From positions 62,001 to 126,000 of the forward strand of contig JALKAW010000001.1 in the NCBI GenBank assembly GCA_023015825.1: a stretch of 64,000 bases of DNA, given 5' to 3'. The number at the start of each line of letters is the position of its first letter. Within the stretch, counting starts at the first letter, position 1. The DNA is from Flavobacteriaceae bacterium S0862. GTDB lineage: Bacteria; Bacteroidota; Bacteroidia; Flavobacteriales; Flavobacteriaceae. The position numbers and the translations under genes are program-made. This document shows, piece by piece, positions 1 to 64,000 of this stretch. Under the pieces are notes generated by a model. The model was given only the letters and a program-made list of their open reading frames with translations. It was not told the DNA's origin and searched no databases.

Positions 1-717
1 GTGTTTAATAGCTTTAATCGAGAAATGGCTTTAAGCTTACAAAGCATTCTTGATGATTGTAAAACAAATGATGAGGTTAGGGCTATTGTAATAACTGGTG
101 GAGGAAAAGCATTTTGTGCTGGACAAGACTTAAAAGAGGTCACATCACCAGATTTAAATCCTGGATTCAAAAAAATCCTTGAAGAACATTACAACCCAAT
201 CATTCTTAGAATCCGACAAATTGAAAAGCCAATCATTGCAGCTGTCAATGGTGTTGCCGCAGGAGCAGGAGCAAATATTGCGTTGGCTTGTGATATTGTG
301 GTGGCAAATCAAAAAGCACATTTCATACAAGCCTTTAGCCTTATAGGATTAATTCCAGATAGTGCTGGGACATTCTTTTTACCACGATTAATTGGATTTC
401 AAAAAGCCACAGCCTTAGCTATGTTAGGAAACAAAATAAGTGCTGAAGAAGCTGAACGCTTAGGTATGATTTATAAGTTTCTGCCTTCTGAAGAGTTTGA
501 AGAAACGACGCAAAGAATTGCTCTAAAATTAGCCAATATGCCAACTAAGGCATTAGGGTTAATTAAGAAAACGTTTAATCAATCGTTAACTAATTCTTTA
601 GAAGAGCAATTAGCACTAGAGTCAAAACATCAAATTGAAGCAGCTGGAACAGAAGATTATGCAGAAGGAGTTGCGGCATTTATAGAAAAGAGAACGCCAA
701 ATTTTAAAGGAAAATAA
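1..717 (+). CDS. paaG: 1,2-epoxyphenylacetyl-CoA isomerase PaaG, 5' end missing
   Basis: Crotonase-fold isomerase that converts ring-1,2-epoxyphenylacetyl-CoA to oxepin-CoA in aerobic phenylacetate breakdown. The visible 238 residues carry the oxyanion-hole segments FCAGQDL and GAGANIALACD, and IPDSAGT, which matches the PaaG motif with its catalytic Asp. Members are about 260 residues long, and the first codons here fall inside the conserved start of the domain, so GTG at position 1 is an internal Val codon and roughly 20 residues lie outside the window. It is followed by further paa genes on the same strand. Family certain; the PaaG assignment rests on the Asp motif and the context. Confidence 0.85.
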   Translation: MFNSFNREMALSLQSILDDCKTNDEVRAIVITGGGKAFCAGQDLKEVTSPDLNPGFKKILEEHYNPIILRIRQIEKPIIAAVNGVAAGAGANIALACDIVVANQKAHFIQAFSLIGLIPDSAGTFFLPRLIGFQKATALAMLGNKISAEEAERLGMIYKFLPSEEFEETTQRIALKLANMPTKALGLIKKTFNQSLTNSLEEQLALESKHQIEAAGTEDYAEGVAAFIEKRTPNFKGK

Positions 718-723
718 ATCAAA

Positions 724-751
724 TGTCACCCTGAGCGCAGTCAAAGGGTCT
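724..751 (+). repeat. Short palindromic element, copy 1 (intergenic)
   Basis: A 28-nt element made of the lead TGTCA, the arm CCCT, a core like GAGCGCAGTCGA (one change), the arm AGGG and TCT. The arms pair perfectly. It fills the gap between paaG and the dehydratase gene, and related copies lie at 1698, 9258, 11900 and 37348. Confidence 0.8.
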
Positions 752-756
752 GTAAA

Positions 757-1692
757 ATGAACAAAGAATTTCTCATACAAGTACACAATCGTGTGAAACC
801 ATACATTCACAAAACACCTGTGTTATCCTCGCAATTAATCAATGAGATAGCAGGGTGTAATGTGTTTTTTAAGTGCGAAAATTTTCAAAAAATGGGAGCT
901 TTTAAAATGCGTGGAGCAGCAAATGCCATTTTAAATTTATCTGTAGAAGATAGAAATAAAGGCGTTGTCACTCATTCCTCTGGTAATTTTGCTCAAGCTT
1001 TGTCATTAGCGGCTAAAAAAATTGGAGTTGAAGCCTATATTGTGATGCCAGAAAATGCGCCCCAAGTAAAAAAGAATGCTGTAAAAGGTTACAAAGGGCA
1101 TATTATTGAAAGCGAATCTACACCAATTTCCCGTGAGCAAATGGCAGAAAAAGTGAAGCAAGAAACAGGAGCAACCTTTATTCATCCTTCAAATGATGAT
1201 GATGTGATTCATGGTCAGGGAACAGCTGCTATAGAACTGTTAGAAGAACAACCACAACTGGATTATATATTTACGCCTGTTGGTGGAGGTGGACTCATAG
1301 CTGGAACAGCTCTAGCGGCTAAATATTTTTCGAATAATTGTAAAGTGATTGGAGGTGAGCCAAAAAATGCAGATGATGCTTTTCGGTCTAAGCAATCAGG
1401 AATAATTGAATATAATGACGAGGTAAATACCATTGCTGACGGTTTACGAACCTTTTTAGGAGATCGGAATTTCCCAATTATTATGAATGATGTAGAGCGG
1501 ATTATTTTGGTAGAAGAAGATGAAATCGTTCATGCTATGAAATTGATTTGGGAACGAATGAAAATCATTATTGAGCCTTCAAGTGCAGTTGCGTTTGCAG
1601 CGCTTTTAAAAGAAAAAGAACAGTTTAAAAATAAAGAGGTCGGAATAATTATTTCTGGCGGAAATGTAGATGTAACCAATCTACCATTTTAA
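757..1692 (+). CDS. PLP-dependent threonine dehydratase / serine racemase-like enzyme
   Basis: Fold-type II PLP enzyme of 311 residues, most like catabolic threonine ammonia-lyases and serine racemases. The Schiff-base Lys is in GAFKMRGA near residue 50, SSGNFAQA gives the substrate loop and GGGGLIAG near residue 180 is the phosphate-binding Gly loop. No C-terminal ACT regulatory domain is present, so it is the short, non-biosynthetic form. It has no obvious step in phenylacetate breakdown yet sits between paaG and paaH, separated from each by a copy of the palindromic element instead of the stop/start overlaps seen in the rest of the operon. It may have been inserted later. Whether it acts on Thr or Ser cannot be told from sequence. 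Confidence 0.8.
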   Translation: MNKEFLIQVHNRVKPYIHKTPVLSSQLINEIAGCNVFFKCENFQKMGAFKMRGAANAILNLSVEDRNKGVVTHSSGNFAQALSLAAKKIGVEAYIVMPENAPQVKKNAVKGYKGHIIESESTPISREQMAEKVKQETGATFIHPSNDDDVIHGQGTAAIELLEEQPQLDYIFTPVGGGGLIAGTALAAKYFSNNCKVIGGEPKNADDAFRSKQSGIIEYNDEVNTIADGLRTFLGDRNFPIIMNDVERIILVEEDEIVHAMKLIWERMKIIIEPSSAVAFAALLKEKEQFKNKEVGIIISGGNVDVTNLPF

Positions 1693-1697
1693 ATGGA

Positions 1698-1725
1698 TGT
1701 CACCTTGCGCGCAGTCGAAAGATCT
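1698..1725 (+). repeat. Short palindromic element, copy 2 (intergenic)
   Basis: Same orientation and layout as the copy at 724: TGTCA, arm CCTT, core GCGCGCAGTCGA, arm AAGA, then TCT. Relative to copy 1 a C-G pair in the stem has become T-A on both sides, and the outermost pair is lost (C-A). It lies between the dehydratase stop and the paaH start. Confidence 0.75.
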
Positions 1726-1742
1726 CATCAAAATATAGAATT

Positions 1743-2897
1743 ATGAACGTAGGAATTATTGGTTCTGGAACAATGGGAAGTGGTATAGCACAAGTTGCTG
1801 CAACTTCTGGTTGTAAAGTGAAATTGTACGACACAAACACTACAGCATTAGATAAAGCTAAAGCGGCTTTAGATAAAATATTAAATCGACTTATTGAAAA
1901 AGGCCGCATTGATGAGGTTGAGAAGAATAGAATTCAGAGTAATATTGAATATGTTGACAGCTTAAAAAGCTTATCTGATGCCAACTTAACTATTGAAGCT
2001 ATTGTTGAAAATCTAGAGATTAAGAAACAAGTATTTTTTGAATTAGAAGGCTATGTGTCAGACGATTGTATTATTGCTTCTAACACATCAAGTTTGTCTA
2101 TTGCTTCTATTGCATCCTCATTGCAAAACCCAGAGCGTTGCATAGGTATTCATTTTTTCAATCCAGCCCCTTTAATGAAGCTAGTTGAGGTGGTTCCAGC
2201 AATTCAAACATCAAAAGGAACATTAGATAAATCTGTTCAAATAATTATAGATTGGGAAAAAACAGTTGCTGTAGCTAAGGATACTCCAGGGTTTATTGTC
2301 AATCGTGTGGCTCGACCGTTTTATGGAGAATCATTAAGGATTTATGAAGAGGGAATAGCTGATTTTGTAACAATAGATTGGAGTTTAAAAGAACTTGGAG
2401 GTTTTAGAATGGGACCTTTCGAGTTAATGGATTTTATAGGAAACGATGTCAATTACACAGTAACTGAAACAGTATTTACTGCTTTCTATTTCGACCCAAG
2501 ATACAAGCCTGCATTCACACAAAAACGTTTTGCTGAGGCTGGTTATTTAGGAAGAAAATCTGGAAAAGGCTATTACGATTACGATGAAGGAGCAACTAAA
2601 CCAAAACCAAAAGAAGACAATAATCTAGCGCAAAAAATATTTGACAGAGTTTTAGTAATGCTTATTAACGAAGCTGCGGATGCTTTATTTTTAAATATCG
2701 CATCAGCAGAAGATATTGATAAAGCAATGACCAAAGGAGTTAATTATCCAAAAGGTTTATTGGCCTGGGCTGACGACAAAGGTATAGATTGGTGTGTGTC
2801 AAAAATGGATAAATTGTACGATGAGTATCATGAAGATAGGTATCGTTGCAGTCCTTTATTACGAAAAATGAATAAAGAAAACAAAACATTCTTTTAA
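1743..2897 (+). CDS. paaH: 3-hydroxyacyl-CoA dehydrogenase PaaH
   Basis: NAD-dependent oxidation of 3-hydroxyadipyl-CoA to 3-oxoadipyl-CoA in the phenylacetate pathway. The N-terminus is a Rossmann fold with GSGTMGSGIAQ at residues 7-17. The catalytic His lies in IGIHFFNPAP with the partner Glu in LVEVVP, and TPGFIVNRV leads into the helical C-terminal part, which carries a second 3HCDH-type segment. At 384 residues it is shorter than E. coli PaaH (about 475). The stop overlaps the start of the next gene by one base, which points to translational coupling with paaI. Confidence 0.85.
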   Translation: MNVGIIGSGTMGSGIAQVAATSGCKVKLYDTNTTALDKAKAALDKILNRLIEKGRIDEVEKNRIQSNIEYVDSLKSLSDANLTIEAIVENLEIKKQVFFELEGYVSDDCIIASNTSSLSIASIASSLQNPERCIGIHFFNPAPLMKLVEVVPAIQTSKGTLDKSVQIIIDWEKTVAVAKDTPGFIVNRVARPFYGESLRIYEEGIADFVTIDWSLKELGGFRMGPFELMDFIGNDVNYTVTETVFTAFYFDPRYKPAFTQKRFAEAGYLGRKSGKGYYDYDEGATKPKPKEDNNLAQKIFDRVLVMLINEAADALFLNIASAEDIDKAMTKGVNYPKGLLAWADDKGIDWCVSKMDKLYDEYHEDRYRCSPLLRKMNKENKTFF

Positions 2898-3307
2898 TGA
2901 AGGGTGAAGCTATTCCACATAAAATGTTATCGTTAGATGCTTTCAGTCAGTGGATGGGAATTGAGATTTTAGAATGCGAAATAGGTCGTTGTAGAGTAGC
3001 ATTGATTGTAAGAAAAGAAATGTTGAACAGCATGTTTAAGGCACATGGAGCTATTAGTTATGCATTGGCAGACACAGCTTTTGGCTTTGCGGCTAATACA
3101 CATGGCAAATATGCTGTATCCATAGAAACAAGTATAAATCACATTGAAGCATTAAATGAAGGAGATTATTTAATAGCCGAATCTGTGATAGAGAAAGTAA
3201 ATAATAAATTAGGCTTTAATGTTATTGAAGTTAAACGAGGTGATGAACTAGTAGCACTTTTTAAAGGTGTTGTGTATCGCACTCAAAAAGATTGGGAAGA
3301 ACAATGA
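2897..3307 (+). CDS. paaI: PaaI-type hot-dog thioesterase
   Basis: Hot-dog fold acyl-CoA thioesterase of 136 residues, the usual size for PaaI. In E. coli PaaI is thought to rescue CoA by hydrolysing dead-end hydroxylated phenylacetyl-CoAs. The motif HGAISYALADTAFGFAAN near residue 50 includes the catalytic Asp on the long hot-dog helix. The ATG overlaps the paaH stop by one base and the stop overlaps the thiolase ATG (ATGA), so the three genes are probably translated together. Confidence 0.85.
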   Translation: MKGEAIPHKMLSLDAFSQWMGIEILECEIGRCRVALIVRKEMLNSMFKAHGAISYALADTAFGFAANTHGKYAVSIETSINHIEALNEGDYLIAESVIEKVNNKLGFNVIEVKRGDELVALFKGVVYRTQKDWEEQ

Positions 3308-4512
3308 AAGAAGCATATATAATAGATGGAATTAGAACACCAATAGGAAGTTATAAAGGAACACTATCTACTGTTCGTACTGACGATTTAGGAGCATTAG
3401 TGATTAAAGAAGTTGTAAAACGAAACCCAAATATTCCAAAAGAGGCATACGACGATGTTATTATGGGTTGTGCTAATCAAGCAGGAGAAGATAACCGTAA
3501 TGTAGCAAGAATGGCATCTTTATTAGCAGGATTGCCATATACAGTTCCAGGAGAAACAGTTAATAGACTTTGTAGTTCAGGTTTATCAGCCATTATTCAT
3601 GCCAATCGTGCGATTAAAGCAGGCGATGGAGATGTGTTTATTGCTGGTGGAGTGGAAAATATGACACGTGGTCCTTATGTAATTGCTAAGCCATCGAGTG
3701 CATTTGGTAACGATTCTAAAATGTACGATTCTAGTTTTGGATGGCGATTCATTAATCCAAGAATGCATGAGATGTATGGTACAGATGGCATGGGAAATAC
3801 TGCTGAAAACCTTGTAGAGAAATATGAAATTTCACGTGATGCTCAAGATGATTTTGCGTATTGGAGCCAGATGAAGGCGGCAAAAGCTCAAATAAATGGA
3901 CGCTTAGATAAAGAAATAGTTTCAGTTAAAATTCCTCAGCGCAAAAAAGACCCAATCATTTTTTCAAAAGATGAGTTCGTAAAACCAAATACGACAAGAG
4001 AGGTTTTGGCAAAATTGCGTCCAGCTTTTAAGAATGAAGGAGGTAGTGTCACGGCAGGAAATTCATCAGGATTAAATGATGGAGCGGCTGCTACAATAAT
4101 CGCCTCGGAGGATGCTATAAAGAAGTATAACCTTAAACCTTTGGCTAGAATTGTGAGTTCAGCAGTTGTTGGTGTAGAGCCAAGAATCATGGGAATAGGT
4201 CCAGTAGAGGCGTCAAATAAAGCACTAGAAAAAGCAGGTTTAAAAATGAATGACATGAGTGTTATTGAACTTAATGAAGCCTTTGCAGCACAAGCTTTGG
4301 CTTGTACAAGAGCTTGGGGTATATCAGATGATGATCCAAGATTAAATCCAAATGGAGGATCCATCGCAATTGGTCATCCACTTGGTGCTACTGGAGCGAG
4401 AATAGCCTATTCGGCAGCTTTAGAGCTTCATGAACAGCAAAAGCGTTATGCCTTAATAACCATGTGTATTGGCGTAGGTCAAGGATATGCAGCAATAATT
4501 GAACGCGTTTAA
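3304..4512 (+). CDS. paaJ: 3-oxoadipyl-CoA thiolase PaaJ/PcaF type
   Basis: Type II thiolase of 402 residues that cleaves 3-oxoadipyl-CoA to succinyl-CoA and acetyl-CoA, and in PaaJ also the didehydrosuberyl-CoA analogue. Visible landmarks are the acyl-accepting Cys in NRLCSSGLSAI near residue 90, the NEAFAAQAL signature, the catalytic His in GHPLGATGAR and the second Cys in CIGVGQG near the end. I start at ATG 3304, which overlaps the paaI stop; an upstream in-frame TTG lies inside paaI and is ignored. Context favours PaaJ over a general beta-oxidation thiolase. Confidence 0.88.
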   Translation: MKEAYIIDGIRTPIGSYKGTLSTVRTDDLGALVIKEVVKRNPNIPKEAYDDVIMGCANQAGEDNRNVARMASLLAGLPYTVPGETVNRLCSSGLSAIIHANRAIKAGDGDVFIAGGVENMTRGPYVIAKPSSAFGNDSKMYDSSFGWRFINPRMHEMYGTDGMGNTAENLVEKYEISRDAQDDFAYWSQMKAAKAQINGRLDKEIVSVKIPQRKKDPIIFSKDEFVKPNTTREVLAKLRPAFKNEGGSVTAGNSSGLNDGAAATIIASEDAIKKYNLKPLARIVSSAVVGVEPRIMGIGPVEASNKALEKAGLKMNDMSVIELNEAFAAQALACTRAWGISDDDPRLNPNGGSIAIGHPLGATGARIAYSAALELHEQQKRYALITMCIGVGQGYAAIIERV

Positions 4513-4513
4513 T

Positions 4514-5113
4514 ATGAAGATTCTAGTCATAGGAGGAAACGGAACCATTGGGAAAAAAGTCACTGAAAGACTTTCAGAAAAGCACGAGGTACTTGTAGCT
4601 GGACGAAACTCTGGTGATGTAAAAGTGGACTTTTCAGATTCAAAATCCATTAAATCAATGTTTGAAAATGTTGGAAAAGTGGATGCTATTGTGGCCATTG
4701 CAGGAGATGCTAAATGGGATAAGTTTGAAAATTTATCTGAAGATGATTTTTACATAGGAATCAAAAGTAAACTGATGGGACAGGTTAATGTGGTGAGAAT
4801 TGGTAAAGATTATTTAAATCATGGAGGTTCTATGACATTGTCAACAGGAATTTTAGCTGATGATCCAGTTGATATGACAACTAGTGCTGCTATGGTAAAT
4901 GGAGCGATTCACAGTTTTGTAAAAGCAGTAGTTTTGGAATTAAATAACATAAGAGTCAATGTAGTTTGTTCTGATTTAGTTGAAGATTCATACGAGAAGT
5001 ATAAAGACTATTTTCCTGGTAATACGCCTGTACCAATGCATAAAATTGTAGATGGTTATGTGAAGTGTGTCGAAGGAAAAATAAATGGAAGAATATTAAG
5101 AATAATGGCATAA
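4514..5113 (+). CDS. Short SDR-like oxidoreductase without YxxxK
   Basis: A 199-residue NAD(P)-binding protein of the short-chain dehydrogenase superfamily. GGNGTIGKKV at residues 7-16 is the dinucleotide-binding loop and a Ser stands in LSTGIL, but the usual Tyr-xxx-Lys is replaced by a segment reading AAMVNGAIHSF. I recall small SDRs with this MVNGA segment as a subfamily, so it is probably not recent damage. It starts two bases after the thiolase stop and ends five bases before paaZ, so it is surely part of the operon. It has no standard paa counterpart and its substrate is unknown. Confidence 0.8.
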   Translation: MKILVIGGNGTIGKKVTERLSEKHEVLVAGRNSGDVKVDFSDSKSIKSMFENVGKVDAIVAIAGDAKWDKFENLSEDDFYIGIKSKLMGQVNVVRIGKDYLNHGGSMTLSTGILADDPVDMTTSAAMVNGAIHSFVKAVVLELNNIRVNVVCSDLVEDSYEKYKDYFPGNTPVPMHKIVDGYVKCVEGKINGRILRIMA

Positions 5114-5117
5114 CATT

Positions 5118-7613
5118 ATGAAAAAAATACAACATTACATTACAGGACAATGGTTAGAAGGAACAGATGAAGGGATTCCTGTATTCGATGCAATAACAGG
5201 AGAACTCATCGCAAATTCCGCTGTTGAAGGTCTAAACGTTTCTGATGCTTTACAATATGGTAGAGAGAAAGGTGAAACGTTGCGTAAAATGACCTTTCAA
5301 GAGCGAGGTAATATGTTAAAAAAATTGGCATTATATCTTACCAAGAGAAAAGATACCTTTTACGAGTTAAGTTATAGAACAGGAGCAACCAAAGTTGATA
5401 GTTGGATTGATATTGAAGGTGGTTTTGGTAACTTGTTTGCTAATGCATCATTGCGAAAATTATTCCCAAATCAATCGTATCATGTTGAAGGTGATCCAAT
5501 CGATTTGTCTCGAGGTGGACGCTTTATGGCACATCATATCATGGTGCCTAAAAAAGGAGTCGCTGTTCATATAAACGCATTTAATTTTCCTGTTTGGGGA
5601 ATGCTAGAAAAATGCGCAGTCAACTGGATGGCTGGAGTGCCTGCAGTTGTTTTGCCTGCTCCTTCATCGTCTTATTTGGCTGAAGCTGTGGCGCGAGAAA
5701 TTATTAGTTCAGGAATTTTACCAGAAGGTGCTTTACAAATCATCAACGGAACAGTTAAAACTATTTTAGATACGGTTGAATCTCAAGATATAGTGACGTT
5801 TACAGGTTCAGCTTCGACAGGAAGATTATTAAAAGCGCATCCTAGAATTATTCAAGAGGCTGTACCTTTTACTATGGAAGCCGATTCTTTAAATGCATCT
5901 ATTCTGGGTGAAGATGCTGTTCCTGGAACACCAGAATTCGATATCTTCATTAAAGAAGTTCGTAAAGAAATGACAGTCAAAGCAGGACAAAAGTGTACAG
6001 CGATTCGTCGTATTATTGTTCCTGAAGATTTAGTTGAAGATGTGCAAATAGCACTTGGAAAAGCACTTGATAAAGTGACTATTGGTGACCCTAGACTCAA
6101 AGAAGTTAGAATGGGTTCATTGATAAGTAAAGAACAAGTTGAAGAAGTTCGAAATAGTGTTTCTGATATTGCTAAAAAGGCTAAAATCGTCTATGGGAAT
6201 CTTGATAAAATTGAAACCATTGGAGCAGATGCTGAAAAAGGAGCATTTATTAGTCCAATTTTATTAAGAGAAGATAATCCGTTTGATAATTTATCGGTTC
6301 ACGAACGTGAAGCTTTTGGTCCAGTAAGTACCATTATGCCATATAAAACACTTAAAGAAGCAGTTACACTATCTCAAATGGGGAAAGGTTCTTTAGTGTC
6401 TTCAATTATTACAAATGACGATAATATTGCTAAAGAGTATGTTGTTAATGCTGCAAGTCATCATGGTCGTATTTTAGTATTGAACAGGGAAAATGCTAAA
6501 GAAAGTACAGGTCATGGTTCACCATTGCCAACTTTGGTTCACGGAGGCCCTGGACGAGCTGGAGGTGGAGAAGAAATGGGAGGAATGCGTGGCGTAAAAC
6601 ACTATTTACAGCGTACGGCTATTCAAGGCTCACCAACAACATTAACTGAAATTACAGGAGTTTATCAGCAAGGTGGTACTTATAAAGAAGTAGAACAACA
6701 TCCATTTAAATACCATTGGGAAGACATTCAACCTGGAATGTCAATGAAAACTCATAAACGTACATTAACAGATTCAGATATTATTAATTTCTCAAATCTT
6801 ACTTGGGACCACTTTTATGCTCACACAGATATAACCTCGTTGGATGGAAGTATTTTTGAAAAGCGTACTGCTCATGGTTACTTCATTTTAGCAGCTGCAG
6901 CAGGATTATTTGTGTACCCTAACAAAGGCCCAGTGTCTGCGAATTATGGGTTAGAAGAATGTCGATTCCTTAGGCCTTTATATCATAATGACACTATTTA
7001 TGTTAGATTAACATGTAAACAAAAAATTGATAGAGATGTAGCAAGTGCTGAACATCCAAGTGGTATCGTGAAGTGGTTTGCTGAGGTTTTTGATGCTGAT
7101 GATGAACTGGTAGCAGTGGCAACTGTATTAACAATGGTTCAGAAGAAACAAGATGTTTTTGTGGAGATGGCTGATAAAAAAATTAAAGAATTCTTAGCAA
7201 AATTGACAGCAGACACAAAACCAAAGTGGGGAATTATGACACCGCAACACATGATTGAGCACTTGGAGTATACCTATAAAATTGCTTCAGGAGAAATTCA
7301 AGATTTTGAAGTTTCAACTCCTGATAAAATTCTAGAAAAAGTACATGCAAGCTTATATAATTATGATAAGTTTCCTCATAACACAAATTTTCCTTTGTTA
7401 GAAAAAGACACGTTAGATACTCTGAGATATGATAATTTAGAAATAGCGAAACTAAAGTTTATTGAGGCAAGAGAAGCTTATAAAACATTTTTTAAAGATA
7501 ACCCCGAAGCTATATTAAAAAATATGGTGTTTGGAGATATGAATAGATACGAATGGTATTTATTAGAAAGAAAACACCTTAATCATCATTTTGAACAATT
7601 TGGACTTATATAA
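5118..7613 (+). CDS. paaZ: Oxepin-CoA hydrolase/aldehyde dehydrogenase PaaZ with C-terminal DUF1569 domain
   Basis: PaaZ opens the oxepin-CoA ring and oxidises the resulting semialdehyde with NADP. Residues 1 to about 520 are an aldehyde dehydrogenase with catalytic Cys in GQKCTAIRR near residue 293 and Glu in TMEADSLN. Residues about 540-680 are a MaoC-like (R)-hydratase with Asp/His in WDHFYAHTD. PaaZ proteins usually end there at about 680 residues; this one has 831. The extra segment from about residue 688 aligns by eye with the stand-alone DUF1569 (DinB-like) protein at 47799-48251: both have a KWG-x-MT block followed by a His and end in HH-x(3)-QFG. The enzymatic parts are secure; the role of the tail is unknown. 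Confidence 0.9.
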   Translation: MKKIQHYITGQWLEGTDEGIPVFDAITGELIANSAVEGLNVSDALQYGREKGETLRKMTFQERGNMLKKLALYLTKRKDTFYELSYRTGATKVDSWIDIEGGFGNLFANASLRKLFPNQSYHVEGDPIDLSRGGRFMAHHIMVPKKGVAVHINAFNFPVWGMLEKCAVNWMAGVPAVVLPAPSSSYLAEAVAREIISSGILPEGALQIINGTVKTILDTVESQDIVTFTGSASTGRLLKAHPRIIQEAVPFTMEADSLNASILGEDAVPGTPEFDIFIKEVRKEMTVKAGQKCTAIRRIIVPEDLVEDVQIALGKALDKVTIGDPRLKEVRMGSLISKEQVEEVRNSVSDIAKKAKIVYGNLDKIETIGADAEKGAFISPILLREDNPFDNLSVHEREAFGPVSTIMPYKTLKEAVTLSQMGKGSLVSSIITNDDNIAKEYVVNAASHHGRILVLNRENAKESTGHGSPLPTLVHGGPGRAGGGEEMGGMRGVKHYLQRTAIQGSPTTLTEITGVYQQGGTYKEVEQHPFKYHWEDIQPGMSMKTHKRTLTDSDIINFSNLTWDHFYAHTDITSLDGSIFEKRTAHGYFILAAAAGLFVYPNKGPVSANYGLEECRFLRPLYHNDTIYVRLTCKQKIDRDVASAEHPSGIVKWFAEVFDADDELVAVATVLTMVQKKQDVFVEMADKKIKEFLAKLTADTKPKWGIMTPQHMIEHLEYTYKIASGEIQDFEVSTPDKILEKVHASLYNYDKFPHNTNFPLLEKDTLDTLRYDNLEIAKLKFIEAREAYKTFFKDNPEAILKNMVFGDMNRYEWYLLERKHLNHHFEQFGLI

Positions 7614-7616
7614 CTT

Positions 7617-8366
7617 ATGGAACCATACGTAAAGCAAACTATTAAAAACGGAGTTGGATATATCGAATTTTTTCATCCTTCACATAATTCCTTGCCTTCA
7701 AATATTTTGTCAGAACTAGCAAGAACTATAAAAAAAGCAGGAGACGATTCTAATATCAAAGTATTAGTATTAAAAAGTGGAGGCGATAGAACGTTTTGTG
7801 CAGGTGCAAGTTTTGAAGAATTAGTAGCTATCAATGATGAAGAAACTGGGAAAGAATTTTTCTCAGGATTTGCTAATGCTATTAATGCCATGCGAAAATG
7901 TCCAAAATTTATTATTGGTCGTATTCAAGGCAAAACAGTAGGTGGAGGAGTTGGGTTAGCATCTGCAACCGATTATTGCATGGCAACAAAATTTGCTTCC
8001 ATAAAACTGAGCGAATTAAATGTTGGCATTGGACCTTTTGTAGTTGGCCCAGCTGTACAACGAAAATTAGGATTAAGTGCTATGTCACAAATAGCCATTG
8101 ATGCTAATAGTTTTTATTCAGCAGAATGGTCAAAAGAGAAAGGGCTTTATACAAAAGTATTTGATTCTACAGAAGAATTAGATGAAGCAGTAGTAGCTTT
8201 CGCTGAAAACTTATGTAATTATAACCCAAAAGCTATGAGTGAAATGAAGACGATGTTTTGGAGAGGAACTGAAGATTGGGATCAACTACTAATTCAACGT
8301 GCTAAAATAAGTGGAAGATTAGTGCTAAGTAATTTTACAAAAGATACATTAAGACAATACAAATGA
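7617..8366 (+). CDS. Enoyl-CoA hydratase/isomerase family protein (PaaF position)
   Basis: Crotonase-fold protein of 249 residues, three bases after paaZ. The oxyanion-hole segments TFCAGASF and GKTVGGGVGLAS are present. In the second, the first catalytic Glu of classical hydratases (GGGCEL in crotonase) is Gly, while the second Glu is kept in KLSELNVGIGP. That pattern resembles methylglutaconyl-CoA hydratases of the LiuC type. By position it should supply the 2,3-dehydroadipyl-CoA hydratase step (PaaF) still missing from the visible cluster, but the residue change leaves this uncertain, so no symbol is given. Its last four bases overlap paaY. Confidence 0.75.
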   Translation: MEPYVKQTIKNGVGYIEFFHPSHNSLPSNILSELARTIKKAGDDSNIKVLVLKSGGDRTFCAGASFEELVAINDEETGKEFFSGFANAINAMRKCPKFIIGRIQGKTVGGGVGLASATDYCMATKFASIKLSELNVGIGPFVVGPAVQRKLGLSAMSQIAIDANSFYSAEWSKEKGLYTKVFDSTEELDEAVVAFAENLCNYNPKAMSEMKTMFWRGTEDWDQLLIQRAKISGRLVLSNFTKDTLRQYK

Positions 8367-8959
8367 TTTACAGTTTTAAAGGATACATACCAGTAGTTCA
8401 CGAAAGTAGTTTTGTGCATCCTTTGGCTGCAGTTACTGGCAATGTCATCATTGGCAAAAACTGTTACATAGGTCCTGGAGCTGCTATTCGTGGAGATTGG
8501 GGACAAATCATTCTGGAAGATGGTGTAAATGTTCAAGAAAACTGTACAGTACACATGTTTCCAGGTAAATCAATCACACTTAAAGAAAGCGCACATATTG
8601 GTCATGGAGCAATAATTCATGGAGCCAATATTGGCAGAAATGTATTAGTTGGAATGAACACAGTTATTATGGATGATGCCGAAATTGGTGACGAGAGTAT
8701 TATTGGAGCCATGGCATTTGTAAAAGCTGAATCCATTATTCCTAACCGAAGTTTAGTGGTTGGCAATCCAGCAAAAGTTGTAAAACAAGTGACAGACGAA
8801 ATGATTGACTGGAAAACCAAAGGCACAAAATTGTATCAAAAATTGCCAAAGGAATGCCATGAAAGTTTAAAAGAAGTCGAGCCTTTGAAAGAGGTTCCTG
8901 AGAATATGAAGATACAAGAAGGTATTTATGACACCCTTCGAGAATTCATGAAGAAATAA
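8363..8959 (+). CDS. paaY: PaaY, hexapeptide-repeat thioesterase / gamma carbonic anhydrase-like
   Basis: Left-handed beta-helix protein of 198 residues with repeated I/V-G-x-x hexapeptides between about residues 15 and 130. The three His that bind metal in gamma carbonic anhydrases are present (CTVHMF, then the two His in AHIGHGAIIHG). PaaY of Pseudomonas and E. coli is a thioesterase that removes inhibitory CoA derivatives from the phenylacetate pathway. The start overlaps the previous stop (ATGA). It is the last paa gene seen here, 32 bases before the E2 gene. Confidence 0.82.
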   Translation: MIYSFKGYIPVVHESSFVHPLAAVTGNVIIGKNCYIGPGAAIRGDWGQIILEDGVNVQENCTVHMFPGKSITLKESAHIGHGAIIHGANIGRNVLVGMNTVIMDDAEIGDESIIGAMAFVKAESIIPNRSLVVGNPAKVVKQVTDEMIDWKTKGTKLYQKLPKECHESLKEVEPLKEVPENMKIQEGIYDTLREFMKK

Positions 8960-8991
8960 GATTTAAAAACTAACAAACATTAGTTCATATA

Positions 8992-10284
8992 ATGTCAAGA
9001 TTTGAATTTAAAATGCCCAAACTGGGAGAAAGTATTACTGAAGCAGCCATTATAACTTGGTTCAAAAATGTTGGTGATACCATTGAACAAGATGAGATGC
9101 TTTTAGAGGTCGCTACAGATAAAGTAGATTCTGAAGTACCTTCAACAGTATCAGGTGTAGTTGAAGAAATTTTATTCAAAGCAAATGAGGTTATAAAAAT
9201 TGGAGACACCATTGCTATTATTAAAACAGATGGAAAGACTCTAAAAACAAAAAAGAATGACACTTCGAGCGCAGTCGAGAAGTCTCAGAAGAAAAAGGCA
9301 AATGTTCAAAAAACAGAAAGAAAACCAAAGCAATTAGCAACTGCATCTCAAAACAATAATACTTTCTTTTCGCCATTAATTATTTCAATAGCCAAAGAAT
9401 ATCATATTAGCTTTGAAGAATTGGCGCGAATTCCTTCAACAGGTAATGATGGACGTTTGCGTAAAAGCGATGTGTTTCAATACATAAAAGAAGGTAGACC
9501 TTATAAATTTGTACAACCAAGTGTGACACAAGACCCAACCGCTTATCGCATTCCTCAGCCAAACTTAGATAAAGGCACAGGAAAGATTGTAAAAATGGAC
9601 AGGATGCGCCAGATGATAGCGGACCGAATGGTGTATTCAAAGCATACCTCACCTCATGTGACTGCCTACGTTGAAGCCGATTTAACCGACTTAGTTGCAT
9701 GGAGAAATACAAATAAAATCGCGTTTCAAGAAAAGCATAATTGTAAACTAACGTTTACACCATTATTTGTCGAAGCTGTCGCAAAAGCTGTTAAAGATTT
9801 CCCGATGATTAATGTCTCTGTCAATGGTGAAAATATCATTGTCAAAGAACATATTAATATTGGAATGGCAACAGCGTTACCAAGCGGAAATTTGATTGTA
9901 CCAGTGGTTAAAGACGCAGACAAAAAGAGTTTAAAAGAATTGGCAGCTGATGTCAATAAATTATCAGCAAAAGCTAGAGACAATAAGTTAAATCCAGAAG
10001 ATATTAAAGGAAGCACTTTCACGATTTCAAATGTTGGAACCTTTGGAAGTGTTATGGGAACACCTATTATTAATCAACCAGAAGTGGCCATATTGGCCAT
10101 GGGAATTATTAAAAAGCGACCAGAAGTTATAGAAACCGAAAAAGGTGACGAAATAGCTATTAGAAGCATGATGTATTTGTCCTTATCGTTTGACCATAGA
10201 GTAGTCGATGGTTATTTAGGAGGAAGTTTCGTGCGTCGCGTAGCCGATTATTTAGAGCAATTTGATATAAATAGAGAAATATAA
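8992..10284 (+). CDS. 2-oxoacid dehydrogenase E2 (dihydrolipoamide acyltransferase, branched-chain type)
   Basis: Core acyltransferase of a branched-chain 2-oxoacid dehydrogenase complex, 430 residues. Residues 1-80 form one lipoyl domain with the lipoylated Lys in EVATDKVDSEV. A linker of about 40 residues follows, then a peripheral-subunit-binding domain (SPLIISIAKEY to SDVFQYI) and the catalytic domain, which ends with the His/Asp motif DHRVVDG. The linker contains an in-frame copy of the palindromic element, giving SAVE at residues 93-96. With the fused E1 at 11472 and IlvE between them, branched-chain acids are the likely substrates. The E3 partner is not in the window. Confidence 0.87.
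   Translation: MSRFEFKMPKLGESITEAAIITWFKNVGDTIEQDEMLLEVATDKVDSEVPSTVSGVVEEILFKANEVIKIGDTIAIIKTDGKTLKTKKNDTSSAVEKSQKKKANVQKTERKPKQLATASQNNNTFFSPLIISIAKEYHISFEELARIPSTGNDGRLRKSDVFQYIKEGRPYKFVQPSVTQDPTAYRIPQPNLDKGTGKIVKMDRMRQMIADRMVYSKHTSPHVTAYVEADLTDLVAWRNTNKIAFQEKHNCKLTFTPLFVEAVAKAVKDFPMINVSVNGENIIVKEHINIGMATALPSGNLIVPVVKDADKKSLKELAADVNKLSAKARDNKLNPEDIKGSTFTISNVGTFGSVMGTPIINQPEVAILAMGIIKKRPEVIETEKGDEIAIRSMMYLSLSFDHRVVDGYLGGSFVRRVADYLEQFDINREI
9258..9285 (+). repeat. Short palindromic element, copy 3, in frame inside the E2 gene
   Basis: Lead TGACA, arm CTTC, exact core GAGCGCAGTCGA, arm GAAG, then TCT. All four arm pairs match but use different bases from the copy at 724. It is read as DTSSAVEKS in the flexible linker after the lipoyl domain. 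Confidence 0.85.
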
Positions 10285-10288
10285 CCAT

Positions 10289-10335
10289 TGTCACTTCGAG
10301 TGATTTATGAAGGATGAACAAATTGTATCGAGAAG
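10289..10335 (+). repeat. Long-form palindromic element, forward copy
   Basis: Begins with TGTCA, arm CTTC and GAG, and ends with CGA and arm GAAG, like the short element, but 28 other bases stand between GAG and CGA in place of CGCAGT. Its end, TTGTATCGAGAA at 10323-10334, pairs over 12 bases with TTCTCGATACAA at 10348-10359 in the inverted copy. Confidence 0.75.
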
Positions 10336-10346
10336 CCATTCAAAAA

Positions 10347-10391
10347 GTTCTCGATACAAAATTGCAAAAAGCAATTTCACTTGAACTGGCA
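10347..10391 (-). repeat. Long-form palindromic element, inverted copy
   Basis: Read on the minus strand it has lead TGCCA, arm GTTC, AAG, an internal hairpin (AAATTGC with GCAATTT), CGA and arm GAAC. The arm pair GTTC/GAAC differs from CTTC/GAAG of the forward copy on both sides, so pairing is kept. The two copies are head to head with 11 bases between them, just upstream of ilvE. Confidence 0.7.
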
Positions 10392-10404
10392 AAAAGATAA
10401 AAAC

Positions 10405-11472
10405 ATGAAACATAACATTTCAATAAAAAGAGTAGAAAAATCTAAAGTTAATGACTTAGACTTTGATAATATTCCACTAGGAAGAACTTTTACAGACCAT
10501 ATGTTTATTTGCGATTATGTGAATGGAAAATGGATGAACCCTAGAGTAGAACCACTGCATTTAATTCCGACACACCCTGCTGCGATGGCATTGCATTATG
10601 GTCAAGCTATTTTTGAAGGAATGAAGGCAACTGTAGATACTCAAGGCACCCCAATGTTATTTAGACCAGCAAAAAACGCCAAAAGATTAAATTCGAGTGC
10701 GGACAGAATGGGAATGCCAAATTTTCCAGAAGACTTGTTTGTTGAAGGATTAAAACAGCTGGTTGCTATTGAGCAAGCCTGGATTCCACCTCAGGAGGGA
10801 AGTGCGTTATATCTAAGACCATTTATGTATGCTGATGAACCTTTTATTGGCATGCGAGCAGCAACAAGTTTTAAATTTATCATTATTGCATCTCCTTCAG
10901 GACCATTCTTTACTAAAAGAATAAAGCTATATGCCGAAACTAAATACATTCGTGCAGCAGAGGGAGGAACTGGAGAAGCCAAAGCAGCAGGAAATTATGC
11001 TGCAGCAATTCGTCCAACAGAATTAGCAAAAGCTAAAGGATATGATCAGGTATTATGGCTTGATGCCATAGAACATAAATACATTCAAGAAGTTGGGACT
11101 ATGAATATTTTCTTTAAAATTGATGGAAAATTTGTAACACCTAAACGTGATGGAGCAATTTTAGATGGTATTACAAGAATGAGTGTCATTGATTTGTTAA
11201 GACACAAAGGATTTGAAGTCACCGAAAGACCAATTAGCATTAATGAGATTCAAGAAGCATCTAAAAATGGAATGTTGGAAGAGGCCTTTGGTACTGGAAC
11301 AGCAGTTGGAATTGCTTATATACAAGAAATAGGATTTGGTGAGGAAACGATTCATGTTTCTGATGAAAGTCCTATTGGATTAGATGTGAATGACACATTA
11401 AACGGAATTAAAACAGGAAAAATTGAGGATAATTTTAACTGGATGGTTAAAATTGAAAAAGAGTTGGTTTAA
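10405..11472 (+). CDS. ilvE: Branched-chain amino acid aminotransferase
   Basis: PLP enzyme of fold type IV, 355 residues, that interconverts Leu/Ile/Val and their 2-oxoacids. It belongs to the longer type II group shared with eukaryotes: the PLP Lys is in GEAKAAGNYAAAI, followed by VLWLDA and EVGTMNIFF, and the C-terminal region has GTGTAVGIA. The start is ATG 10405; an in-frame TTG at 10381 falls inside the inverted repeat. The stop overlaps the E1 start by one base, so aminotransferase and dehydrogenase are coupled, which suggests a role in catabolism. Confidence 0.9.
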   Translation: MKHNISIKRVEKSKVNDLDFDNIPLGRTFTDHMFICDYVNGKWMNPRVEPLHLIPTHPAAMALHYGQAIFEGMKATVDTQGTPMLFRPAKNAKRLNSSADRMGMPNFPEDLFVEGLKQLVAIEQAWIPPQEGSALYLRPFMYADEPFIGMRAATSFKFIIIASPSGPFFTKRIKLYAETKYIRAAEGGTGEAKAAGNYAAAIRPTELAKAKGYDQVLWLDAIEHKYIQEVGTMNIFFKIDGKFVTPKRDGAILDGITRMSVIDLLRHKGFEVTERPISINEIQEASKNGMLEEAFGTGTAVGIAYIQEIGFGEETIHVSDESPIGLDVNDTLNGIKTGKIEDNFNWMVKIEKELV

Positions 11473-13547
11473 TGAAAAAAGAAATACTTAAAAAAGCATT
11501 TTCTAAGCTCTGTACGGCTAAAGCCATGACCGAATTGTATGAAGCTAATTTTAAACAGGTTTCTAAATACGTGCATGCAACTTCCAGAGGTCATGAAGCA
11601 ATACAAATAGCGTTAGGTTTACAATTATTACCTCAAGATTATGCGTTTCCATATTATAGAGATGATGCTATGTTGTTATCGTTTGGAATGCAACCTTATG
11701 ATTTAATGTTGCAGCTAATGGCGAAGCAAGATGACCCTTTTTCAGGTGGAAGAACATACTATTGTCATCCAAGTTTAAAAGACGCAGACAAACCAAAAAT
11801 ACCACATCAATCATCTGCAACAGGAATGCAAGCAATTCCAGCAACTGGAGTTGCAATGGGAATGCAATACCTTGAAAAACAAAATTTAAGTAATTCTAAC
11901 GTCACCCTGAACGCAGTCGAAGGATTACAAGAAAAACCAATAACCGTTTGCTCATTAGGTGACGCCTCAGTTACTGAAGGAGAAATAGCTGAAGCCTTTC
12001 AGATGGCAGCATTAAAGCAGATGCCAATTTTGTATTTAGTTCAGGATAATGGTTGGGATATATCAGCAAATGCTGCTGAAACTCGAGCGCAAAATGCGTT
12101 TGAATATGCAAAAGGTTTTCATGGATTAGATGCAATTACTATCGATGGTGCTAATTTCATAGAAAGTTACAAAGCATTAGAAAAAGTAATTAATATAATT
12201 CGTGAAGAACGTAGGCCTTTTTTAGTACATGCTAAAGTACCTTTATTGAATCACCATACTTCTGGTGTTCGAATGGAATGGTATCGCGACGATTTAGACG
12301 AAGCACGTACACGCGACCCTTTTCCAGTTTTAAAACAACAGTTATTAGATAACGAATTTTCAAAAAAAGAGATAGAAGAAATAGAAAAAGCTGCAATTTC
12401 GAAAGTAAAAGAAGATTTTGAAAAAGCTTTAAAGGCTGAAGACCCAAAGCCAGAAGATTTATTTACTCATGCTTTTGCTCCAACTCCAATAACTGAAGAA
12501 ATAGGAACACGAGAACCAGAAGGAGCAGAAAAAGTAGTGATGGTAGATTGCGCTTTGTTTGCCGTTGAGGAACTCATGAAGAAACACCGAAAATGTTTGT
12601 TATATGGTCAAGATGTAGGTGGACGATTAGGAGGTGTATTTCGTGAAGCAGCAACATTAGCACAAAAATTTGGCGATGATAGAGTGTTTAACACACCAAT
12701 TCAAGAAGCTTTTATTGTTGGATCAACAGTTGGAATGTCTGCAGTTGGTTTAAAACCCATTGTTGAGGTTCAATTTGCCGATTATATTTGGCCTGGTCTC
12801 AATCAGTTATTTACTGAAGTAAGTAGAAGCTGTTATTTATCAAATGGGAAATGGCCAGTAAGCATGATTCTACGCGTGCCAATTGGTGCCTACGGAAGTG
12901 GTGGTCCTTACCATTCATCTTCTGTAGAAAGTGTTATTACTAATATACGAGGTATCAAAATAGTGTATCCAAGTAATGGAGCCGATTTAAAAGGTTTGAT
13001 GAAAGCTGCGTACTACGACCCAAATCCTGTGGTAATTTTAGAGCACAAAGGTTTATATTGGAGCAAAGTTCCAGGAACCTTAACCGCAACGTCTGTTGAA
13101 CCAAGTGAAGATTATGTTTTACCACTGGGTAAAGCTTGGGTGTTACAAGAAATTTGGAAACAAGAAGATGTTGAAACACTTACAGTTGTGACCTATGGAA
13201 TGGGAGTCCATTGGGCATATAATGCTTCAGGTGAGTTAGATATGAGAGACCAAATTGAAATTATCGATTTGCGAACTTTATTCCCTTTAGATGAAGATAC
13301 AATCATGAATTCTGTCAAGAAAACTGGAAAATGTTTAATGGTCACTGAAGAACCAAGCAATAACAGTTTTGCATTAGCATTAGCTGGAAAAATCCAAGAA
13401 CAGTGTTTTCAGTATTTGGATGCTCCTGTAATGACTATTGGTAGCGAAAACATGCCTGCTATTCCGTTAAACTCTACGTTAGAGCAAACCATGATTCCTT
13501 CAACAGTAAAAGTGAAAGATAAAATCTTAACGTTGCTAAATTACTAA
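11472..13547 (+). CDS. Fused E1 alpha-beta subunit of branched-chain 2-oxoacid dehydrogenase
   Basis: Thiamine-diphosphate 2-oxoacid decarboxylase, 691 residues, with both E1 chains in one protein. The alpha part (about 1-330) has the TPP/metal motif starting GDASVTEGE and ending at DNGWD. The beta part (about 350-691) has VEELMKKH, GQDVGG, NTPIQEAF and the FADYIWPGLNQL helix. Separate alpha and beta genes are the commoner layout; fused forms occur in Bacteroidota. It supplies acyl groups to the E2 at 8992. A palindromic element is read in frame just before the TPP motif (NAVE, residues 147-150). Confidence 0.88.
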   Translation: MKKEILKKAFSKLCTAKAMTELYEANFKQVSKYVHATSRGHEAIQIALGLQLLPQDYAFPYYRDDAMLLSFGMQPYDLMLQLMAKQDDPFSGGRTYYCHPSLKDADKPKIPHQSSATGMQAIPATGVAMGMQYLEKQNLSNSNVTLNAVEGLQEKPITVCSLGDASVTEGEIAEAFQMAALKQMPILYLVQDNGWDISANAAETRAQNAFEYAKGFHGLDAITIDGANFIESYKALEKVINIIREERRPFLVHAKVPLLNHHTSGVRMEWYRDDLDEARTRDPFPVLKQQLLDNEFSKKEIEEIEKAAISKVKEDFEKALKAEDPKPEDLFTHAFAPTPITEEIGTREPEGAEKVVMVDCALFAVEELMKKHRKCLLYGQDVGGRLGGVFREAATLAQKFGDDRVFNTPIQEAFIVGSTVGMSAVGLKPIVEVQFADYIWPGLNQLFTEVSRSCYLSNGKWPVSMILRVPIGAYGSGGPYHSSSVESVITNIRGIKIVYPSNGADLKGLMKAAYYDPNPVVILEHKGLYWSKVPGTLTATSVEPSEDYVLPLGKAWVLQEIWKQEDVETLTVVTYGMGVHWAYNASGELDMRDQIEIIDLRTLFPLDEDTIMNSVKKTGKCLMVTEEPSNNSFALALAGKIQEQCFQYLDAPVMTIGSENMPAIPLNSTLEQTMIPSTVKVKDKILTLLNY
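11900..11927 (+). repeat. Short palindromic element, copy 4, in frame inside the E1 gene
   Basis: Lead CGTCA, arm CCCT, core GAACGCAGTCGA (one change), arm AGGA; three of four arm pairs hold. It is translated as TLNAVEGL in the same frame relative to the core as the copies at 9258 and 37348, in a loop between YLEKQN and the TPP motif. Confidence 0.8.
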
Positions 13548-13581
13548 GTTTTCGTATTTTACATTCATCAAAAATTAGTGT

Positions 13582-14643
13582 ATGTATATAAAGCGTATTT
13601 ATCCAATAATGGGCATGATGAAATGGACAAGATGGGAAACCATGTTGTTTTTTGTTATTGCCTTAATTCCAACAATTTTATTTAAAGTATTCGAGCTAAT
13701 ATGGCTACAAATACCTTGGACTCCAATAGCTCTTGTCGGTACTGCTTTAGCATTTGTTATTGGGTTTCAAAACAATGCAGCTTATGGACGTATTTGGGAA
13801 GCAAGAAAAATTTGGGGAGGCATTGTTAATACGTCTAGAACCTGGGGAATGAAGATAAGAGCAATGGTCACCAATGAATATAATAGCAATCCAGTTTCTG
13901 AAGACGCACTAAAAAATGAAATTAAAATCCTTACATATAGGCATATTGCTTGGATGACTGCTTTAAGACATGCGATGCGTCAAAAAAAACCTTGGGAAGT
14001 ATTTATGAATCATAAATCGAATAGAGAATATGAAGTACAAATGCATATACCAGAAAGATTAAATACCTTGGAAGATGAGTTAAAGTCATATTTGAGTGAT
14101 AAAGAAAAAGAGTATGTGCTTAGTAAAGGAAATAAGCAAACTGCACTTTTGAATTTACAATCTGACCATTTAAAATCATTAAAAGAAAAGGGTTTAGTTT
14201 GGGAGTTTTCGTTTTTGGAACTTGAAAATGTTTTAGAAGAATTATTTACACTACAAGGAAAGTCCGAACGCATCAAAAACTTTCCTTACCCTAGACAATA
14301 TGCCACAATTGGACATTATTTCGTTTGGGTATTTATTTTATTATTGCCTTTTGGTATTATACCAGAATTCGACAAAATTGGACAAAAACTAATTAGTGGC
14401 TTCCCTTTAATTGGTCAATATTTTATTTGGGCAGCTATTCCGTTTTCGGTGATTGTGTCATGGATTTTTCATACTATGGAGCGTATTGGTAGAGCTGGTG
14501 AAAACCCATTTGAAGGAACCGCAAACGACGTGCCTATTTCTACAATATCAAGAGGGATTGAAATTGATTTACGCCAAATGTTGGATGAAAATGATGACGA
14601 GATTCCAAAACAATATCCAGTTATGTGGGATGCTCAAATGTAA
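13582..14643 (+). CDS. Bestrophin-like membrane channel (UPF0187 family)
   Basis: Integral membrane protein of 353 residues of the bacterial bestrophin group, whose studied member from Klebsiella is a pentameric ion channel. Two hydrophobic helices lie near residues 20-65, followed by [19 protein letters not shown], a conserved family stretch. A long charged cytosolic middle region and two more helices near residues 240-290 complete the pattern. It starts 34 bases after the E1 stop. I see no functional link to its neighbours. Confidence 0.85.
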
Positions 14644-14657
14644 TAAGTATACTAACT

Positions 14658-15695
14658 ATGAGAGCAGTCGTTTATGAAAAATTTCAAGGTCCAATAACCA
14701 TTCAAAATATTCCTGACCCAACTCCAAAAAGTGATGGTGTGGTTGTTAAGGTAAATGCAACAGGTTTATGTAGAAGTGATTGGCATGGTTGGATGGGTCA
14801 TGACCAAGATATAGTGTTACCTCATGTTCCTGGTCATGAATTAGCTGGAACTATTGTTGAAGTCGGAAATGGTATCAAAAATTTTAATATTGGTGATAGA
14901 GTTACCATACCATTTGTATCTGGTTGTGGTAGTTGTGGTGAATGCAAATCTGGTAATCAACAAGTATGCGATTATCAATCGCAGCCTGGATTTACACATC
15001 ATGGTTCGTTTGCAGAGTATGTTGCTTTAGATTATGCTGATACTAATTTGGTAGCACTTCCAGAAGAAATTGATGATGAGACTGCTGCAACATTAGGCTG
15101 TCGATTTATCACAGCATTTAGATCCATTGTAGCTCAAGGAAAAGTATCAGAAGGACAACATGTAGCTATTCATGGATGTGGAGGTGTTGGGTTATCAGCT
15201 ATCATGATAGCCAATGCACTTGGTGCTCAAGTCACTGCGATTGATATTAATAACAAAACCTTAGAGTTGGCAAAACAATTAGGAGCAAATGCAACAATTA
15301 ATGCTAAAAACAACAATGTAGTGGAAGCAATTAAAGACATTACCAAAGGAGGTGCTCATGTATCCATAGATGCCTTGGGAAGTGAAATAACTTGCCTTAA
15401 TTCTATTGCATCATTAAAGAAAAGAGGTAAGCATATTCAAGTTGGATTGATGACAGAAAGCCATAAGCATCTAAATATTCCAATGGATAGAATATTAGCA
15501 GATGAACTTGAAATTATTGGAAGTCATGGTATGCAAGCGCACAAATATCCTGAGATGTTAAAAATGATAGTTGATGGTAAATTGCATCCTGAAAAACTCA
15601 TAGAAAAAACCATTACCTTAGAAGAAGCAATTGTTGCATTACCAAATATGAATAAATTTCAGAACAAAGGTGTGCTGGTTATCAATTCCTTTTAA
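14658..15695 (+). CDS. Zinc-dependent alcohol dehydrogenase
   Basis: Medium-chain dehydrogenase of 345 residues. The catalytic zinc ligands are Cys in GLCRSDWHG and His/Glu in PGHELAG; the structural zinc site is the four-Cys block [17 protein letters not shown]. The NAD(P)-binding loop is [10 protein letters not shown] near residue 175. ATG 14658 is chosen because the product then begins [11 protein letters not shown], the usual start of this family. The natural alcohol is unknown. It lies 14 bases after the bestrophin gene and 10 before the first amidohydrolase, so it is probably co-transcribed with both. Confidence 0.88.
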
Positions 15696-15705
15696 ATATA
15701 AACAA

Positions 15706-17121
15706 ATGAAAAAACTGATTGGAATCTTAATACTGTCAATAGTCATATTCAGTTGTAAAAATGAAGTGCAAATCAGTTATGATTTAATTATTGAAAATGG
15801 CAATGTCATTGATATTGTTTCTGGCAACATAAGCAAACAAACGATTTTTATCAATGAAGGGCGAATTGTAAAGCTTGCAAATTCGGATGATAAAAACACC
15901 TATAATTCTGAAATAGTATTAGATGGAACGAACAAATTTATTCTTCCAGGTTTTTGGGATAATCACGTGCATTTTAGAGGAGGAGACAGTTTAATTCAAG
16001 CGAATAAAGATTTTTTAAAATTATTCATAATGAATGGTGTCACTACTGTTAGAGATGCAGGAGGTGATTTGACTACTTCAGTCATGGATTGGAAACAAAA
16101 AATTAATAACAAAGATTTAGTTGGACCAAACATATTCTCAGCTGGACCAAAAATTGATGGAAAGAATGCTACTTGGGCTGGTTCTTTGGTTGTAGAAAAT
16201 AATGAAGATATTTCAATTGCGCTAGATTCTTTACAGGCTTTAAATGTTGATTTTGTAAAGCTGTATGATAGCAGAATATCAGGTGAACTTTATTTGAAAA
16301 CTATTCAAGAAGCTACCAAAAGAGGATTGATAACTTCTGGACATATGCCATTTTCAGTGACATTGAATGAGACGTTAGATGTAGGAATAGATGGTATCGA
16401 GCATTTGTACTATGTCTTAAAAGGTTGTTCTTCAAATGAGAAAGAAATAACTGAGGCGATTAAAAATGGTGAATACGGATTTTGGGCTTCAATGGAAAAA
16501 CTCATTGAAACTTATCAGGATTCAACTGCTCAAAAAACATTTGAATCATTAAATAATAAAAATACTTTTGTGGTACCAACATTACATATTGGTAATGTTT
16601 TGAGCTATCTAGATGAAGACAATCATGAAAATGACGCTTACTTAAAATTAATACCTTCAGGTATTATCGAAACTTACCAAGGTAGGATAAGAAGCTCTTT
16701 AAATTCATCTAATCAGGCTCGACAAAACCGAAAAGAGTTAAATACCTTCTTTAAAAACTTTGCAAAATCATTAAGTGATGCAGATGTGAAATTATTGGCA
16801 GGTTCTGATAGTGGTGCATTTAACTCTTATACGTATCCAGGGATATCGCTTCATAAAGAATTAGAATCGATGGTAAATATTGGGATTTCAAATTTAAAAG
16901 CATTGCAAAATTCGGCCTATAATGGAGCGCTTTTTTTAAAGAAAGAATCAGATTATGGTTCAATTGGAATTGGAAAGATTTCCGATTTAGTTATGCTAAA
17001 TAGCAATCCACTAGAAGATATTACGAATACAAGAGATATCAATTATGTAATAAAAGGTAATGAAGTTTTTAATCCTGAAATCATGGCAATGGTAATCGAT
17101 TGTACAGATTGTATAAAATAA
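15706..17121 (+). CDS. Amidohydrolase lipoprotein 1
   Basis: Metal-dependent amidohydrolase (imidazolonepropionase/prolidase-like group), 471 residues, with a lipoprotein signal ending in the lipobox VIFSC, so it is probably anchored outside the cytoplasm. Metal-site residues are all visible: His-x-His in DNHVHF, the bridging Lys in VKLYDS, His in SGHMPF and GIEHL, and Asp in GSDSG. Start ATG 15706 gives the signal peptide at residue 1. First of three tandem genes of this family; the substrate cannot be predicted, but cyclic amides or dipeptides are common for the group. Confidence 0.83.
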   Translation: MKKLIGILILSIVIFSCKNEVQISYDLIIENGNVIDIVSGNISKQTIFINEGRIVKLANSDDKNTYNSEIVLDGTNKFILPGFWDNHVHFRGGDSLIQANKDFLKLFIMNGVTTVRDAGGDLTTSVMDWKQKINNKDLVGPNIFSAGPKIDGKNATWAGSLVVENNEDISIALDSLQALNVDFVKLYDSRISGELYLKTIQEATKRGLITSGHMPFSVTLNETLDVGIDGIEHLYYVLKGCSSNEKEITEAIKNGEYGFWASMEKLIETYQDSTAQKTFESLNNKNTFVVPTLHIGNVLSYLDEDNHENDAYLKLIPSGIIETYQGRIRSSLNSSNQARQNRKELNTFFKNFAKSLSDADVKLLAGSDSGAFNSYTYPGISLHKELESMVNIGISNLKALQNSAYNGALFLKKESDYGSIGIGKISDLVMLNSNPLEDITNTRDINYVIKGNEVFNPEIMAMVIDCTDCIK

Positions 17122-17132
17122 ACAATAGAATT

Positions 17133-18509
17133 ATGAAAAAAATTATCATTTTAATCATTAGTTGTATTGCTTTTTCATGTGTTGCTTCTCAAGAAAAAGT
17201 CAGTGAATCTGCTGTTTTGATTTCAAATGTTAACATTGTTGATGTTCGTACAGGAGATATTATTGAAAATCGACAAGTTGTTGTTGATTCTGGAAAAATT
17301 TCAAAAATTTCTGAGTCTATTTCTAATGTCGATAAATTTAAGACAACAATAAATGGAACAGGGAAGTTTTTAATACCTGGATTAGCCGAAATGCATGCAC
17401 ATATACCTCAACCATCAAATTCTAATCCTGAAATAGTAGATGAGACGTTATTTTTGTATTTATCTAATGGAATTACAACAATTAGAGGAATGTTGGGACA
17501 TCCATCTCATTTAGAATTGAAAGAAAAAGCTAAAAAGAAAGCTATTTTATCACCAAGGATTTATACTTCTAGCCCTTCATTAAATGGTAATTCAATTAAA
17601 ACTAAAGAAGAAGCTATCCAAAAAGTAACAACTTATAAGAAGGCTGGATATGATTTTTTGAAGATTCATCCAGGAATTAAGTTAGAAGTTTTTAACGCAG
17701 CAGTAAAAACAGCCAAAGAGTTAGAAATTCCTTTTGCAGGTCATGTCCCTGTGGATGTTGGTGTGCGTCATGCCATGGAAAGTGGCTTTGCTTCTATTGA
17801 TCATGTAGATGGGTTTCTTGAAGGTTTAGTGCCTCAATCTGCTAATGTAAAACCTAATGAAAATGGGTTTTTTGGATACAGTTTTTCATCATTAGCTAAT
17901 GTTGATGACATTGATGAATTAGTGTCAATGTCAAAAGAAAATAAAGTATGGATTGTTTCAACGCAAAGCTTATTTGAGCGCTGGTTTGCCCCAATAACTG
18001 CTGATGAATTATTGGAAGAGCCTGAGATGAAATACATGGCAAAATCTACCCTCGATAATTGGAAACGTAGAAAAGCACAATATACTGAGACGAAAGATTT
18101 TAGTGTGACCCAATGGGAAAAATTCAATGAGATTAGAAGGCAATTAATGTATAAGCTTCAAAAAAACGGTCATGGCATGTTGTTGGGCTCTGATGCGCCA
18201 CAATTATTTAATGTTCCAGGATTTTCAATTCATCATGAAATTGAGGGTATGAAAAAAGCTGGTTTAACCCCTTTAGAAATTATTCAATCAGGGACTATTA
18301 ATCCTGCTATTTATTTTGACGAGGAAGATGATTTTGGAGAAATCAAAGAAGGTTTGTCAGCCGATTTGATTTTACTAAATGCTAACCCGCTTGAAGATTT
18401 AAAGGCATTGAAAAATATTTCTGGAGTAATGGTTAGAGGTAAGTGGTTAACTAATGAAATCATTGATTCTAAGTTACTAGAAATTGCAAAAAGAAATATA
18501 AATAAATAA
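17133..18509 (+). CDS. Amidohydrolase lipoprotein 2
   Basis: Second tandem amidohydrolase, 458 residues from ATG 17133. The signal peptide ends in a lipobox-like CIAFSC. Metal ligands are in EMHAHI (His-x-His), FLKIHPG (Lys), AGHVPV and SIDHVDG (His) and GSDAPQ (Asp). It begins 11 bases after its neighbour. Sequence differs enough from the flanking two to suggest an older duplication with different substrates. Confidence 0.83.
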   Translation: MKKIIILIISCIAFSCVASQEKVSESAVLISNVNIVDVRTGDIIENRQVVVDSGKISKISESISNVDKFKTTINGTGKFLIPGLAEMHAHIPQPSNSNPEIVDETLFLYLSNGITTIRGMLGHPSHLELKEKAKKKAILSPRIYTSSPSLNGNSIKTKEEAIQKVTTYKKAGYDFLKIHPGIKLEVFNAAVKTAKELEIPFAGHVPVDVGVRHAMESGFASIDHVDGFLEGLVPQSANVKPNENGFFGYSFSSLANVDDIDELVSMSKENKVWIVSTQSLFERWFAPITADELLEEPEMKYMAKSTLDNWKRRKAQYTETKDFSVTQWEKFNEIRRQLMYKLQKNGHGMLLGSDAPQLFNVPGFSIHHEIEGMKKAGLTPLEIIQSGTINPAIYFDEEDDFGEIKEGLSADLILLNANPLEDLKALKNISGVMVRGKWLTNEIIDSKLLEIAKRNINK

Positions 18510-18516
18510 GATTAAT

Positions 18517-19761
18517 ATGAAGGCAGTATTTACAGTTTTATTCGGTTTTATAATATCAATCTCAAGCTCTCAAACATTGTTGAAACCTGACCGCGTTTTT
18601 GATGGTAATTATATTTATGAAGGTTGGGTTGTGTTGGTTAAAGGAAATAAAATATTAGAGGTTGGGCCATCTAGTAGTTTTAAAATACCCAAAGGAACAA
18701 AAGAAGTTGTTTTAAATGGTAAAACCTTGATGCCAGGATTAATTGAAGGACACTCACATGTGTTATTACACCCTTACAATGAAACTGTTTGGAATGACCA
18801 AGTTTTAAAAGAATCTCCTGTAGAGCGTTCTATAAGAGCAACAAATCATGTTAGAAATTCACTATTAGCTGGTGTAACTACAATGCGAGATTTGGGTGCT
18901 GAAGGTGCTGGTTATAGTGACGTATATATAAAAAAAACTATCGATGAAGGTATTATTATTGGTCCTAGACTTCTAGTTGCTGGTCCTGCTGTAGTCGCAA
19001 CAGGAGCTTATGGCCCTAAAGGATTCCACGATGGAGTAAAAGTGCCTTTAGGTGCTGAGGAAGCCAGTGGAAATGATGTGATTAAAATTGTTAGGCGACA
19101 ATTAGGGAATGGTGCCGATTTTATAAAAATTTATGCCGATTATCGTTGGAAATTAGGTGCGGTTTCCCAACCAACATTCACTTTGGATGAAATTAAACTC
19201 ATGGTAGAAGTTGCCGAAAGCGCAGGAAGTTATGTAGTAGCACATGCAAGTACACCTGAAGGTATGCGAAGAGCAATTTTGGGTGGTGTAGAAACGATTG
19301 AACATGGAGATGGAGGTACAGCCGAAATTTTCAAGCTTATGAAAGACAATGGTGTGGGTTTTTGTGCAACTATTGCAGCAGGTGATGCGATTACACAATA
19401 TAATGGATGGGAAAAAGGAAAAGAGCCTGAACCAGCTAGAATTCAACAGAAAAGAAAATCATTTAAATTGGCATTAGACTCTGGAGTTGATATTGTTTTT
19501 GGAGGTGACGTAGGTGTATTTACACATGGCGAAAACTATCGCGAATTAGAATTGATGGTCGAGTATGGTATGGATCCATTAAAGACTTTGCAATCTGCGA
19601 CATCATTAAATGCAAGGATATTTCATTTAGAGAATTTAGGGAATGTTAAAAAAGGATTTTTGGCAGATTTGATTGCTGTTGATGGTAATCCAACAAAAGA
19701 TATTAAGGCGATGCAGAATGTTCTTTTTGTAATGAAAGATGGGGTGATTTATAAAAATTAA
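18517..19761 (+). CDS. Exported amidohydrolase 3
   Basis: Third tandem amidohydrolase, 414 residues. A signal peptide of about 20 residues ends near SSSQ with no lipobox Cys, so the product is probably soluble in the periplasm. Ligands are in EGHSHVLLH, FIKIYADYRW (Lys), VAHAS, TIEHGDG and GGDVGV. It starts 7 bases after the previous gene and is followed by a hairpin with a T run, so it is the last gene of the unit. Confidence 0.85.
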   Translation: MKAVFTVLFGFIISISSSQTLLKPDRVFDGNYIYEGWVVLVKGNKILEVGPSSSFKIPKGTKEVVLNGKTLMPGLIEGHSHVLLHPYNETVWNDQVLKESPVERSIRATNHVRNSLLAGVTTMRDLGAEGAGYSDVYIKKTIDEGIIIGPRLLVAGPAVVATGAYGPKGFHDGVKVPLGAEEASGNDVIKIVRRQLGNGADFIKIYADYRWKLGAVSQPTFTLDEIKLMVEVAESAGSYVVAHASTPEGMRRAILGGVETIEHGDGGTAEIFKLMKDNGVGFCATIAAGDAITQYNGWEKGKEPEPARIQQKRKSFKLALDSGVDIVFGGDVGVFTHGENYRELELMVEYGMDPLKTLQSATSLNARIFHLENLGNVKKGFLADLIAVDGNPTKDIKAMQNVLFVMKDGVIYKN

Positions 19762-19769
19762 TAAAGTAT

Positions 19770-19802
19770 AAAAAAAACACTCTTTACAAAGTGTCTTTTT
19801 TT
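19770..19802 (+). terminator. Terminator, probably bidirectional
   Basis: Stem ACACT-TTT with AAAGTGT (one bulged C), flanked by an A run and a T run of seven. It ends the amidohydrolase unit on the plus strand and could also stop tRNA-Thr transcription on the minus strand. Confidence 0.8.
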
Positions 19803-19803
19803 G

Positions 19804-19877
19804 AGCCGATGGAGGGACTCGAACCCACGACCTGCTGATTACAAATCAGCTGCTCTAGCCAGCTGAGCTACATCGGC
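19804..19877 (-). tRNA. tRNA-Thr (anticodon TGT)
   Basis: Cloverleaf on the minus strand. The acceptor stem is GCCGATG with CATCGGC, the D arm includes GCTCAGCTGG, the anticodon stem is GCTGA/TCAGC with loop TTTGTAA and so anticodon TGT, and the T arm contains GGGTTCGAGTCCC. The 3' CCA is not encoded. No integrase or repeat lies beside it. Confidence 0.95.
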
Positions 19878-19922
19878 GTAATTGGCAGCAAATATAATTC
19901 TGTAAAATAAATTTGCAAATAT

Positions 19923-20771
19923 TTAGAAAACTTTTTTTCGAATATTTTTCCAGTGTAGTTGTCTTATAAATCTACCTTGATTCTTGTCAACAAGAAATAC
20001 CTGCTTTTGCCGTTTAGCTTTAAAATAACCAATCACCGAATTTAAAAAATAAGCCCCACTTCTTTTATTAAAAGCGCTTTTAAGAGAAGCAATAATAGTT
20101 AGAATAAAACCGAAACGCATTTTGTATAAAGCTTCCCCTCTTAAATGTTTTGTGTTTTTCGAATACGTATTCCCAGTTGGTTTTAGGTGTTTTACATGTA
20201 AATCTTTACTGGTTTGAACTTTCCACCCAAAATACTGAGCCAACAAAACATCGATAGAATCCCATCCAACCGATTCTTTTAAACCTCCAATATCTTCAAA
20301 ACATTTTTTTCTATAAGATTTTATTGGACCTCTAACATGATTTTTAGATGCAACCTTTTCAAACACCCATTTGTCTTTCTTTTTTACAAACGGAATACCT
20401 CCAGCGATTCCAATTTTTTTATCACTTTTAAATATTTTAGAAATTGACTCTAAATAGTTATTTGGGAAAATAATATCAGCATCATATTTACAAATTATAT
20501 CATAATTATCATCAAGTATCTCAAACCCCTTGTAGAATGCATTAATTACTTTAGCTCCTGGTATGTGCTCATTTGATGATGTTATATTAATTGAAGAGAC
20601 ACAATCATATTTTTTGGTATACTTTGAAATAATTTGAGGTGTTTTGTCCGATGAATTATCATTAACAACAACTACTTGTTTTGGCTGTAAAGTTTGATTA
20701 ACCAAGGATTCTAAAGCAAGACTTATTGTGTCTTCTTCATTATGAGCTGGTATTATAATGTAGAAATTCAT
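19923..20771 (-). CDS. Family 2 glycosyltransferase
   Basis: Inverting GT-A glycosyltransferase, 282 residues. The N-terminus IIIPAHNEEDTI is the nucleotide-sugar site, VVVNDNSSDKT follows, and the metal-binding DxD is in KYDADII near residue 98. No clear membrane helices, so it is probably cytosolic or peripheral. Its start overlaps the methyltransferase stop by one base. It is the last gene of the three-gene operon headed by the KAS III-like synthase. The sugar and acceptor are unknown. Confidence 0.85.
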   Translation of the reverse strand: MNFYIIIPAHNEEDTISLALESLVNQTLQPKQVVVVNDNSSDKTPQIISKYTKKYDCVSSINITSSNEHIPGAKVINAFYKGFEILDDNYDIICKYDADIIFPNNYLESISKIFKSDKKIGIAGGIPFVKKKDKWVFEKVASKNHVRGPIKSYRKKCFEDIGGLKESVGWDSIDVLLAQYFGWKVQTSKDLHVKHLKPTGNTYSKNTKHLRGEALYKMRFGFILTIIASLKSAFNKRSGAYFLNSVIGYFKAKRQKQVFLVDKNQGRFIRQLHWKNIRKKVF

Positions 20772-21292
20772 TATCTTCTTTCAGCATAAACAATGTAATA
20801 GCGAGGTGTAAACCATCTTAAAATTGGTCTAAATCCAATTTTTTTAGTGGGATTGGTCCATTTTTTCCTGTCAATAATTTTCCAACCAGCTTTTTCGAGT
20901 AGCCAATCAAACTGCCAATCTTCAAATTCGTGGTAATGTCTATCCCATTTGTCAGTTTTACTTCTATATGCTGTCGAGAACCATAACCTAAGAGGCACAC
21001 TTGCAACAAGCTTGTTTCCTTTAATACTTTTTAGGACACTAAAAGGTGATAGTAAATGTTCAAAAATCTCAAAAGCAGTGACTACTTCCGCGTTAGATTT
21101 TTCAATATTTGAAGTATCAATGTCTATATCTTCTCCTTTGGTGTTTTCTACTTTATAGCCATGATCTTTCATGACTTTAGTAAATGGGTTTTCGACACCT
21201 AAATCTAAAATTGGAGACGTTGTAGAGATGTGTTTTTGTAAAAATTGAAATGTGAGTTTATAACGCTTATGCGGAAATTTACCTTCGTACAT
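20771..21292 (-). CDS. Class I SAM methyltransferase-like protein
   Basis: A 173-residue protein with a reduced Rossmann methyltransferase fold: the SAM loop is ILDLGVENPFT near residue 28, an acidic segment GEDIDIDT follows strand 2, and FEIFEHL near residue 75 matches the post-strand-4 motif of Methyltransf_11-type enzymes. It is shorter than typical members (200-250). It sits one base after the synthase gene and overlaps the glycosyltransferase by one base. The substrate may be a lipid or glycan made with these partners; this is inference. Confidence 0.75.
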   Translation of the reverse strand: MYEGKFPHKRYKLTFQFLQKHISTTSPILDLGVENPFTKVMKDHGYKVENTKGEDIDIDTSNIEKSNAEVVTAFEIFEHLLSPFSVLKSIKGNKLVASVPLRLWFSTAYRSKTDKWDRHYHEFEDWQFDWLLEKAGWKIIDRKKWTNPTKKIGFRPILRWFTPRYYIVYAERR

Positions 21293-21293
21293 T

Positions 21294-22352
21294 TTATACC
21301 TTGTATACTATAGCATTAATATTCATCCCAGCTCCAACACTTGCAAACAAAATAATGTCACCTTTGTTTATGCTGTGACCTTTTAATTTGCCTTTTAAAA
21401 TCATATCGTATAATGTTGGTACAGTTGCAACACTAGAATTACCAAGTTTGTTTATTGTCATTGGCATAATGTCTTTGGGCATGTCCATATTATGTAATTT
21501 GTAAAAACGCTTTACAATGGCTTCATCCATTTTTTCATTAGCTTGGTGAATTAATATTTTTTTAATATCACCCACAGGTATTTCAGTTTGTTCAAGACAA
21601 GATTTCATTGCTTGAGGAACATTGTTTAATGCAAACTCATATATTTTGCGACCATACATTTTAATGTATCGACGTTTGTCTGTGACTTCTGGATTGTTAG
21701 TTTCTCCAAAATAGATAAAATGGGCTTCATCATAGGTAAAAGTAGCAGTATCGTGTGCTAGAATACCTCCTTCTTCATTGGTAGCTTCGATAACAGTTGC
21801 AGCTGCTCCATCAGAATAAATCATGGAATCCCTATCATGTTTATCTACAACTCTTGATAATGTTTCAGAGCCAATTACTAAACATTTTTTTGCCATTCCA
21901 GCTTTAATGAATGCTTGAGCTTGAATGACACCTTCAACCCAACCTGGGCATCCAAAAAGGATATCATAACCAACACATTTAGGGTTTTTGATCCCAAGAA
22001 GATGTTTTACACGAGATGCAATACTTGGGACCGTATCACTTTGGTCGGTATTATGTTTGATATCTCCATAGTTGTGTGCAACTATAATATAATCTAGTTC
22101 TTCAGGATTAATTTTTGCATCTGCTATGGCTTTTTCAGCTGCGTAAGTCGCAATATCAGAATTATTTAATTTGTCTTTAATATAGCGCCTTTCATCTATT
22201 CCAGTAATGGCTTTAAATTTCTCAACAATAACTTCATTAGAGTTGTTTATTGGAGAGCCATCGGCATTCAAAAATTCGTGATTGTAAAAATTTTCGTTCG
22301 TTTCAATTCGGCTAGGAATATAACTTCCAGTACCTGTAATCTTGATATTCAT
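21294..22352 (-). CDS. 3-oxoacyl-ACP synthase III-like enzyme
   Basis: Thiolase-fold condensing enzyme of the KAS III/FabH group, 352 residues, longer than housekeeping FabH (about 320). The Cys-His-Asn triad is intact: Cys in LFGCPGWV, His in LIHQANEKMD, Asn in KLGNSSVATVP. A dimer-interface loop with GDIKHNTDQSDTVPS is expanded. It heads an operon with a methyltransferase and a glycosyltransferase. That setting suggests a dedicated lipid or polyketide-like starter step, not bulk fatty-acid initiation. Its promoter lies inside a long inverted repeat. Confidence 0.82.
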   Translation of the reverse strand: MNIKITGTGSYIPSRIETNENFYNHEFLNADGSPINNSNEVIVEKFKAITGIDERRYIKDKLNNSDIATYAAEKAIADAKINPEELDYIIVAHNYGDIKHNTDQSDTVPSIASRVKHLLGIKNPKCVGYDILFGCPGWVEGVIQAQAFIKAGMAKKCLVIGSETLSRVVDKHDRDSMIYSDGAAATVIEATNEEGGILAHDTATFTYDEAHFIYFGETNNPEVTDKRRYIKMYGRKIYEFALNNVPQAMKSCLEQTEIPVGDIKKILIHQANEKMDEAIVKRFYKLHNMDMPKDIMPMTINKLGNSSVATVPTLYDMILKGKLKGHSINKGDIILFASVGAGMNINAIVYKV

Positions 22353-22362
22353 AAATAAAAAG

Positions 22363-22420
22363 TTGCCTTTAATTTTTGCTAATGTAACGAATATAATAGC
22401 AAAAAATTAAAGGCAAAAAG
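22363..22420 (-). promoter_or_regulatory. Inverted repeat enclosing the KAS III operon promoter
   Basis: Arms at 22363-22381 and 22397-22416 match over 19 of 20 positions (one bulge) around a 15-base loop. On the minus strand TTTTTG at the outer edge of the upstream arm (22414-22419) and TATATTCG in the loop (22388-22395) are spaced 18 bases apart, as expected for -33 and -7 boxes. The transcript would then start with the second arm, about 30 bases before the ATG. The site could instead be, or also be, the gcvP terminator, since a T-rich stretch follows. Confidence 0.6.
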
Positions 22421-22453
22421 GGTTTTAGTTTATTTTACGATGTTCAACAGCTT

Positions 22454-25303
22454 TTAGGCTTCCATAAATTCTTCAATAGGAGCACAAGTACAGATTAAAT
22501 TTCTGTCCCCATAAGCATCATCTACACGTCTTACAGATGGCCAAAATTTGTTGTCATTTACGTAATCCAATGGAAAAGCAGCCTCGGTTCTACTATAAGG
22601 TAAATCCCAAGTATCGGCAGTTAGCATAGCCATAGTATGTGGTGCATTTTTAAGCACATTATTAGGGTTGTCCTTATCTGCTAATTCAATTTCTTTTCTA
22701 ATAGAAATCATAGCTTCACAAAAACGATCTATTTCTGCTTTACTTTCACTTTCGGTTGGCTCAATCATCAAAGTACCTGCTACTGGGAATGAAACCGTTG
22801 GCGCATGGAAACCATAATCCATTAGGCGTTTAGCAATATCGCTAACTTCAATACCATGTGCTTTAAATGCTCTACAATCAACAATCATTTCATGCGCTGC
22901 ACGACCTTGCTCTCCTGAATATAAAGTATCAAAATGTCCTTCTAAACGTTGTTTTAAATAATTAGCATTTAAAATGGCGATTTTGGTAGAATCTGTAAGA
23001 CCTTCGACACCTAACATACAGATGTAACCATACGAGATTAAGCAGGCCAAGGCAGAACCATAAGGTGCAGCAGAAATAGCTGTAATGCCTTTTTCTCCTC
23101 CAACATTAATTATTGGATTCCCAGGTAAGAATGGCGCTAATTGTTTTGCAACACAAATTGGACCAACACCTGGACCACCACCACCATGTGGGATAGCAAA
23201 TGTTTTATGTAAGTTTAAATGGCATACATCTGCACCGATATTTCCAGGATTAGTTAATCCTACTTGGGCATTCATGTTGGCACCATCCATATATACTTGT
23301 CCACCATTGTCATGGATAATTTGTGTGATTTCTTTAATAGCGGATTCGTAAACACCATGTGTTGATGGATAAGTAACCATTAATGCAGACAAATTCTCTT
23401 TATGAAGCTCGGCTTTTTCACGTAAGTCATCAACATCTATATTTCCTTCTTCAGTAGATTTTGTAACTACTACTTTCATTCCAGCCATTACAGCACTTGC
23501 TGGATTTGTTCCATGAGCAGATGATGGTATTAAACAAATATTTCTGTGATGATCACCACGAGATTCGTGGTAAGCTTTAATAACCATTAACCCTGCATAT
23601 TCACCTTGAGCACCAGAATTTGGTTGCAATGATGTGGCAGCAAAACCTGTAATTTCAGTTAATTGGTCTTCTAATTTTTTAAGAACTGTTAAATAGCCCT
23701 CTACCTGATTTAAAGGAGCAAAAGGGTGAATGTTTCCCCAGTTTGACCAACTAAGTGGTAACATTTCAGCAGCTGCGTTTAGCTTCATTGTACATGAACC
23801 TAACGAAATCATTGAGTGGTTTAAAGATAAATCTTTACGCTCTAAAGATTTTATATAACGCATTAAATCGGTTTCAGAATGATAGGCGTTGAATACCTCA
23901 TTCTCTAAAAAAGCAGATGTTCTTTTTACCTCGTTTAATATATTATTTGCTTTTGTGATAGAGGTTAATTCATTTTTTGATTTACCAGCTAATTCAACAA
24001 AAATTGAAATAATCGCATTTACATCTTTAAGTGTGGTCGTTTCATTCAACGCAATTGTTACTGTATCTGCATCAGGGTAATAAAAATTTACTTCTTTAGC
24101 TTCAGCTATTGCTTTTACTGAATTTGCATTAGCTTTAATTTTTAAAGTATCAAAATATGCTGAATTTTCTTGAACAAAGCCTAAATCTTGTAAAGCACTG
24201 TCTAAGCTGCTTGTTGCATTATGAACTTTATCAGCTATGTATTGTAATCCTTTAGGGCCATGATACACAGCATACATTCCAGCCATAACTGCTAACAAAA
24301 CTTGAGCAGTACATATGTTTGAAGTTGCTTTATCACGCTTAATATGTTGCTCTCTTGTTTGTAAGGCCATACGTAAAGCACGATTTCCATTAGTGTCTTT
24401 AGTAACACCAATGATACGTCCAGGGATATTTCGTTTGTACTCTTCTTTTGTTGCAAAATATGCAGCGTGAGGACCTCCATAACCCATTGGTATTCCAAAA
24501 CGTTGCGTGGTTCCTACTACGACATCTGCACCAAATTTTCCGGGAGCTTCAAGTTTTACTAAGCTTAAAATATCTGCAGCAACAGCTACTTTAATATTTG
24601 ATTCGTTTGCTTTAGCTATAAACGATTTTATATCTTGAATTTGTCCATGTTTCCCTGGATATTGAATGATAGCAGCAAAATATTCGGATGAATAATCAAA
24701 ATCATTTGCATTTCCAACAACCAATTCAATTCCTAATGGATTTGATCTTGTTTGTAAAAGCGATAATGTTTGTGGTAAGATTTGATCATCTACAAAGAAT
24801 TTTAAAACGTTATCTTTCTTTTGCTGACGTTCTCTTACAGCAAACAATAAAGCCATGGCTTCAGCTGCAGCAGTACTCTCATCTAACAATGATGCGTTAG
24901 CTATTTCCATACCTGTAAGGTCAGTAACCATGGTTTGGAAATTTAAAAGTGCCTCTAAACGACCTTGAGCGATTTCTGCTTGATAAGGTGTGTAAGCTGT
25001 ATACCAACCTGGATTTTCAAGAATATTTCGTTGAATAACAGCAGGCAAATTTGAAGGGTGATATCCCAAACCAATGTAAGACTTGAACACTTTGTTTTTT
25101 GAAGCCATATCATGTATGTGTTGCAAGTACTCTTGCTCACTCATAGCAGCATCCAAATTAAGAGGTTGCTGTAATCTAATATTATCAGGAATGGTTTCAG
25201 TAATTAGTTGTTCTATAGATGATGCTCCAATAGTTTTTAGCATATCCTCATGGTCGCTACTTCTAGGTCCAATGTGGCGTAGTGCAAACGAATCTGTATT
25301 CAT
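22454..25303 (-). CDS. gcvP: Glycine dehydrogenase (decarboxylating), P-protein of the glycine cleavage system
   Basis: PLP enzyme that decarboxylates glycine and passes the aminomethyl group to lipoylated H-protein. At 949 residues it is the long single-chain form, with both halves in one polypeptide. The PLP Lys is in HLNLHKTFAIPHGGGGPG near residue 700, and SLGSCTMKLNAA marks the start of the second half. gcvH and gcvT are not in the window, so this gene stands alone. No glycine riboswitch was found in the 119 bases upstream. Confidence 0.95.
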   Translation of the reverse strand: MNTDSFALRHIGPRSSDHEDMLKTIGASSIEQLITETIPDNIRLQQPLNLDAAMSEQEYLQHIHDMASKNKVFKSYIGLGYHPSNLPAVIQRNILENPGWYTAYTPYQAEIAQGRLEALLNFQTMVTDLTGMEIANASLLDESTAAAEAMALLFAVRERQQKKDNVLKFFVDDQILPQTLSLLQTRSNPLGIELVVGNANDFDYSSEYFAAIIQYPGKHGQIQDIKSFIAKANESNIKVAVAADILSLVKLEAPGKFGADVVVGTTQRFGIPMGYGGPHAAYFATKEEYKRNIPGRIIGVTKDTNGNRALRMALQTREQHIKRDKATSNICTAQVLLAVMAGMYAVYHGPKGLQYIADKVHNATSSLDSALQDLGFVQENSAYFDTLKIKANANSVKAIAEAKEVNFYYPDADTVTIALNETTTLKDVNAIISIFVELAGKSKNELTSITKANNILNEVKRTSAFLENEVFNAYHSETDLMRYIKSLERKDLSLNHSMISLGSCTMKLNAAAEMLPLSWSNWGNIHPFAPLNQVEGYLTVLKKLEDQLTEITGFAATSLQPNSGAQGEYAGLMVIKAYHESRGDHHRNICLIPSSAHGTNPASAVMAGMKVVVTKSTEEGNIDVDDLREKAELHKENLSALMVTYPSTHGVYESAIKEITQIIHDNGGQVYMDGANMNAQVGLTNPGNIGADVCHLNLHKTFAIPHGGGGPGVGPICVAKQLAPFLPGNPIINVGGEKGITAISAAPYGSALACLISYGYICMLGVEGLTDSTKIAILNANYLKQRLEGHFDTLYSGEQGRAAHEMIVDCRAFKAHGIEVSDIAKRLMDYGFHAPTVSFPVAGTLMIEPTESESKAEIDRFCEAMISIRKEIELADKDNPNNVLKNAPHTMAMLTADTWDLPYSRTEAAFPLDYVNDNKFWPSVRRVDDAYGDRNLICTCAPIEEFMEA

Positions 25304-25328
25304 ACTGTAAAGGTTGAGTTTTGAAGAG

Positions 25329-25336
25329 CAAAATTA
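25329..25336 (-). promoter_or_regulatory. Predicted gcvP promoter -7 box
   Basis: TAATTTTG followed by C on the minus strand, 25 bases before the gcvP ATG, matching the Bacteroidota -7 consensus TAnnTTTG. No convincing -33 TTTG is seen. Confidence 0.5.
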
Positions 25337-25410
25337 AGGAAATAAAAGCGGTTTTAATATGCTAATATTGAAAGTTTTTAACCATTTTAAGTCATTATTA
25401 ACAGTTTGAC

Positions 25411-25419
25411 TAAATTTGC
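25411..25419 (+). promoter_or_regulatory. Predicted leaderless promoter of the UbiA-like gene
   Basis: TAAATTTGC lies three bases before the ATG at 25423. With the usual spacing from -7 box to start site, transcription would begin at or next to the A of the ATG. No clear -33 box is visible. Confidence 0.5.
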
Positions 25420-25422
25420 ATT

Positions 25423-26253
25423 ATGCAAGTGCTAAAACGGCTTTTCGATTTTTACATAAATAGTAGTATGCATGTTGCTTTCGCTGTATGCGGATTGGTA
25501 TGGGTAACATTGTTGAATTTTAATGTTGGAGCTAATCTAGATTTTATCTATTTCATATTTTTTGCGACACTAACTGGTTATAATTTTGTGAAGTATTTTG
25601 GATTGGCAAAGTTTCATCATCGTAGTTTGGCGAGTTGGTTAAAAGCTATTCAAATATTTTCGTTTTTGTGTTTTCTTGGGTTATGCTATTTTACATTTAA
25701 ATTAAAAACAGAGACATTACTTTATTTTATTGGTTTAGGTGTGGTTACATTTTTATATGCCATTCCTTTTCTTCCTAAGAAAATATTTTTGGATGCAGGT
25801 AATTTAAGAGCAATTAGTGGTTTAAAAATTTATGTAATTGCATTTGTTTGGATGTGCGTAACAGTTATTATTCCTTTATTAAATGAAGATTATAGCCTTA
25901 ACAATGATGTGTTAATTGAAGCAATACAGCGTTACTTGTATGTTATTATTGCTATGTTGCCTTTTGAGATTAGGGATATGAGATATGATAGTCTCAAGTT
26001 ATCAACAATCCCTCAACGTATAGGTATTGCAAGAACAAAAATTATTGGAGTTTTATTGACTGTACTTGTGTTTCTTTTAGAATTTTTTAAGGACGAATTT
26101 TGGTTTAACAAAATGATTATTTTAGGAATAATCTGTATGTTGTTATTTGCTTCTTTACTGCTAAGTAATATTAATCAGAAGAAATATTTTAGTGGGTTTT
26201 GGGTAGAAGGAATTCCTATAATTTGGGCAATTTTGGTAACTGCCAATTACTGA
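25423..26253 (+). CDS. UbiA-like polytopic membrane protein
   Basis: A 276-residue protein with about eight hydrophobic segments, resembling the UbiA prenyltransferase superfamily. The second Asp-rich motif is recognisable (FEIRDMRYDSL near residue 185), but the first, normally NDxxD, is replaced by TGYNFVKYFG, so prenyl-diphosphate binding is doubtful. The start MQVLKRLFDFYINSS looks natural for this group. Its last seven bases overlap the convergent small gene at 26247. Function unknown. Confidence 0.65.
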   Translation: MQVLKRLFDFYINSSMHVAFAVCGLVWVTLLNFNVGANLDFIYFIFFATLTGYNFVKYFGLAKFHHRSLASWLKAIQIFSFLCFLGLCYFTFKLKTETLLYFIGLGVVTFLYAIPFLPKKIFLDAGNLRAISGLKIYVIAFVWMCVTVIIPLLNEDYSLNNDVLIEAIQRYLYVIIAMLPFEIRDMRYDSLKLSTIPQRIGIARTKIIGVLLTVLVFLLEFFKDEFWFNKMIILGIICMLLFASLLLSNINQKKYFSGFWVEGIPIIWAILVTANY

Positions 26254-26507
26254 TGATGTTTTAATTCTTTCTTAAAGTTAGTTTGCAGTTTTTCTTTTTC
26301 ACAATTTTTAAGGCAATCTACTTCTGGGTTTTTTGTAAGCTTTGTTAGTTTGGCATTGTTAGCCGAATATTTTCTACAAGCTTTACAGTAAATTAAATGA
26401 ATATTAAGTTTGATTTTTTCCCATAAAGAAGCTTCATCATACTGGGTTTTATCACAAGTATGAGCTGCTTTATCGCATGAAACAAATAATTTAAAACCTT
26501 TACTCAT
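26247..26507 (-). CDS. Small Cys-rich protein, possible zinc-binding anti-sigma partner
   Basis: 86 residues with a His-x3-Cys-x2-Cys motif (IHLIYCKACRK, about residues 37-47), the pattern of zinc-binding anti-sigma domains, plus extra Cys in SCDKAAHTCDK and DCLKNCEK. It begins nine bases after the ECF sigma gene and is surely co-transcribed with it. No membrane segment is present, so it would be a soluble regulator, perhaps redox- or metal-sensitive. I do not recognise a named family. Confidence 0.65.
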   Translation of the reverse strand: MSKGFKLFVSCDKAAHTCDKTQYDEASLWEKIKLNIHLIYCKACRKYSANNAKLTKLTKNPEVDCLKNCEKEKLQTNFKKELKHHQ

Positions 26508-26516
26508 TATTCTATT

Positions 26517-27071
26517 TTAAAACCAATTTTTTTCCATACAAGAGGCTAAAGATGTTCTGGCTCTATGTATAATTACCCAAAGGTTAGACGCAGTGATACC
26601 CAATTCATTACAAATTGTCTCTGTCTCGTAACCCAATAATGTTTTCATTTTAAAAACTTCTGCTTGTTTGCGTGGTAATTTACTAATGCAATCATGAATT
26701 GCCAAACCAAGTTCCGTATTTTCTAAATTATTTTCAGCGGTTTTATCGAATGGGTCGGCTACACGGTGTTCGAGCCAATCACCTTCATTTTCGCCATCAA
26801 AATTTAGGTTCATTCTAACTTCAGCTTTGCTCTTATTTGAATTTATTTTCCGATAGTAGTCAATTATTTTTCGCTTTAAAATGGAAATTAGCCAAGTGCG
26901 TTCGCTTGCTTGTCCTTTAAAATTCTTCATGGATTTAAGTCCAGCAAAAAACGTTTCTTGTACTAAATCTTGAGCAGTCTCTCTGTCTCGCACACGTGTA
27001 ATGGTGTAGTTAAAGAGATAATTTGAATACAAATCTATCCACTTATTGGGATTTATTTCGTGACCTGACAT
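26517..27071 (-). CDS. ECF-type RNA polymerase sigma factor
   Basis: 184 residues with sigma region 2 (YNYT-like FNYTITRVRDRETAQDLVQETF, about 18-40, then FKGQASERTWLISILKRKIIDYYRK) and region 4 (LPRKQAEVFKMKTLLGYETETICNEL with helix-turn-helix to HRARTSLASCM). The linker between the regions is longer than in minimal ECF factors. It is followed at once by the small Cys-rich gene, a typical sigma/anti-sigma arrangement. Target promoters are unknown. Confidence 0.87.
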   Translation of the reverse strand: MSGHEINPNKWIDLYSNYLFNYTITRVRDRETAQDLVQETFFAGLKSMKNFKGQASERTWLISILKRKIIDYYRKINSNKSKAEVRMNLNFDGENEGDWLEHRVADPFDKTAENNLENTELGLAIHDCISKLPRKQAEVFKMKTLLGYETETICNELGITASNLWVIIHRARTSLASCMEKNWF

Positions 27072-27098
27072 AGATAGCTATTAATTTTTTTGCTCTTT

Positions 27099-27106
27099 CA
27101 AAAATA
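27099..27106 (-). promoter_or_regulatory. Predicted sigma-factor gene promoter -7 box
   Basis: TATTTTTG on the minus strand, 27 bases before the sigma gene ATG, matches TAnnTTTG. The -33 region has no clear TTTG. Confidence 0.45.
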
Positions 27107-27180
27107 GAATAAAAAGTGGACTTGTACTGTTTTTGTTATAAGTTTAGCATTGTTATGTATAGAAAGCATTTATGATGCGC

Positions 27181-29208
27181 TTATTTCAACAACCCAGCAC
27201 GCCTCAACAAAGCTTCAGGTTTTGGTTCTTGACCTCTAAAGCGTTTATAAAGTAACATTGGGTCTTGGGTACCACCTTGAGACAATACATGTTTCTTAAA
27301 TTTATTGGCAACTATTTTGTTGAAAATGCCTTTTTCTTTAAAATATTCAAAAGCATCAGCATCTAACACTTCGGCCCATTTATAACTGTAATATCCAGAA
27401 GAATAACCACCTTGAAAAATATGTGCAAATGCCGTACTCATACAATTTTCTGCTACATCGGGATATAACTGTGTATCGCCAAAGGCTTTTACTTCTTGTG
27501 CTTTTACATTGGTAATTTTTGAAGGATCTTGACCATGCCAACTCATATCGAGTAAGCCAAAACTTATTTGACGAAGTGTTTGCATCCCTTCATGAAAGGT
27601 TGAAGATTTCTTAATTTTATTTACCAAATCCATTGGAATCACTTCATTGTTTTCGTAATGCCTTGCAAATAACTCTAAAGCTTCTTTTTCGTAGCACCAG
27701 TTTTCCATGACCTGACTTGGTAGTTCTACAAAATCCCAATACACCGAAGTTCCTGATAAACTAGGATAGGTTGTATTGGCTAGCATACCATGAAGCGCAT
27801 GACCAAATTCATGAAACAAAGTTGTGACTTCGTTAAATGTTAGAAGCGACGGTTTGCTTTTTGTTGGTTTTGTGAAATTACAAACAATAGAGACGTGAGG
27901 TCTTTCTTCCTTGCCATTTTGAACATATTGTGGTTTATAGGAAGTCATCCACGCGCCATTACGTTTTCCTGGTCTTGGAAAGAAATCTGCATAAAAAATA
28001 GATACTAAATCACCTTTGCTATCAGTAACTTTATATGTCAGTACATCATTGTGATATTTATCAATCGTATCAATTCCTTCAAAATTTAAGTCAAACAATT
28101 TGTTGGCAACTGTAAAAGCACCGTTTATAACATTTTCAAGCTTGAAATAGGGTTTGAGCTTCTCGTCATCTAAGTCAAAAAGTTTTTGTTTTAATTTTTC
28201 TGAATAGTAAGCAGAGTCCCATTTTTGCAGCTTATCAATCTTGTCTAAATCTTTCGCAAAATTTTCAAGGTCATTAAATTCGCTTTTTGCTGCTGGTTTT
28301 GCTTTTTCCAATAATTCGTTTAGAAAGTTTTCAACTTTTTCAGGTGTTTTTGCCATACGCTCTTCCAATACAAAATGTGCGTGTGTTTTATAACCTAATA
28401 ATTGTGCACGTTTAAAGCGAAGATTTGCTATTTTAATAACAATGTTTTGATTATCTAACTCGTCATTTTTAAATGCTTTACTACCAAAGGCTAGTGATAG
28501 CTTTTTACGTAACTCACGGTTATCAGTATAGGTCATAAAGGGTATATAGCTTGGGTAATCTAAAGTAATTAACCAACCTTCTTTGTTTTTACTTTCTGCC
28601 AATTGCTTTGCTGCTTCTTTAGCACCATCAGGTAATCCAGACAAATCATTTTCATCAGTAATTAGCATTTCAAACTTGTTAGTTTCAGCTAATACATTCT
28701 CTCCAAATTTTAGCTTTAACTTACTAAGTTCTTTGTCAATAGTACGTAGTTCCTCTTTTTTATCTTCAGGAAGATTCGCGCCATTTCTTGAAAAACTTTT
28801 ATAGCGTTTATCTAATAGTGTTTTTTGCTCTTCATTTAGATTTTTAGGCTTTGAATTGTAAACTGATTTTATACGTTTAAACAAATCTTCATTTAAAGTG
28901 ATGTCGTTACCAAACTCTGAAAGTAAAGGAGAGACTTCTTGTGCAATTTTTTGAATTTCATCATTAGTCTCGGCAGCATTTAAATTAAAAAAGATACTTG
29001 AAATTCTATCCAATTCTTGACCAGAAAATTCTAAGGCTTCTATAGTATTTTTAAAAGAAGGGCTTTCTGTATTTTTAACAATTGCATCAATTTCTTTTCT
29101 AGCTTTTTTAATGGCACTTTTAAAAGCAGGAAGAAAATCTTCATTCTTTATTTTTGAAAATGGAGCAGTATTAAATGGTGTTGAAAATTCTTGATTTAGG
29201 ATGGACAT
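27181..29208 (-). CDS. M3-family oligopeptidase (oligopeptidase A / Dcp type)
   Basis: Zinc metallopeptidase of 675 residues that cleaves short peptides. The active site is HEFGHALHGML near residue 466, with the third zinc ligand Glu in ELPSQVMENW about 25 residues on. The C-terminal signature FAHIFQGGYSSGYYSYKWAE is typical of the family. No signal peptide is visible, so it is probably cytosolic. It stands alone in its orientation, 222 bases from purE. Oligopeptidase A and dipeptidyl carboxypeptidase cannot be separated by eye. Confidence 0.9.
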   Translation of the reverse strand: MSILNQEFSTPFNTAPFSKIKNEDFLPAFKSAIKKARKEIDAIVKNTESPSFKNTIEALEFSGQELDRISSIFFNLNAAETNDEIQKIAQEVSPLLSEFGNDITLNEDLFKRIKSVYNSKPKNLNEEQKTLLDKRYKSFSRNGANLPEDKKEELRTIDKELSKLKLKFGENVLAETNKFEMLITDENDLSGLPDGAKEAAKQLAESKNKEGWLITLDYPSYIPFMTYTDNRELRKKLSLAFGSKAFKNDELDNQNIVIKIANLRFKRAQLLGYKTHAHFVLEERMAKTPEKVENFLNELLEKAKPAAKSEFNDLENFAKDLDKIDKLQKWDSAYYSEKLKQKLFDLDDEKLKPYFKLENVINGAFTVANKLFDLNFEGIDTIDKYHNDVLTYKVTDSKGDLVSIFYADFFPRPGKRNGAWMTSYKPQYVQNGKEERPHVSIVCNFTKPTKSKPSLLTFNEVTTLFHEFGHALHGMLANTTYPSLSGTSVYWDFVELPSQVMENWCYEKEALELFARHYENNEVIPMDLVNKIKKSSTFHEGMQTLRQISFGLLDMSWHGQDPSKITNVKAQEVKAFGDTQLYPDVAENCMSTAFAHIFQGGYSSGYYSYKWAEVLDADAFEYFKEKGIFNKIVANKFKKHVLSQGGTQDPMLLYKRFRGQEPKPEALLRRAGLLK

Positions 29209-29408
29209 TTTTGGATAAAAATTAAATTGATAAATAATTATTAGAAATTGGATTACAAAAAAGTTAATTCTATAAGTATTTTCTGTCTAAATCATTGATG
29301 TTATGAATAGTAATTAACAATTTACAGTTAACATTGAATATTTATTCTACTTTCGCGTCAAATTTTTAAAGAGAATCTTCACTCTTAATAAAAATTAATA
29401 GCAAATGT

Positions 29409-29433
29409 AAAACCTCGATTTTTTCGAGGTTTT
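29409..29433 (-). terminator. Terminator of purKE
   Basis: A 10-bp perfect stem, AAAACCTCGA with TCGAGGTTTT, around a loop of T (plus strand). It overlaps the purE stop codon. A-rich and T-rich flanks allow function on either strand. Confidence 0.75.
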
Positions 29434-29917
29434 ATTGTTTTATAGATTTTGAAGCTTCAATCACTTTAGCCTTTAAGCCTTCTTTATAAATAAGTACTTT
29501 ATCTAATATACACTTATCTGAAGCACCAATAATTTGAGCCGCTAAAATACCTGCATTTTTTGCACCATCTAAAGCTACTGTAGCTACAGGAACACCTCCA
29601 GGCATTTGTAAAATGGATAGAACAGAGTCCCAACCATCAATTGAGTTTCTTGATTTTACAGGAACACCAATTACAGGTAAAGGTGATAATGAAGCTATCA
29701 TTCCTGGTAAATGTGCCGCACCTCCAGCACCAGCGATGATTACTTTTAAGCCTCTAGTATGTGCATTTTTTCCATAATCAAACATCTTTTCTGGTGTTCT
29801 ATGAGCTGAAACAATATCGACTTCAACGTCTATATCAAATCCTTTTAAAATATCTATCGCTTCTTGCATAATAGGAAGGTCACTATTACTTCCCATAATT
29901 ATTCCTACTTGTGCCAT
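29432..29917 (-). CDS. purE: N5-carboxyaminoimidazole ribonucleotide mutase PurE
   Basis: Class I PurE, 161 residues: converts N5-CAIR to CAIR in purine synthesis. Motifs are MGSNSDLP at the N-terminus, SAHRTPEKMFDY near residue 40 and AGGAAHLPGMIA near residue 68. I start at ATG 29917, one base after the purK stop, because the product then begins MAQVGIIMGSNSD; the GTG nine bases upstream overlaps purK. Its class depends on PurK for substrate, which the adjacent gene supplies. Confidence 0.95.
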   Translation of the reverse strand: MAQVGIIMGSNSDLPIMQEAIDILKGFDIDVEVDIVSAHRTPEKMFDYGKNAHTRGLKVIIAGAGGAAHLPGMIASLSPLPVIGVPVKSRNSIDGWDSVLSILQMPGGVPVATVALDGAKNAGILAAQIIGASDKCILDKVLIYKEGLKAKVIEASKSIKQ

Positions 29918-29918
29918 A

Positions 29919-31073
29919 TTATTCACTTATTACTTTTATTTTCTTTTTTACTTCGGCTGCTATTTTACGTGCTTCATTAATATCTTCATGCACAATAGTT
30001 ACATGTCCCATTTTACGAAATGGTCTGGTTTGCTTTTTGCCGTAAATATGTGGTGTCACGCCATCCATAGACATAATATTCTCTATGTTTTTGTAAACGA
30101 CATTTCCTGTGTAATCTTCAGCACCAACTAAATTAACCATAATACCTCCAACTTTACTATCGGTTTTTCCTAACGGTAAATTTAAAATAGCTCTTAAGTG
30201 TTGTTCAAACTGCGAGGTATAACTTGCTTCAATAGTATGATGTCCAGAATTATGAGGTCTAGGTGCTACTTCGTTTATTAAAATGTCGTCATCTTTGGTT
30301 TGAAACATTTCTACAGCTAATAAACCAACATGCTTAAAAGCAGCTGATGTTTTTAAAGCCACCAATTCAGCCTTTAGAGCAACTTCTTTTGAAATCCTTG
30401 CAGGACAAATTACATATTCTACTTGATTGGCTTCAGGATGAAATTCCATTTCAACCACAGGATAAACTTTTACTTTACCATCAGCATTTCTTGCAACAAT
30501 TACCGATAATTCATTTTTAAACGGAATTAATGTTTCTGTAATACACTCTACATTTGGTAACTCATCTAAATCGGAATGAGAGCGCACAACTTTAACACCT
30601 GTACCATCATAACCAAATCTAGCACTTTTCCACACAAATGGGAACTCCAATGTCTCGTGTTGAATGGCTGTTAAAATTTCGTCTAGATATGCAAATCTTG
30701 AAAAAGGTGCAGTAGGAAGGTTGTTATCTATGTAAAATAATTTTTGCTTTGCCTTATTTTGAATAGTTCGTAATGTTTTAGCCGAAGGAAACACTTTAAT
30801 GCCTTCTCGTTCTAGCTTTTCTAGAGCATCCACATTTACATTTTCAATTTCAATGGTTAAGATATCTACTTTTTTGCCAAACTGGTATACAGTATCAAAG
30901 TCCATTAAATCACCTTGGTAAAACTCGTTACAGGCAATTTTACAAGGCGCTTCGTTACTAGGGTCTAAAACACATGTGTAAATATCGAATTTTCTAGTGT
31001 CATTAAGTAGCATCTTACCAAGTTGTCCACCACCTAGAATACCTAATTTGAAATTGGAAGAAAAATAGTTCAT
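29919..31073 (-). CDS. purK: N5-carboxyaminoimidazole ribonucleotide synthase PurK
   Basis: ATP-grasp enzyme of 384 residues making N5-CAIR from AIR, ATP and bicarbonate. The N-terminus LGILGGGQLGKML is characteristic, the ATP-grasp core includes WKSARFGYDGTGV near residue 155, and NEVAPRPHNSGHHT near residue 265 is the metal/substrate site. It forms an operon with purE, preceded by a good -7 box. Confidence 0.95.
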   Translation of the reverse strand: MNYFSSNFKLGILGGGQLGKMLLNDTRKFDIYTCVLDPSNEAPCKIACNEFYQGDLMDFDTVYQFGKKVDILTIEIENVNVDALEKLEREGIKVFPSAKTLRTIQNKAKQKLFYIDNNLPTAPFSRFAYLDEILTAIQHETLEFPFVWKSARFGYDGTGVKVVRSHSDLDELPNVECITETLIPFKNELSVIVARNADGKVKVYPVVEMEFHPEANQVEYVICPARISKEVALKAELVALKTSAAFKHVGLLAVEMFQTKDDDILINEVAPRPHNSGHHTIEASYTSQFEQHLRAILNLPLGKTDSKVGGIMVNLVGAEDYTGNVVYKNIENIMSMDGVTPHIYGKKQTRPFRKMGHVTIVHEDINEARKIAAEVKKKIKVISE

Positions 31074-31109
31074 TTTAAAAATATCACCTTGTTTTTCGTA
31101 TTTTCAATG

Positions 31110-31117
31110 CAAAAATA
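31110..31117 (-). promoter_or_regulatory. Predicted purKE promoter
   Basis: TATTTTTG (followed by C) on the minus strand with a TTGG-like -33 box about 16 bases upstream, 37 bases before the purK ATG. Confidence 0.55.
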
Positions 31118-31183
31118 CATTTAAATATTGAACCAATTTCTAAAAACATAAATCAAAATATCGTTTAAACCTAATCAATTGAT

Positions 31184-31192
31184 TATCTTTGC
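31184..31192 (+). promoter_or_regulatory. Predicted hpt-adk promoter, decides the start codon
   Basis: TATCTTTGC is a full match to the Bacteroidota -7 box. It covers an in-frame TTG at 31189 that would otherwise extend the reading frame, so translation must begin downstream, at GTG 31213. Confidence 0.65.
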
Positions 31193-31212
31193 CTCTTTCA
31201 AAATTTAATAAG

Positions 31213-32322
31213 GTGATAAAGCTTCACGATAAATATTTTAAACCGTTTATTTCTGAACAAGAAATTGATGATGCCATCACAAAAATGGTTGATGAAGTTC
31301 TAGAGGATATTGGAGATGAAATCCCTGTGTTTGTAGGTATTTTAAATGGCTCATTTATGTTTGTGAGCGATTTTGTAAAAAAATACCCTAAGCCTTGTGA
31401 GGTAACGTTTATTAAACTAGCATCTTATGAAGGAGTGAAGTCTACTGAAGACATCCAGCGTCTTATTGGATTGACTCAGGATTTAACTGGAAGAACCGTT
31501 GTGATTCTTGAAGATATTATTGATACAGGTAATACGCTAGAAGAGGTTCATAGAATTTTTGAAAATGAAAATGTAAAATCATTACTAATTGCGACACTGT
31601 TTTACAAACCAGAAGCCTATAAAAAAGATTATAAATTACATTATGTAGGTATAGAAATTCCTAACAAATTTATTGTTGGATATGGATTAGATTATGATGG
31701 TTTAGGTAGGGACATACCAGAAGTTTACCAAATAAAAGCAACACAACACATGACAAACTTAGTTTTATTCGGCCCTCCAGGAGCGGGGAAAGGTACACAA
31801 GCCGAATTTTTAAAAGACAAATATAATTTAGTACACATTTCTACAGGAGATGTATTTCGATATAATATAAAGAACGAAACAGCTTTAGGAACTCTTGCAA
31901 AATCCTATATGGATAAGGGAGGGTTAGTTCCAGACGAAGTAACTATTAAAATGTTAAATGCCGAAGTAGAAAAAAACTCGGATGCTAACGGTTTTATTTT
32001 TGATGGTTTTCCGCGTACCGAAGCTCAAGCAAAAGCACTAGATGAATTAATGGCAGACAAAGACTCGAGTGTTAATGCGATGATAGCCTTAGAAGTTGAT
32101 GATGAAGTACTTGTTGGACGTTTATTGGAAAGAGGAAAAACTAGTGGTAGAGCTGATGATGCTGATGAAAGTATTATAAGAAATAGAATTGCTGAGTATT
32201 ATAATAAAACTGCAGTTTTAAAGAACTATTATTCAGCACAAAACAAATATTTTGGCGTTGATGGAGTAGGAAGTATTAAAGAAATAGCCGAACGTTTAAA
32301 TAAAGTGATTGATGCATTGTAA
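31213..32322 (+). CDS. Hypoxanthine phosphoribosyltransferase-adenylate kinase fusion
   Basis: A 369-residue protein joining two purine-salvage enzymes. Residues 1 to about 178 are an HPRT with PRPP loop VVILEDIIDTGNT; residues about 180-369 are a complete adenylate kinase with P-loop FGPPGAGKGTQ, DGFPRTEAQ and a short lid (RLLERGKTSGRADD) without zinc Cys. No stop or frameshift separates them. GTG 31213 is preferred because the -7 box overlaps the only earlier start. It follows purKE in the opposite direction, fitting shared nucleotide metabolism. Confidence 0.9.
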   Translation: MIKLHDKYFKPFISEQEIDDAITKMVDEVLEDIGDEIPVFVGILNGSFMFVSDFVKKYPKPCEVTFIKLASYEGVKSTEDIQRLIGLTQDLTGRTVVILEDIIDTGNTLEEVHRIFENENVKSLLIATLFYKPEAYKKDYKLHYVGIEIPNKFIVGYGLDYDGLGRDIPEVYQIKATQHMTNLVLFGPPGAGKGTQAEFLKDKYNLVHISTGDVFRYNIKNETALGTLAKSYMDKGGLVPDEVTIKMLNAEVEKNSDANGFIFDGFPRTEAQAKALDELMADKDSSVNAMIALEVDDEVLVGRLLERGKTSGRADDADESIIRNRIAEYYNKTAVLKNYYSAQNKYFGVDGVGSIKEIAERLNKVIDAL

Positions 32323-32357
32323 AATTGTTTTCAATTTCACATAAAAATTAATAATTT

Positions 32358-32379
32358 GATTCCTGCTAATGCAGGAATC
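32358..32379 (+). repeat. Perfect 9-bp palindrome (REP-like)
   Basis: GATTCCTGC and GCAGGAATC around the loop TAAT, 35 bases after the hpt-adk stop. No T run follows on the plus strand, so it is a weak terminator candidate; a dispersed REP-like repeat or mRNA end protector is possible. Confidence 0.55.
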
Positions 32380-32395
32380 TTAATATAAAAACAAC

Positions 32396-32452
32396 ATGAC
32401 TGAGGGTTTGAAATTAAAAGTAGGACAGCCAGTGGCTGTCAGGTATTTTTAA
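32396..32452 (+). other. Possible 18-codon leader ORF with hairpin upstream of obg
   Basis: ATG at 32396 opens an 18-residue frame starting MTEG, the same four residues that begin Obg, and ending at TAA 32450-32452. A 7-bp hairpin, GACAGCC with GGCTGTC (32424-32440), lies within its second half and is followed by ATTTTT. It could be a leader/attenuator, a terminator for hpt-adk, or the remnant of a duplicated obg start. No direct evidence of translation. Confidence 0.3.
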
Positions 32453-32486
32453 AAGAATAATTGGTCAATAATAAATAACAAATAAG

Positions 32487-33485
32487 ATGACAGAGGGTAA
32501 TTTTGTTGATTATGTAAAGATATTTGCTTCTTCTGGAAATGGAGGGAAGGGATCTGTGCATCTTCATCGTGAAAAATATATTACCAAAGGAGGTCCCGAT
32601 GGTGGTGATGGCGGACGCGGAGGTCATGTTATAATTAGAGGTAATGAAAATCTTTGGACGCTCTATCATTTAAAGTTTAAAAAGCACTTTAAAGCAGGTC
32701 ATGGAGGTCATGGTAGCAAAAGTAGAAGTACTGGGGCCGATGGTGAAGATGTCTACGTTGATGTGCCTTTAGGAACTGTTGTAAGAGATTCTGAAACCGA
32801 TGAAATTCTTTTTGAAATAACTGAGCATAACGAAGAAAAGATTTTGTGTGAAGGTGGAATGGGTGGACGAGGTAATTGGCATTTTAAAAGTTCTACAAAC
32901 CAAACTCCTAGATATGCGCAACCAGGAATTCCATTAGAAGAAAAACGTGTAACTATTGAGCTGAAGCTTTTAGCTGATGTTGGGTTGGTTGGATTCCCAA
33001 ATGCTGGAAAATCGACTTTATTGTCAGTGATAACTTCTGCAAAACCAAAAATTGCCGATTACGAATTTACGACGCTTAAACCAAATTTAGGTATTGTTGA
33101 ATATAGAGATTTTCAGTCGTTTGTAATGGCAGATATTCCTGGAATTATTGAAGGTGCTGCCGAAGGTAAAGGCCTTGGTCATTACTTTCTTAGACATATT
33201 GAGCGTAATTCAATTTTATTGTTTTTAATCCCTGCAGATGCTGACGATATTCACAAACAATACGATATTTTGCTTGATGAATTACGACGATACAACCCTG
33301 AGATGTTGGATAAAGAACGATTTGTAGCTGTTTCTAAAAGTGATTTGTTGGATGATGAACTAAAAGCTGAATTAAAAGTAGAACTAGATAATAATTTGCC
33401 AATTGACTATATGTTTATATCTTCGGTTGCACAACAAGGAATTACCGAGCTAAAAGATAAGCTTTGGAAAATGCTTAATTCTTAA
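32487..33485 (+). CDS. obg: Obg/CgtA GTPase
   Basis: Essential large-ribosome-subunit assembly GTPase, 332 residues. The Gly-rich Obg fold spans about residues 1-160 ([14 protein letters not shown]), then the G domain with G1 [11 protein letters not shown]3 DIPGIIEGA and a G4-like SKSD. The variable C-terminal domain of some Obg proteins is absent. The channel gene follows 10 bases later. Confidence 0.95.
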
Positions 33486-33495
33486 ATTAGTTCTT

Positions 33496-34200
33496 ATGAG
33501 AGCATTTATAAAGAGCTTCGTTGAGTTTAATGATAATAAATTAAGCAAATGGTTTGCTTTTTTTATTCAAGCTCTTATTTTATTGTCTTTAGTGACATTT
33601 TCGGTTGAAACATTACCAAATTTAAAACCACAAACTCAGACCGCTTTAAGAGCTATTGAAATTTTCTGTGTGGTAGTTTTTACCATAGAATATATTTTAA
33701 GAATTTATGTAGCAGACAGTAAACCAAAATTCATTTTTAGTTTTTTCGGTCTTATTGACCTTGTTGCGATACTTCCATTTTACTTGTCCTTTGGAGTAGA
33801 TTTACGCTCCTTAAGAGCTTTACGTTTTTTACGTTTGTTCAGGATTTTAAAACTGGTTCGTTATAATAGAGCAATGAATCACTTTGCACGAGCCATAAAA
33901 TCTGCAAAAGAAGAGATACTGTTATTTATTGTTATTACTTTAATGCTCATATACTTCTCTGCAGTAGGTATTTACTATTTCGAGAATGAAGCACAGCCAG
34001 AACACTTTACATCAATTTTTGATAGTCTATGGTGGGCAATAATCACCTTGACGACCGTTGGATACGGTGATGTATACCCAATTACTGTAGGAGGCAAAGT
34101 ATTTACATTTTTTATATTAATGATTGGTTTGGGTATTGTGGCAATTCCAACAGGAATTATTTCATCAGCTTTAACACGCTCTGTAGATAAAAAGGAATAA
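33496..34200 (+). CDS. Voltage-gated potassium channel-like protein
   Basis: 234-residue six-helix ion transporter. A voltage-sensor-like helix carries regularly spaced Arg (RSLRALRFLRLFRILKLVR, about 96-114), and the pore loop contains the selectivity filter TTVGYGD near residue 190. Bacterial Kv-type tetrameric channel is the likely form. It starts 10 bases after obg and is probably co-transcribed. Confidence 0.9.
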   Translation: MRAFIKSFVEFNDNKLSKWFAFFIQALILLSLVTFSVETLPNLKPQTQTALRAIEIFCVVVFTIEYILRIYVADSKPKFIFSFFGLIDLVAILPFYLSFGVDLRSLRALRFLRLFRILKLVRYNRAMNHFARAIKSAKEEILLFIVITLMLIYFSAVGIYYFENEAQPEHFTSIFDSLWWAIITLTTVGYGDVYPITVGGKVFTFFILMIGLGIVAIPTGIISSALTRSVDKKE

Positions 34201-34231
34201 TTTTTGATTAACTTTAATAAAAATTAAGTTG

Positions 34232-34753
34232 ATGAAAAAGATATTAGCCCTACTAACTGTAATCACTTTTACATCGTGTGCATCAATTTATGTAAATTAC
34301 GATTACGAAAAGCAAACAGATTTTACTAAATACAAAACCTATAATTACTATTCTGATATTGAATCGGGACTAAGTGAACTTGATACCAAACGATTACTAG
34401 ATGCTTTAGATGAAGCTTTGCTTCTCAAAGGATTAACATTATCAGACACTCCAGATTTTTTTGTAGATATTACAAGTTCTGAATTTCAAAATGCTCAAAG
34501 GAATTCTGTAGGTGTTGGTGTTGGAGGAAGTGGTCGTAATGTCGGAGGCGGTATTTCTATTGGTTTACCAATTGGTCAACCTAAATTGAGTAGACAAATA
34601 GTATTCGATTTCCACGATGAAAATGGTATTGGACTCTTTTGGCAAGCTATAAGCGAATCTGGTTATAATCCAAATGCATCACCAGAGCAAAAAGAAGCTC
34701 GTATGAAAGCCATTGTAGATAAAGTACTAAAAGGGTATCCTCCCAAAAAGTAA
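34232..34753 (+). CDS. DUF4136-type lipoprotein
   Basis: 173 residues from ATG 34232, with a lipoprotein signal ending TFTSC. The rest resembles DUF4136 proteins: YDYEKQTDFTKYKTYNYY near residue 25, then VDITSSEF and a Gly-rich turn of about 20 residues, ending in a conserved Lys/Pro tail. Envelope location expected; function unknown. Confidence 0.75.
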   Translation: MKKILALLTVITFTSCASIYVNYDYEKQTDFTKYKTYNYYSDIESGLSELDTKRLLDALDEALLLKGLTLSDTPDFFVDITSSEFQNAQRNSVGVGVGGSGRNVGGGISIGLPIGQPKLSRQIVFDFHDENGIGLFWQAISESGYNPNASPEQKEARMKAIVDKVLKGYPPKK

Positions 34754-34839
34754 TGCTTTTTTATAGTTAAGCCTGTCTTAATTCGTTTTTAATACGATTT
34801 GTAATTCCTTAATTGGGATTAAATAAATCAATCATAAAA

Positions 34840-35385
34840 ATGAAAACACCTGCCAAGTTATTAATTTTTACAATTTTTACAGTTTCAGTTCAAGCTCAAA
34901 ATACCATTGAAGCTCCAAAAGGCTTCACAAATGACATTGGAAACATGGTGTCAATGCTCGATAATTTGAAACAGCGTGTAGAGCGACTGGTAGTTAACCT
35001 AAATCAAGAGCAAACAGATTTCTTATTAGATGAGAATGCTAATAGAATAGGAGCAATCATTTATCATTTAGCAGCAACCGAAGCTTATTATCAAGTCTAT
35101 ACTTTTGAAAATAGAGGTTTTAATAAAGAAGAAAGAGAAAAATGGGATATGGGCTTTAAACTTAGGTGCTAAAGCTAGAAACGAGTTACAAGGTAAACCT
35201 ATTCAATATTATTTAGATATTTATAACGATGTTAGAGCTAAAACTAAGAGCTTTTAAAAACCAAAGATGACAAATGGTTTTCTAAAAAGAATAGAAGTAT
35301 GAGTAATCATTGGGCATGGTTTCACCTAATGGAGCATCAAGCAAATCACATGGGACAATTGGCTTTTTATAAGCCTCTTTTTTAT
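34840..35385 (+). pseudogene. Frameshifted DinB-family secreted protein
   Basis: Reading starts at ATG 34840 with a signal peptide (ends VQAQ) and a DinB-like helical domain. Near 35150 the frame breaks: the match continues one frame over as ALNLGAKARNELQGKP. It breaks again near 35256, where one T appears missing, and resumes as KTKDDKWFSKKNRSMSNHWAWFHLMEHQANHMGQLAFYK. After that no stop is found before the end of the convergent alpha-2-macroglobulin gene. Two frameshifts and a lost stop make a functional product unlikely, unless they are sequencing errors. Confidence 0.8.
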
Positions 35386-38300
35386 TTAGTTTATATTTAT
35401 TCTAACACCTTCACTATGACTGCTAAATTCTGGAGCATACATACTTTGTATGGTTGTAATACCATTACTCATATTTCCAGCATTGTTTACGCGTAAATCA
35501 TATTCAAATACATACACGCCTTTTGGTAAATAGTCAAAAAAGAAATTAGTGCTAGCATCTTTGGTGCTTTCATAATAACCCAATCCATCTTGCCATTTGT
35601 ATTGAGACAACACATTTATAGGTTCCAATCCTGAAGCTCGCATATCTTTCATATGAATGAATTCCATGGTTCTATCACTTCGTAATTCGATTCGAACTCT
35701 TACCAAATCACCAACTTGTAGTTTAGTTTCAGAAGTGATTTTAGTAATTTCTTCGCCTTTATCTGTATTGGTTTTTAGGAATAATTTCTTACTCAATTTC
35801 AAAGGTGTTTCCGCTGAAGTAATCTTATCTAAATCCTCAAAATATTGCCAATACAAACTTCCCCAAGCAATACCATCGCCTTTTTTGGTGAGTTTTACGT
35901 CTGCCATTTCAGATTGAATTTCAGAACCATTCCAAGAAGTTTTATAATAACCAGTACCAGCTTCTACTTTTACGTTTTCTAGTTTAGCTGGATTAATTTT
36001 TTTGCCACCTAATACTACATCAACCATGTCTGTTACACTCAACCAATCGCTACCTTGCAACAGTAAAGCATATACAGCTTCAGTAGTTGCTTTTGTAGTT
36101 TTCCATTGGTTGGTTTGCTTGTTTTTAAGTAACCATATTTTAAGGTTATCAATAGTATTTGTGTCATTTTCAATTTTAGCAAAAGCTTCAATTAATAAGG
36201 CTTGTGTTTCAATTGGTGCTTGATACCAATACCACGAATTCGTGTTTTCTTTCCAATACATGCCTAATTCATCCGAAGTAATGCTATTTTCTTTCAAGGA
36301 CTTTAAAATTTTTGCAGATGTTAGGTTATCATCCATTCTATCTACAACCAAAGCCATCAATCCTTTTGCATACAATGAGCGAGATAGCCAATATTTTTTG
36401 ATTTGAGAATGATAATAAGTTGTGATATCTTCAACTTCTTTTGATTTTTCAATGTCAGAGAAGAAGCTTCGCATATACAAATAATGCAGTTGTGTATAAC
36501 TTAGATGGTCTTTGCTTAAATCGACATCTTTGTTATACTTTCTAATGTCTTTATATTCTTTTATAAATTCAGAATCTAAATATCCAATGGCTTTTTCAAT
36601 CATTGATGATTCGTTTGGACTAGAAACAACATTAAGTTGTTTTAAATGACCAAAACCTGTAATGATATGTTGTGTGATATAACGATTTTCGCCTCCACCA
36701 TTAAACCAGGGCCAAGCACCTGAAGTCATTTGATTGTTTTGCAGTTTACGTAAAGCCGATTGTAACTCGTTATTCATTTTGTTCATGTCGAATAACAATG
36801 CAATGCGTTTTTTCTGTTCGGTTTCACTTTGTGCATCACGTAACCAAGGTGTTTCTTGAATGAGAATAGATTTTAATTCTTCATTCTTTTCAAGATTACT
36901 TATTAAAGCATCCGCGTTTTTCCACTGATTAAAGACTTCTTGAATTCTAGGATTGCTATTTGCAATATGACTTGCTAAAGCATTGGCATAATAGCTTGAA
37001 AACGTTTGCTCATTACACTCATAAGGATATTCCATCAAAAATGGTAAAGCTTGTACAGCGTACCAAGCAGGATTGCTTGTCATTTCTAGGGTTAACTTAT
37101 GATGTTTAAGCGTTGTCGAGGTATTTGTTTTGAGTTTATCTAAAGTAAATGTTCTGGTTTCGTTGCTACTTATCCACATTGGTAAGGTTTCAGTTACTAA
37201 CATTCTGTTACTTAAAACTGGTAAAGCATTTTGTTCTCCATCACTAAAATTACCAGCTTTTGCTATGACTTTGTATTGCACTGCTTGAACAGTATCTGGT
37301 ATTTCTAATTGCCAAGACACTTGTGTGTTGCCTTCTTTTTCTACTAAAAAGATCTCGACTGCGCTCGACCTGACAAGTGCTTCAGTGATGTCTTTTCCTG
37401 AAATGGCGTCTGTTAACTCTAATCTTGCTAATCCAGATAATTCTTTATCTAAAAGGTTTGCAATTTTGGTGCTAATGGTGATTTGGTCACCTTCACGTAA
37501 AAACCGAGGTGCATTTGGTATCACCATCAATTCTTTTTGTGTCACTGTTTCTAAAGACGTCACTGTACTTTCTAAAGTTTTAGTATGCGCTAATAATTGT
37601 AATTTCCATTTGGTTAAGGCTTCAGGTGTAGTAAAACTAAAGATCACATTGCCTTGGTTATCTGTTTGTAAATGTGGAAAGAAAAAAGCTGTTTCTTTAA
37701 GATTTTTTCTAATGGTAACACCAGAGAAATCTTTTTTTTCTTCTATAGCTTGCGAAGCATATCCTAAAGATTTGTTATCACTGTTAATACCTAGGCCTGT
37801 AACAACCACTTCATCTAATGATTCCTCATTATCACTTATCATCATATTAGTAACATCTGTTAAAACCTCTTGCTCTGGAGCTATTTTAGCTCTTCGATTA
37901 AAAAGGGCATAGCGATTGCTAAAATAAAATCCAAACCAATTAAAATAGTCATACTTCTGTGTTTTAAACTGGTAATATGCTGTTCTATCACGATGAACTC
38001 TAAAATTCATATTCCCAAATCCACGTCCAGTATTTCTATTGGAGAAACTTCTATATATTGGATTTAGAATAGGATTAAAATTCCATTGATGAGCTTTAAA
38101 TTGGTCTAACGAGGCATCATACATACTAGCTAATAATTCAGCAGCGACTTTATCGCCTTTAGGACCTTTTATTTTAAAACTCCAAGTTTCGTCTGTTCCT
38201 GGTTGTAGCTTATCTCTATAGGTGAGCGTTTCAATGTCCAAATCTGTTTTTGGATATGGTACACTAATGTTTATCACGCCACTTTCAAAACTATTAAAGG

Positions 38301-41300
38301 CTGCAAAACTGTAATGCACAACAAAGCCTCCTAAGTCTTTTTTATCGATAGGAATACAAATGCTTTCTTTATTATTATCAAGATAAGTAACCTCTGTTTT
38401 AATTGTTTTATGGTCTTTTTCAATATCAACCGTTACTGTGAGGTTAGTTGCAGATGCAAACGTGATTTCAACTGTATCTCCAATCTTATAACTTGATTGG
38501 TCTGTTGTTACAGCAAATAATTGATTGTCTGAAACCTCTTTGTCTTTATCACTATACAAGGTGATTTTTATTTGGTCTTTCACGTCTTGACCAAACTTGT
38601 CTTTAGTTTCTAAAACAATAATATATTCTCCAGATTCCCATTTTTTAATCTTTCCTAGAGCAAGTTCTTTTAATATTTCTGTATCGAATGTTTTCTCTAA
38701 AACAAGTGCTCCTTTTCCCCATTGATTGCTATCGTCTTCATTGGCATAAGCATCATTTGGGAACAGTTGTTTGAACTCACTTTCAGATAGCATTTGATAA
38801 TCTGGAGCCTTCCAAGGACGCTGTCTCAAGACAGATTTAGGCGCAATTAATTTATAGATTTTAATGGTTCCTTTTGCAGGAACAAATTCACCATTAAGGT
38901 TTTTGGTGTCAATGGTTAGTTTGTGGTCTTTTTGAGTTTTGTCCAGTTTAGCATCAACAGTTACGTTTGCAGTTAAGGTATGATAGCCAACATTGACAAT
39001 AGTAGTTGCACTTCTGGTTTCGCCATTTAAATCGGTAACGTCAGCAGTGATTTTATAATTGAAAATTGGTAAGCTACTTTTATCGACGCTTTCATCTGGT
39101 TGCGCTTTAAAAGTGATTTCAAATTCACCTTTCTCATTTGTGATACTTTCACCATGAGTTATTTCTTGGGGTTCGCTATTAAACCAAGGATGATACCAAA
39201 AATACCATCGTGGATACTGTACTTTTCTATGCACACGATACACCACTTTAGCATCAGTAATATTGCTTCCAGCATAAGCCAAAGCATTTCCTTTTACAGT
39301 CACAGAATCATTTACTATATAAGTTTCTGTAACAGGATTAAAAGTAGTTTCAAATTTTGGACGTTTGTATTCTTCGACAGAAAAATATTCTTCTATATCA
39401 ATGTCATTTTCATCTCCATAAAGATTTATATAGTAATTTCCAGTAAGTCCAGAGTTTGGTAAAATAAACTCACCTGAAACTGAACCAAATTCGTTTGTTG
39501 TTAATTCTATTGAGCTTATTTCCTCATCATTAACATTATAAAGTTCTGCATAAAACAATTCATTAGCTAAAACTTGAGATTTACCATCTTCGGTTTTCAT
39601 CGCAATGCCTTTAAAATATACTGTTTGTCCAGGTCTGTAAATACTTCTGTCTGTGAATAGAAAAGCTCTAACTTCAGGTTCTTTTTCGTTAATATTCCCA
39701 CGATTATTTACATAAAAATTATCGAAACAGGCTTTGTCATTTCTTTTGCTAACTATGATGTCTAATTGCCAATAACGATCTTTAGTTTTTCTAATTTTAA
39801 TATCTCCGTTTGTGTTAGTGGTTTTGTGTTCGGTTTGCTCTGAGTTATTACCTCTACGATAGTTTAATGTTACTTTAGCATTGGAAATAGGTTGTCCGTT
39901 ATTTCTATCAATCACTTGGTAGATGTGATGATTTGCATCACTTTTATCGACAATAGCCATGTTAGTGACTTGCACAGTAGCAAAAGCAAAAGAGTCTTCT
40001 TTATCACTATCAGGTGATGCAAACATTACATAATAACCATTGTTTAATTCTGGCAATACAATTTCGGTGGAGTGAGTTTGATAATCGTGCTCATCACGCA
40101 ATTTACTTTCCCATTGTTTAGTAACTTTTAGTTTATTAATAAATGCTAATTGCTCTTCTTTTCGGTAAGTTTTATTAAGTTTTTCAAGTTGATTTCTACT
40201 TATGTGAAACACCTTCAAATTTAAATGGTCAAAATTCTTATAGCGAATGAGTAATCTAGAGTTTTTGTTAATTGGCAAATGACTTTCAGCAGTAATTTGT
40301 AATGACTTTTGAAGGATTTGTTGCTTCAAAACTTGGCACTTTTCAGCACCTTTGCTTTTAGAAAATTTATTGATGACTGCATCACATAATGCCATTGCTT
40401 CTTTCATTTTCCAGCGATGTTCCTCGTTTATTGTTGGTTGATATGTGCTACCTTGCTGTATATATAAAGACGCAATCTCAAAATCGTATAATGCAGAAAC
40501 TTCATGTGATTTTAAACGATTGCTTTCAGCCTTTAAAGTTTCTAACAATTTAGTATCAATGTCACTAAAAGTAGCATGTTGTTTTACATACAATAAACGA
40601 TTGATGTCAATATCTGCAAGTGCATAAGGCGATTCATCTTTAACGTGAAACTGAATTAAATCCTGATACAATTTTAAGGCTTGTAATTGTAAAGAGGTGC
40701 TATCTTTTGAAACGATGTCCAATTGCGAAAAACTTTTAGCATCATTCAAAAACTGCTCATTATCAATCTCAAATTTATAAGCAGGTTTAGTAATGCTGTT
40801 TTCGTCTGTGGTATAAAACTCTAAAGCATTATGGGCTAAAAAATCAAAGAGTGTTGGTCTGTATGTTTTAGAATCTTTCTGAAGAATTAATAACTCATCA
40901 AAGTTTTTTAAATCTTCTAGCTTCAACAATAATTGTTGTTTTAAAGAATTTTGGTAATGCAAGCTAATCTCATCAAACAATGTTTGTAAATCCCAAGTTC
41001 TAAAATCGTCTTTATCTACTTTTTCTAAAGTTTTAGTTCGGTTGTAAAACTGCCATCTGTTTTGCTGAAAGTATTGCCAATACAAATTAGCCAATAGGTT
41101 TTCTAAAATATTTTTTGTTGGAAATTCACTTTGTGAAATCTCAGTTTTAAAATTGTTGATGATATTTAATTGCGTATCTTCTTCTAGAATCAAAGCAAAT
41201 TTGCTTTTGAATAAAAGCGCTTTTATACGCTGAACATTATTACCATCCTTTTCTCCTTTTTCGCTGATAGTTTCAACTACTTCCAAAGCAGATTCTGGTA

Positions 41301-41412
41301 AGCCTTCCACTTCAAACTTCTCGACTGATTTCCATAAATCAGAGTAATTATTTTGTGAGTGACTAAGGTTTGCAAATAGCAGAATCATTATGAAGGTAAT
41401 AGTTTTGTTCAT
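35386..41412 (-). CDS. Alpha-2-macroglobulin family protein with thioester and SusC-like motif
   Basis: 2008 residues with a signal peptide (about 1-19, ending LSHSQ). An N-terminal helical/low-similarity region is followed by MG2-like domains (YRPGQTVYFKG near residue 590), the A2M region (NLKETAFFFPHL, PEALTKWKLQLLAHT near 1270) and the terpenoid-like domain with the thioester motif CNEQ in YPYECNEQTFS near 1464. Thioester forms trap proteases covalently. At residue 1200 it carries DEVVVTGLGI, the signature that opens the plug of SusC-type receptors. A palindromic element gives SAVE at 1350-1353. Probably periplasmic or outer-membrane associated. Confidence 0.88.
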   Translation of the reverse strand: MNKTITFIMILLFANLSHSQNNYSDLWKSVEKFEVEGLPESALEVVETISEKGEKDGNNVQRIKALLFKSKFALILEEDTQLNIINNFKTEISQSEFPTKNILENLLANLYWQYFQQNRWQFYNRTKTLEKVDKDDFRTWDLQTLFDEISLHYQNSLKQQLLLKLEDLKNFDELLILQKDSKTYRPTLFDFLAHNALEFYTTDENSITKPAYKFEIDNEQFLNDAKSFSQLDIVSKDSTSLQLQALKLYQDLIQFHVKDESPYALADIDINRLLYVKQHATFSDIDTKLLETLKAESNRLKSHEVSALYDFEIASLYIQQGSTYQPTINEEHRWKMKEAMALCDAVINKFSKSKGAEKCQVLKQQILQKSLQITAESHLPINKNSRLLIRYKNFDHLNLKVFHISRNQLEKLNKTYRKEEQLAFINKLKVTKQWESKLRDEHDYQTHSTEIVLPELNNGYYVMFASPDSDKEDSFAFATVQVTNMAIVDKSDANHHIYQVIDRNNGQPISNAKVTLNYRRGNNSEQTEHKTTNTNGDIKIRKTKDRYWQLDIIVSKRNDKACFDNFYVNNRGNINEKEPEVRAFLFTDRSIYRPGQTVYFKGIAMKTEDGKSQVLANELFYAELYNVNDEEISSIELTTNEFGSVSGEFILPNSGLTGNYYINLYGDENDIDIEEYFSVEEYKRPKFETTFNPVTETYIVNDSVTVKGNALAYAGSNITDAKVVYRVHRKVQYPRWYFWYHPWFNSEPQEITHGESITNEKGEFEITFKAQPDESVDKSSLPIFNYKITADVTDLNGETRSATTIVNVGYHTLTANVTVDAKLDKTQKDHKLTIDTKNLNGEFVPAKGTIKIYKLIAPKSVLRQRPWKAPDYQMLSESEFKQLFPNDAYANEDDSNQWGKGALVLEKTFDTEILKELALGKIKKWESGEYIIVLETKDKFGQDVKDQIKITLYSDKDKEVSDNQLFAVTTDQSSYKIGDTVEITFASATNLTVTVDIEKDHKTIKTEVTYLDNNKESICIPIDKKDLGGFVVHYSFAAFNSFESGVINISVPYPKTDLDIETLTYRDKLQPGTDETWSFKIKGPKGDKVAAELLASMYDASLDQFKAHQWNFNPILNPIYRSFSNRNTGRGFGNMNFRVHRDRTAYYQFKTQKYDYFNWFGFYFSNRYALFNRRAKIAPEQEVLTDVTNMMISDNEESLDEVVVTGLGINSDNKSLGYASQAIEEKKDFSGVTIRKNLKETAFFFPHLQTDNQGNVIFSFTTPEALTKWKLQLLAHTKTLESTVTSLETVTQKELMVIPNAPRFLREGDQITISTKIANLLDKELSGLARLELTDAISGKDITEALVRSSAVEIFLVEKEGNTQVSWQLEIPDTVQAVQYKVIAKAGNFSDGEQNALPVLSNRMLVTETLPMWISSNETRTFTLDKLKTNTSTTLKHHKLTLEMTSNPAWYAVQALPFLMEYPYECNEQTFSSYYANALASHIANSNPRIQEVFNQWKNADALISNLEKNEELKSILIQETPWLRDAQSETEQKKRIALLFDMNKMNNELQSALRKLQNNQMTSGAWPWFNGGGENRYITQHIITGFGHLKQLNVVSSPNESSMIEKAIGYLDSEFIKEYKDIRKYNKDVDLSKDHLSYTQLHYLYMRSFFSDIEKSKEVEDITTYYHSQIKKYWLSRSLYAKGLMALVVDRMDDNLTSAKILKSLKENSITSDELGMYWKENTNSWYWYQAPIETQALLIEAFAKIENDTNTIDNLKIWLLKNKQTNQWKTTKATTEAVYALLLQGSDWLSVTDMVDVVLGGKKINPAKLENVKVEAGTGYYKTSWNGSEIQSEMADVKLTKKGDGIAWGSLYWQYFEDLDKITSAETPLKLSKKLFLKTNTDKGEEITKITSETKLQVGDLVRVRIELRSDRTMEFIHMKDMRASGLEPINVLSQYKWQDGLGYYESTKDASTNFFFDYLPKGVYVFEYDLRVNNAGNMSNGITTIQSMYAPEFSSHSEGVRININ
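37348..37375 (-). repeat. Short palindromic element, copy 5, in frame inside the macroglobulin gene
   Basis: On the minus strand: TGTCA, arm GGTC, exact core GAGCGCAGTCGA, arm GATC, then TTT. The arms differ from every other copy yet pair (three Watson-Crick, one G-T). It encodes RSSAVEI in the same core frame as the E1 and E2 copies. Confidence 0.85.
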
Positions 41413-41553
41413 GTTTATTAATTTATCACGATAATACGTTCAAAATGCGTTCCAAAAAATACGAAATGAGTGAAATACTTCGTTGGATGAGTAAAGTTAC
41501 CTTTTTTTAAAGTCAACTAGAAAGTTTAATTTTACATTTTCTACAAAATAGCT

Positions 41554-42507
41554 ATGAAGAAGTTTTTGATTTTCTTATTGTTTCCAATGTTTGGTTTTTC
41601 ACAATCTATTGTGATTGAGGTCAATCAATTATTCGAGCAAAAACGATTTATTAAGGCGGAGGAAATAGCAAGTGATTATGCAAAACAAAATCCTAATGAT
41701 TTAAAGGTTATTGAACTTTTGGGTGATGCTTATGGTCATCAAAAAAAATGGGATGAGGCTATTGAGGAATATAAGAAACTTGTAGATGCCGATGATGATA
41801 ATGCTAATTATCATTATAAGTATGGAGGTGCTTTAGGCATGAAAGCGCTTGAAGTGAATAAATTTAAAGCCTTAGGTATTATTGGAGACGTTAAAGACGC
41901 TTTTTTATCAGCAGCAGAACTAGATCCAAAGCATATAGATACACGTTGGGCTTTAGTGGAGTTGTACATGCAGTTACCAGGAATTATTGGAGGCAATAAA
42001 AGTAAGTCACTTAAATATGCTGAAGAATTGGAACAACTTTCAAAAGTAGATGGTTACTTGGCTAAGGGTTACGTTTATGAATATGATAAGGAACCAGAAC
42101 TTGCCGAAATCTATTACAAGAAAGCTATTGAAGTTGGTGGTTCGTTAACATGTTATGATAAACTAACGAAGCTGTACGAGTCGGAAAAACAACCGAAAAA
42201 GGCTATTGCAACCATAGAAAGAGCTTACGAAAAACACAATAAAAATCATTTGCATTATCAAATAGGAAAGGTAAGTGCCGATTATAATATTCAATTGGAT
42301 AAAGGTGAACGTTGCTTAAAGAAATATATTGAAAATCATTCTGCAAAAGACGGAGTTCCAATAGAATGGGCTTATTACAGATTAGCACAAATACAGAAAC
42401 ACAGAGCAAACAAACAAGAAGCTTTGAAGTGGATTGATAAAGCGCTTGATGTTCGGTCAGATTTTAAGCAAGCTAAAGAAGAGAAGGAAATAATACTTTC
42501 GCTTTAG
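41554..42507 (+). CDS. Exported tetratricopeptide-repeat protein
   Basis: 317 residues with a signal peptide of about 17 residues (ends MFGFSQ) and TPR-like helix pairs throughout, clearest near residues 40-90 (LIELLGDAYGHQKKWDEAIEEYKKL pattern) and 250-310. Probably a periplasmic scaffold; partner unknown. It is divergent from the macroglobulin gene and may share its intergenic region. Confidence 0.8.
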   Translation: MKKFLIFLLFPMFGFSQSIVIEVNQLFEQKRFIKAEEIASDYAKQNPNDLKVIELLGDAYGHQKKWDEAIEEYKKLVDADDDNANYHYKYGGALGMKALEVNKFKALGIIGDVKDAFLSAAELDPKHIDTRWALVELYMQLPGIIGGNKSKSLKYAEELEQLSKVDGYLAKGYVYEYDKEPELAEIYYKKAIEVGGSLTCYDKLTKLYESEKQPKKAIATIERAYEKHNKNHLHYQIGKVSADYNIQLDKGERCLKKYIENHSAKDGVPIEWAYYRLAQIQKHRANKQEALKWIDKALDVRSDFKQAKEEKEIILSL

Positions 42508-42561
42508 AATTTGGAATTTGGGTTACTATTCGTGAAATTTGTTGCTGTTGAATAACACACT

Positions 42562-43917
42562 ATGAACGTACATTTTATTGCTATTGGTGGTGCTGCAATG
42601 CACAATCTGGCCATAGCACTTTACAATAAAGGCTATAACATTACTGGAAGCGATGATACTATTCACGATCCTTCAAAATCTAGATTAGAAGCTAAAGGCT
42701 TATTGCCTGAAGCTTTTGGTTGGTTTCCTGAAAAAATAACTAAAGATATAGATGCCATTGTATTGGGAATGCATGCAAAGGCAGATAATTCTGAACTTTT
42801 AAAAGCTCAAGAATTAGGTTTGAAAATTTATAGTTATCCTGAGTTTTTGTACGAGCAATCTAAAGACAAAACACGTGTTGTTATTGGTGGAAGCCATGGT
42901 AAAACAACCATTACGTCTATGATTTTGCATGTGATGCATTATCACGACAGAGATGTCGATTATATGGTTGGTGCGCAATTGGAAGGTTTTGATGTGATGG
43001 TAAAACTTACTGAAGACAATGATTTTATTGTACTGGAAGGTGATGAGTATTTGAGTTCGCCGATAGATAGACGACCAAAATTTCATTTATATAAACCTAA
43101 CATTGCATTGCTGAGTGGCATTGCTTGGGATCATATTAACGTGTTTCCAACCTATGAAAATTACGTAGAGCAGTTTAGTATTTTTGTAGATAGCATCGTT
43201 AATGGAGGAAGTATTAATTATAATGAAGAAGATGCAGAAGTAAAGCGAGTTGTAGAAGCTTCTGAAAACACCATTAGAAAACTTCCATATAATACACCAG
43301 AATACACAGTTGAAAATGGAGTAACTTTATTGGAAACTCCTGAAGGCCCTTTGCCAATTGAAGTGTTTGGAAAGCACAACCTGAACAACCTAGCAGGAGC
43401 AAAGTGGATTTGTCAACACATGGGAATCGATGAAGATGATTTCTACGAAGCCATTTCTACTTTTAAAGGTGCAAGCAAGCGCTTAGAAAAAATAGCTGAA
43501 ACTACTACAAGTGTTGCTTTTAAGGATTTTGCACACTCACCAAGTAAGGTAGAAGCCACAACTAAAGCTGTAAAAGAGCAATATCAAGATAGAGTAGTAG
43601 TGGCTTGTTTGGAATTGCATACCTATAGCAGTTTAAATGCCGAATTTTTAAAAGAGTACAAAGGAGCGCTAGATGCTGCAAATGTGGCTGTGGTATTTTA
43701 TTCACCTCATGCTGTACAAATTAAAAAATTAAAGGAAGTCACGCATGAGCAAATTGCCAATGCTTTTGAGCGTGACGATTTAATTATTTATACCAATCCA
43801 GACGATTTTAAGCAATTCCTATTCTCCCAAAATTTTGATAATAAAGCTTTACTCTTAATGAGTTCAGGCAATTATGGAGGTTTGGATTTTGAGGAGGTGA
43901 AAACCTTGATAGGTTAG
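42562..43917 (+). CDS. Mur ligase of the Mpl/MurC type
   Basis: ATP-dependent amide ligase of 451 residues. The N-terminal Rossmann part is FIAIGGAAMHNLAIAL, the P-loop is GGSHGKTTIT near residue 112 and EGDEYLSSPIDRR and WDHINVFPT are central-domain landmarks. The wording of the N-terminus and the length fit Mpl, which recycles murein tripeptide onto UDP-MurNAc, more than MurC, but this is by-eye only. It ends in a 4-bp overlap with the convergent GGT gene. Confidence 0.8.
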   Translation: MNVHFIAIGGAAMHNLAIALYNKGYNITGSDDTIHDPSKSRLEAKGLLPEAFGWFPEKITKDIDAIVLGMHAKADNSELLKAQELGLKIYSYPEFLYEQSKDKTRVVIGGSHGKTTITSMILHVMHYHDRDVDYMVGAQLEGFDVMVKLTEDNDFIVLEGDEYLSSPIDRRPKFHLYKPNIALLSGIAWDHINVFPTYENYVEQFSIFVDSIVNGGSINYNEEDAEVKRVVEASENTIRKLPYNTPEYTVENGVTLLETPEGPLPIEVFGKHNLNNLAGAKWICQHMGIDEDDFYEAISTFKGASKRLEKIAETTTSVAFKDFAHSPSKVEATTKAVKEQYQDRVVVACLELHTYSSLNAEFLKEYKGALDAANVAVVFYSPHAVQIKKLKEVTHEQIANAFERDDLIIYTNPDDFKQFLFSQNFDNKALLLMSSGNYGGLDFEEVKTLIG

Positions 43918-45554
43918 TGGTCAACAATAGCTTTTCTCCCTTCACCACGACTATCTATACCTACATCAAACGATACGATATTTCCTTCATCATCATAAAT
44001 GAGTTTAATTCCAGTAGCATTACCAATGCTCCCTTTTTTTATTTCATGCCCTCTATTTTTTAAAGTATTAATAACAGAATCAAGAATACCATTATCGACT
44101 CTTATAGAATTTGGCTCAACAAAAGCAGCTTTTGGAGCATCAATAGCTTCTTGCATAGACATTTTAAAATCAATAAGGTTAAAAACTATTTGTGGAACAT
44201 TTTGAGTTATAGTATGTCCTCCAGGAGAACCCAAAGCAGCATAAGGTTTTCCGTCTTTAATTATGATTACTGGCGCATCTCCTGATAATTTATGCCTTCC
44301 TGGAAAAGCATCCATAGGATTACCTTTGGGTTCAAAAGTTGAATAAGCCATAGAGTTATTTAACCATATTCCTGTTCCTTCCACCATAATACGACTGCCA
44401 AATAGATTCCCTAAAGTTTGTGTTGCACTAACAATATTTCCCCATTTATCTGTAACAACAAAATGCGTTGTGTTTTTGCTTTCATTTGAAAAAGGTGCAA
44501 CAAAGTCTTTTGCGCTCTCCATATTTATTGATTCTGCTATATTTTTTAAAAAACTTTTAGAAAGAAGACTGTCAATAGGTGCTTTCTTGACTTCAGGATC
44601 AAACGAATATGTTAATCGTGCTTTGTACGATTCTTTGGTCATTTCAGCAAAACGATGAAGATAATCAACAGAGTTGTGTTTTAAATCTTTTGAAGGAAAT
44701 TGCTCCATTACTCCCAAGTTAAATAAAGCAGGGAAAGAGTTTGCAGGTAATGATGCTGTATAAACATCATAACCTCTATAATTGTATTTTAAAGGTTCCC
44801 ACCACTCGGCTTCATTATTATTTAAATCTTCAATAGAAAGAAAACTACCAGCTTTATTCATTTGTTCATCTATAGCTTTAGCAATATCGCCATGATAAAA
44901 TGGTGTTGTTCCTTCTCTTGAAATTAATTTAAAAGTATTGGCTAAGTCTGATTGAATAAGTACATCTCCTTTTTTAAGGGGTTGCCCATTTTTACCATAA
45001 AATGATTTTGGATAGTCATTAAAGTCAGGATAGGAGAGCTTAATCCAACTAGCTGTATTTGAACTTATTTTAAAACCATTGTCAGCATAATTAATGGCCG
45101 AGTTAAACAATTTATTCCATTCCAAAACACCATATTTTTTATGCATATCTGCCCATGCATTTAAATTTCCTGGAGTGGAAATAGCTTTAGGTCCAGTTCT
45201 ATTTTGCATGTAATTAGGGGTGGGTTCGCGCATTAAATCTGTGTTAGTCTTAGCTGGAAATCTACCGCTTGGATTTAAATATCTTATTACTTTATTGTCT
45301 GAATCATAAATTAAGATAGTGCCATATCCACCAATTCCAGACATCATGGGCTCAACAACGTTCAATGTTGAAGCTACTGCAATGGCTGCATCAAATGCGT
45401 TGCCTCCATTTTCTAAAACATCTAAACCTGCTTGAGTTGCTAAAGGATGTGCTGAAGCAACACTACCATTAAGAGTTTTTTGTTCAGTTGATTGAGAACA
45501 AGAGTTTATGAAAGTACACAAAAAAAATAAATGGAAGACTGAAAATTTCATCAT
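43914..45554 (-). CDS. ggt: Gamma-glutamyltransferase lipoprotein
   Basis: 546 residues from the chosen ATG at 45554, which places a lipoprotein signal (LCTFINSC) at the N-terminus; longer frames begin in sequence unlike a signal. It hydrolyses or transfers the gamma-glutamyl group of glutathione and is made as a proenzyme that self-cleaves. The catalytic Thr is in NTTHFVVTDKWGN near residue 360, and PGGHTITQNVPQIV is the C-terminal substrate loop. Outer-membrane or periplasmic location expected. Confidence 0.88.
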   Translation of the reverse strand: MMKFSVFHLFFLCTFINSCSQSTEQKTLNGSVASAHPLATQAGLDVLENGGNAFDAAIAVASTLNVVEPMMSGIGGYGTILIYDSDNKVIRYLNPSGRFPAKTNTDLMREPTPNYMQNRTGPKAISTPGNLNAWADMHKKYGVLEWNKLFNSAINYADNGFKISSNTASWIKLSYPDFNDYPKSFYGKNGQPLKKGDVLIQSDLANTFKLISREGTTPFYHGDIAKAIDEQMNKAGSFLSIEDLNNNEAEWWEPLKYNYRGYDVYTASLPANSFPALFNLGVMEQFPSKDLKHNSVDYLHRFAEMTKESYKARLTYSFDPEVKKAPIDSLLSKSFLKNIAESINMESAKDFVAPFSNESKNTTHFVVTDKWGNIVSATQTLGNLFGSRIMVEGTGIWLNNSMAYSTFEPKGNPMDAFPGRHKLSGDAPVIIIKDGKPYAALGSPGGHTITQNVPQIVFNLIDFKMSMQEAIDAPKAAFVEPNSIRVDNGILDSVINTLKNRGHEIKKGSIGNATGIKLIYDDEGNIVSFDVGIDSRGEGRKAIVDH

Positions 45555-45726
45555 TAGGATATATTTATTAAAACGTATTAGAGCTTTAGTAATGCTTTTA
45601 CACAAATGTCTATGAGGTACAATTTAGTTGTTTTTTTAGAAATATTAAGTTAATTAATCTTACTTTGAAACTAATTTAAACCTTCAAATTCATAAGCTGT
45701 AAGGGTTTCATTTAAACAAAAAATAA

Positions 45727-46098
45727 TCAAACATGCTGATCAACTAAAATAGGGTTGCCATCAGGGTCTACAATTACAAAACTTGCTGGTCCAGTTGTAG
45801 TTTCATCAGCTTCAGTAATCATAGTAAAACCCTTCGCTTTAAGCTCTTTTTGTATATCTCTAACATCTTTGAAAGATTCTAATTTATTGGCATTTCCATC
45901 CCAACCAGGATTAAAGGTTAAAATATTTTGGTCAAACATTCCTTGAAATAACCCAATTGTTATAGTGCCATTTTTCATTATCATCCAGTTTTGTTCTATA
46001 TCGCCACCAAATTTTGTAAACCCAAGTTGCTCATAAAACAGCTTAGACATTTTAATATCTTTTACAGTTAAACTTACTGAGAATGCTCCTAATTTCAT
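45727..46098 (-). CDS. VOC (glyoxalase/bleomycin-resistance fold) protein
   Basis: 123 residues of two beta-alpha-beta-beta-beta units: it begins KLGAFSVSLTVKDIKMSKLFYEQLGF and ends PDGNPILVDQHV, both family signatures. A metal-binding pattern is not obvious enough to name the reaction. It stands alone, 28 bases before the amidase operon's last gene. Confidence 0.8.
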   Translation of the reverse strand: MKLGAFSVSLTVKDIKMSKLFYEQLGFTKFGGDIEQNWMIMKNGTITIGLFQGMFDQNILTFNPGWDGNANKLESFKDVRDIQKELKAKGFTMITEADETTTGPASFVIVDPDGNPILVDQHV

Positions 46099-46126
46099 GT
46101 CTTATATTTTTAAATTTATACTAAAC

Positions 46127-47191
46127 TTATTTATGTTGCTCAAAGTCATTTATTATCCCATTATAAATCCACTTGGCTAAAGCCTCTCGGTTTTCGTGAT
46201 TTAGTATTCGCTTTTGGTCTTTATCATTTTTTATGTTTCCCAATTCTATATATACCATAGGAGGTAATGTGTTTTTAACTAAATATAAATCACTTCTTGG
46301 GCTTACAGTTCCAGAATAATGTCTGTTTGGTTGATGCTTGGCATATTTTTGTTTAAAAGACTCGTGTATGTTTTTAGCTAATTGCTTTCCTTTTTTACTG
46401 TTTTTGTGATGATAGAAAAAAACATCAATATTTTTGCCTTTACTTCGGCTATCAACATGAGTAACAACTAATCTTTGGTACTTTGTTCCATGCTTCATAA
46501 ACAAATTATTTACGGCTTGAGTACGTTGCCTTAAACGGGATTTTTGACTTAAAGGAATTTTTTTATTTGGATAGTTCAATTCATCATAATCAACTTTCAA
46601 GATTCGTTCATTTCTAATACCATCATTAGGGTCTTTAATGATTATATATACTTTAGCACTACTAGAAATAAGCATTCGCGCTAAGCGTAAAGTTACATCG
46701 TAGGCATATTCATCTTCAGAGATTAATGTTTTATTATAGGTTTCGGTAGCTCCAGGATCTGGTCCACCGTGACCAGAAATTAAATAGTAAATAGTACCAT
46801 CTAGTTTTTTATCTTTAATAGTAACAGAAGCATACTCTTCGCCAAAAATTGAAAACTTCTCTTTTTCTAATGTAGAAGCAATTTCTTTTAACTTATATTT
46901 TTTTTGTTTAATACTATCCGTTTGGGTTGTAGTGGTACTATCAGCTTTGGCAATATTAAGCTCTGGAAGTCTATAGATTTTACCAATAAATAGACTATTG
47001 TTTTTTCCTAAGTTCTTTTTGTTAATTGTTATAAATTCTTCAAAATGTTTTAACGGATCTAATCCATTTTTACGAAGAAGAGAATAGATTCCATCCCCTT
47101 TTATTGCAGTTACTTTGTTTGATGGAGTTTGACTAAAAGCAAAATGACATCCAATGATAAAAAAGAAGACAAAAGGTACTATTCTTGGCAT
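46127..47191 (-). CDS. N-acetylmuramoyl-L-alanine amidase with LysM-like N-terminus
   Basis: 354 residues, with a signal peptide ending FAFSQ and then a LysM-like module at about 27-75 (GIYSLLRKNGLDP to FIGKIYRLP). The amidase_3-type catalytic domain has SGHGGPDPGATE near 138, a downstream Glu in SEDEYAYD, His in VVTHVDSR and Glu in YIELGNIKN. It cuts the amide between MurNAc and peptide stems. Last gene of a tight three-gene unit with PaiB and DUF1569 genes (gaps of 2 bases). Confidence 0.85.
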   Translation of the reverse strand: MPRIVPFVFFFIIGCHFAFSQTPSNKVTAIKGDGIYSLLRKNGLDPLKHFEEFITINKKNLGKNNSLFIGKIYRLPELNIAKADSTTTTQTDSIKQKKYKLKEIASTLEKEKFSIFGEEYASVTIKDKKLDGTIYYLISGHGGPDPGATETYNKTLISEDEYAYDVTLRLARMLISSSAKVYIIIKDPNDGIRNERILKVDYDELNYPNKKIPLSQKSRLRQRTQAVNNLFMKHGTKYQRLVVTHVDSRSKGKNIDVFFYHHKNSKKGKQLAKNIHESFKQKYAKHQPNRHYSGTVSPRSDLYLVKNTLPPMVYIELGNIKNDKDQKRILNHENREALAKWIYNGIINDFEQHK

Positions 47192-47193
47192 AA

Positions 47194-47796
47194 TTATTTA
47201 AAAACAGAATTAAAAAAATTCTCAATACTCACTTGATTTGATCTTATTAGTTCTTGTTTGGCTCCGTCTATATCACTCTTCTTTTTATCTTGTGATAATT
47301 TGAATTTACCTTCCCAATCTGTAATAGTTATTTCAAACATTTTTATATAATCTAAAGCAGCTTCCATTCTTGGATTGTCAGCTTCCAAAATATATTTATG
47401 CTTAGGTTGTTCTAAAAATTCGGTCATTATTATAAGCGATTCTTTTAAAGCACTCTTGCTTTCAATAGCTTTAACCTTTCCTTTTAAATGCACCTTTATG
47501 TAATTCCAAGTTGGCAACTGTGTTGTTGTATACACACTTGGAGAAATATAACATTGAGGACCAGAAAAAATAATAGTTACATCATTAGCATCACGCATTA
47601 ATTTGGTTTGAGGATTGTAAATATCAATATGACCAATTAGTTTTCCATCAGTTTCTCTATAGATTAAAGGAATGTGTGTGACAAGTGGTAGATTGTTTTT
47701 AACTGAAATGACTGTAGCTAAAGGATAAGCCTTAATCACTTTAATCATGTGATTGATATCATTTTCTTGATGATGAGGTGGTGGATAGTTACTCAT
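47194..47796 (-). CDS. PaiB-family FMN-binding protein
   Basis: 200 residues, the family's usual size, starting MSNYPPPHHQEND with the central block SPSVYTTTQLPTWNYIKVHLKG. PaiB of Bacillus is described as a repressor of sporulation and degradative enzyme genes; the fold is a split-barrel flavoprotein. The role here is unknown. It lies two bases from each neighbour in the unit 48251-46127. Confidence 0.85.
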   Translation of the reverse strand: MSNYPPPHHQENDINHMIKVIKAYPLATVISVKNNLPLVTHIPLIYRETDGKLIGHIDIYNPQTKLMRDANDVTIIFSGPQCYISPSVYTTTQLPTWNYIKVHLKGKVKAIESKSALKESLIIMTEFLEQPKHKYILEADNPRMEAALDYIKMFEITITDWEGKFKLSQDKKKSDIDGAKQELIRSNQVSIENFFNSVFK

Positions 47797-47798
47797 TG

Positions 47799-48251
47799 TT
47801 AAACGCCAAATTGTGTTAAATGATGATCTAAATGTTTATAAGCTGATTTTCCCCATTGGTCTGCTGAAAATTTACCAAAATAAGGATGGTTTTTTGAGGG
47901 TTCAAAATAAGCTTTAGAGTTGCTCATTTTTTCAATTTTAGATTTCAGTTTTTTCTTTTCATCATCAAAAGAATAACTATCTGTGATTACATACTCTTGT
48001 GCAGTAGGCAAGCCTTCTTTCCAAGGTTTATCGTTATACAATGCAGGGCTTATAATTTTGAAAAGTATTTTTTTTACAAAATTTGGCTTTTTTATGGTAG
48101 ATTCTCCAAGAGACAGTTCAATTGGTTTTTGACAATGAACCAACATTTGGTTCACAGTCATTTTGCCCCATTTAGCTGGTGCTTTTTCATCTAACTTTTC
48201 TATTCTGTCAAAAATTTCTTGGGAAGCTTCAGCTTCAAATAAAGATTTCAT
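47799..48251 (-). CDS. DUF1569 (DinB-like) protein
   Basis: 150-residue helical-bundle protein with AKWGKMTVNQMLVHC near residue 25 and a C-terminal KHLDHHLTQFGV. The His positions could bind metal as in DinB/YfiT hydrolases. The same domain is fused to the end of PaaZ at 5118. It is the first gene of the amidase unit. Function unknown. Confidence 0.75.
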   Translation of the reverse strand: MKSLFEAEASQEIFDRIEKLDEKAPAKWGKMTVNQMLVHCQKPIELSLGESTIKKPNFVKKILFKIISPALYNDKPWKEGLPTAQEYVITDSYSFDDEKKKLKSKIEKMSNSKAYFEPSKNHPYFGKFSADQWGKSAYKHLDHHLTQFGV

Positions 48252-48288
48252 AATTTAATATTTAATTGCTTCTGAAATTTACAATATT

Positions 48289-48297
48289 TATATTTAC
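48289..48297 (+). promoter_or_regulatory. Predicted leaderless radC promoter
   Basis: TATATTTAC three bases before the radC ATG, with a TTG 20 bases upstream (48266-48268) as -33 box. Confidence 0.45.
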
Positions 48298-48300
48298 TGA

Positions 48301-48999
48301 ATGTCAGAAAAACCATCTTCTTTTCCCATAAAAAACTGGAATCAAGACGACCAGCCTAGAGAAAAATTAAGAGACAAAGGAAAAGCAGCCTTGAGTGATG
48401 CTGAATTGGTAGCTATTTTAATTGCCTCAGGAAGTAGAAATGAAAGTGCTGTAGCCTTATGCAAACGTATTTTGGCAAGTGTTGATAATAATTTGAGTGA
48501 ATTGGGAAAGCTCTCAATCAAACAATTAATGACTTTTAAAGGCATTGGTGAAGCAAAGGCTATTACTATTGCAGCAGCTTTGGAATTAGGTAGAAGACGA
48601 AGAGGAGGAGAGGCTCTAGAAAAGAAAAAGATTACGTCTAGTGCTTCGGTCTTTGAACTTATGCAACCCATTATTGGCGAATTGCCACATGAAGAATTTT
48701 GGATAGTGTATTTGAACAATTCAAATAAAGTCATTCAAAAAAATCAATTAAGTAAAGGAGGCATTACAGGTACTTTAGTAGATGTTCGTTTGGCTCTTAA
48801 AACAGCTTTAGAGGTTGGGGCTACAGGAATTATTTTAACTCATAATCATCCTTCAGGTACTTTAAAACCTAGTGAAGCAGATAAACAACTAACATCTAAA
48901 TTAAATACTGCTGCAAAAAGTTTAGACATAAAGGTTTTGGATCATTTAATTATAACTGAAAAAGCATACTTTAGCTTCGCAGATGAAGCTATGTTGTAA
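48301..48999 (+). CDS. radC: RadC family protein
   Basis: 232 residues: an N-terminal helix-hairpin-helix region (FKGIGEAKAITI near 80) and a C-terminal JAMM metalloprotease-like domain with HNHPSGTLKPSEAD near 180. RadC's biochemical role remains unclear despite the DNA-repair name. Single gene, divergent from the DUF1569 gene 49 bases away. Confidence 0.92.
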   Translation: MSEKPSSFPIKNWNQDDQPREKLRDKGKAALSDAELVAILIASGSRNESAVALCKRILASVDNNLSELGKLSIKQLMTFKGIGEAKAITIAAALELGRRRRGGEALEKKKITSSASVFELMQPIIGELPHEEFWIVYLNNSNKVIQKNQLSKGGITGTLVDVRLALKTALEVGATGIILTHNHPSGTLKPSEADKQLTSKLNTAAKSLDIKVLDHLIITEKAYFSFADEAML

Positions 49000-49032
49000 A
49001 TTTACTTTAAGCTCTTGACTGTTACTAAAAAT

Positions 49033-50358
49033 ATGCTATTAGTCTATACTCATAAAATAACCCCCCGTTTAAATTATATTTTTAAACAAGTTTGTACGCG
49101 TATTTTAAGTATTCCAGTATCTTTTACCACACAAGTTGAAGAGTTTATAGCGCACGATAGTTTAAAAATGTCTTACTCTGCACAACAGCTAGGTAATGAG
49201 TTTCATATAAAAAGTCATTCAATTTTATTTGAGCAGGGACTAGCCGACAATGATATTCATGTGCAAAACTGGGAGGAAACAAAGTGTTTCTTTTATAATG
49301 GAGAAAAGAGCTCAATACCTTTCGATGTTTTTGCAGCATCTTTCTATTTATTAAGCCGTTATGAGGAATATATGCCTCATGTAAAAGATGAATATGGGCG
49401 TTTTACAGCCAAAGATAGCTTAGCGTTTAAGCATGGTTTTTTAGAACAACCAGTAGTAGATATTTGGGCATATAAATTTAAAAAAGCATTGCAAATAAAA
49501 TTCCCCGATTTTCAATTCGAAAATAGAGTTTACAGTGTAAAGCCTGTTATAGATGTTCCAATGGCTTATTATTTTAGGCAAAAGGGATTAATGCGCACTA
49601 TAGGAGGGACCTTGAATGATATTTTTAGACTCAAATTAAGACAGCTATACCAACGTTATTTGGTGCTATTACGATTTAAAAGGGATCCTTATGATACTTT
49701 TAAATGGATTATAAATATGCAAAAACATAGCAAGAGTAAGTTTTTGATATGTTTTTTAATTGGTGATTACACAACTTACGACAAAAATATAAGCATCAAT
49801 AAAAAAGAATTTGTGTCTTTAATTAAATCGGTAGCTGATTATTGTAATGTTGGTTTAAAAGCTTCATTTTTTGCATTGGAAGATTCTGATGTTTTAAAGA
49901 GCGAAAAACAAAACATGGAAACAACCATTAATACATCACTTATAGCTTCCAGAAATTCGTTTTCAAAACTTAATTTGCCCAATACTTATCGAAATCTAAT
50001 CGATTTAGAAATAAAGGAAGATTATACCATGGGTTATATTAATCATATTGGGTTTAGAGCAGGAACTTGTACCCCTTTTTTATTTTACGATTTAGATTAC
50101 GAAATACAAACTCCTTTACTAGTAAATACATTTCACCTAATGGATTATGCCCTTTTAAGACACGCTTCCTTATTGGATAAAAAACAAACTTTGGAAAAAG
50201 TTATATTACAAATTAAAAAAGTGAATGGCACTTTTACACCTGTATTTCATAATTACTCTTTTAGCGATGATCCAAGATGGTTTGGTTTTAAGGAGCTATT
50301 TACTTTTGCATTAAATTCTGAACATGAAACATCAATACCTAAAAGCACAATGATATAA
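49033..50358 (+). CDS. Polysaccharide deacetylase-like protein, probably inactive
   Basis: 441 residues from ATG 49033 (an upstream TTG is less likely). Resembles a Bacteroidota group of NodB-like proteins with an N-terminal domain (LLVYTHKITPRLNYIFKQ) and a deacetylase-like C-terminal part ending with GFRAGTCTPFLFYDLDY and VFHNYSFSDDPRW. Where active members have Gly-Leu-His-Pro-Ser, this one reads VGLKASF, so a metal-binding His is missing. It begins 34 bases after radC. Function unknown. Confidence 0.65.
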   Translation: MLLVYTHKITPRLNYIFKQVCTRILSIPVSFTTQVEEFIAHDSLKMSYSAQQLGNEFHIKSHSILFEQGLADNDIHVQNWEETKCFFYNGEKSSIPFDVFAASFYLLSRYEEYMPHVKDEYGRFTAKDSLAFKHGFLEQPVVDIWAYKFKKALQIKFPDFQFENRVYSVKPVIDVPMAYYFRQKGLMRTIGGTLNDIFRLKLRQLYQRYLVLLRFKRDPYDTFKWIINMQKHSKSKFLICFLIGDYTTYDKNISINKKEFVSLIKSVADYCNVGLKASFFALEDSDVLKSEKQNMETTINTSLIASRNSFSKLNLPNTYRNLIDLEIKEDYTMGYINHIGFRAGTCTPFLFYDLDYEIQTPLLVNTFHLMDYALLRHASLLDKKQTLEKVILQIKKVNGTFTPVFHNYSFSDDPRWFGFKELFTFALNSEHETSIPKSTMI

Positions 50359-50412
50359 ATGAATAATAATTTGATGTTACATATGTATTTAGAAAAAAAT
50401 AAATAAAAATAA

Positions 50413-51102
50413 ATGAAAATTAATAATATATCTCACGTTTTTTTTGATTTAGATCATACCCTTTGGGATTTTGATAAAAACTCAGGGCTAACTTTCGAAA
50501 AAATATTTCAATTAAACAATGTAGATACTAATTTAAAAGAGTTTTTGGAGGTTTATGAACCCATTAACTTTAAATATTGGAAATTGTATAGAGAAGAAAA
50601 AATAGAAAAATCAAAATTGCGTTTTGGTCGTTTACATGATGCGTTTAGTGAGCTAAATATGGTTGTAAAACCTAGTTTGATTTATAAATTGTCAGAAGAT
50701 TACATTGCTCATTTGTGTACGTTTAATCATTTGTTTGATGGTGCTATAGAAATCTTAGACTACTTAAAACCAAAATATCAACTACATATAATTACCAATG
50801 GTTTTAAAGAAGTACAACAAGGAAAGTTAAACAATGCCAATATAGAACACTATTTTGATACTGTAACAAATTCCGAAATGGTGGGAGTAAAGAAACCAAA
50901 CCCTAAAATATTTAATCATGCCCTTGGTTTGGCAAAAGCAAACACAAACAATAGTATTATGATTGGCGATAATCTAGAAGCAGATATTTTAGGAGCTTTA
51001 GATGTTGGCTTAGATGCTATCTGCTTTAACTATCACAAAGAGAATCTAAACGGAGACCTAAAACATGTTGATAACCTCATAGAATTAAAACAATTTTTAT
51101 AA
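50413..51102 (+). CDS. YjjG-type HAD noncanonical pyrimidine nucleotidase
   Basis: HAD hydrolase, 229 residues, as in YjjG. The nucleophile motif is FFDLDHTLWDFD at residues 9-20; motif II Thr is in LHIITNG and motif III/IV Lys and Asp in KKPNPKIF and MIGDNLEADI. YjjG removes phosphate from noncanonical nucleotides such as 5-fluoro-dUMP. It stands alone. Confidence 0.85.
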   Translation: MKINNISHVFFDLDHTLWDFDKNSGLTFEKIFQLNNVDTNLKEFLEVYEPINFKYWKLYREEKIEKSKLRFGRLHDAFSELNMVVKPSLIYKLSEDYIAHLCTFNHLFDGAIEILDYLKPKYQLHIITNGFKEVQQGKLNNANIEHYFDTVTNSEMVGVKKPNPKIFNHALGLAKANTNNSIMIGDNLEADILGALDVGLDAICFNYHKENLNGDLKHVDNLIELKQFL

Positions 51103-51112
51103 TTACAAAATG

Positions 51113-51121
51113 TATCTTTAC
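51113..51121 (+). promoter_or_regulatory. Predicted promoter -7 box
   Basis: TATCTTTAC, 26 bases before the ATG at 51148. It is one base from the TAnnTTTG consensus but of the same form as the radC and rarA sites. Confidence 0.4.
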
Positions 51122-51147
51122 AATAATTGATTAATAAAAATGAAAAA

Positions 51148-52005
51148 ATGAAAAAAGTATTTGTAATTTTCCTAGCTGTTGTAAGTGTTTCATCATCATT
51201 TGCTCAAAAAAGCCTTAATGATTATAAGTATATAATTGTACCCTATAAATACGATTTTGTAAACGAAAAAGATAAATATCAACTTAATTCTTTATCACAA
51301 TTTTTGTTTAATAAATATGGGTTTGAAGCTATTATGGAAGATGCGGAATTTCCGATGGATTTAGCTAAAAATAGATGTTTGGGGTTAAGAAGTGATGTTT
51401 TAAAGGAAAAAGGTCTCTTTCAAACTAAATTAAAAGTGCAACTAAAGGATTGTGATGGTAATATTGTGTACACGACAAAAATTGGATCTACGAGAGAGAA
51501 GAATTTTAAAACTGCTTATACATTAGCTTTGAGAGGAGCTTTTGAAGATTTTGAAACAGTTAATTATAAATACCAACCTAATGAAAACATATTGGCTAGA
51601 GCTTCGGTAAGTTCTGAAGAAGATTCAAATGAAGAAATCCAAAAGTTAAAAGAAGAAATAAATACTTTAAAAGAAAAGCAAACACAAGCAAAAGAAATTC
51701 CTGAGAAAAAAGTAACAAAAGAAGAAATAAAAAAACCTACCATGGTTACTGGAAAAGAAGTTAAGCAGGTTGTTAAGCAAGAAGAGCCTGAAATAAATAT
51801 ACTATATGCTCAAAAAATAGAAAACGGCTACCAGTTAGTAGATAAAACCCCAAAGGTAGTAATGATTATGCTTGAAACTAATTTGGAAAATGTGTTTTTG
51901 GTGAAGAATGAAAATGCTATTGTTTATAAAGAAGATGGCTTTTGGTATTTATCAAAAAACGATGGGAAACAAGCAACTGTAAAAACTTTAAATATTAAGT
52001 TTTAA
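51148..52005 (+). CDS. Exported protein of unknown function with coiled coil
   Basis: 285 residues; signal peptide of about 20 residues (ends SSFAQ), then a domain starting LNDYKYIIVPYKYDFV, a Glu/Lys-rich coiled coil near residues 150-200 (SNEEIQKLKEEINTLKEKQ) and a short C-terminal beta-rich region. I recognise the start as a Bacteroidota envelope family without a known job. ATG 51148 is chosen for the signal peptide. It overlaps the convergent rarA gene by four bases. Confidence 0.7.
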   Translation: MKKVFVIFLAVVSVSSSFAQKSLNDYKYIIVPYKYDFVNEKDKYQLNSLSQFLFNKYGFEAIMEDAEFPMDLAKNRCLGLRSDVLKEKGLFQTKLKVQLKDCDGNIVYTTKIGSTREKNFKTAYTLALRGAFEDFETVNYKYQPNENILARASVSSEEDSNEEIQKLKEEINTLKEKQTQAKEIPEKKVTKEEIKKPTMVTGKEVKQVVKQEEPEINILYAQKIENGYQLVDKTPKVVMIMLETNLENVFLVKNENAIVYKEDGFWYLSKNDGKQATVKTLNIKF

Positions 52006-53279
52006 TAGTCGTATTTATCTTTCCAACGATTTTTTAAAAACTCGCGCATTCCTTTTTCTCGTGAGTTTTCACCCGGATCATAGAGCTTAGTACCAGATAT
52101 ATCATCTGGGAGGAATTCATGAAGTGCAAAATTATTTTCATGGTTATGCGCATATTGGTAATTATCGCCATACCCTAATTCTTTCATAAGCTTTGTTGGT
52201 GCATTTCTTATGGAAAGTGGCACACTTAAATCGCCAGTTTTTTGTACCAATTGTTGCGCATCTTTTATAGCTCTATAAGCTGCATTACTCTTAGGTGAAC
52301 ACGCTAAATATGTAACACATTGGCTTAAAATAATTCTAGACTCAGGATTGCCAATAGTTGAAACCGCTTGAAAGGTACTGTTGGCAATAACTAATGCCGT
52401 TGGATTTGCATTTCCAATATCTTCACTTGCTAAAATCAATAACCGTCTAGCAATAAACTTTACATCTTCACCACCTTCAATCATTCTTGCTAACCAATAC
52501 ACAGCAGCATTTGGGTCGCTACCTCTAATGGATTTTATTAATGCCGAAATAATATCGTAATGTTGTTCGCCAGTTTTATCATAACGAACCGTGTTGTTTT
52601 GAACTTTCTGTAAAACGGCTTCGTTGGTAATTATAATTTTGTCAGAATCGTAAGAATTAACGATTAGTTCGAAAATGTTTAATAATTTTCTAGCGTCACC
52701 TCCAGAAAGACGTAATAGAGCTTCCGTTTCGTCGATGATTATGTTCTTTTTGGATAGAATGTCATCTTTTTCTACAGCACGCTTTAAAAGGCTCTCTAAA
52801 TCGTTTTTATCGAAAGAATTTAAAATATAGACTTGACAACGAGATAGCAATGCAGGAATAACTTCAAAACTTGGATTTTCTGTTGTTGCTCCAATGAGTG
52901 TTACCCAACCTTTTTCTACGGCTTGTAGCAAAGAATCTTGTTGCGATTTACTAAAGCGATGTATTTCATCAATGAATAGAATGGGGTTTTTTGTAGTAAA
53001 TAAGCCTCCGCTTTGCTTTGCTTTATCAATTACCTCGCGTACATCCTTCACTCCAGAGTTAATAGCGCTTAAAGTGTAAAAAGGTCTTTTAGATTCATTC
53101 GCAATGATATGTGCTAACGTAGTTTTTCCAATTCCTGGTGGTCCCCAAAGTATAATAGAGGGAATAATTCCTTGCTTAATAGAACTTGTTAGTGAGCCAT
53201 TAGGACCAATCAAATGTGACTGACTAATATAATCCTCTAAGGTTTTTGGTCTTAAACGTTCTGCTAAAGGTTCGTTCAT
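52002..53279 (-). CDS. rarA: Replication-associated recombination protein RarA/MgsA
   Basis: AAA+ ATPase of 425 residues related to clamp-loader subunits; acts at stalled forks. Walker A is WGPPGIGKTTLAH near 44, Walker B ILFIDEIHRFSKSQQD near 100, sensor 1 is IGATTENPSFE, and the C-terminal tetramerisation region includes ARMIEGGEDVKFIARRL. Typical length and order. Confidence 0.93.
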   Translation of the reverse strand: MNEPLAERLRPKTLEDYISQSHLIGPNGSLTSSIKQGIIPSIILWGPPGIGKTTLAHIIANESKRPFYTLSAINSGVKDVREVIDKAKQSGGLFTTKNPILFIDEIHRFSKSQQDSLLQAVEKGWVTLIGATTENPSFEVIPALLSRCQVYILNSFDKNDLESLLKRAVEKDDILSKKNIIIDETEALLRLSGGDARKLLNIFELIVNSYDSDKIIITNEAVLQKVQNNTVRYDKTGEQHYDIISALIKSIRGSDPNAAVYWLARMIEGGEDVKFIARRLLILASEDIGNANPTALVIANSTFQAVSTIGNPESRIILSQCVTYLACSPKSNAAYRAIKDAQQLVQKTGDLSVPLSIRNAPTKLMKELGYGDNYQYAHNHENNFALHEFLPDDISGTKLYDPGENSREKGMREFLKNRWKDKYDY

Positions 53280-53282
53280 ATT

Positions 53283-53291
53283 GTAAAATTA
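53283..53291 (-). promoter_or_regulatory. Predicted leaderless rarA promoter
   Basis: TAATTTTAC on the minus strand, three bases before the rarA ATG. A possible -33 TTTG is 24 bases upstream (53316-53319), slightly far. Confidence 0.4.
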
Positions 53292-53375
53292 GCCAATTAT
53301 TTATTATTTTAATGACAAAGTTTCATAATCAATGGCTTTGGTTAGTTATTTGATTAATAACGACTAAAAAGAACC

Positions 53376-54119
53376 ATGAACAATCAAGATCAATTTAAAT
53401 ATACAACTGGAGTCGTTGGTTTCCCATTAACCTTTGTAATGATTTTATGGTTAATTTTTTGGTTTGAAGTTAGATTTGGATTCAGTTTTAATGATTTAGG
53501 AGTATACCCTAGAACCTTAAGTGGGTTAAAAGGCGTTGTTTTTAGTCCATTTGTTCATGGAAGTATGGAACATTTATATCATAACTCTATTCCACTCTTT
53601 GTGTTATCGATGGCTTTGTTTTATTTCTATAGAGAGATTTCCTGGAAAGTTATAGGTTATGGTATATTGTTTTCTGGCTTGCTTACTTGGTTTATTGCAC
53701 GTCCATCTTATCATATTGGAGCAAGTGGATTGATTTATGTTCTTATGAGCTTCATCCTCTTTAAGGGTATTTTCGCTAAGCATTTTAGGCTTATTGCTTT
53801 ATCGCTATTGGTGGTGTTTCTTTATGGTTCTATGATTTGGTATGTATTCCCAATTAAAGAAAAGGTGTCTTGGGAAGGACATTTATCTGGATTAATTATA
53901 GGATTTGTTTTTGCATTATTTTTCAGAAAGTCGATTGCAAAGCCTAAAAAATATGCTTGGGAACAACCAAATTATAATGAAGATGATGATCCTTTTTTAA
54001 AACATTTTGACGAAAATGGAAATTTTATTGAAACTTTACCAGAGGAGTCAGAAATAGCAGAGGAGGATAAGTCTAGATTAAAAATAACCTATCATATTAG
54101 GCGAAGTAGTAAAGACTAG
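53376..54119 (+). CDS. Rhomboid intramembrane serine protease
   Basis: 247 residues with six hydrophobic helices. The catalytic Ser is in GASGLIY (near 117) and the His in GHLSGLIIG (near 170), the dyad of active rhomboids; HLYHNSIPLF near 65 is the conserved HN-containing helix. The charged C-terminal tail is cytosolic. It ends in a 4-bp overlap with the convergent rRNA methyltransferase gene. Confidence 0.87.
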   Translation: MNNQDQFKYTTGVVGFPLTFVMILWLIFWFEVRFGFSFNDLGVYPRTLSGLKGVVFSPFVHGSMEHLYHNSIPLFVLSMALFYFYREISWKVIGYGILFSGLLTWFIARPSYHIGASGLIYVLMSFILFKGIFAKHFRLIALSLLVVFLYGSMIWYVFPIKEKVSWEGHLSGLIIGFVFALFFRKSIAKPKKYAWEQPNYNEDDDPFLKHFDENGNFIETLPEESEIAEEDKSRLKITYHIRRSSKD

Positions 54120-54850
54120 AGTCTTTGCCTTACCACTTCATATAAAAAGGCACCACAAGCTACTGAGACATTAAGAGAGCCTATATCACCATACATAGGG
54201 AGTTTAGCTCTGTCATCAGCGAGTTTTAAAATAGAGGATGACACACCTCTACCTTCAGATCCCATGATTATAGCACAAGGTTCTTTAAAAGATACATCAT
54301 AAATGTTGTTGTCGGTTTTTTCAGTTGCTGCTATCACTTTTATTCCAGATGCTTGAAAATAGAACATGGCATCTTTTATATGGTCTACTTTACAAATGGG
54401 GATGTTAAAAACAGCACCAGCACTTGTTTTAATAGTATCACCATTTACGGGAGCACCTCCTTTTTTTTGAATAATAATACCATTAACTCCTGTACATTCG
54501 GCAGTTCTTATAATAGCACCAAAATTTCTAACATCACTTATTTGGTCTAGAAGTAAGAATAATGGGTTTTTTCCAGATTCAATAACATCTAAAACTAAGG
54601 TTTCTAAATCATAAAATTCTATAGGTGAAATTTGTGCAACAACACCTTGATGGTTTTTATTTGAAAGTCTGTTAAGTTTTTCAATAGGTACGTAAGAGGT
54701 ATTAATGGAGTGTTTGCGAAGTAGTTTATCTAATTCTAAAAACAATTCTCCTTTAAGTCCTTTTTGTACAAATACTTTATCTATAGTTTCTCCAGAATTT
54801 ATGGCTTCTATTATAGCTCGAATCCCAAAAATTTTAGTTTCTTTTTCCAT
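54116..54850 (-). CDS. SPOUT 2'-O-methyltransferase, RlmB/TrmH family
   Basis: 244 residues from ATG 54850, chosen because the -7 box ends just upstream and the product then begins MEKETKIFGIRAIIEAI, a typical RlmB start. An L30e-like substrate-binding domain is followed by the knotted SAM domain with LLLDQISDVRNFGAIIRTA, IIMGSEGRGVS and GSLNVSVACG. E. coli RlmB methylates 23S rRNA G2251; that site is inferred from the family. Confidence 0.88.
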   Translation of the reverse strand: MEKETKIFGIRAIIEAINSGETIDKVFVQKGLKGELFLELDKLLRKHSINTSYVPIEKLNRLSNKNHQGVVAQISPIEFYDLETLVLDVIESGKNPLFLLLDQISDVRNFGAIIRTAECTGVNGIIIQKKGGAPVNGDTIKTSAGAVFNIPICKVDHIKDAMFYFQASGIKVIAATEKTDNNIYDVSFKEPCAIIMGSEGRGVSSSILKLADDRAKLPMYGDIGSLNVSVACGAFLYEVVRQRL

Positions 54851-54853
54851 ATT

Positions 54854-54862
54854 ACAAAGGTA
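54854..54862 (-). promoter_or_regulatory. Predicted leaderless promoter of the rRNA methyltransferase
   Basis: TACCTTTGT on the minus strand, three bases before ATG 54850 and just after the SusD terminator. It fits TAnnTTTG; the -33 box is not clear. Confidence 0.5.
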
Positions 54863-54870
54863 TACAAATA

Positions 54871-54900
54871 AAAAAAACCACTGCATAAACAGTGGTTTTT
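54871..54900 (-). terminator. Terminator of the first SusCD pair
   Basis: AACCACTG pairs with CAGTGGTT around a 6-base loop and is followed by a T run on the minus strand, 23 bases after the SusD stop. Confidence 0.85.
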
Positions 54901-54922
54901 ATATTAATTAAGTTAACTATTC

Positions 54923-56287
54923 TTAGTTTCCGTAACCTGGATTTTGAACCATATTAGAGTTCGCATCCATTTCCCCTTGAGGAATTGGCCATGCTAATCT
55001 AAAGTCTCCATAAGGAATAGTTGCTAAAAAGTTTTGCTGTAAAGAAGTCTTCTCGATATCTTGACCAGTTCTCACTAAATCATCAAAACGGAAACCTTCA
55101 AACATTAATTCTTTTCTTCTTTCGTTTAAGATGTTCTCTTTAGTAACAGTTGCATAAGGAGTTGCTCCTCTAGTCGTCGCTATTAAGTTTAATTGCGTTA
55201 ATGCATCTCCACTAGTTTCAAACATTGCTTCAGCGTAGTTTAAAATAATTTCCTCATAACGAATAACAACAACGTTATCTGTACCTTGGTTATCTGGATA
55301 TTTACCAATATTTCTTAACATTACACCTTCATAACCTAATATGTCACCTCTTTCATCACTTGCTTCAAAAAGAGTTTCTACACCGTCAATAACTTGTACA
55401 TCTCCATAGCTACCACCACCAGTGGTTCTATAAATATATGCTAAACCATTAATACCAACATTATCTGTAGTACTGTAAGCTAATTCAAAAATAGAGTTAC
55501 TATTTCCTTTACTAGCCCAAGACCCTACAAAACTTCCTGAAGGAATGATAGAATATAAACCAGAATTTATAACAGCTTCACAAGCAGTTTTTGCTCTTGG
55601 AAAATCTCCAAAATAAATAGCTACTCTAGACTCTAAAGCTTTGGCAGTATACTTAGACATAAACTCTTTTGAAGCATCAAAATACGCATCGTCCATTAAA
55701 CCAAAAGCAGTATCTAAATCTGCATAAATATCAGCAATGTTTGAAGCAATCGGATCACGTGATGGAAAAAGGTCAGACCCTTTAAACTCCTTAACATAAG
55801 GAACTCCTAAAGTTCCTCCAACGTGTTGTTGTCCATATTGCTTTAACATATCAAAATGAGCTAATGCTCTAATGGCATAAGCTTGACCTTGAAGATGTGC
55901 ACCATAAGCAGCATCACCGCTTAATGATCCAACATTTGCTCCAATTACAATATTTGCCACTGCAATTGCTTGATAAGCATCATCGAACATAAAACCATTA
56001 TTTGGTAAGTAGGCAAAAGATGCTTGTGTTGTAAAACGTCCTGAGTTACCATTAGAAAAACAGTTATCTGAACGTACCTCATTGTTTACTATGAAATCTC
56101 TTCCATACCACCCAGAGGCTGTCATTTCTGTATAGGCACCTTTAATGATACCATACAAATCTTCTACGCTAGTTATACTTCCCTCAACAGACTTGCTTTG
56201 TGCTAAGGTTGGCTCTAAATCATCGTTGTTACAAGATGAAAGTCCTATAAAAGCGCATAATGTAAATAATATATATACTTTTTTCAT
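54923..56287 (-). CDS. SusD/RagB-type nutrient-binding lipoprotein
   Basis: 454 residues; a lipoprotein signal ends GLSSCNN near residue 19, followed by the TPR-like SusD fold (AYAIRALAHFDMLKQYG near 130) and the C-terminal block EILNERRKELMFEGFRFDDLVRTG near 395. It caps the partner SusC on the outer surface and binds substrate. Gene order on the minus strand is SusC then SusD, six bases apart. No glycan enzyme is nearby, so the ligand is unknown. Confidence 0.9.
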   Translation of the reverse strand: MKKVYILFTLCAFIGLSSCNNDDLEPTLAQSKSVEGSITSVEDLYGIIKGAYTEMTASGWYGRDFIVNNEVRSDNCFSNGNSGRFTTQASFAYLPNNGFMFDDAYQAIAVANIVIGANVGSLSGDAAYGAHLQGQAYAIRALAHFDMLKQYGQQHVGGTLGVPYVKEFKGSDLFPSRDPIASNIADIYADLDTAFGLMDDAYFDASKEFMSKYTAKALESRVAIYFGDFPRAKTACEAVINSGLYSIIPSGSFVGSWASKGNSNSIFELAYSTTDNVGINGLAYIYRTTGGGSYGDVQVIDGVETLFEASDERGDILGYEGVMLRNIGKYPDNQGTDNVVVIRYEEIILNYAEAMFETSGDALTQLNLIATTRGATPYATVTKENILNERRKELMFEGFRFDDLVRTGQDIEKTSLQQNFLATIPYGDFRLAWPIPQGEMDANSNMVQNPGYGN

Positions 56288-56293
56288 GATTTT

Positions 56294-59200
56294 TTAAAAT
56301 TTAACGTTAATACCGAAGATTACTGATTTCACTGCAGGCGTTGTTAAACCAATTTGTCCACGAGCATCAACTTCTGGATCATATTTTAATCGGTCATCCT
56401 TCACCCAAGTTAATAGGTTTGTACCTCTTAAGAAAACACGAGCACCGTCTAAACCAGCAGCTTCTAACATTTCGCTCTTAAAGTCATAACCTACAGTTAA
56501 GTTTTTAAGTCTAAAGTAATCTCCATCATATAAGAATTTAGAGTTACTCTGCCATGGAATTGTTGTTGCTTGGAATCTACCAAAACGTTTTCCAGTATCA
56601 CCAGGTTGCTGCCATCTGTCAAGTACAGCATCTACACCTTGGTAATATAAAGTTGAGAAAAAGTCAGTACCATTAGTATAACGGTGCCATCCTTCATATA
56701 CTTTATGTCCACCAGCAAAATATCCACTAGCATCTAAAAAGAAACCTTTATAGTCTACATGTACATTCATACCTGCTGTGATTTCTGGAATCGCACTACC
56801 ACCTTGGTAAGCTCTTTCAGCTTCATTAAAGTTGTTAGTTGTTGCACCATCTTTACCATTTAAGTAGTAAAGTTCATCTCCATTTGCTGGATCAACACCT
56901 GCCCATTTTCTCATGTGCCATCCCCAAACTGGTTGACCAACTTCAGTTCTTTGTCTTGAACCTCCACTAATATTAATAACTTCACCGTTACCATCAACAG
57001 CTAATTCTAACACTTCGTTTTGAGTAGTTGCTACGTTACCTCCAAAAGATACATTGAAATCTTCTCCTCGGATAATGTCTACATTTAACTCAGCTTCAAA
57101 ACCTTTGTTTTCCATTCTACCAATGTTTCTTGTTTGACTTCCGAAACCAGTAGTTTGAGATAATGGTACATTAAGTAATAAATCTTTAGATTCTCTTCTG
57201 TAATAACCTACATTACCACTTACAACATTATTAAATAAGCCAAAATCTATACCAAAATCAAGAGTATGAGATGTTTCCCAAGAAAGTTCATCATTACCAA
57301 AAGTTGTTGGGTTAATAGCACCTTCACCAGCATAATTACCACCAAAGCCAAATAATGCTTGGTAAGAGTTTAAGCCAATATTTGCATTACCAGTAACACC
57401 ATAAGAACCTCTAAACTTTAAATTATTAATAGTCTCAGAATCTTCTAAGAAACCTTCTTTATGTAAGTTCCAAGCAGCACCAACAGACCAGAATGTACCC
57501 CATCTGTTTTCTGAAGAGAAACGTGAGTTTCCTTCTCTAGTAATTGTTCCATCTAAAACATATTTACCGTTGTAACCAGAATAACGCATGATACCTACAT
57601 AACGTGCTAAAGCCCAATCAGTAAAAGAAGAGAAAGCCGAAGTAGGGTTACCAGCTGATGCTAAATTTGTTAAACCATCAGTTGCAAAGCTATCTCCATC
57701 ACCATCTAAATAGTAACTTCTATTTTTTTGGTATTCTTGAACAGCAGTAAAATTAATTCTGTGATCATCGTTAATGTTCAAAGTGTAATCCAAAGTATTT
57801 TGGAATACATAAGTTGCATTGTTACGGTGGGCTTGCCAAGCATAACCATTTGAACCAGCACCATCACCTCTTATTCTATTTCTATAACGTTTGTAATTAT
57901 ATACTTGATAATCAATGTTAACTCTTGAAGTTAATTTTAAACCTTCTAGGAAAGGTAAATCCCATTCAAATGAATTATTTGTAATGATTCTTGTGAATTT
58001 TGAATCATCAATTTCTTCTTGTGCAATCCATAATGGATTCGGTAATGTTGTACCAAATACATTGATGCTTCCATCGTCATTATAAGCTGGTTCAATCGAA
58101 GGATTGAAGAATTTAGCTGAACGAGGAGAAGAAAAGTATGCACTACTTTCTAATAAACCATCTTGATAGGTATGAGATGCGCTATTTTTGGTAGAGATTC
58201 TCATGTTATCATTTAGTTTTTGACTAAAGTTAATAGTACCTGACATTCTATTGAACTCAGATCCAATTACCGTAGCTTCTTGATCGAAGTAACCAAAAGA
58301 CGTAAAGAAGTTATAATTTTCATCACCACCTCTTGCACTTATATTGTACTCTTGTACAGGGGCATCATGATTTGTAATCAAATCAGCCCAATCTGTTTCT
58401 TGTCTTCCATTTGCATTCCAAGTAACATAATCGCTACCAAATGCTCCAGGGTTAGCTTCGTAAAAAGCTTTTGCGCCTGCTTGGTCACTAAAACCAAAAC
58501 CAGCACCATAAGTGTTTATAAGAGATTCGTATAATAACATTTCTCTTTGAGCACCTGTTAATACTGTTGGTCCATCTGTTGCATCGTTTCCAAAACCGTA
58601 AGATGCGCTAAAGTTAAATGTAGTTTTACCTTCTTTACCAGATTTAGTTGTAATTACAATTACACCATTGGCACCACGAGCTCCATATGCAGCTGTAGCC
58701 GAAGCATCTTTTAATACAGTAATACTTTCAATGTTGTTACTGTTAATACTTGCTAATGCAGATAATGAAGATCCTGAACCAGTAGCAGATACGTTATTGT
58801 TATTCATTGGTACACCATCAATTACATATAATGGTTCGTTACCAGCAGTAATAGAACTCACACCTCTAATACGGATATCCGTAGTAGAACCTGGAGTACC
58901 AGAATCACCGTTAAACACTAAGCCAGCAACTTTACCCTGTAATACTTGATCTACAGTTGAAACTGGAACTAATTCAATTTCTTCAGCATTTACCTGAACG
59001 GTTGAACTAGTTAGCTCTGTTCTCGATTGAGAACCATATCCCATAATTACAACTTCTTCAAGAACGTTTGAAGTTTCCATTACTAAATTAATAGTATTGG
59101 ATGCGCCAACTGTTCTTTCAACTGTTGTCATTCCAACATAACTAAACTGGATAACATCTCCAACGCTAGCTTTAATGGTATAGTTACCATCAAAATCTGA

Positions 59201-59362
59201 CTGAGTTCCAGTAGTTGTTCCTTTTATTAGGATGTTAACTCCAGGAAGTGGCATTCCAGTATCATCTGAAACGTTTCCCGAAATTGTTTTTTCTTGCGCA
59301 AAGGCAAATTGCACAAAAAACGCTAGTAATAGCGTCAAAATTCCACTAAACTTTGTTTTCAT
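56294..59362 (-). CDS. SusC/RagA-type TonB-dependent outer-membrane transporter
   Basis: 1022 residues: a signal peptide (ends FAFAQ), a carboxypeptidase-regulatory-like domain at about 27-100 (GNVSDDTGMPLPGVNILIKGT), a plug domain starting LEEVVIMGYGSQ with the RGVSSITAGNEPLYVIDGVP signature, and a 22-strand barrel ending in VIFGINVKF with terminal Phe. Import is driven by TonB. It is the first gene of a two-gene operon with the SusD above. Confidence 0.92.
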   Translation of the reverse strand: MKTKFSGILTLLLAFFVQFAFAQEKTISGNVSDDTGMPLPGVNILIKGTTTGTQSDFDGNYTIKASVGDVIQFSYVGMTTVERTVGASNTINLVMETSNVLEEVVIMGYGSQSRTELTSSTVQVNAEEIELVPVSTVDQVLQGKVAGLVFNGDSGTPGSTTDIRIRGVSSITAGNEPLYVIDGVPMNNNNVSATGSGSSLSALASINSNNIESITVLKDASATAAYGARGANGVIVITTKSGKEGKTTFNFSASYGFGNDATDGPTVLTGAQREMLLYESLINTYGAGFGFSDQAGAKAFYEANPGAFGSDYVTWNANGRQETDWADLITNHDAPVQEYNISARGGDENYNFFTSFGYFDQEATVIGSEFNRMSGTINFSQKLNDNMRISTKNSASHTYQDGLLESSAYFSSPRSAKFFNPSIEPAYNDDGSINVFGTTLPNPLWIAQEEIDDSKFTRIITNNSFEWDLPFLEGLKLTSRVNIDYQVYNYKRYRNRIRGDGAGSNGYAWQAHRNNATYVFQNTLDYTLNINDDHRINFTAVQEYQKNRSYYLDGDGDSFATDGLTNLASAGNPTSAFSSFTDWALARYVGIMRYSGYNGKYVLDGTITREGNSRFSSENRWGTFWSVGAAWNLHKEGFLEDSETINNLKFRGSYGVTGNANIGLNSYQALFGFGGNYAGEGAINPTTFGNDELSWETSHTLDFGIDFGLFNNVVSGNVGYYRRESKDLLLNVPLSQTTGFGSQTRNIGRMENKGFEAELNVDIIRGEDFNVSFGGNVATTQNEVLELAVDGNGEVINISGGSRQRTEVGQPVWGWHMRKWAGVDPANGDELYYLNGKDGATTNNFNEAERAYQGGSAIPEITAGMNVHVDYKGFFLDASGYFAGGHKVYEGWHRYTNGTDFFSTLYYQGVDAVLDRWQQPGDTGKRFGRFQATTIPWQSNSKFLYDGDYFRLKNLTVGYDFKSEMLEAAGLDGARVFLRGTNLLTWVKDDRLKYDPEVDARGQIGLTTPAVKSVIFGINVKF

Positions 59363-59586
59363 TTTATATTTTATTTGAATTAGTCAATGCCAAAAATCAC
59401 AATAAAAAGTTAAAAAAGCAATTATTATTAAGTTTATTTTAAGTTTTTAACGTTTGACTTGAATAGTTATAATAAGAGTTAGCTTGTTTATTATACTAAT
59501 AAAGAAACTAAATTCATGCTTGTAATTATGAAGTGTTTGATTTAAAGCAAGTTAATTAATTGCTTATTTAATATTATAAAAGCAAA

Positions 59587-59614
59587 AAGGCTCAACAAAT
59601 TTTGTTGAGCCTTT
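59587..59614 (-). terminator. Terminator of the second SusCD pair
   Basis: Stem GGCTCAACA with TGTTGAGCC and a 5-base loop, A and T runs on either side, 31 bases after the SusD stop at 59645. The rest of the gap 59363-59644 shows no recognisable site apart from AAGCAA/TTGCTT around an AT-rich centre near 59560. Confidence 0.85.
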
Positions 59615-59644
59615 TATATATATAAAACAAAGTTTTTTAATAAA

Positions 59645-61093
59645 CTAGTTTACATCCCACCAAAGTTTAGTGTAAATTGTGTCTGGTCCTTGAGCAGCAA
59701 CCATTGCATCATAATTTGCTTTGTTGTTACTTTCAACAGCAGCATCATATGCATCTCTTGTTGGGATTTGTTGTGTACTTGCAAAAGGTGAAGGCGTAAG
59801 TACTGGAAGATCTAAACGTCTCCACTCAGCCCAAGCTTCTGGTCCTTGTAAATACAATGCCATCCACTTTTCATAAGCAATTTCTTCAATTCCAACATAA
59901 GGATGTGCAGCAAGATAAGCAGCAGCATCAGCTGTATCTACTCCCCAGTAATCCATAGAAGCAAGAACTCCCATGTCATAATGTGCAGCAGCAGTACCAC
60001 CACCAACGTTCCAACCTTTCATTGCAGCTTCAGCCATTTTGAAATGTGTTTCTGCAGCCGAAAATAATATAGAAGGATATTGCTTTTCATAAATAATGTC
60101 ACTCGTGATAAATGAATAGTCAGGTACATTACCGTTAACAGCACCATTTGGAGCTCCAACATAACCTGCATCTATACCTCCTGGAAAGTTAGGTGTAGGG
60201 AATACACTATCTCTAGCTTCTTCAGCATATTCAAATAATCTAGGATCCAAGTTAGCTCTTTGCCATTCAATCATTGTTACAGACATGATGTAATCTTCAC
60301 GTGTTTGGAAATTATCCTCCCAAGGACTATCACTTGTCTCATCTGACCCGTAGTTGAACTCAATGTTATCAGCGTTATCTGTTACTAACATTCCAGAAGC
60401 AACAGCTTGCTCAAACTTAGATTTAGCTAATGATGGATTAACATCAGAAATTCTCATGGCCATTTGCGCTTTTAAGTTGTTTGCAAAAGCAGCCCATTGA
60501 TCCATATCACCTCCAAATAACACGTCTCCTTGTGGAGCTGCGCCACCAGAAATCATTCCTAAAGCAGATTCTATTTCAGCAAACATAAAGTTGTAAATAG
60601 ATTCTTGAGAATCGAAAGCTGGTTGAGGATTGTCAATTCCTTGGAACGCTTCTGTCCAAGGTAAGTAACCCCATCTATCCGTCATATACTGTAAGTAATA
60701 CGCTCTCAGTATTTTAGCTAGTGCTATTTGGTTTTCATTGGCACCAAAAGCTGCAGCTGCACCAGCAGTTGCTGGATCTTCGTTAAGCTTAATGATTTCA
60801 TTTAAGTTTACAATAGGTCCAGTATACCAACCATTATAATTAGCAGTTAAGGTTTCGTAACGAGACGACCCTGGATACTGTCCTTGTGTAATATGCTGCA
60901 TATACAAAATAGCTTTCTCATCTACCGCAATTGCTGGTATAGATGTTTGTGCAGACGTCAATAACTGTGATGTCACAGGTGCTGTCGGCCCACCAGGATT
61001 TACGTTAGTATCACCATAATCAATAGTTTCACATGAACTAAAGAACACAGAGACACAGATTAATAATGCTATGTTTTTAATAATATTTTTCAT
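59645..61093 (-). CDS. SusD-like lipoprotein (SusD-like_2 type)
   Basis: 482 residues; lipoprotein signal ending VFFSSCETIDYGD. Its wording (VNPGGPTAPVTSQLLTSAQ, QYMTDRWGYLPWTEAFQG near 145) fits the second SusD subgroup, distinct from the 54923 protein. It follows its SusC by 13 bases. Ligand unknown. Confidence 0.87.
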   Translation of the reverse strand: MKNIIKNIALLICVSVFFSSCETIDYGDTNVNPGGPTAPVTSQLLTSAQTSIPAIAVDEKAILYMQHITQGQYPGSSRYETLTANYNGWYTGPIVNLNEIIKLNEDPATAGAAAAFGANENQIALAKILRAYYLQYMTDRWGYLPWTEAFQGIDNPQPAFDSQESIYNFMFAEIESALGMISGGAAPQGDVLFGGDMDQWAAFANNLKAQMAMRISDVNPSLAKSKFEQAVASGMLVTDNADNIEFNYGSDETSDSPWEDNFQTREDYIMSVTMIEWQRANLDPRLFEYAEEARDSVFPTPNFPGGIDAGYVGAPNGAVNGNVPDYSFITSDIIYEKQYPSILFSAAETHFKMAEAAMKGWNVGGGTAAAHYDMGVLASMDYWGVDTADAAAYLAAHPYVGIEEIAYEKWMALYLQGPEAWAEWRRLDLPVLTPSPFASTQQIPTRDAYDAAVESNNKANYDAMVAAQGPDTIYTKLWWDVN

Positions 61094-61106
61094 TTTTCTT
61101 ATTTTT

Positions 61107-64000
61107 TTAGAATGTTAGTTTTAAGTTAACTCCCAAAGATCTTGTTTGAGGTAATTGCCCGGCTTCAGCCCAGTTAATTCCACCTCTTCTTTCAAGCTCT
61201 GAAGGATCTACCCAATTAAGGTCTGAATCAATTAACCAAACGTTATTTGCAAATAAACCTAATGATGCTGCAGTTAAGCTAAACTTGCTTACAAACTCTT
61301 TGTCGAAGTTGTAATTTAACCTAATACTTCTTAGCTTAATGTATGATGCATCATGTAAGTTGTTTTCATAAATATTACCTAGGTTACCCAAGCTATATAA
61401 ATCTACCGCTTCCACATATGCATCAACAACAGTACCATCTGATGTTGGCTGACCATTAGAATCTGTTCCAGTTTCTAATAAACCTACAATGTGAACACCA
61501 CCACCAGAAGCTACAGGATCTCTTTTTGGATTTCCTTTATCATTAAGTCCAGCTGTGTATTTCGATAAACCTGAGTGATCCATATATCTTTCAGTTCTTG
61601 AGTAGTACTTACCACCTTTTTGGAAATCGAATCCAAGTGCTAAGTCAAAGTTTTTATAACTCATGTTAGATGTAAGACCTCCAGTAAAATCTGGTAATAC
61701 ATTTCCTAAGTTTTTATTTGTAGTACGAGAGTAGAAATAACGACCACCAGAAGCAGCACGATATACTATTTCTCCATTAGGACCATAAGTAAAACCTCTA
61801 CCAATTAATGTTCCCCATTCTTCTCCAACTCTTTCTTGAAGTCTCATATTAGAAGTATACGTACTTAAATCACGAGAATCAATACCTGGGTATAATGCGT
61901 CAACAAATCTTTCAAGTGTACCAAAGTTTACACCAAGTTCCCAGTTAAAATTATCAGTAGATATTACATCACCTAATAATCCAATTTCAAAACCAGAAGA
62001 TGTTTGTTTACCACTATTAACAACCACAGATGTAAATCCAGTAGAACCATCTAGTGGCACTGTTACAGGTAAATCTTCGTCAGTTCTATTGAAGTAAGAC
62101 AAGTCTAAGCTTATTTTGTTATTGAATAAACGGAATTCCGTACCAACTTCAAATTCAGATCTTGTACCACCAATAATATTGGGGTTTGGTTGTCTACCAC
62201 TAACATTAAGTCTACCAAAACCTTGGTATAATGTTCCTACACCATACACACCAGCAGTTTGGTATGCACCAGGGAAGAAAGGAGCTTGAGTATATCCAGC
62301 TCTTAACTTAGCAAATGTTACAACATCGTTTTTAGCAAACACTTCGTGAGCTAAGAAACTTAAAGAGGCTCCAAAAGTTTCAATACGGTTAGCTTCAGGG
62401 TTTGCTGTAGAAGACCAATCATATCTATATGATCCATCTAAATATAACATCTTTTTATATCCAACAGAACCTTTTACAAAAATACCATCTCTTTTAGTCT
62501 CCGTTAATCCTTGAGTTGCTCTTACCGGGTCTTTAGATCCAGCTAAGTTGTAAAAATTAGGAATAGATAAATCTCCAACAGTACTTGCAAACAAGCTATG
62601 ATTAGCTATTTCAATTTTTTCAACACCCAAACTTACAGTATAATCAATATCACCGTTCATAGCAGTGTTGCTATAGTTTGCCATAGCAAAATAATCGGTT
62701 CTTTCATTATCACTAGCACCTTGGTTATAGAAAGCAGGATCTAGTAAACTTTTAGTAGTCCCTCTGTCATCATTTTGATAAGCGTTGTAAGTCTTTCTAA
62801 TTTCAGCTGTAATATTTAAGTTGTCATTAAAAGTAAATGTACCTCCAACTTTTCCATAATAGGTATTCTTTCTATAGTTTCTATCATTTTCGTATGACTG
62901 GAAGTATGGTGTATCCCAATATAAAGGACGTGCGTCTCTAGGACCACGAATGTTCCAAGATACAACCTGACCATTACGCTCATAACGTCTTAAACGTTTA
63001 AAGTCTAATTGTCTTTGCCACCATTGGTTAAAGTTAGAACCTAAGTTAGCATACCCTTGATCCGGGTTGTTAAGCATATCTCTATCTTCAATATTTACAT
63101 TTGCAAAAAATTCAAACTTCTCTGATATATTATAAGATAAGTTTGCAGCAAACCTAATTGATTTATTGCTAGAGTTAGGAACAATACCATTTGCTTCAAT
63201 CATTGTAACTGCAGTTCTAATATTGTAATTTTCATCTGCCTTAGAAAAAGCTAGGTTTGTATTGTTAGTAAAAGCATCCTCATAAAAAGTGTTAATATCA
63301 TTCTTACTAGGAGACCAAGGTCTTAATTCACCAAATTCTGGTGTTCCAGGAACCCAACTATCCCAGTGACGTACTAAAGTACCATCTAACTTAGGACCCC
63401 AACTTTCATCTGCAAAGAAATCAGGATAAAGGTCGCCATCAAAAGATGCCCACTCAGCAGGATCAGTTGCTGGGTTGTATGAGAATACATTAAATGATTG
63501 GCTATATCCACCACCATATTCATTTTGATACTCAGGTAAGTTTGTTACTTGGTTAATAGAAAATGTTTGGTCAATTTCAAACTTAGCTACACCATCTTCA
63601 CCTCTTTTAGTGGTGATGATAACTACACCATTTGCTCCCTCAGGACCATAAATTGCAGTAGCAGAACCACCTTTAAGTACAGAAATATCTGCAACATCAT
63701 CAGGGTTAATATCACTCGTGGCATATACTCTTACACCATCAACAACATATAAAAGGTTTGTTTCACCTCTTAATCTAATTTGAGAGTTTCCAAACGTTGT
63801 ACTTGAGTTACCAACAATTTGTACACCTGCAATTTTACCAGCTAAAGCATCAGCAATATCAGTCTCTTTTGCTTTTACTAGCTCTTCACCACCAACAGAT
63901 TGTTGAGAATAACCAAGTGATTTCTTTTCCCTTTTAATACCAAGGGCTGTTACTACCACCTCGTCTAACAATGCAGCATCTTCCTGCATGGTTACATTAA
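61107..64000 (-). CDS. SusC/RagA-type TonB-dependent transporter, 5' end missing
   Basis: About 963 residues visible; the frame is open to the right edge, and the signal peptide and regulatory-like domain lie outside. It begins near the plug motif LLDEVVVTALGIKREKKSLGY, contains IRLRGETNLLYVVDGVRVYA and ends in a barrel with terminal Phe (LGVNLKLTF). The wording after DEVVVT closely resembles residues 1200-1216 of the macroglobulin at 35386. Confidence 0.9.
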   Translation of the reverse strand, partial: NVTMQEDAALLDEVVVTALGIKREKKSLGYSQQSVGGEELVKAKETDIADALAGKIAGVQIVGNSSTTFGNSQIRLRGETNLLYVVDGVRVYATSDINPDDVADISVLKGGSATAIYGPEGANGVVIITTKRGEDGVAKFEIDQTFSINQVTNLPEYQNEYGGGYSQSFNVFSYNPATDPAEWASFDGDLYPDFFADESWGPKLDGTLVRHWDSWVPGTPEFGELRPWSPSKNDINTFYEDAFTNNTNLAFSKADENYNIRTAVTMIEANGIVPNSSNKSIRFAANLSYNISEKFEFFANVNIEDRDMLNNPDQGYANLGSNFNQWWQRQLDFKRLRRYERNGQVVSWNIRGPRDARPLYWDTPYFQSYENDRNYRKNTYYGKVGGTFTFNDNLNITAEIRKTYNAYQNDDRGTTKSLLDPAFYNQGASDNERTDYFAMANYSNTAMNGDIDYTVSLGVEKIEIANHSLFASTVGDLSIPNFYNLAGSKDPVRATQGLTETKRDGIFVKGSVGYKKMLYLDGSYRYDWSSTANPEANRIETFGASLSFLAHEVFAKNDVVTFAKLRAGYTQAPFFPGAYQTAGVYGVGTLYQGFGRLNVSGRQPNPNIIGGTRSEFEVGTEFRLFNNKISLDLSYFNRTDEDLPVTVPLDGSTGFTSVVVNSGKQTSSGFEIGLLGDVISTDNFNWELGVNFGTLERFVDALYPGIDSRDLSTYTSNMRLQERVGEEWGTLIGRGFTYGPNGEIVYRAASGGRYFYSRTTNKNLGNVLPDFTGGLTSNMSYKNFDLALGFDFQKGGKYYSRTERYMDHSGLSKYTAGLNDKGNPKRDPVASGGGVHIVGLLETGTDSNGQPTSDGTVVDAYVEAVDLYSLGNLGNIYENNLHDASYIKLRSIRLNYNFDKEFVSKFSLTAASLGLFANNVWLIDSDLNWVDPSELERRGGINWAEAGQLPQTRSLGVNLKLTF

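Follow-up and report, generated by a model that had tools for sequence, protein, structure and literature searches.

The window analysed here, a stretch of 64,000 nucleotides from the Flavobacteriaceae bacterium S0862, encodes on its minus strand a bacterial alpha-2-macroglobulin-like protein of 2008 aa (35386–41412) with MG2, A2M and bMG10 domain matches. Within this gene lies a TGTC-tagged REP-like element of 28 nt (37348–37375, minus strand), whose sequence on that strand, from 37375 to 37348, is TGTCAGGTCGAGCGCAGTCGAGATCTTT and which is read V-R-S-S-A-V-E-I; its arms are AGGTC and GATCT, including one G.U pair. The first-pass annotation had described an in-frame copy of a repeated element at this position with SAVE at residues 1350–1353, and both the sequence and the translation of the 2008-aa ORF agree with it. 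The whole insert (about residues 1347–1356) is located C-terminal of the A2M domain match (1241–1326) and N-terminal of a CNEQ motif, which we take to be the thioester motif; a sequence search for a solved structure of this macroglobulin returned no match.

The 16-nt core of the element occurs twice exactly and once with three mismatches in the window, and its longer form, TGTCANNTNGAGCGNAGTCGA, gives five matches when up to three mismatches are allowed, with 0.03 expected from shuffled sequence in either case. Two of the five are intergenic: TGTCACCCTGAGCGCAGTCAAAGGGTCT (724–751, plus strand), directly 3′ of the stop codon of ORF 1–717, and the degenerate TGTCACCTTGCGCGCAGTCGAAAGATCT (1698–1725, plus strand), directly 3′ of the stop codon of ORF 757–1692. 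The other three are coding (matches at 9258 and 11900, and at 37355 on the minus strand, the last being the macroglobulin copy). The copy at 9258–9285 (plus strand) is read D-T-S-S-A-V-E-K-S in a 2-oxoacid dehydrogenase E2 acyltransferase of 430 aa (8992–10284, plus strand), in the linker between the lipoyl (5–77) and E3-binding (125–161) domains. The copy at 11900–11927 (plus strand) is read V-T-L-N-A-V-E-G-L, in the same frame as the E2 and macroglobulin copies, in a fused alpha/beta 2-oxoacid dehydrogenase E1 of 691 aa (11472–13547, plus strand). All three coding copies of the window therefore share the frame V-x-x-S/N-A-V-E (or, with a mutated tag, the corresponding one), hereafter sense frame 1. 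The earlier claim of three coding copies in one frame thus holds for the window, except that the E1 copy carries NAVE instead of SAVE. As a rule for the genome it holds in part: a fourth coding copy, at C35:136692, has the same frame, but the one at C35:107802, in a probable family-2 glycosyltransferase gene (DGGSTDGS motif), is read SGRAQSRS. That gene contains an inverted pair of elements in the different frame (L015, G000:C35:107774-107821; SGRAQSRSIDLSTAQE).

In the 241 copies collected from genus and family, the element consists of TGTCA and two arms of 4–5 bases with GAGCGnAGTCGA between them; the search pattern fixes this middle part and leaves the arms free apart from one Y. The arm pairs 6-25, 7-24, 8-23 and 9-22 are complementary in 93–98% of distinct non-coding copies and in 89–96% of sense-1 coding copies, compared with 39–80% after shuffling. 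The arms covary, and therefore the element is a quasi-palindrome whose complementarity is kept as the sequence itself changes. The first base is T in 93–95% and C in 2–4% of copies, the following GTC being imposed by the search pattern; the first stem pair is A-T in 64–68% of distinct copies and the second can be any base. The stem has 4–5 contiguous pairs, followed by a 2-nt bulge plus 2 pairs, the middle of the element has 6–12 unpaired nt, and the tail is mostly CT or absent. A stable RNA hairpin or terminator was considered and rejected: as RNA strands, single copies folded no better than shuffled sequence, which makes a terminator role of single copies doubtful.

The pattern GTCANNNYGAGCGNAGTCGA was found in 7–40 copies in each of the six genus genomes (six of six) and in 28 of 60 family genomes, with zero hits for the reversed-pattern control in both sets, and a class-wide draw contained the element in 33 of 119 genomes, with a maximum of 187 copies. 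The exact 27-mer GTCACCCTGAGCGCAGTCGAAGGGTCT is also present in MAGs of Chloroflexi, Clostridia and Bacteroidales; one Chloroflexi MAG has many copies of it (loci L336-L453), which may reflect horizontal spread or convergence. In the high-GC group of public genomes, mostly Chloroflexi, the codon model described below called none of 107 copies coding.

Non-coding copies lie mostly 3′ of genes, at a median of 21 nt past the upstream co-oriented gene, and their intergenic settings are convergent in 59 cases versus divergent in 10. Between co-directional genes, 76 copies are sense and 32 antisense to the genes (68 versus 26 without the tandem-rich genome G018). Most copies are single; where two are neighbours, 18 of 27 pairs are inverted with the tags outward, about 50 nt apart. 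In G018 (L278, L280, L284) the element forms tandem series with regular spacing of about 46, 166 and 95–99 nt. No consistent insertion target is visible in the upstream flanks of non-coding copies, which are merely A/T-rich.

For the frame and orientation analysis, gene calling relied on a codon model trained on long ORFs rather than on expression data; the element itself was excluded from scoring, and a copy was taken as coding if the model found both flanks coding in the same frame. Decayed copies escape the search pattern, among them the E1 and E2 copies of the window, which were judged by hand. In the genus and family set, 41 of the 55 coding copies are in sense frame 1, with six in sense frame 0, one in sense frame 2, four in antisense frame 1, three in antisense frame 0 and none in antisense frame 2; collapsed to 33 homologous sites, the corresponding counts are 26, 4, 1, 4 and 3 for the five frames that occur. 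Pooled with named public genomes, the set comprised 286 distinct copies in low-GC DNA of the Flavobacteriaceae type, 75 of them coding with intact flanking frames at 41 homologous sites. These 75 are distributed as 58, 8, 3, 3 and 3 over the same five frames, and the 47 site-frame instances as 32, 6, 3, 3 and 3, leaving 15 outside sense frame 1, with the limit that homologous sites across species are not fully independent. The excess of sense frame 1 among site-frame instances has p = 6e-10 against one quarter (four open frames) and p = 1.2e-5 against sense frame 0 alone. The public-genome subset, which has some sites in common with the first set, has sense frame 1 in 18 of 21 coding copies, and other Bacteroidia have it in five of eight. 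The comparison of frames and orientations that the first-pass annotation had proposed therefore gives no even spread.

The bias towards sense frame 1 is strong, yet it has exceptions. Six site groups hold copies in differing frames or orientations, one of these groups being two neighbouring copies in one gene, and an apparently bad frame is kept in some conserved enzymes, such as CQTERSRS in an enzyme containing ...IYIVTESVF... in three genera. The orientation ratio at coding sites (31 sense to 7 antisense) does not differ from the 76:32 of the co-directional intergenic copies (Fisher p = 0.21), and the encoded peptide is therefore not needed to explain orientation.

In orthologs of the macroglobulin, E1, E2 and leucyl-tRNA synthetase (LeuRS), the host loops and linkers vary in length and, at the first three, also in sequence. 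The macroglobulin site is also filled in G004 (VRSSGVE) and in G049, which belongs to a different genus. A second macroglobulin site has ACCCT/AGGGT-type arms in G003, G018 and Algibacter, ACGTC/GACGT in G004, another repeat in the same frame (GTCATTCTGAACGAAAGTGAAGAATCT) in G001 and a compound insert in G002. The E1 loop has the ACCCT type in G000, the genome of the window, and in G002, and the TTCTGAACGAAAGTGA type in G004; the E1 loop of G005 contains another repeat-like insert in frame, GCTTCCTTCCCTTTGGGAAGGATTGAG (L085). The LeuRS loop is filled in four genus members and empty in G000; as judged by eye, it contains an apparent inverted pair of another CGTC-type REP in G010 and a third type of repeat in G030, from another family. 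This loop, at the entry to the editing domain before FTTRPD (L468, L469, L454-L483), with at least three unrelated repeat types, looks like an insertion hot spot. In related species, the same coding loops also hold a sister repeat, TGTCATTCTGAACGAAAGTGAAGAATCT (L064, L083), which has no open sense frame other than sense frame 1.

The window also contains an element-free loop, EGATKPKPKEDNN (2586–2624, plus strand), in a gene that we take from its sequence to encode 3-hydroxyacyl-CoA dehydrogenase; five relatives have a same-frame copy there, including G002, whose gene is 85–89% identical to that of the window in this region. The net insert is about +5 codons in this dehydrogenase and +8 in LeuRS. 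A clean insertion of 27 or 28 nt was rejected, since the loops differ in length and none of those compared is an exact empty site. Frame-preserving insertion length, which the first-pass annotation had offered as a cause of the common frame, does not account for it: readable net lengths vary, and a length divisible by three suits every phase equally and so cannot yield a phase bias.

The loops of LeuRS, the second macroglobulin site, E1 and the hydroxyacyl-CoA dehydrogenase hold, in related species, either differing arms, both changed together, or another REP type, all in the same frame. These patterns fit permissive loops that are inserted into repeatedly or whose inserts turn over. It is conceivable, albeit improbable in our judgement, that certain loops serve over long periods as docking sites for REPs, with copies being actively exchanged there and the frame kept; if so, template-switch or transposase-driven exchange would diversify protein loops.

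The observed repeat family, with its frame bias, orientation bias, complementary arms and variable host loops, is probably explained by a REP/RPE-like element that is kept in tolerant loops, where the purging of harmful readings together with a preference for the sense orientation makes sense frame 1 dominant. A dispersed 28-nt quasi-palindrome would spread through Flavobacteriaceae genomes and be kept mostly just 3′ of genes, and in-gene copies would survive solely in length-tolerant loops and linkers and with a harmless reading. A TGA in the tag complement blocks antisense frame 2 in every case, and another TGA blocks sense frame 2 if base 9 is T. The peptide of sense frame 0 contains Cys and several Arg (CHPERSRR, CHPERSRRV-like) and that of antisense frame 0 also contains Cys (FDCAQGD, RPFDCAQGD-like); for most arm types the codon model scores both below sense frame 1 (VTLSAVEGS) and antisense frame 1 (DPSTALRVT). 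Removal of the closed and poor frames would leave sense frame 1, with its nine-residue peptide (VTLSAVEGS/VTSSAVEKS), and antisense frame 1 (the STAL type), and the sense preference, which is present between genes too, would then favour the former. Stop codons and poor peptides, taken together with the general preference for one orientation, therefore predict sense frame 1 to come first, and the macroglobulin, E1 and E2 copies would be three cases of such a purge-filtered element. We infer that purging after insertion, rather than an insertion preference, is behind the frame bias. The STAL peptide of antisense frame 1 seems equally harmless, yet it accounts for 3 instances versus 32; the orientation bias covers just part of this rarity, so that something else may contribute to the excess of sense frame 1.

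A rival explanation is a phase-biased insertion machinery favouring the target phase in which GTC of TGTCA becomes a codon. Differing REP variants in the same frame and loop across species (second macroglobulin site, E1 loop, LeuRS) would be expected from it, but the absence of a consistent target in the A/T-rich flanks of non-coding copies, and several homologous sites with copies in differing frames or orientations, make it rather unlikely. In the sequences compared, purging after insertion and a phase-biased target are inseparable. Somewhat less doubtful, though still unlikely, is that the repeat is a DNA-level signal, namely a terminator, recombination or uptake site, and that coding copies are tolerated by-products. 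The clustering of non-coding copies past stop codons and in convergent settings and the inverted pairs with outward tags point in this direction, and uptake sequences, too, lie mostly one way round within reading frames (PMC2346458); against it stand 7–40 copies per genus genome instead of the hundreds to thousands of uptake signals, the shuffle-like folding of single copies, and the absence of the element from half of the sampled family.

A functional peptide V-x-x-S-A-V-E-x-S, held in frame by positive selection, could account for the strong excess of one reading and for the S-A-V-E core being invariant in most copies found, but this invariance stems from a search pattern that fixes the DNA. 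Moreover, the hosts (LeuRS, an MnmE-like GTPase, E1, E2, the macroglobulin and the hydroxyacyl-CoA dehydrogenase) have no common function or compartment, the arm-encoded residues vary freely (L/S/P; G/K/E/R/T/M/N), in relatives the corresponding loops have decayed or other inserts, or none, and 15 site-frame instances use other frames; we therefore regard a peptide function as very improbable. The selection on the encoded peptide suggested by the first-pass annotation survives only in a negative sense, as the purging of bad readings (stops, CHPERSRR, FDCAQGD), and nothing points to a positive function of SAVE. Repeated counting of a few old insertions is equally hard to credit: several sites are indeed common to multiple species, but the bias persists after collapse to 41 homologous sites (32 of 47 instances), and the public-genome set, with its partly shared sites, and the other Bacteroidia point the same way. 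Purging in tolerant loops is the reading we retain. The family also calls for caution in annotation: segments resembling VTLSAVEGS, CHPERSRR or STALRVT are repeat-derived rather than conserved motifs.

Several known repeats resemble this element in part. Like the DNA uptake sequences of Pasteurellaceae and Neisseria (PMC2346458), it is a short repeat with one orientation favoured in reading frames; unlike them, it has covarying hairpin arms and the low copy number noted above. It shares with the GTAG REPs of RAYT transposases (PMC6006769, PMC3733652) a small hairpin with the tag at its base and a dispersion as single or paired units, but its tag is TGTC instead of GTAG/GTGG, and no link to a flanking RAYT gene was seen: Y1_Tnp had no match in the S0862 genome, none of 30 Y1_Tnp loci had the element, and an association was rejected, as Y1_Tnp presence is uncorrelated with the element (13/15/14/18, p = 1). 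The resemblance to the CGTC-tagged REPs (Di Nocera et al. 2013, PMC3733652) is closer and includes the terminal CGTC/TGTC tag, the palindrome, a mostly intergenic location near gene 3′ ends with some intragenic copies, inverted pairs and no associated transposase. Those repeats, however, have a stem of 8–9 bp with complementary A/T at positions 1 and 2, a loop of 4–5 nt and a CCA-like tail, whereas ours has 4–5 contiguous pairs plus 2 pairs across a 2-nt bulge, an A-T first pair in about two thirds of copies, a longer middle and no CCA tail. By its stem, loop and tail, the flavobacterial element falls outside the published CGTC-tagged REP families when these are taken strictly. The published repeats are predominantly head-to-head dimers; here 18 of 27 neighbouring pairs are inverted with the tags outward, and most copies are single.

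The Rickettsia RPE-4, RPE-6 and RPE-7, of which RPE-4 and RPE-6 are CGTC-tagged (PMC3733652), are likewise short tagged palindromes in frame in genes, in their case in exposed regions. In-frame residence at tolerant positions is common to both systems (here 75 coding copies at 41 sites, in loops or linkers where examined), and so are orthologous loci with different element types or none, a very close parallel, since a given locus in orthologous Rickettsia genes is reported to be occupied by RPE-4, RPE-6 or RPE-7 (PMC3767692). ATGAC/GTCAT stands beside the tag in both, as judged by reading the tag-proximal motif alone. The differences are the Flavobacteriaceae host, another sequence, and single 28-nt units versus inserts of 84–192 bp; for the flavobacterial element, moreover, the single dominant reading frame has been quantified. 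Intragenic REPs in loops have been discussed in earlier literature; in the literature searched, neither a published peptide VTLSAVEG nor REPs in flavobacterial coding sequences were found, and this family appears to be undescribed there, as do its dominant frame, the strength of the bias towards it and the loops that host it repeatedly. Protein-coding palindromes, best known from Rickettsia, are common also in free-living Flavobacteriaceae, where dozens of recurrent sites open insertion tolerance, frame choice and turnover to statistical testing.
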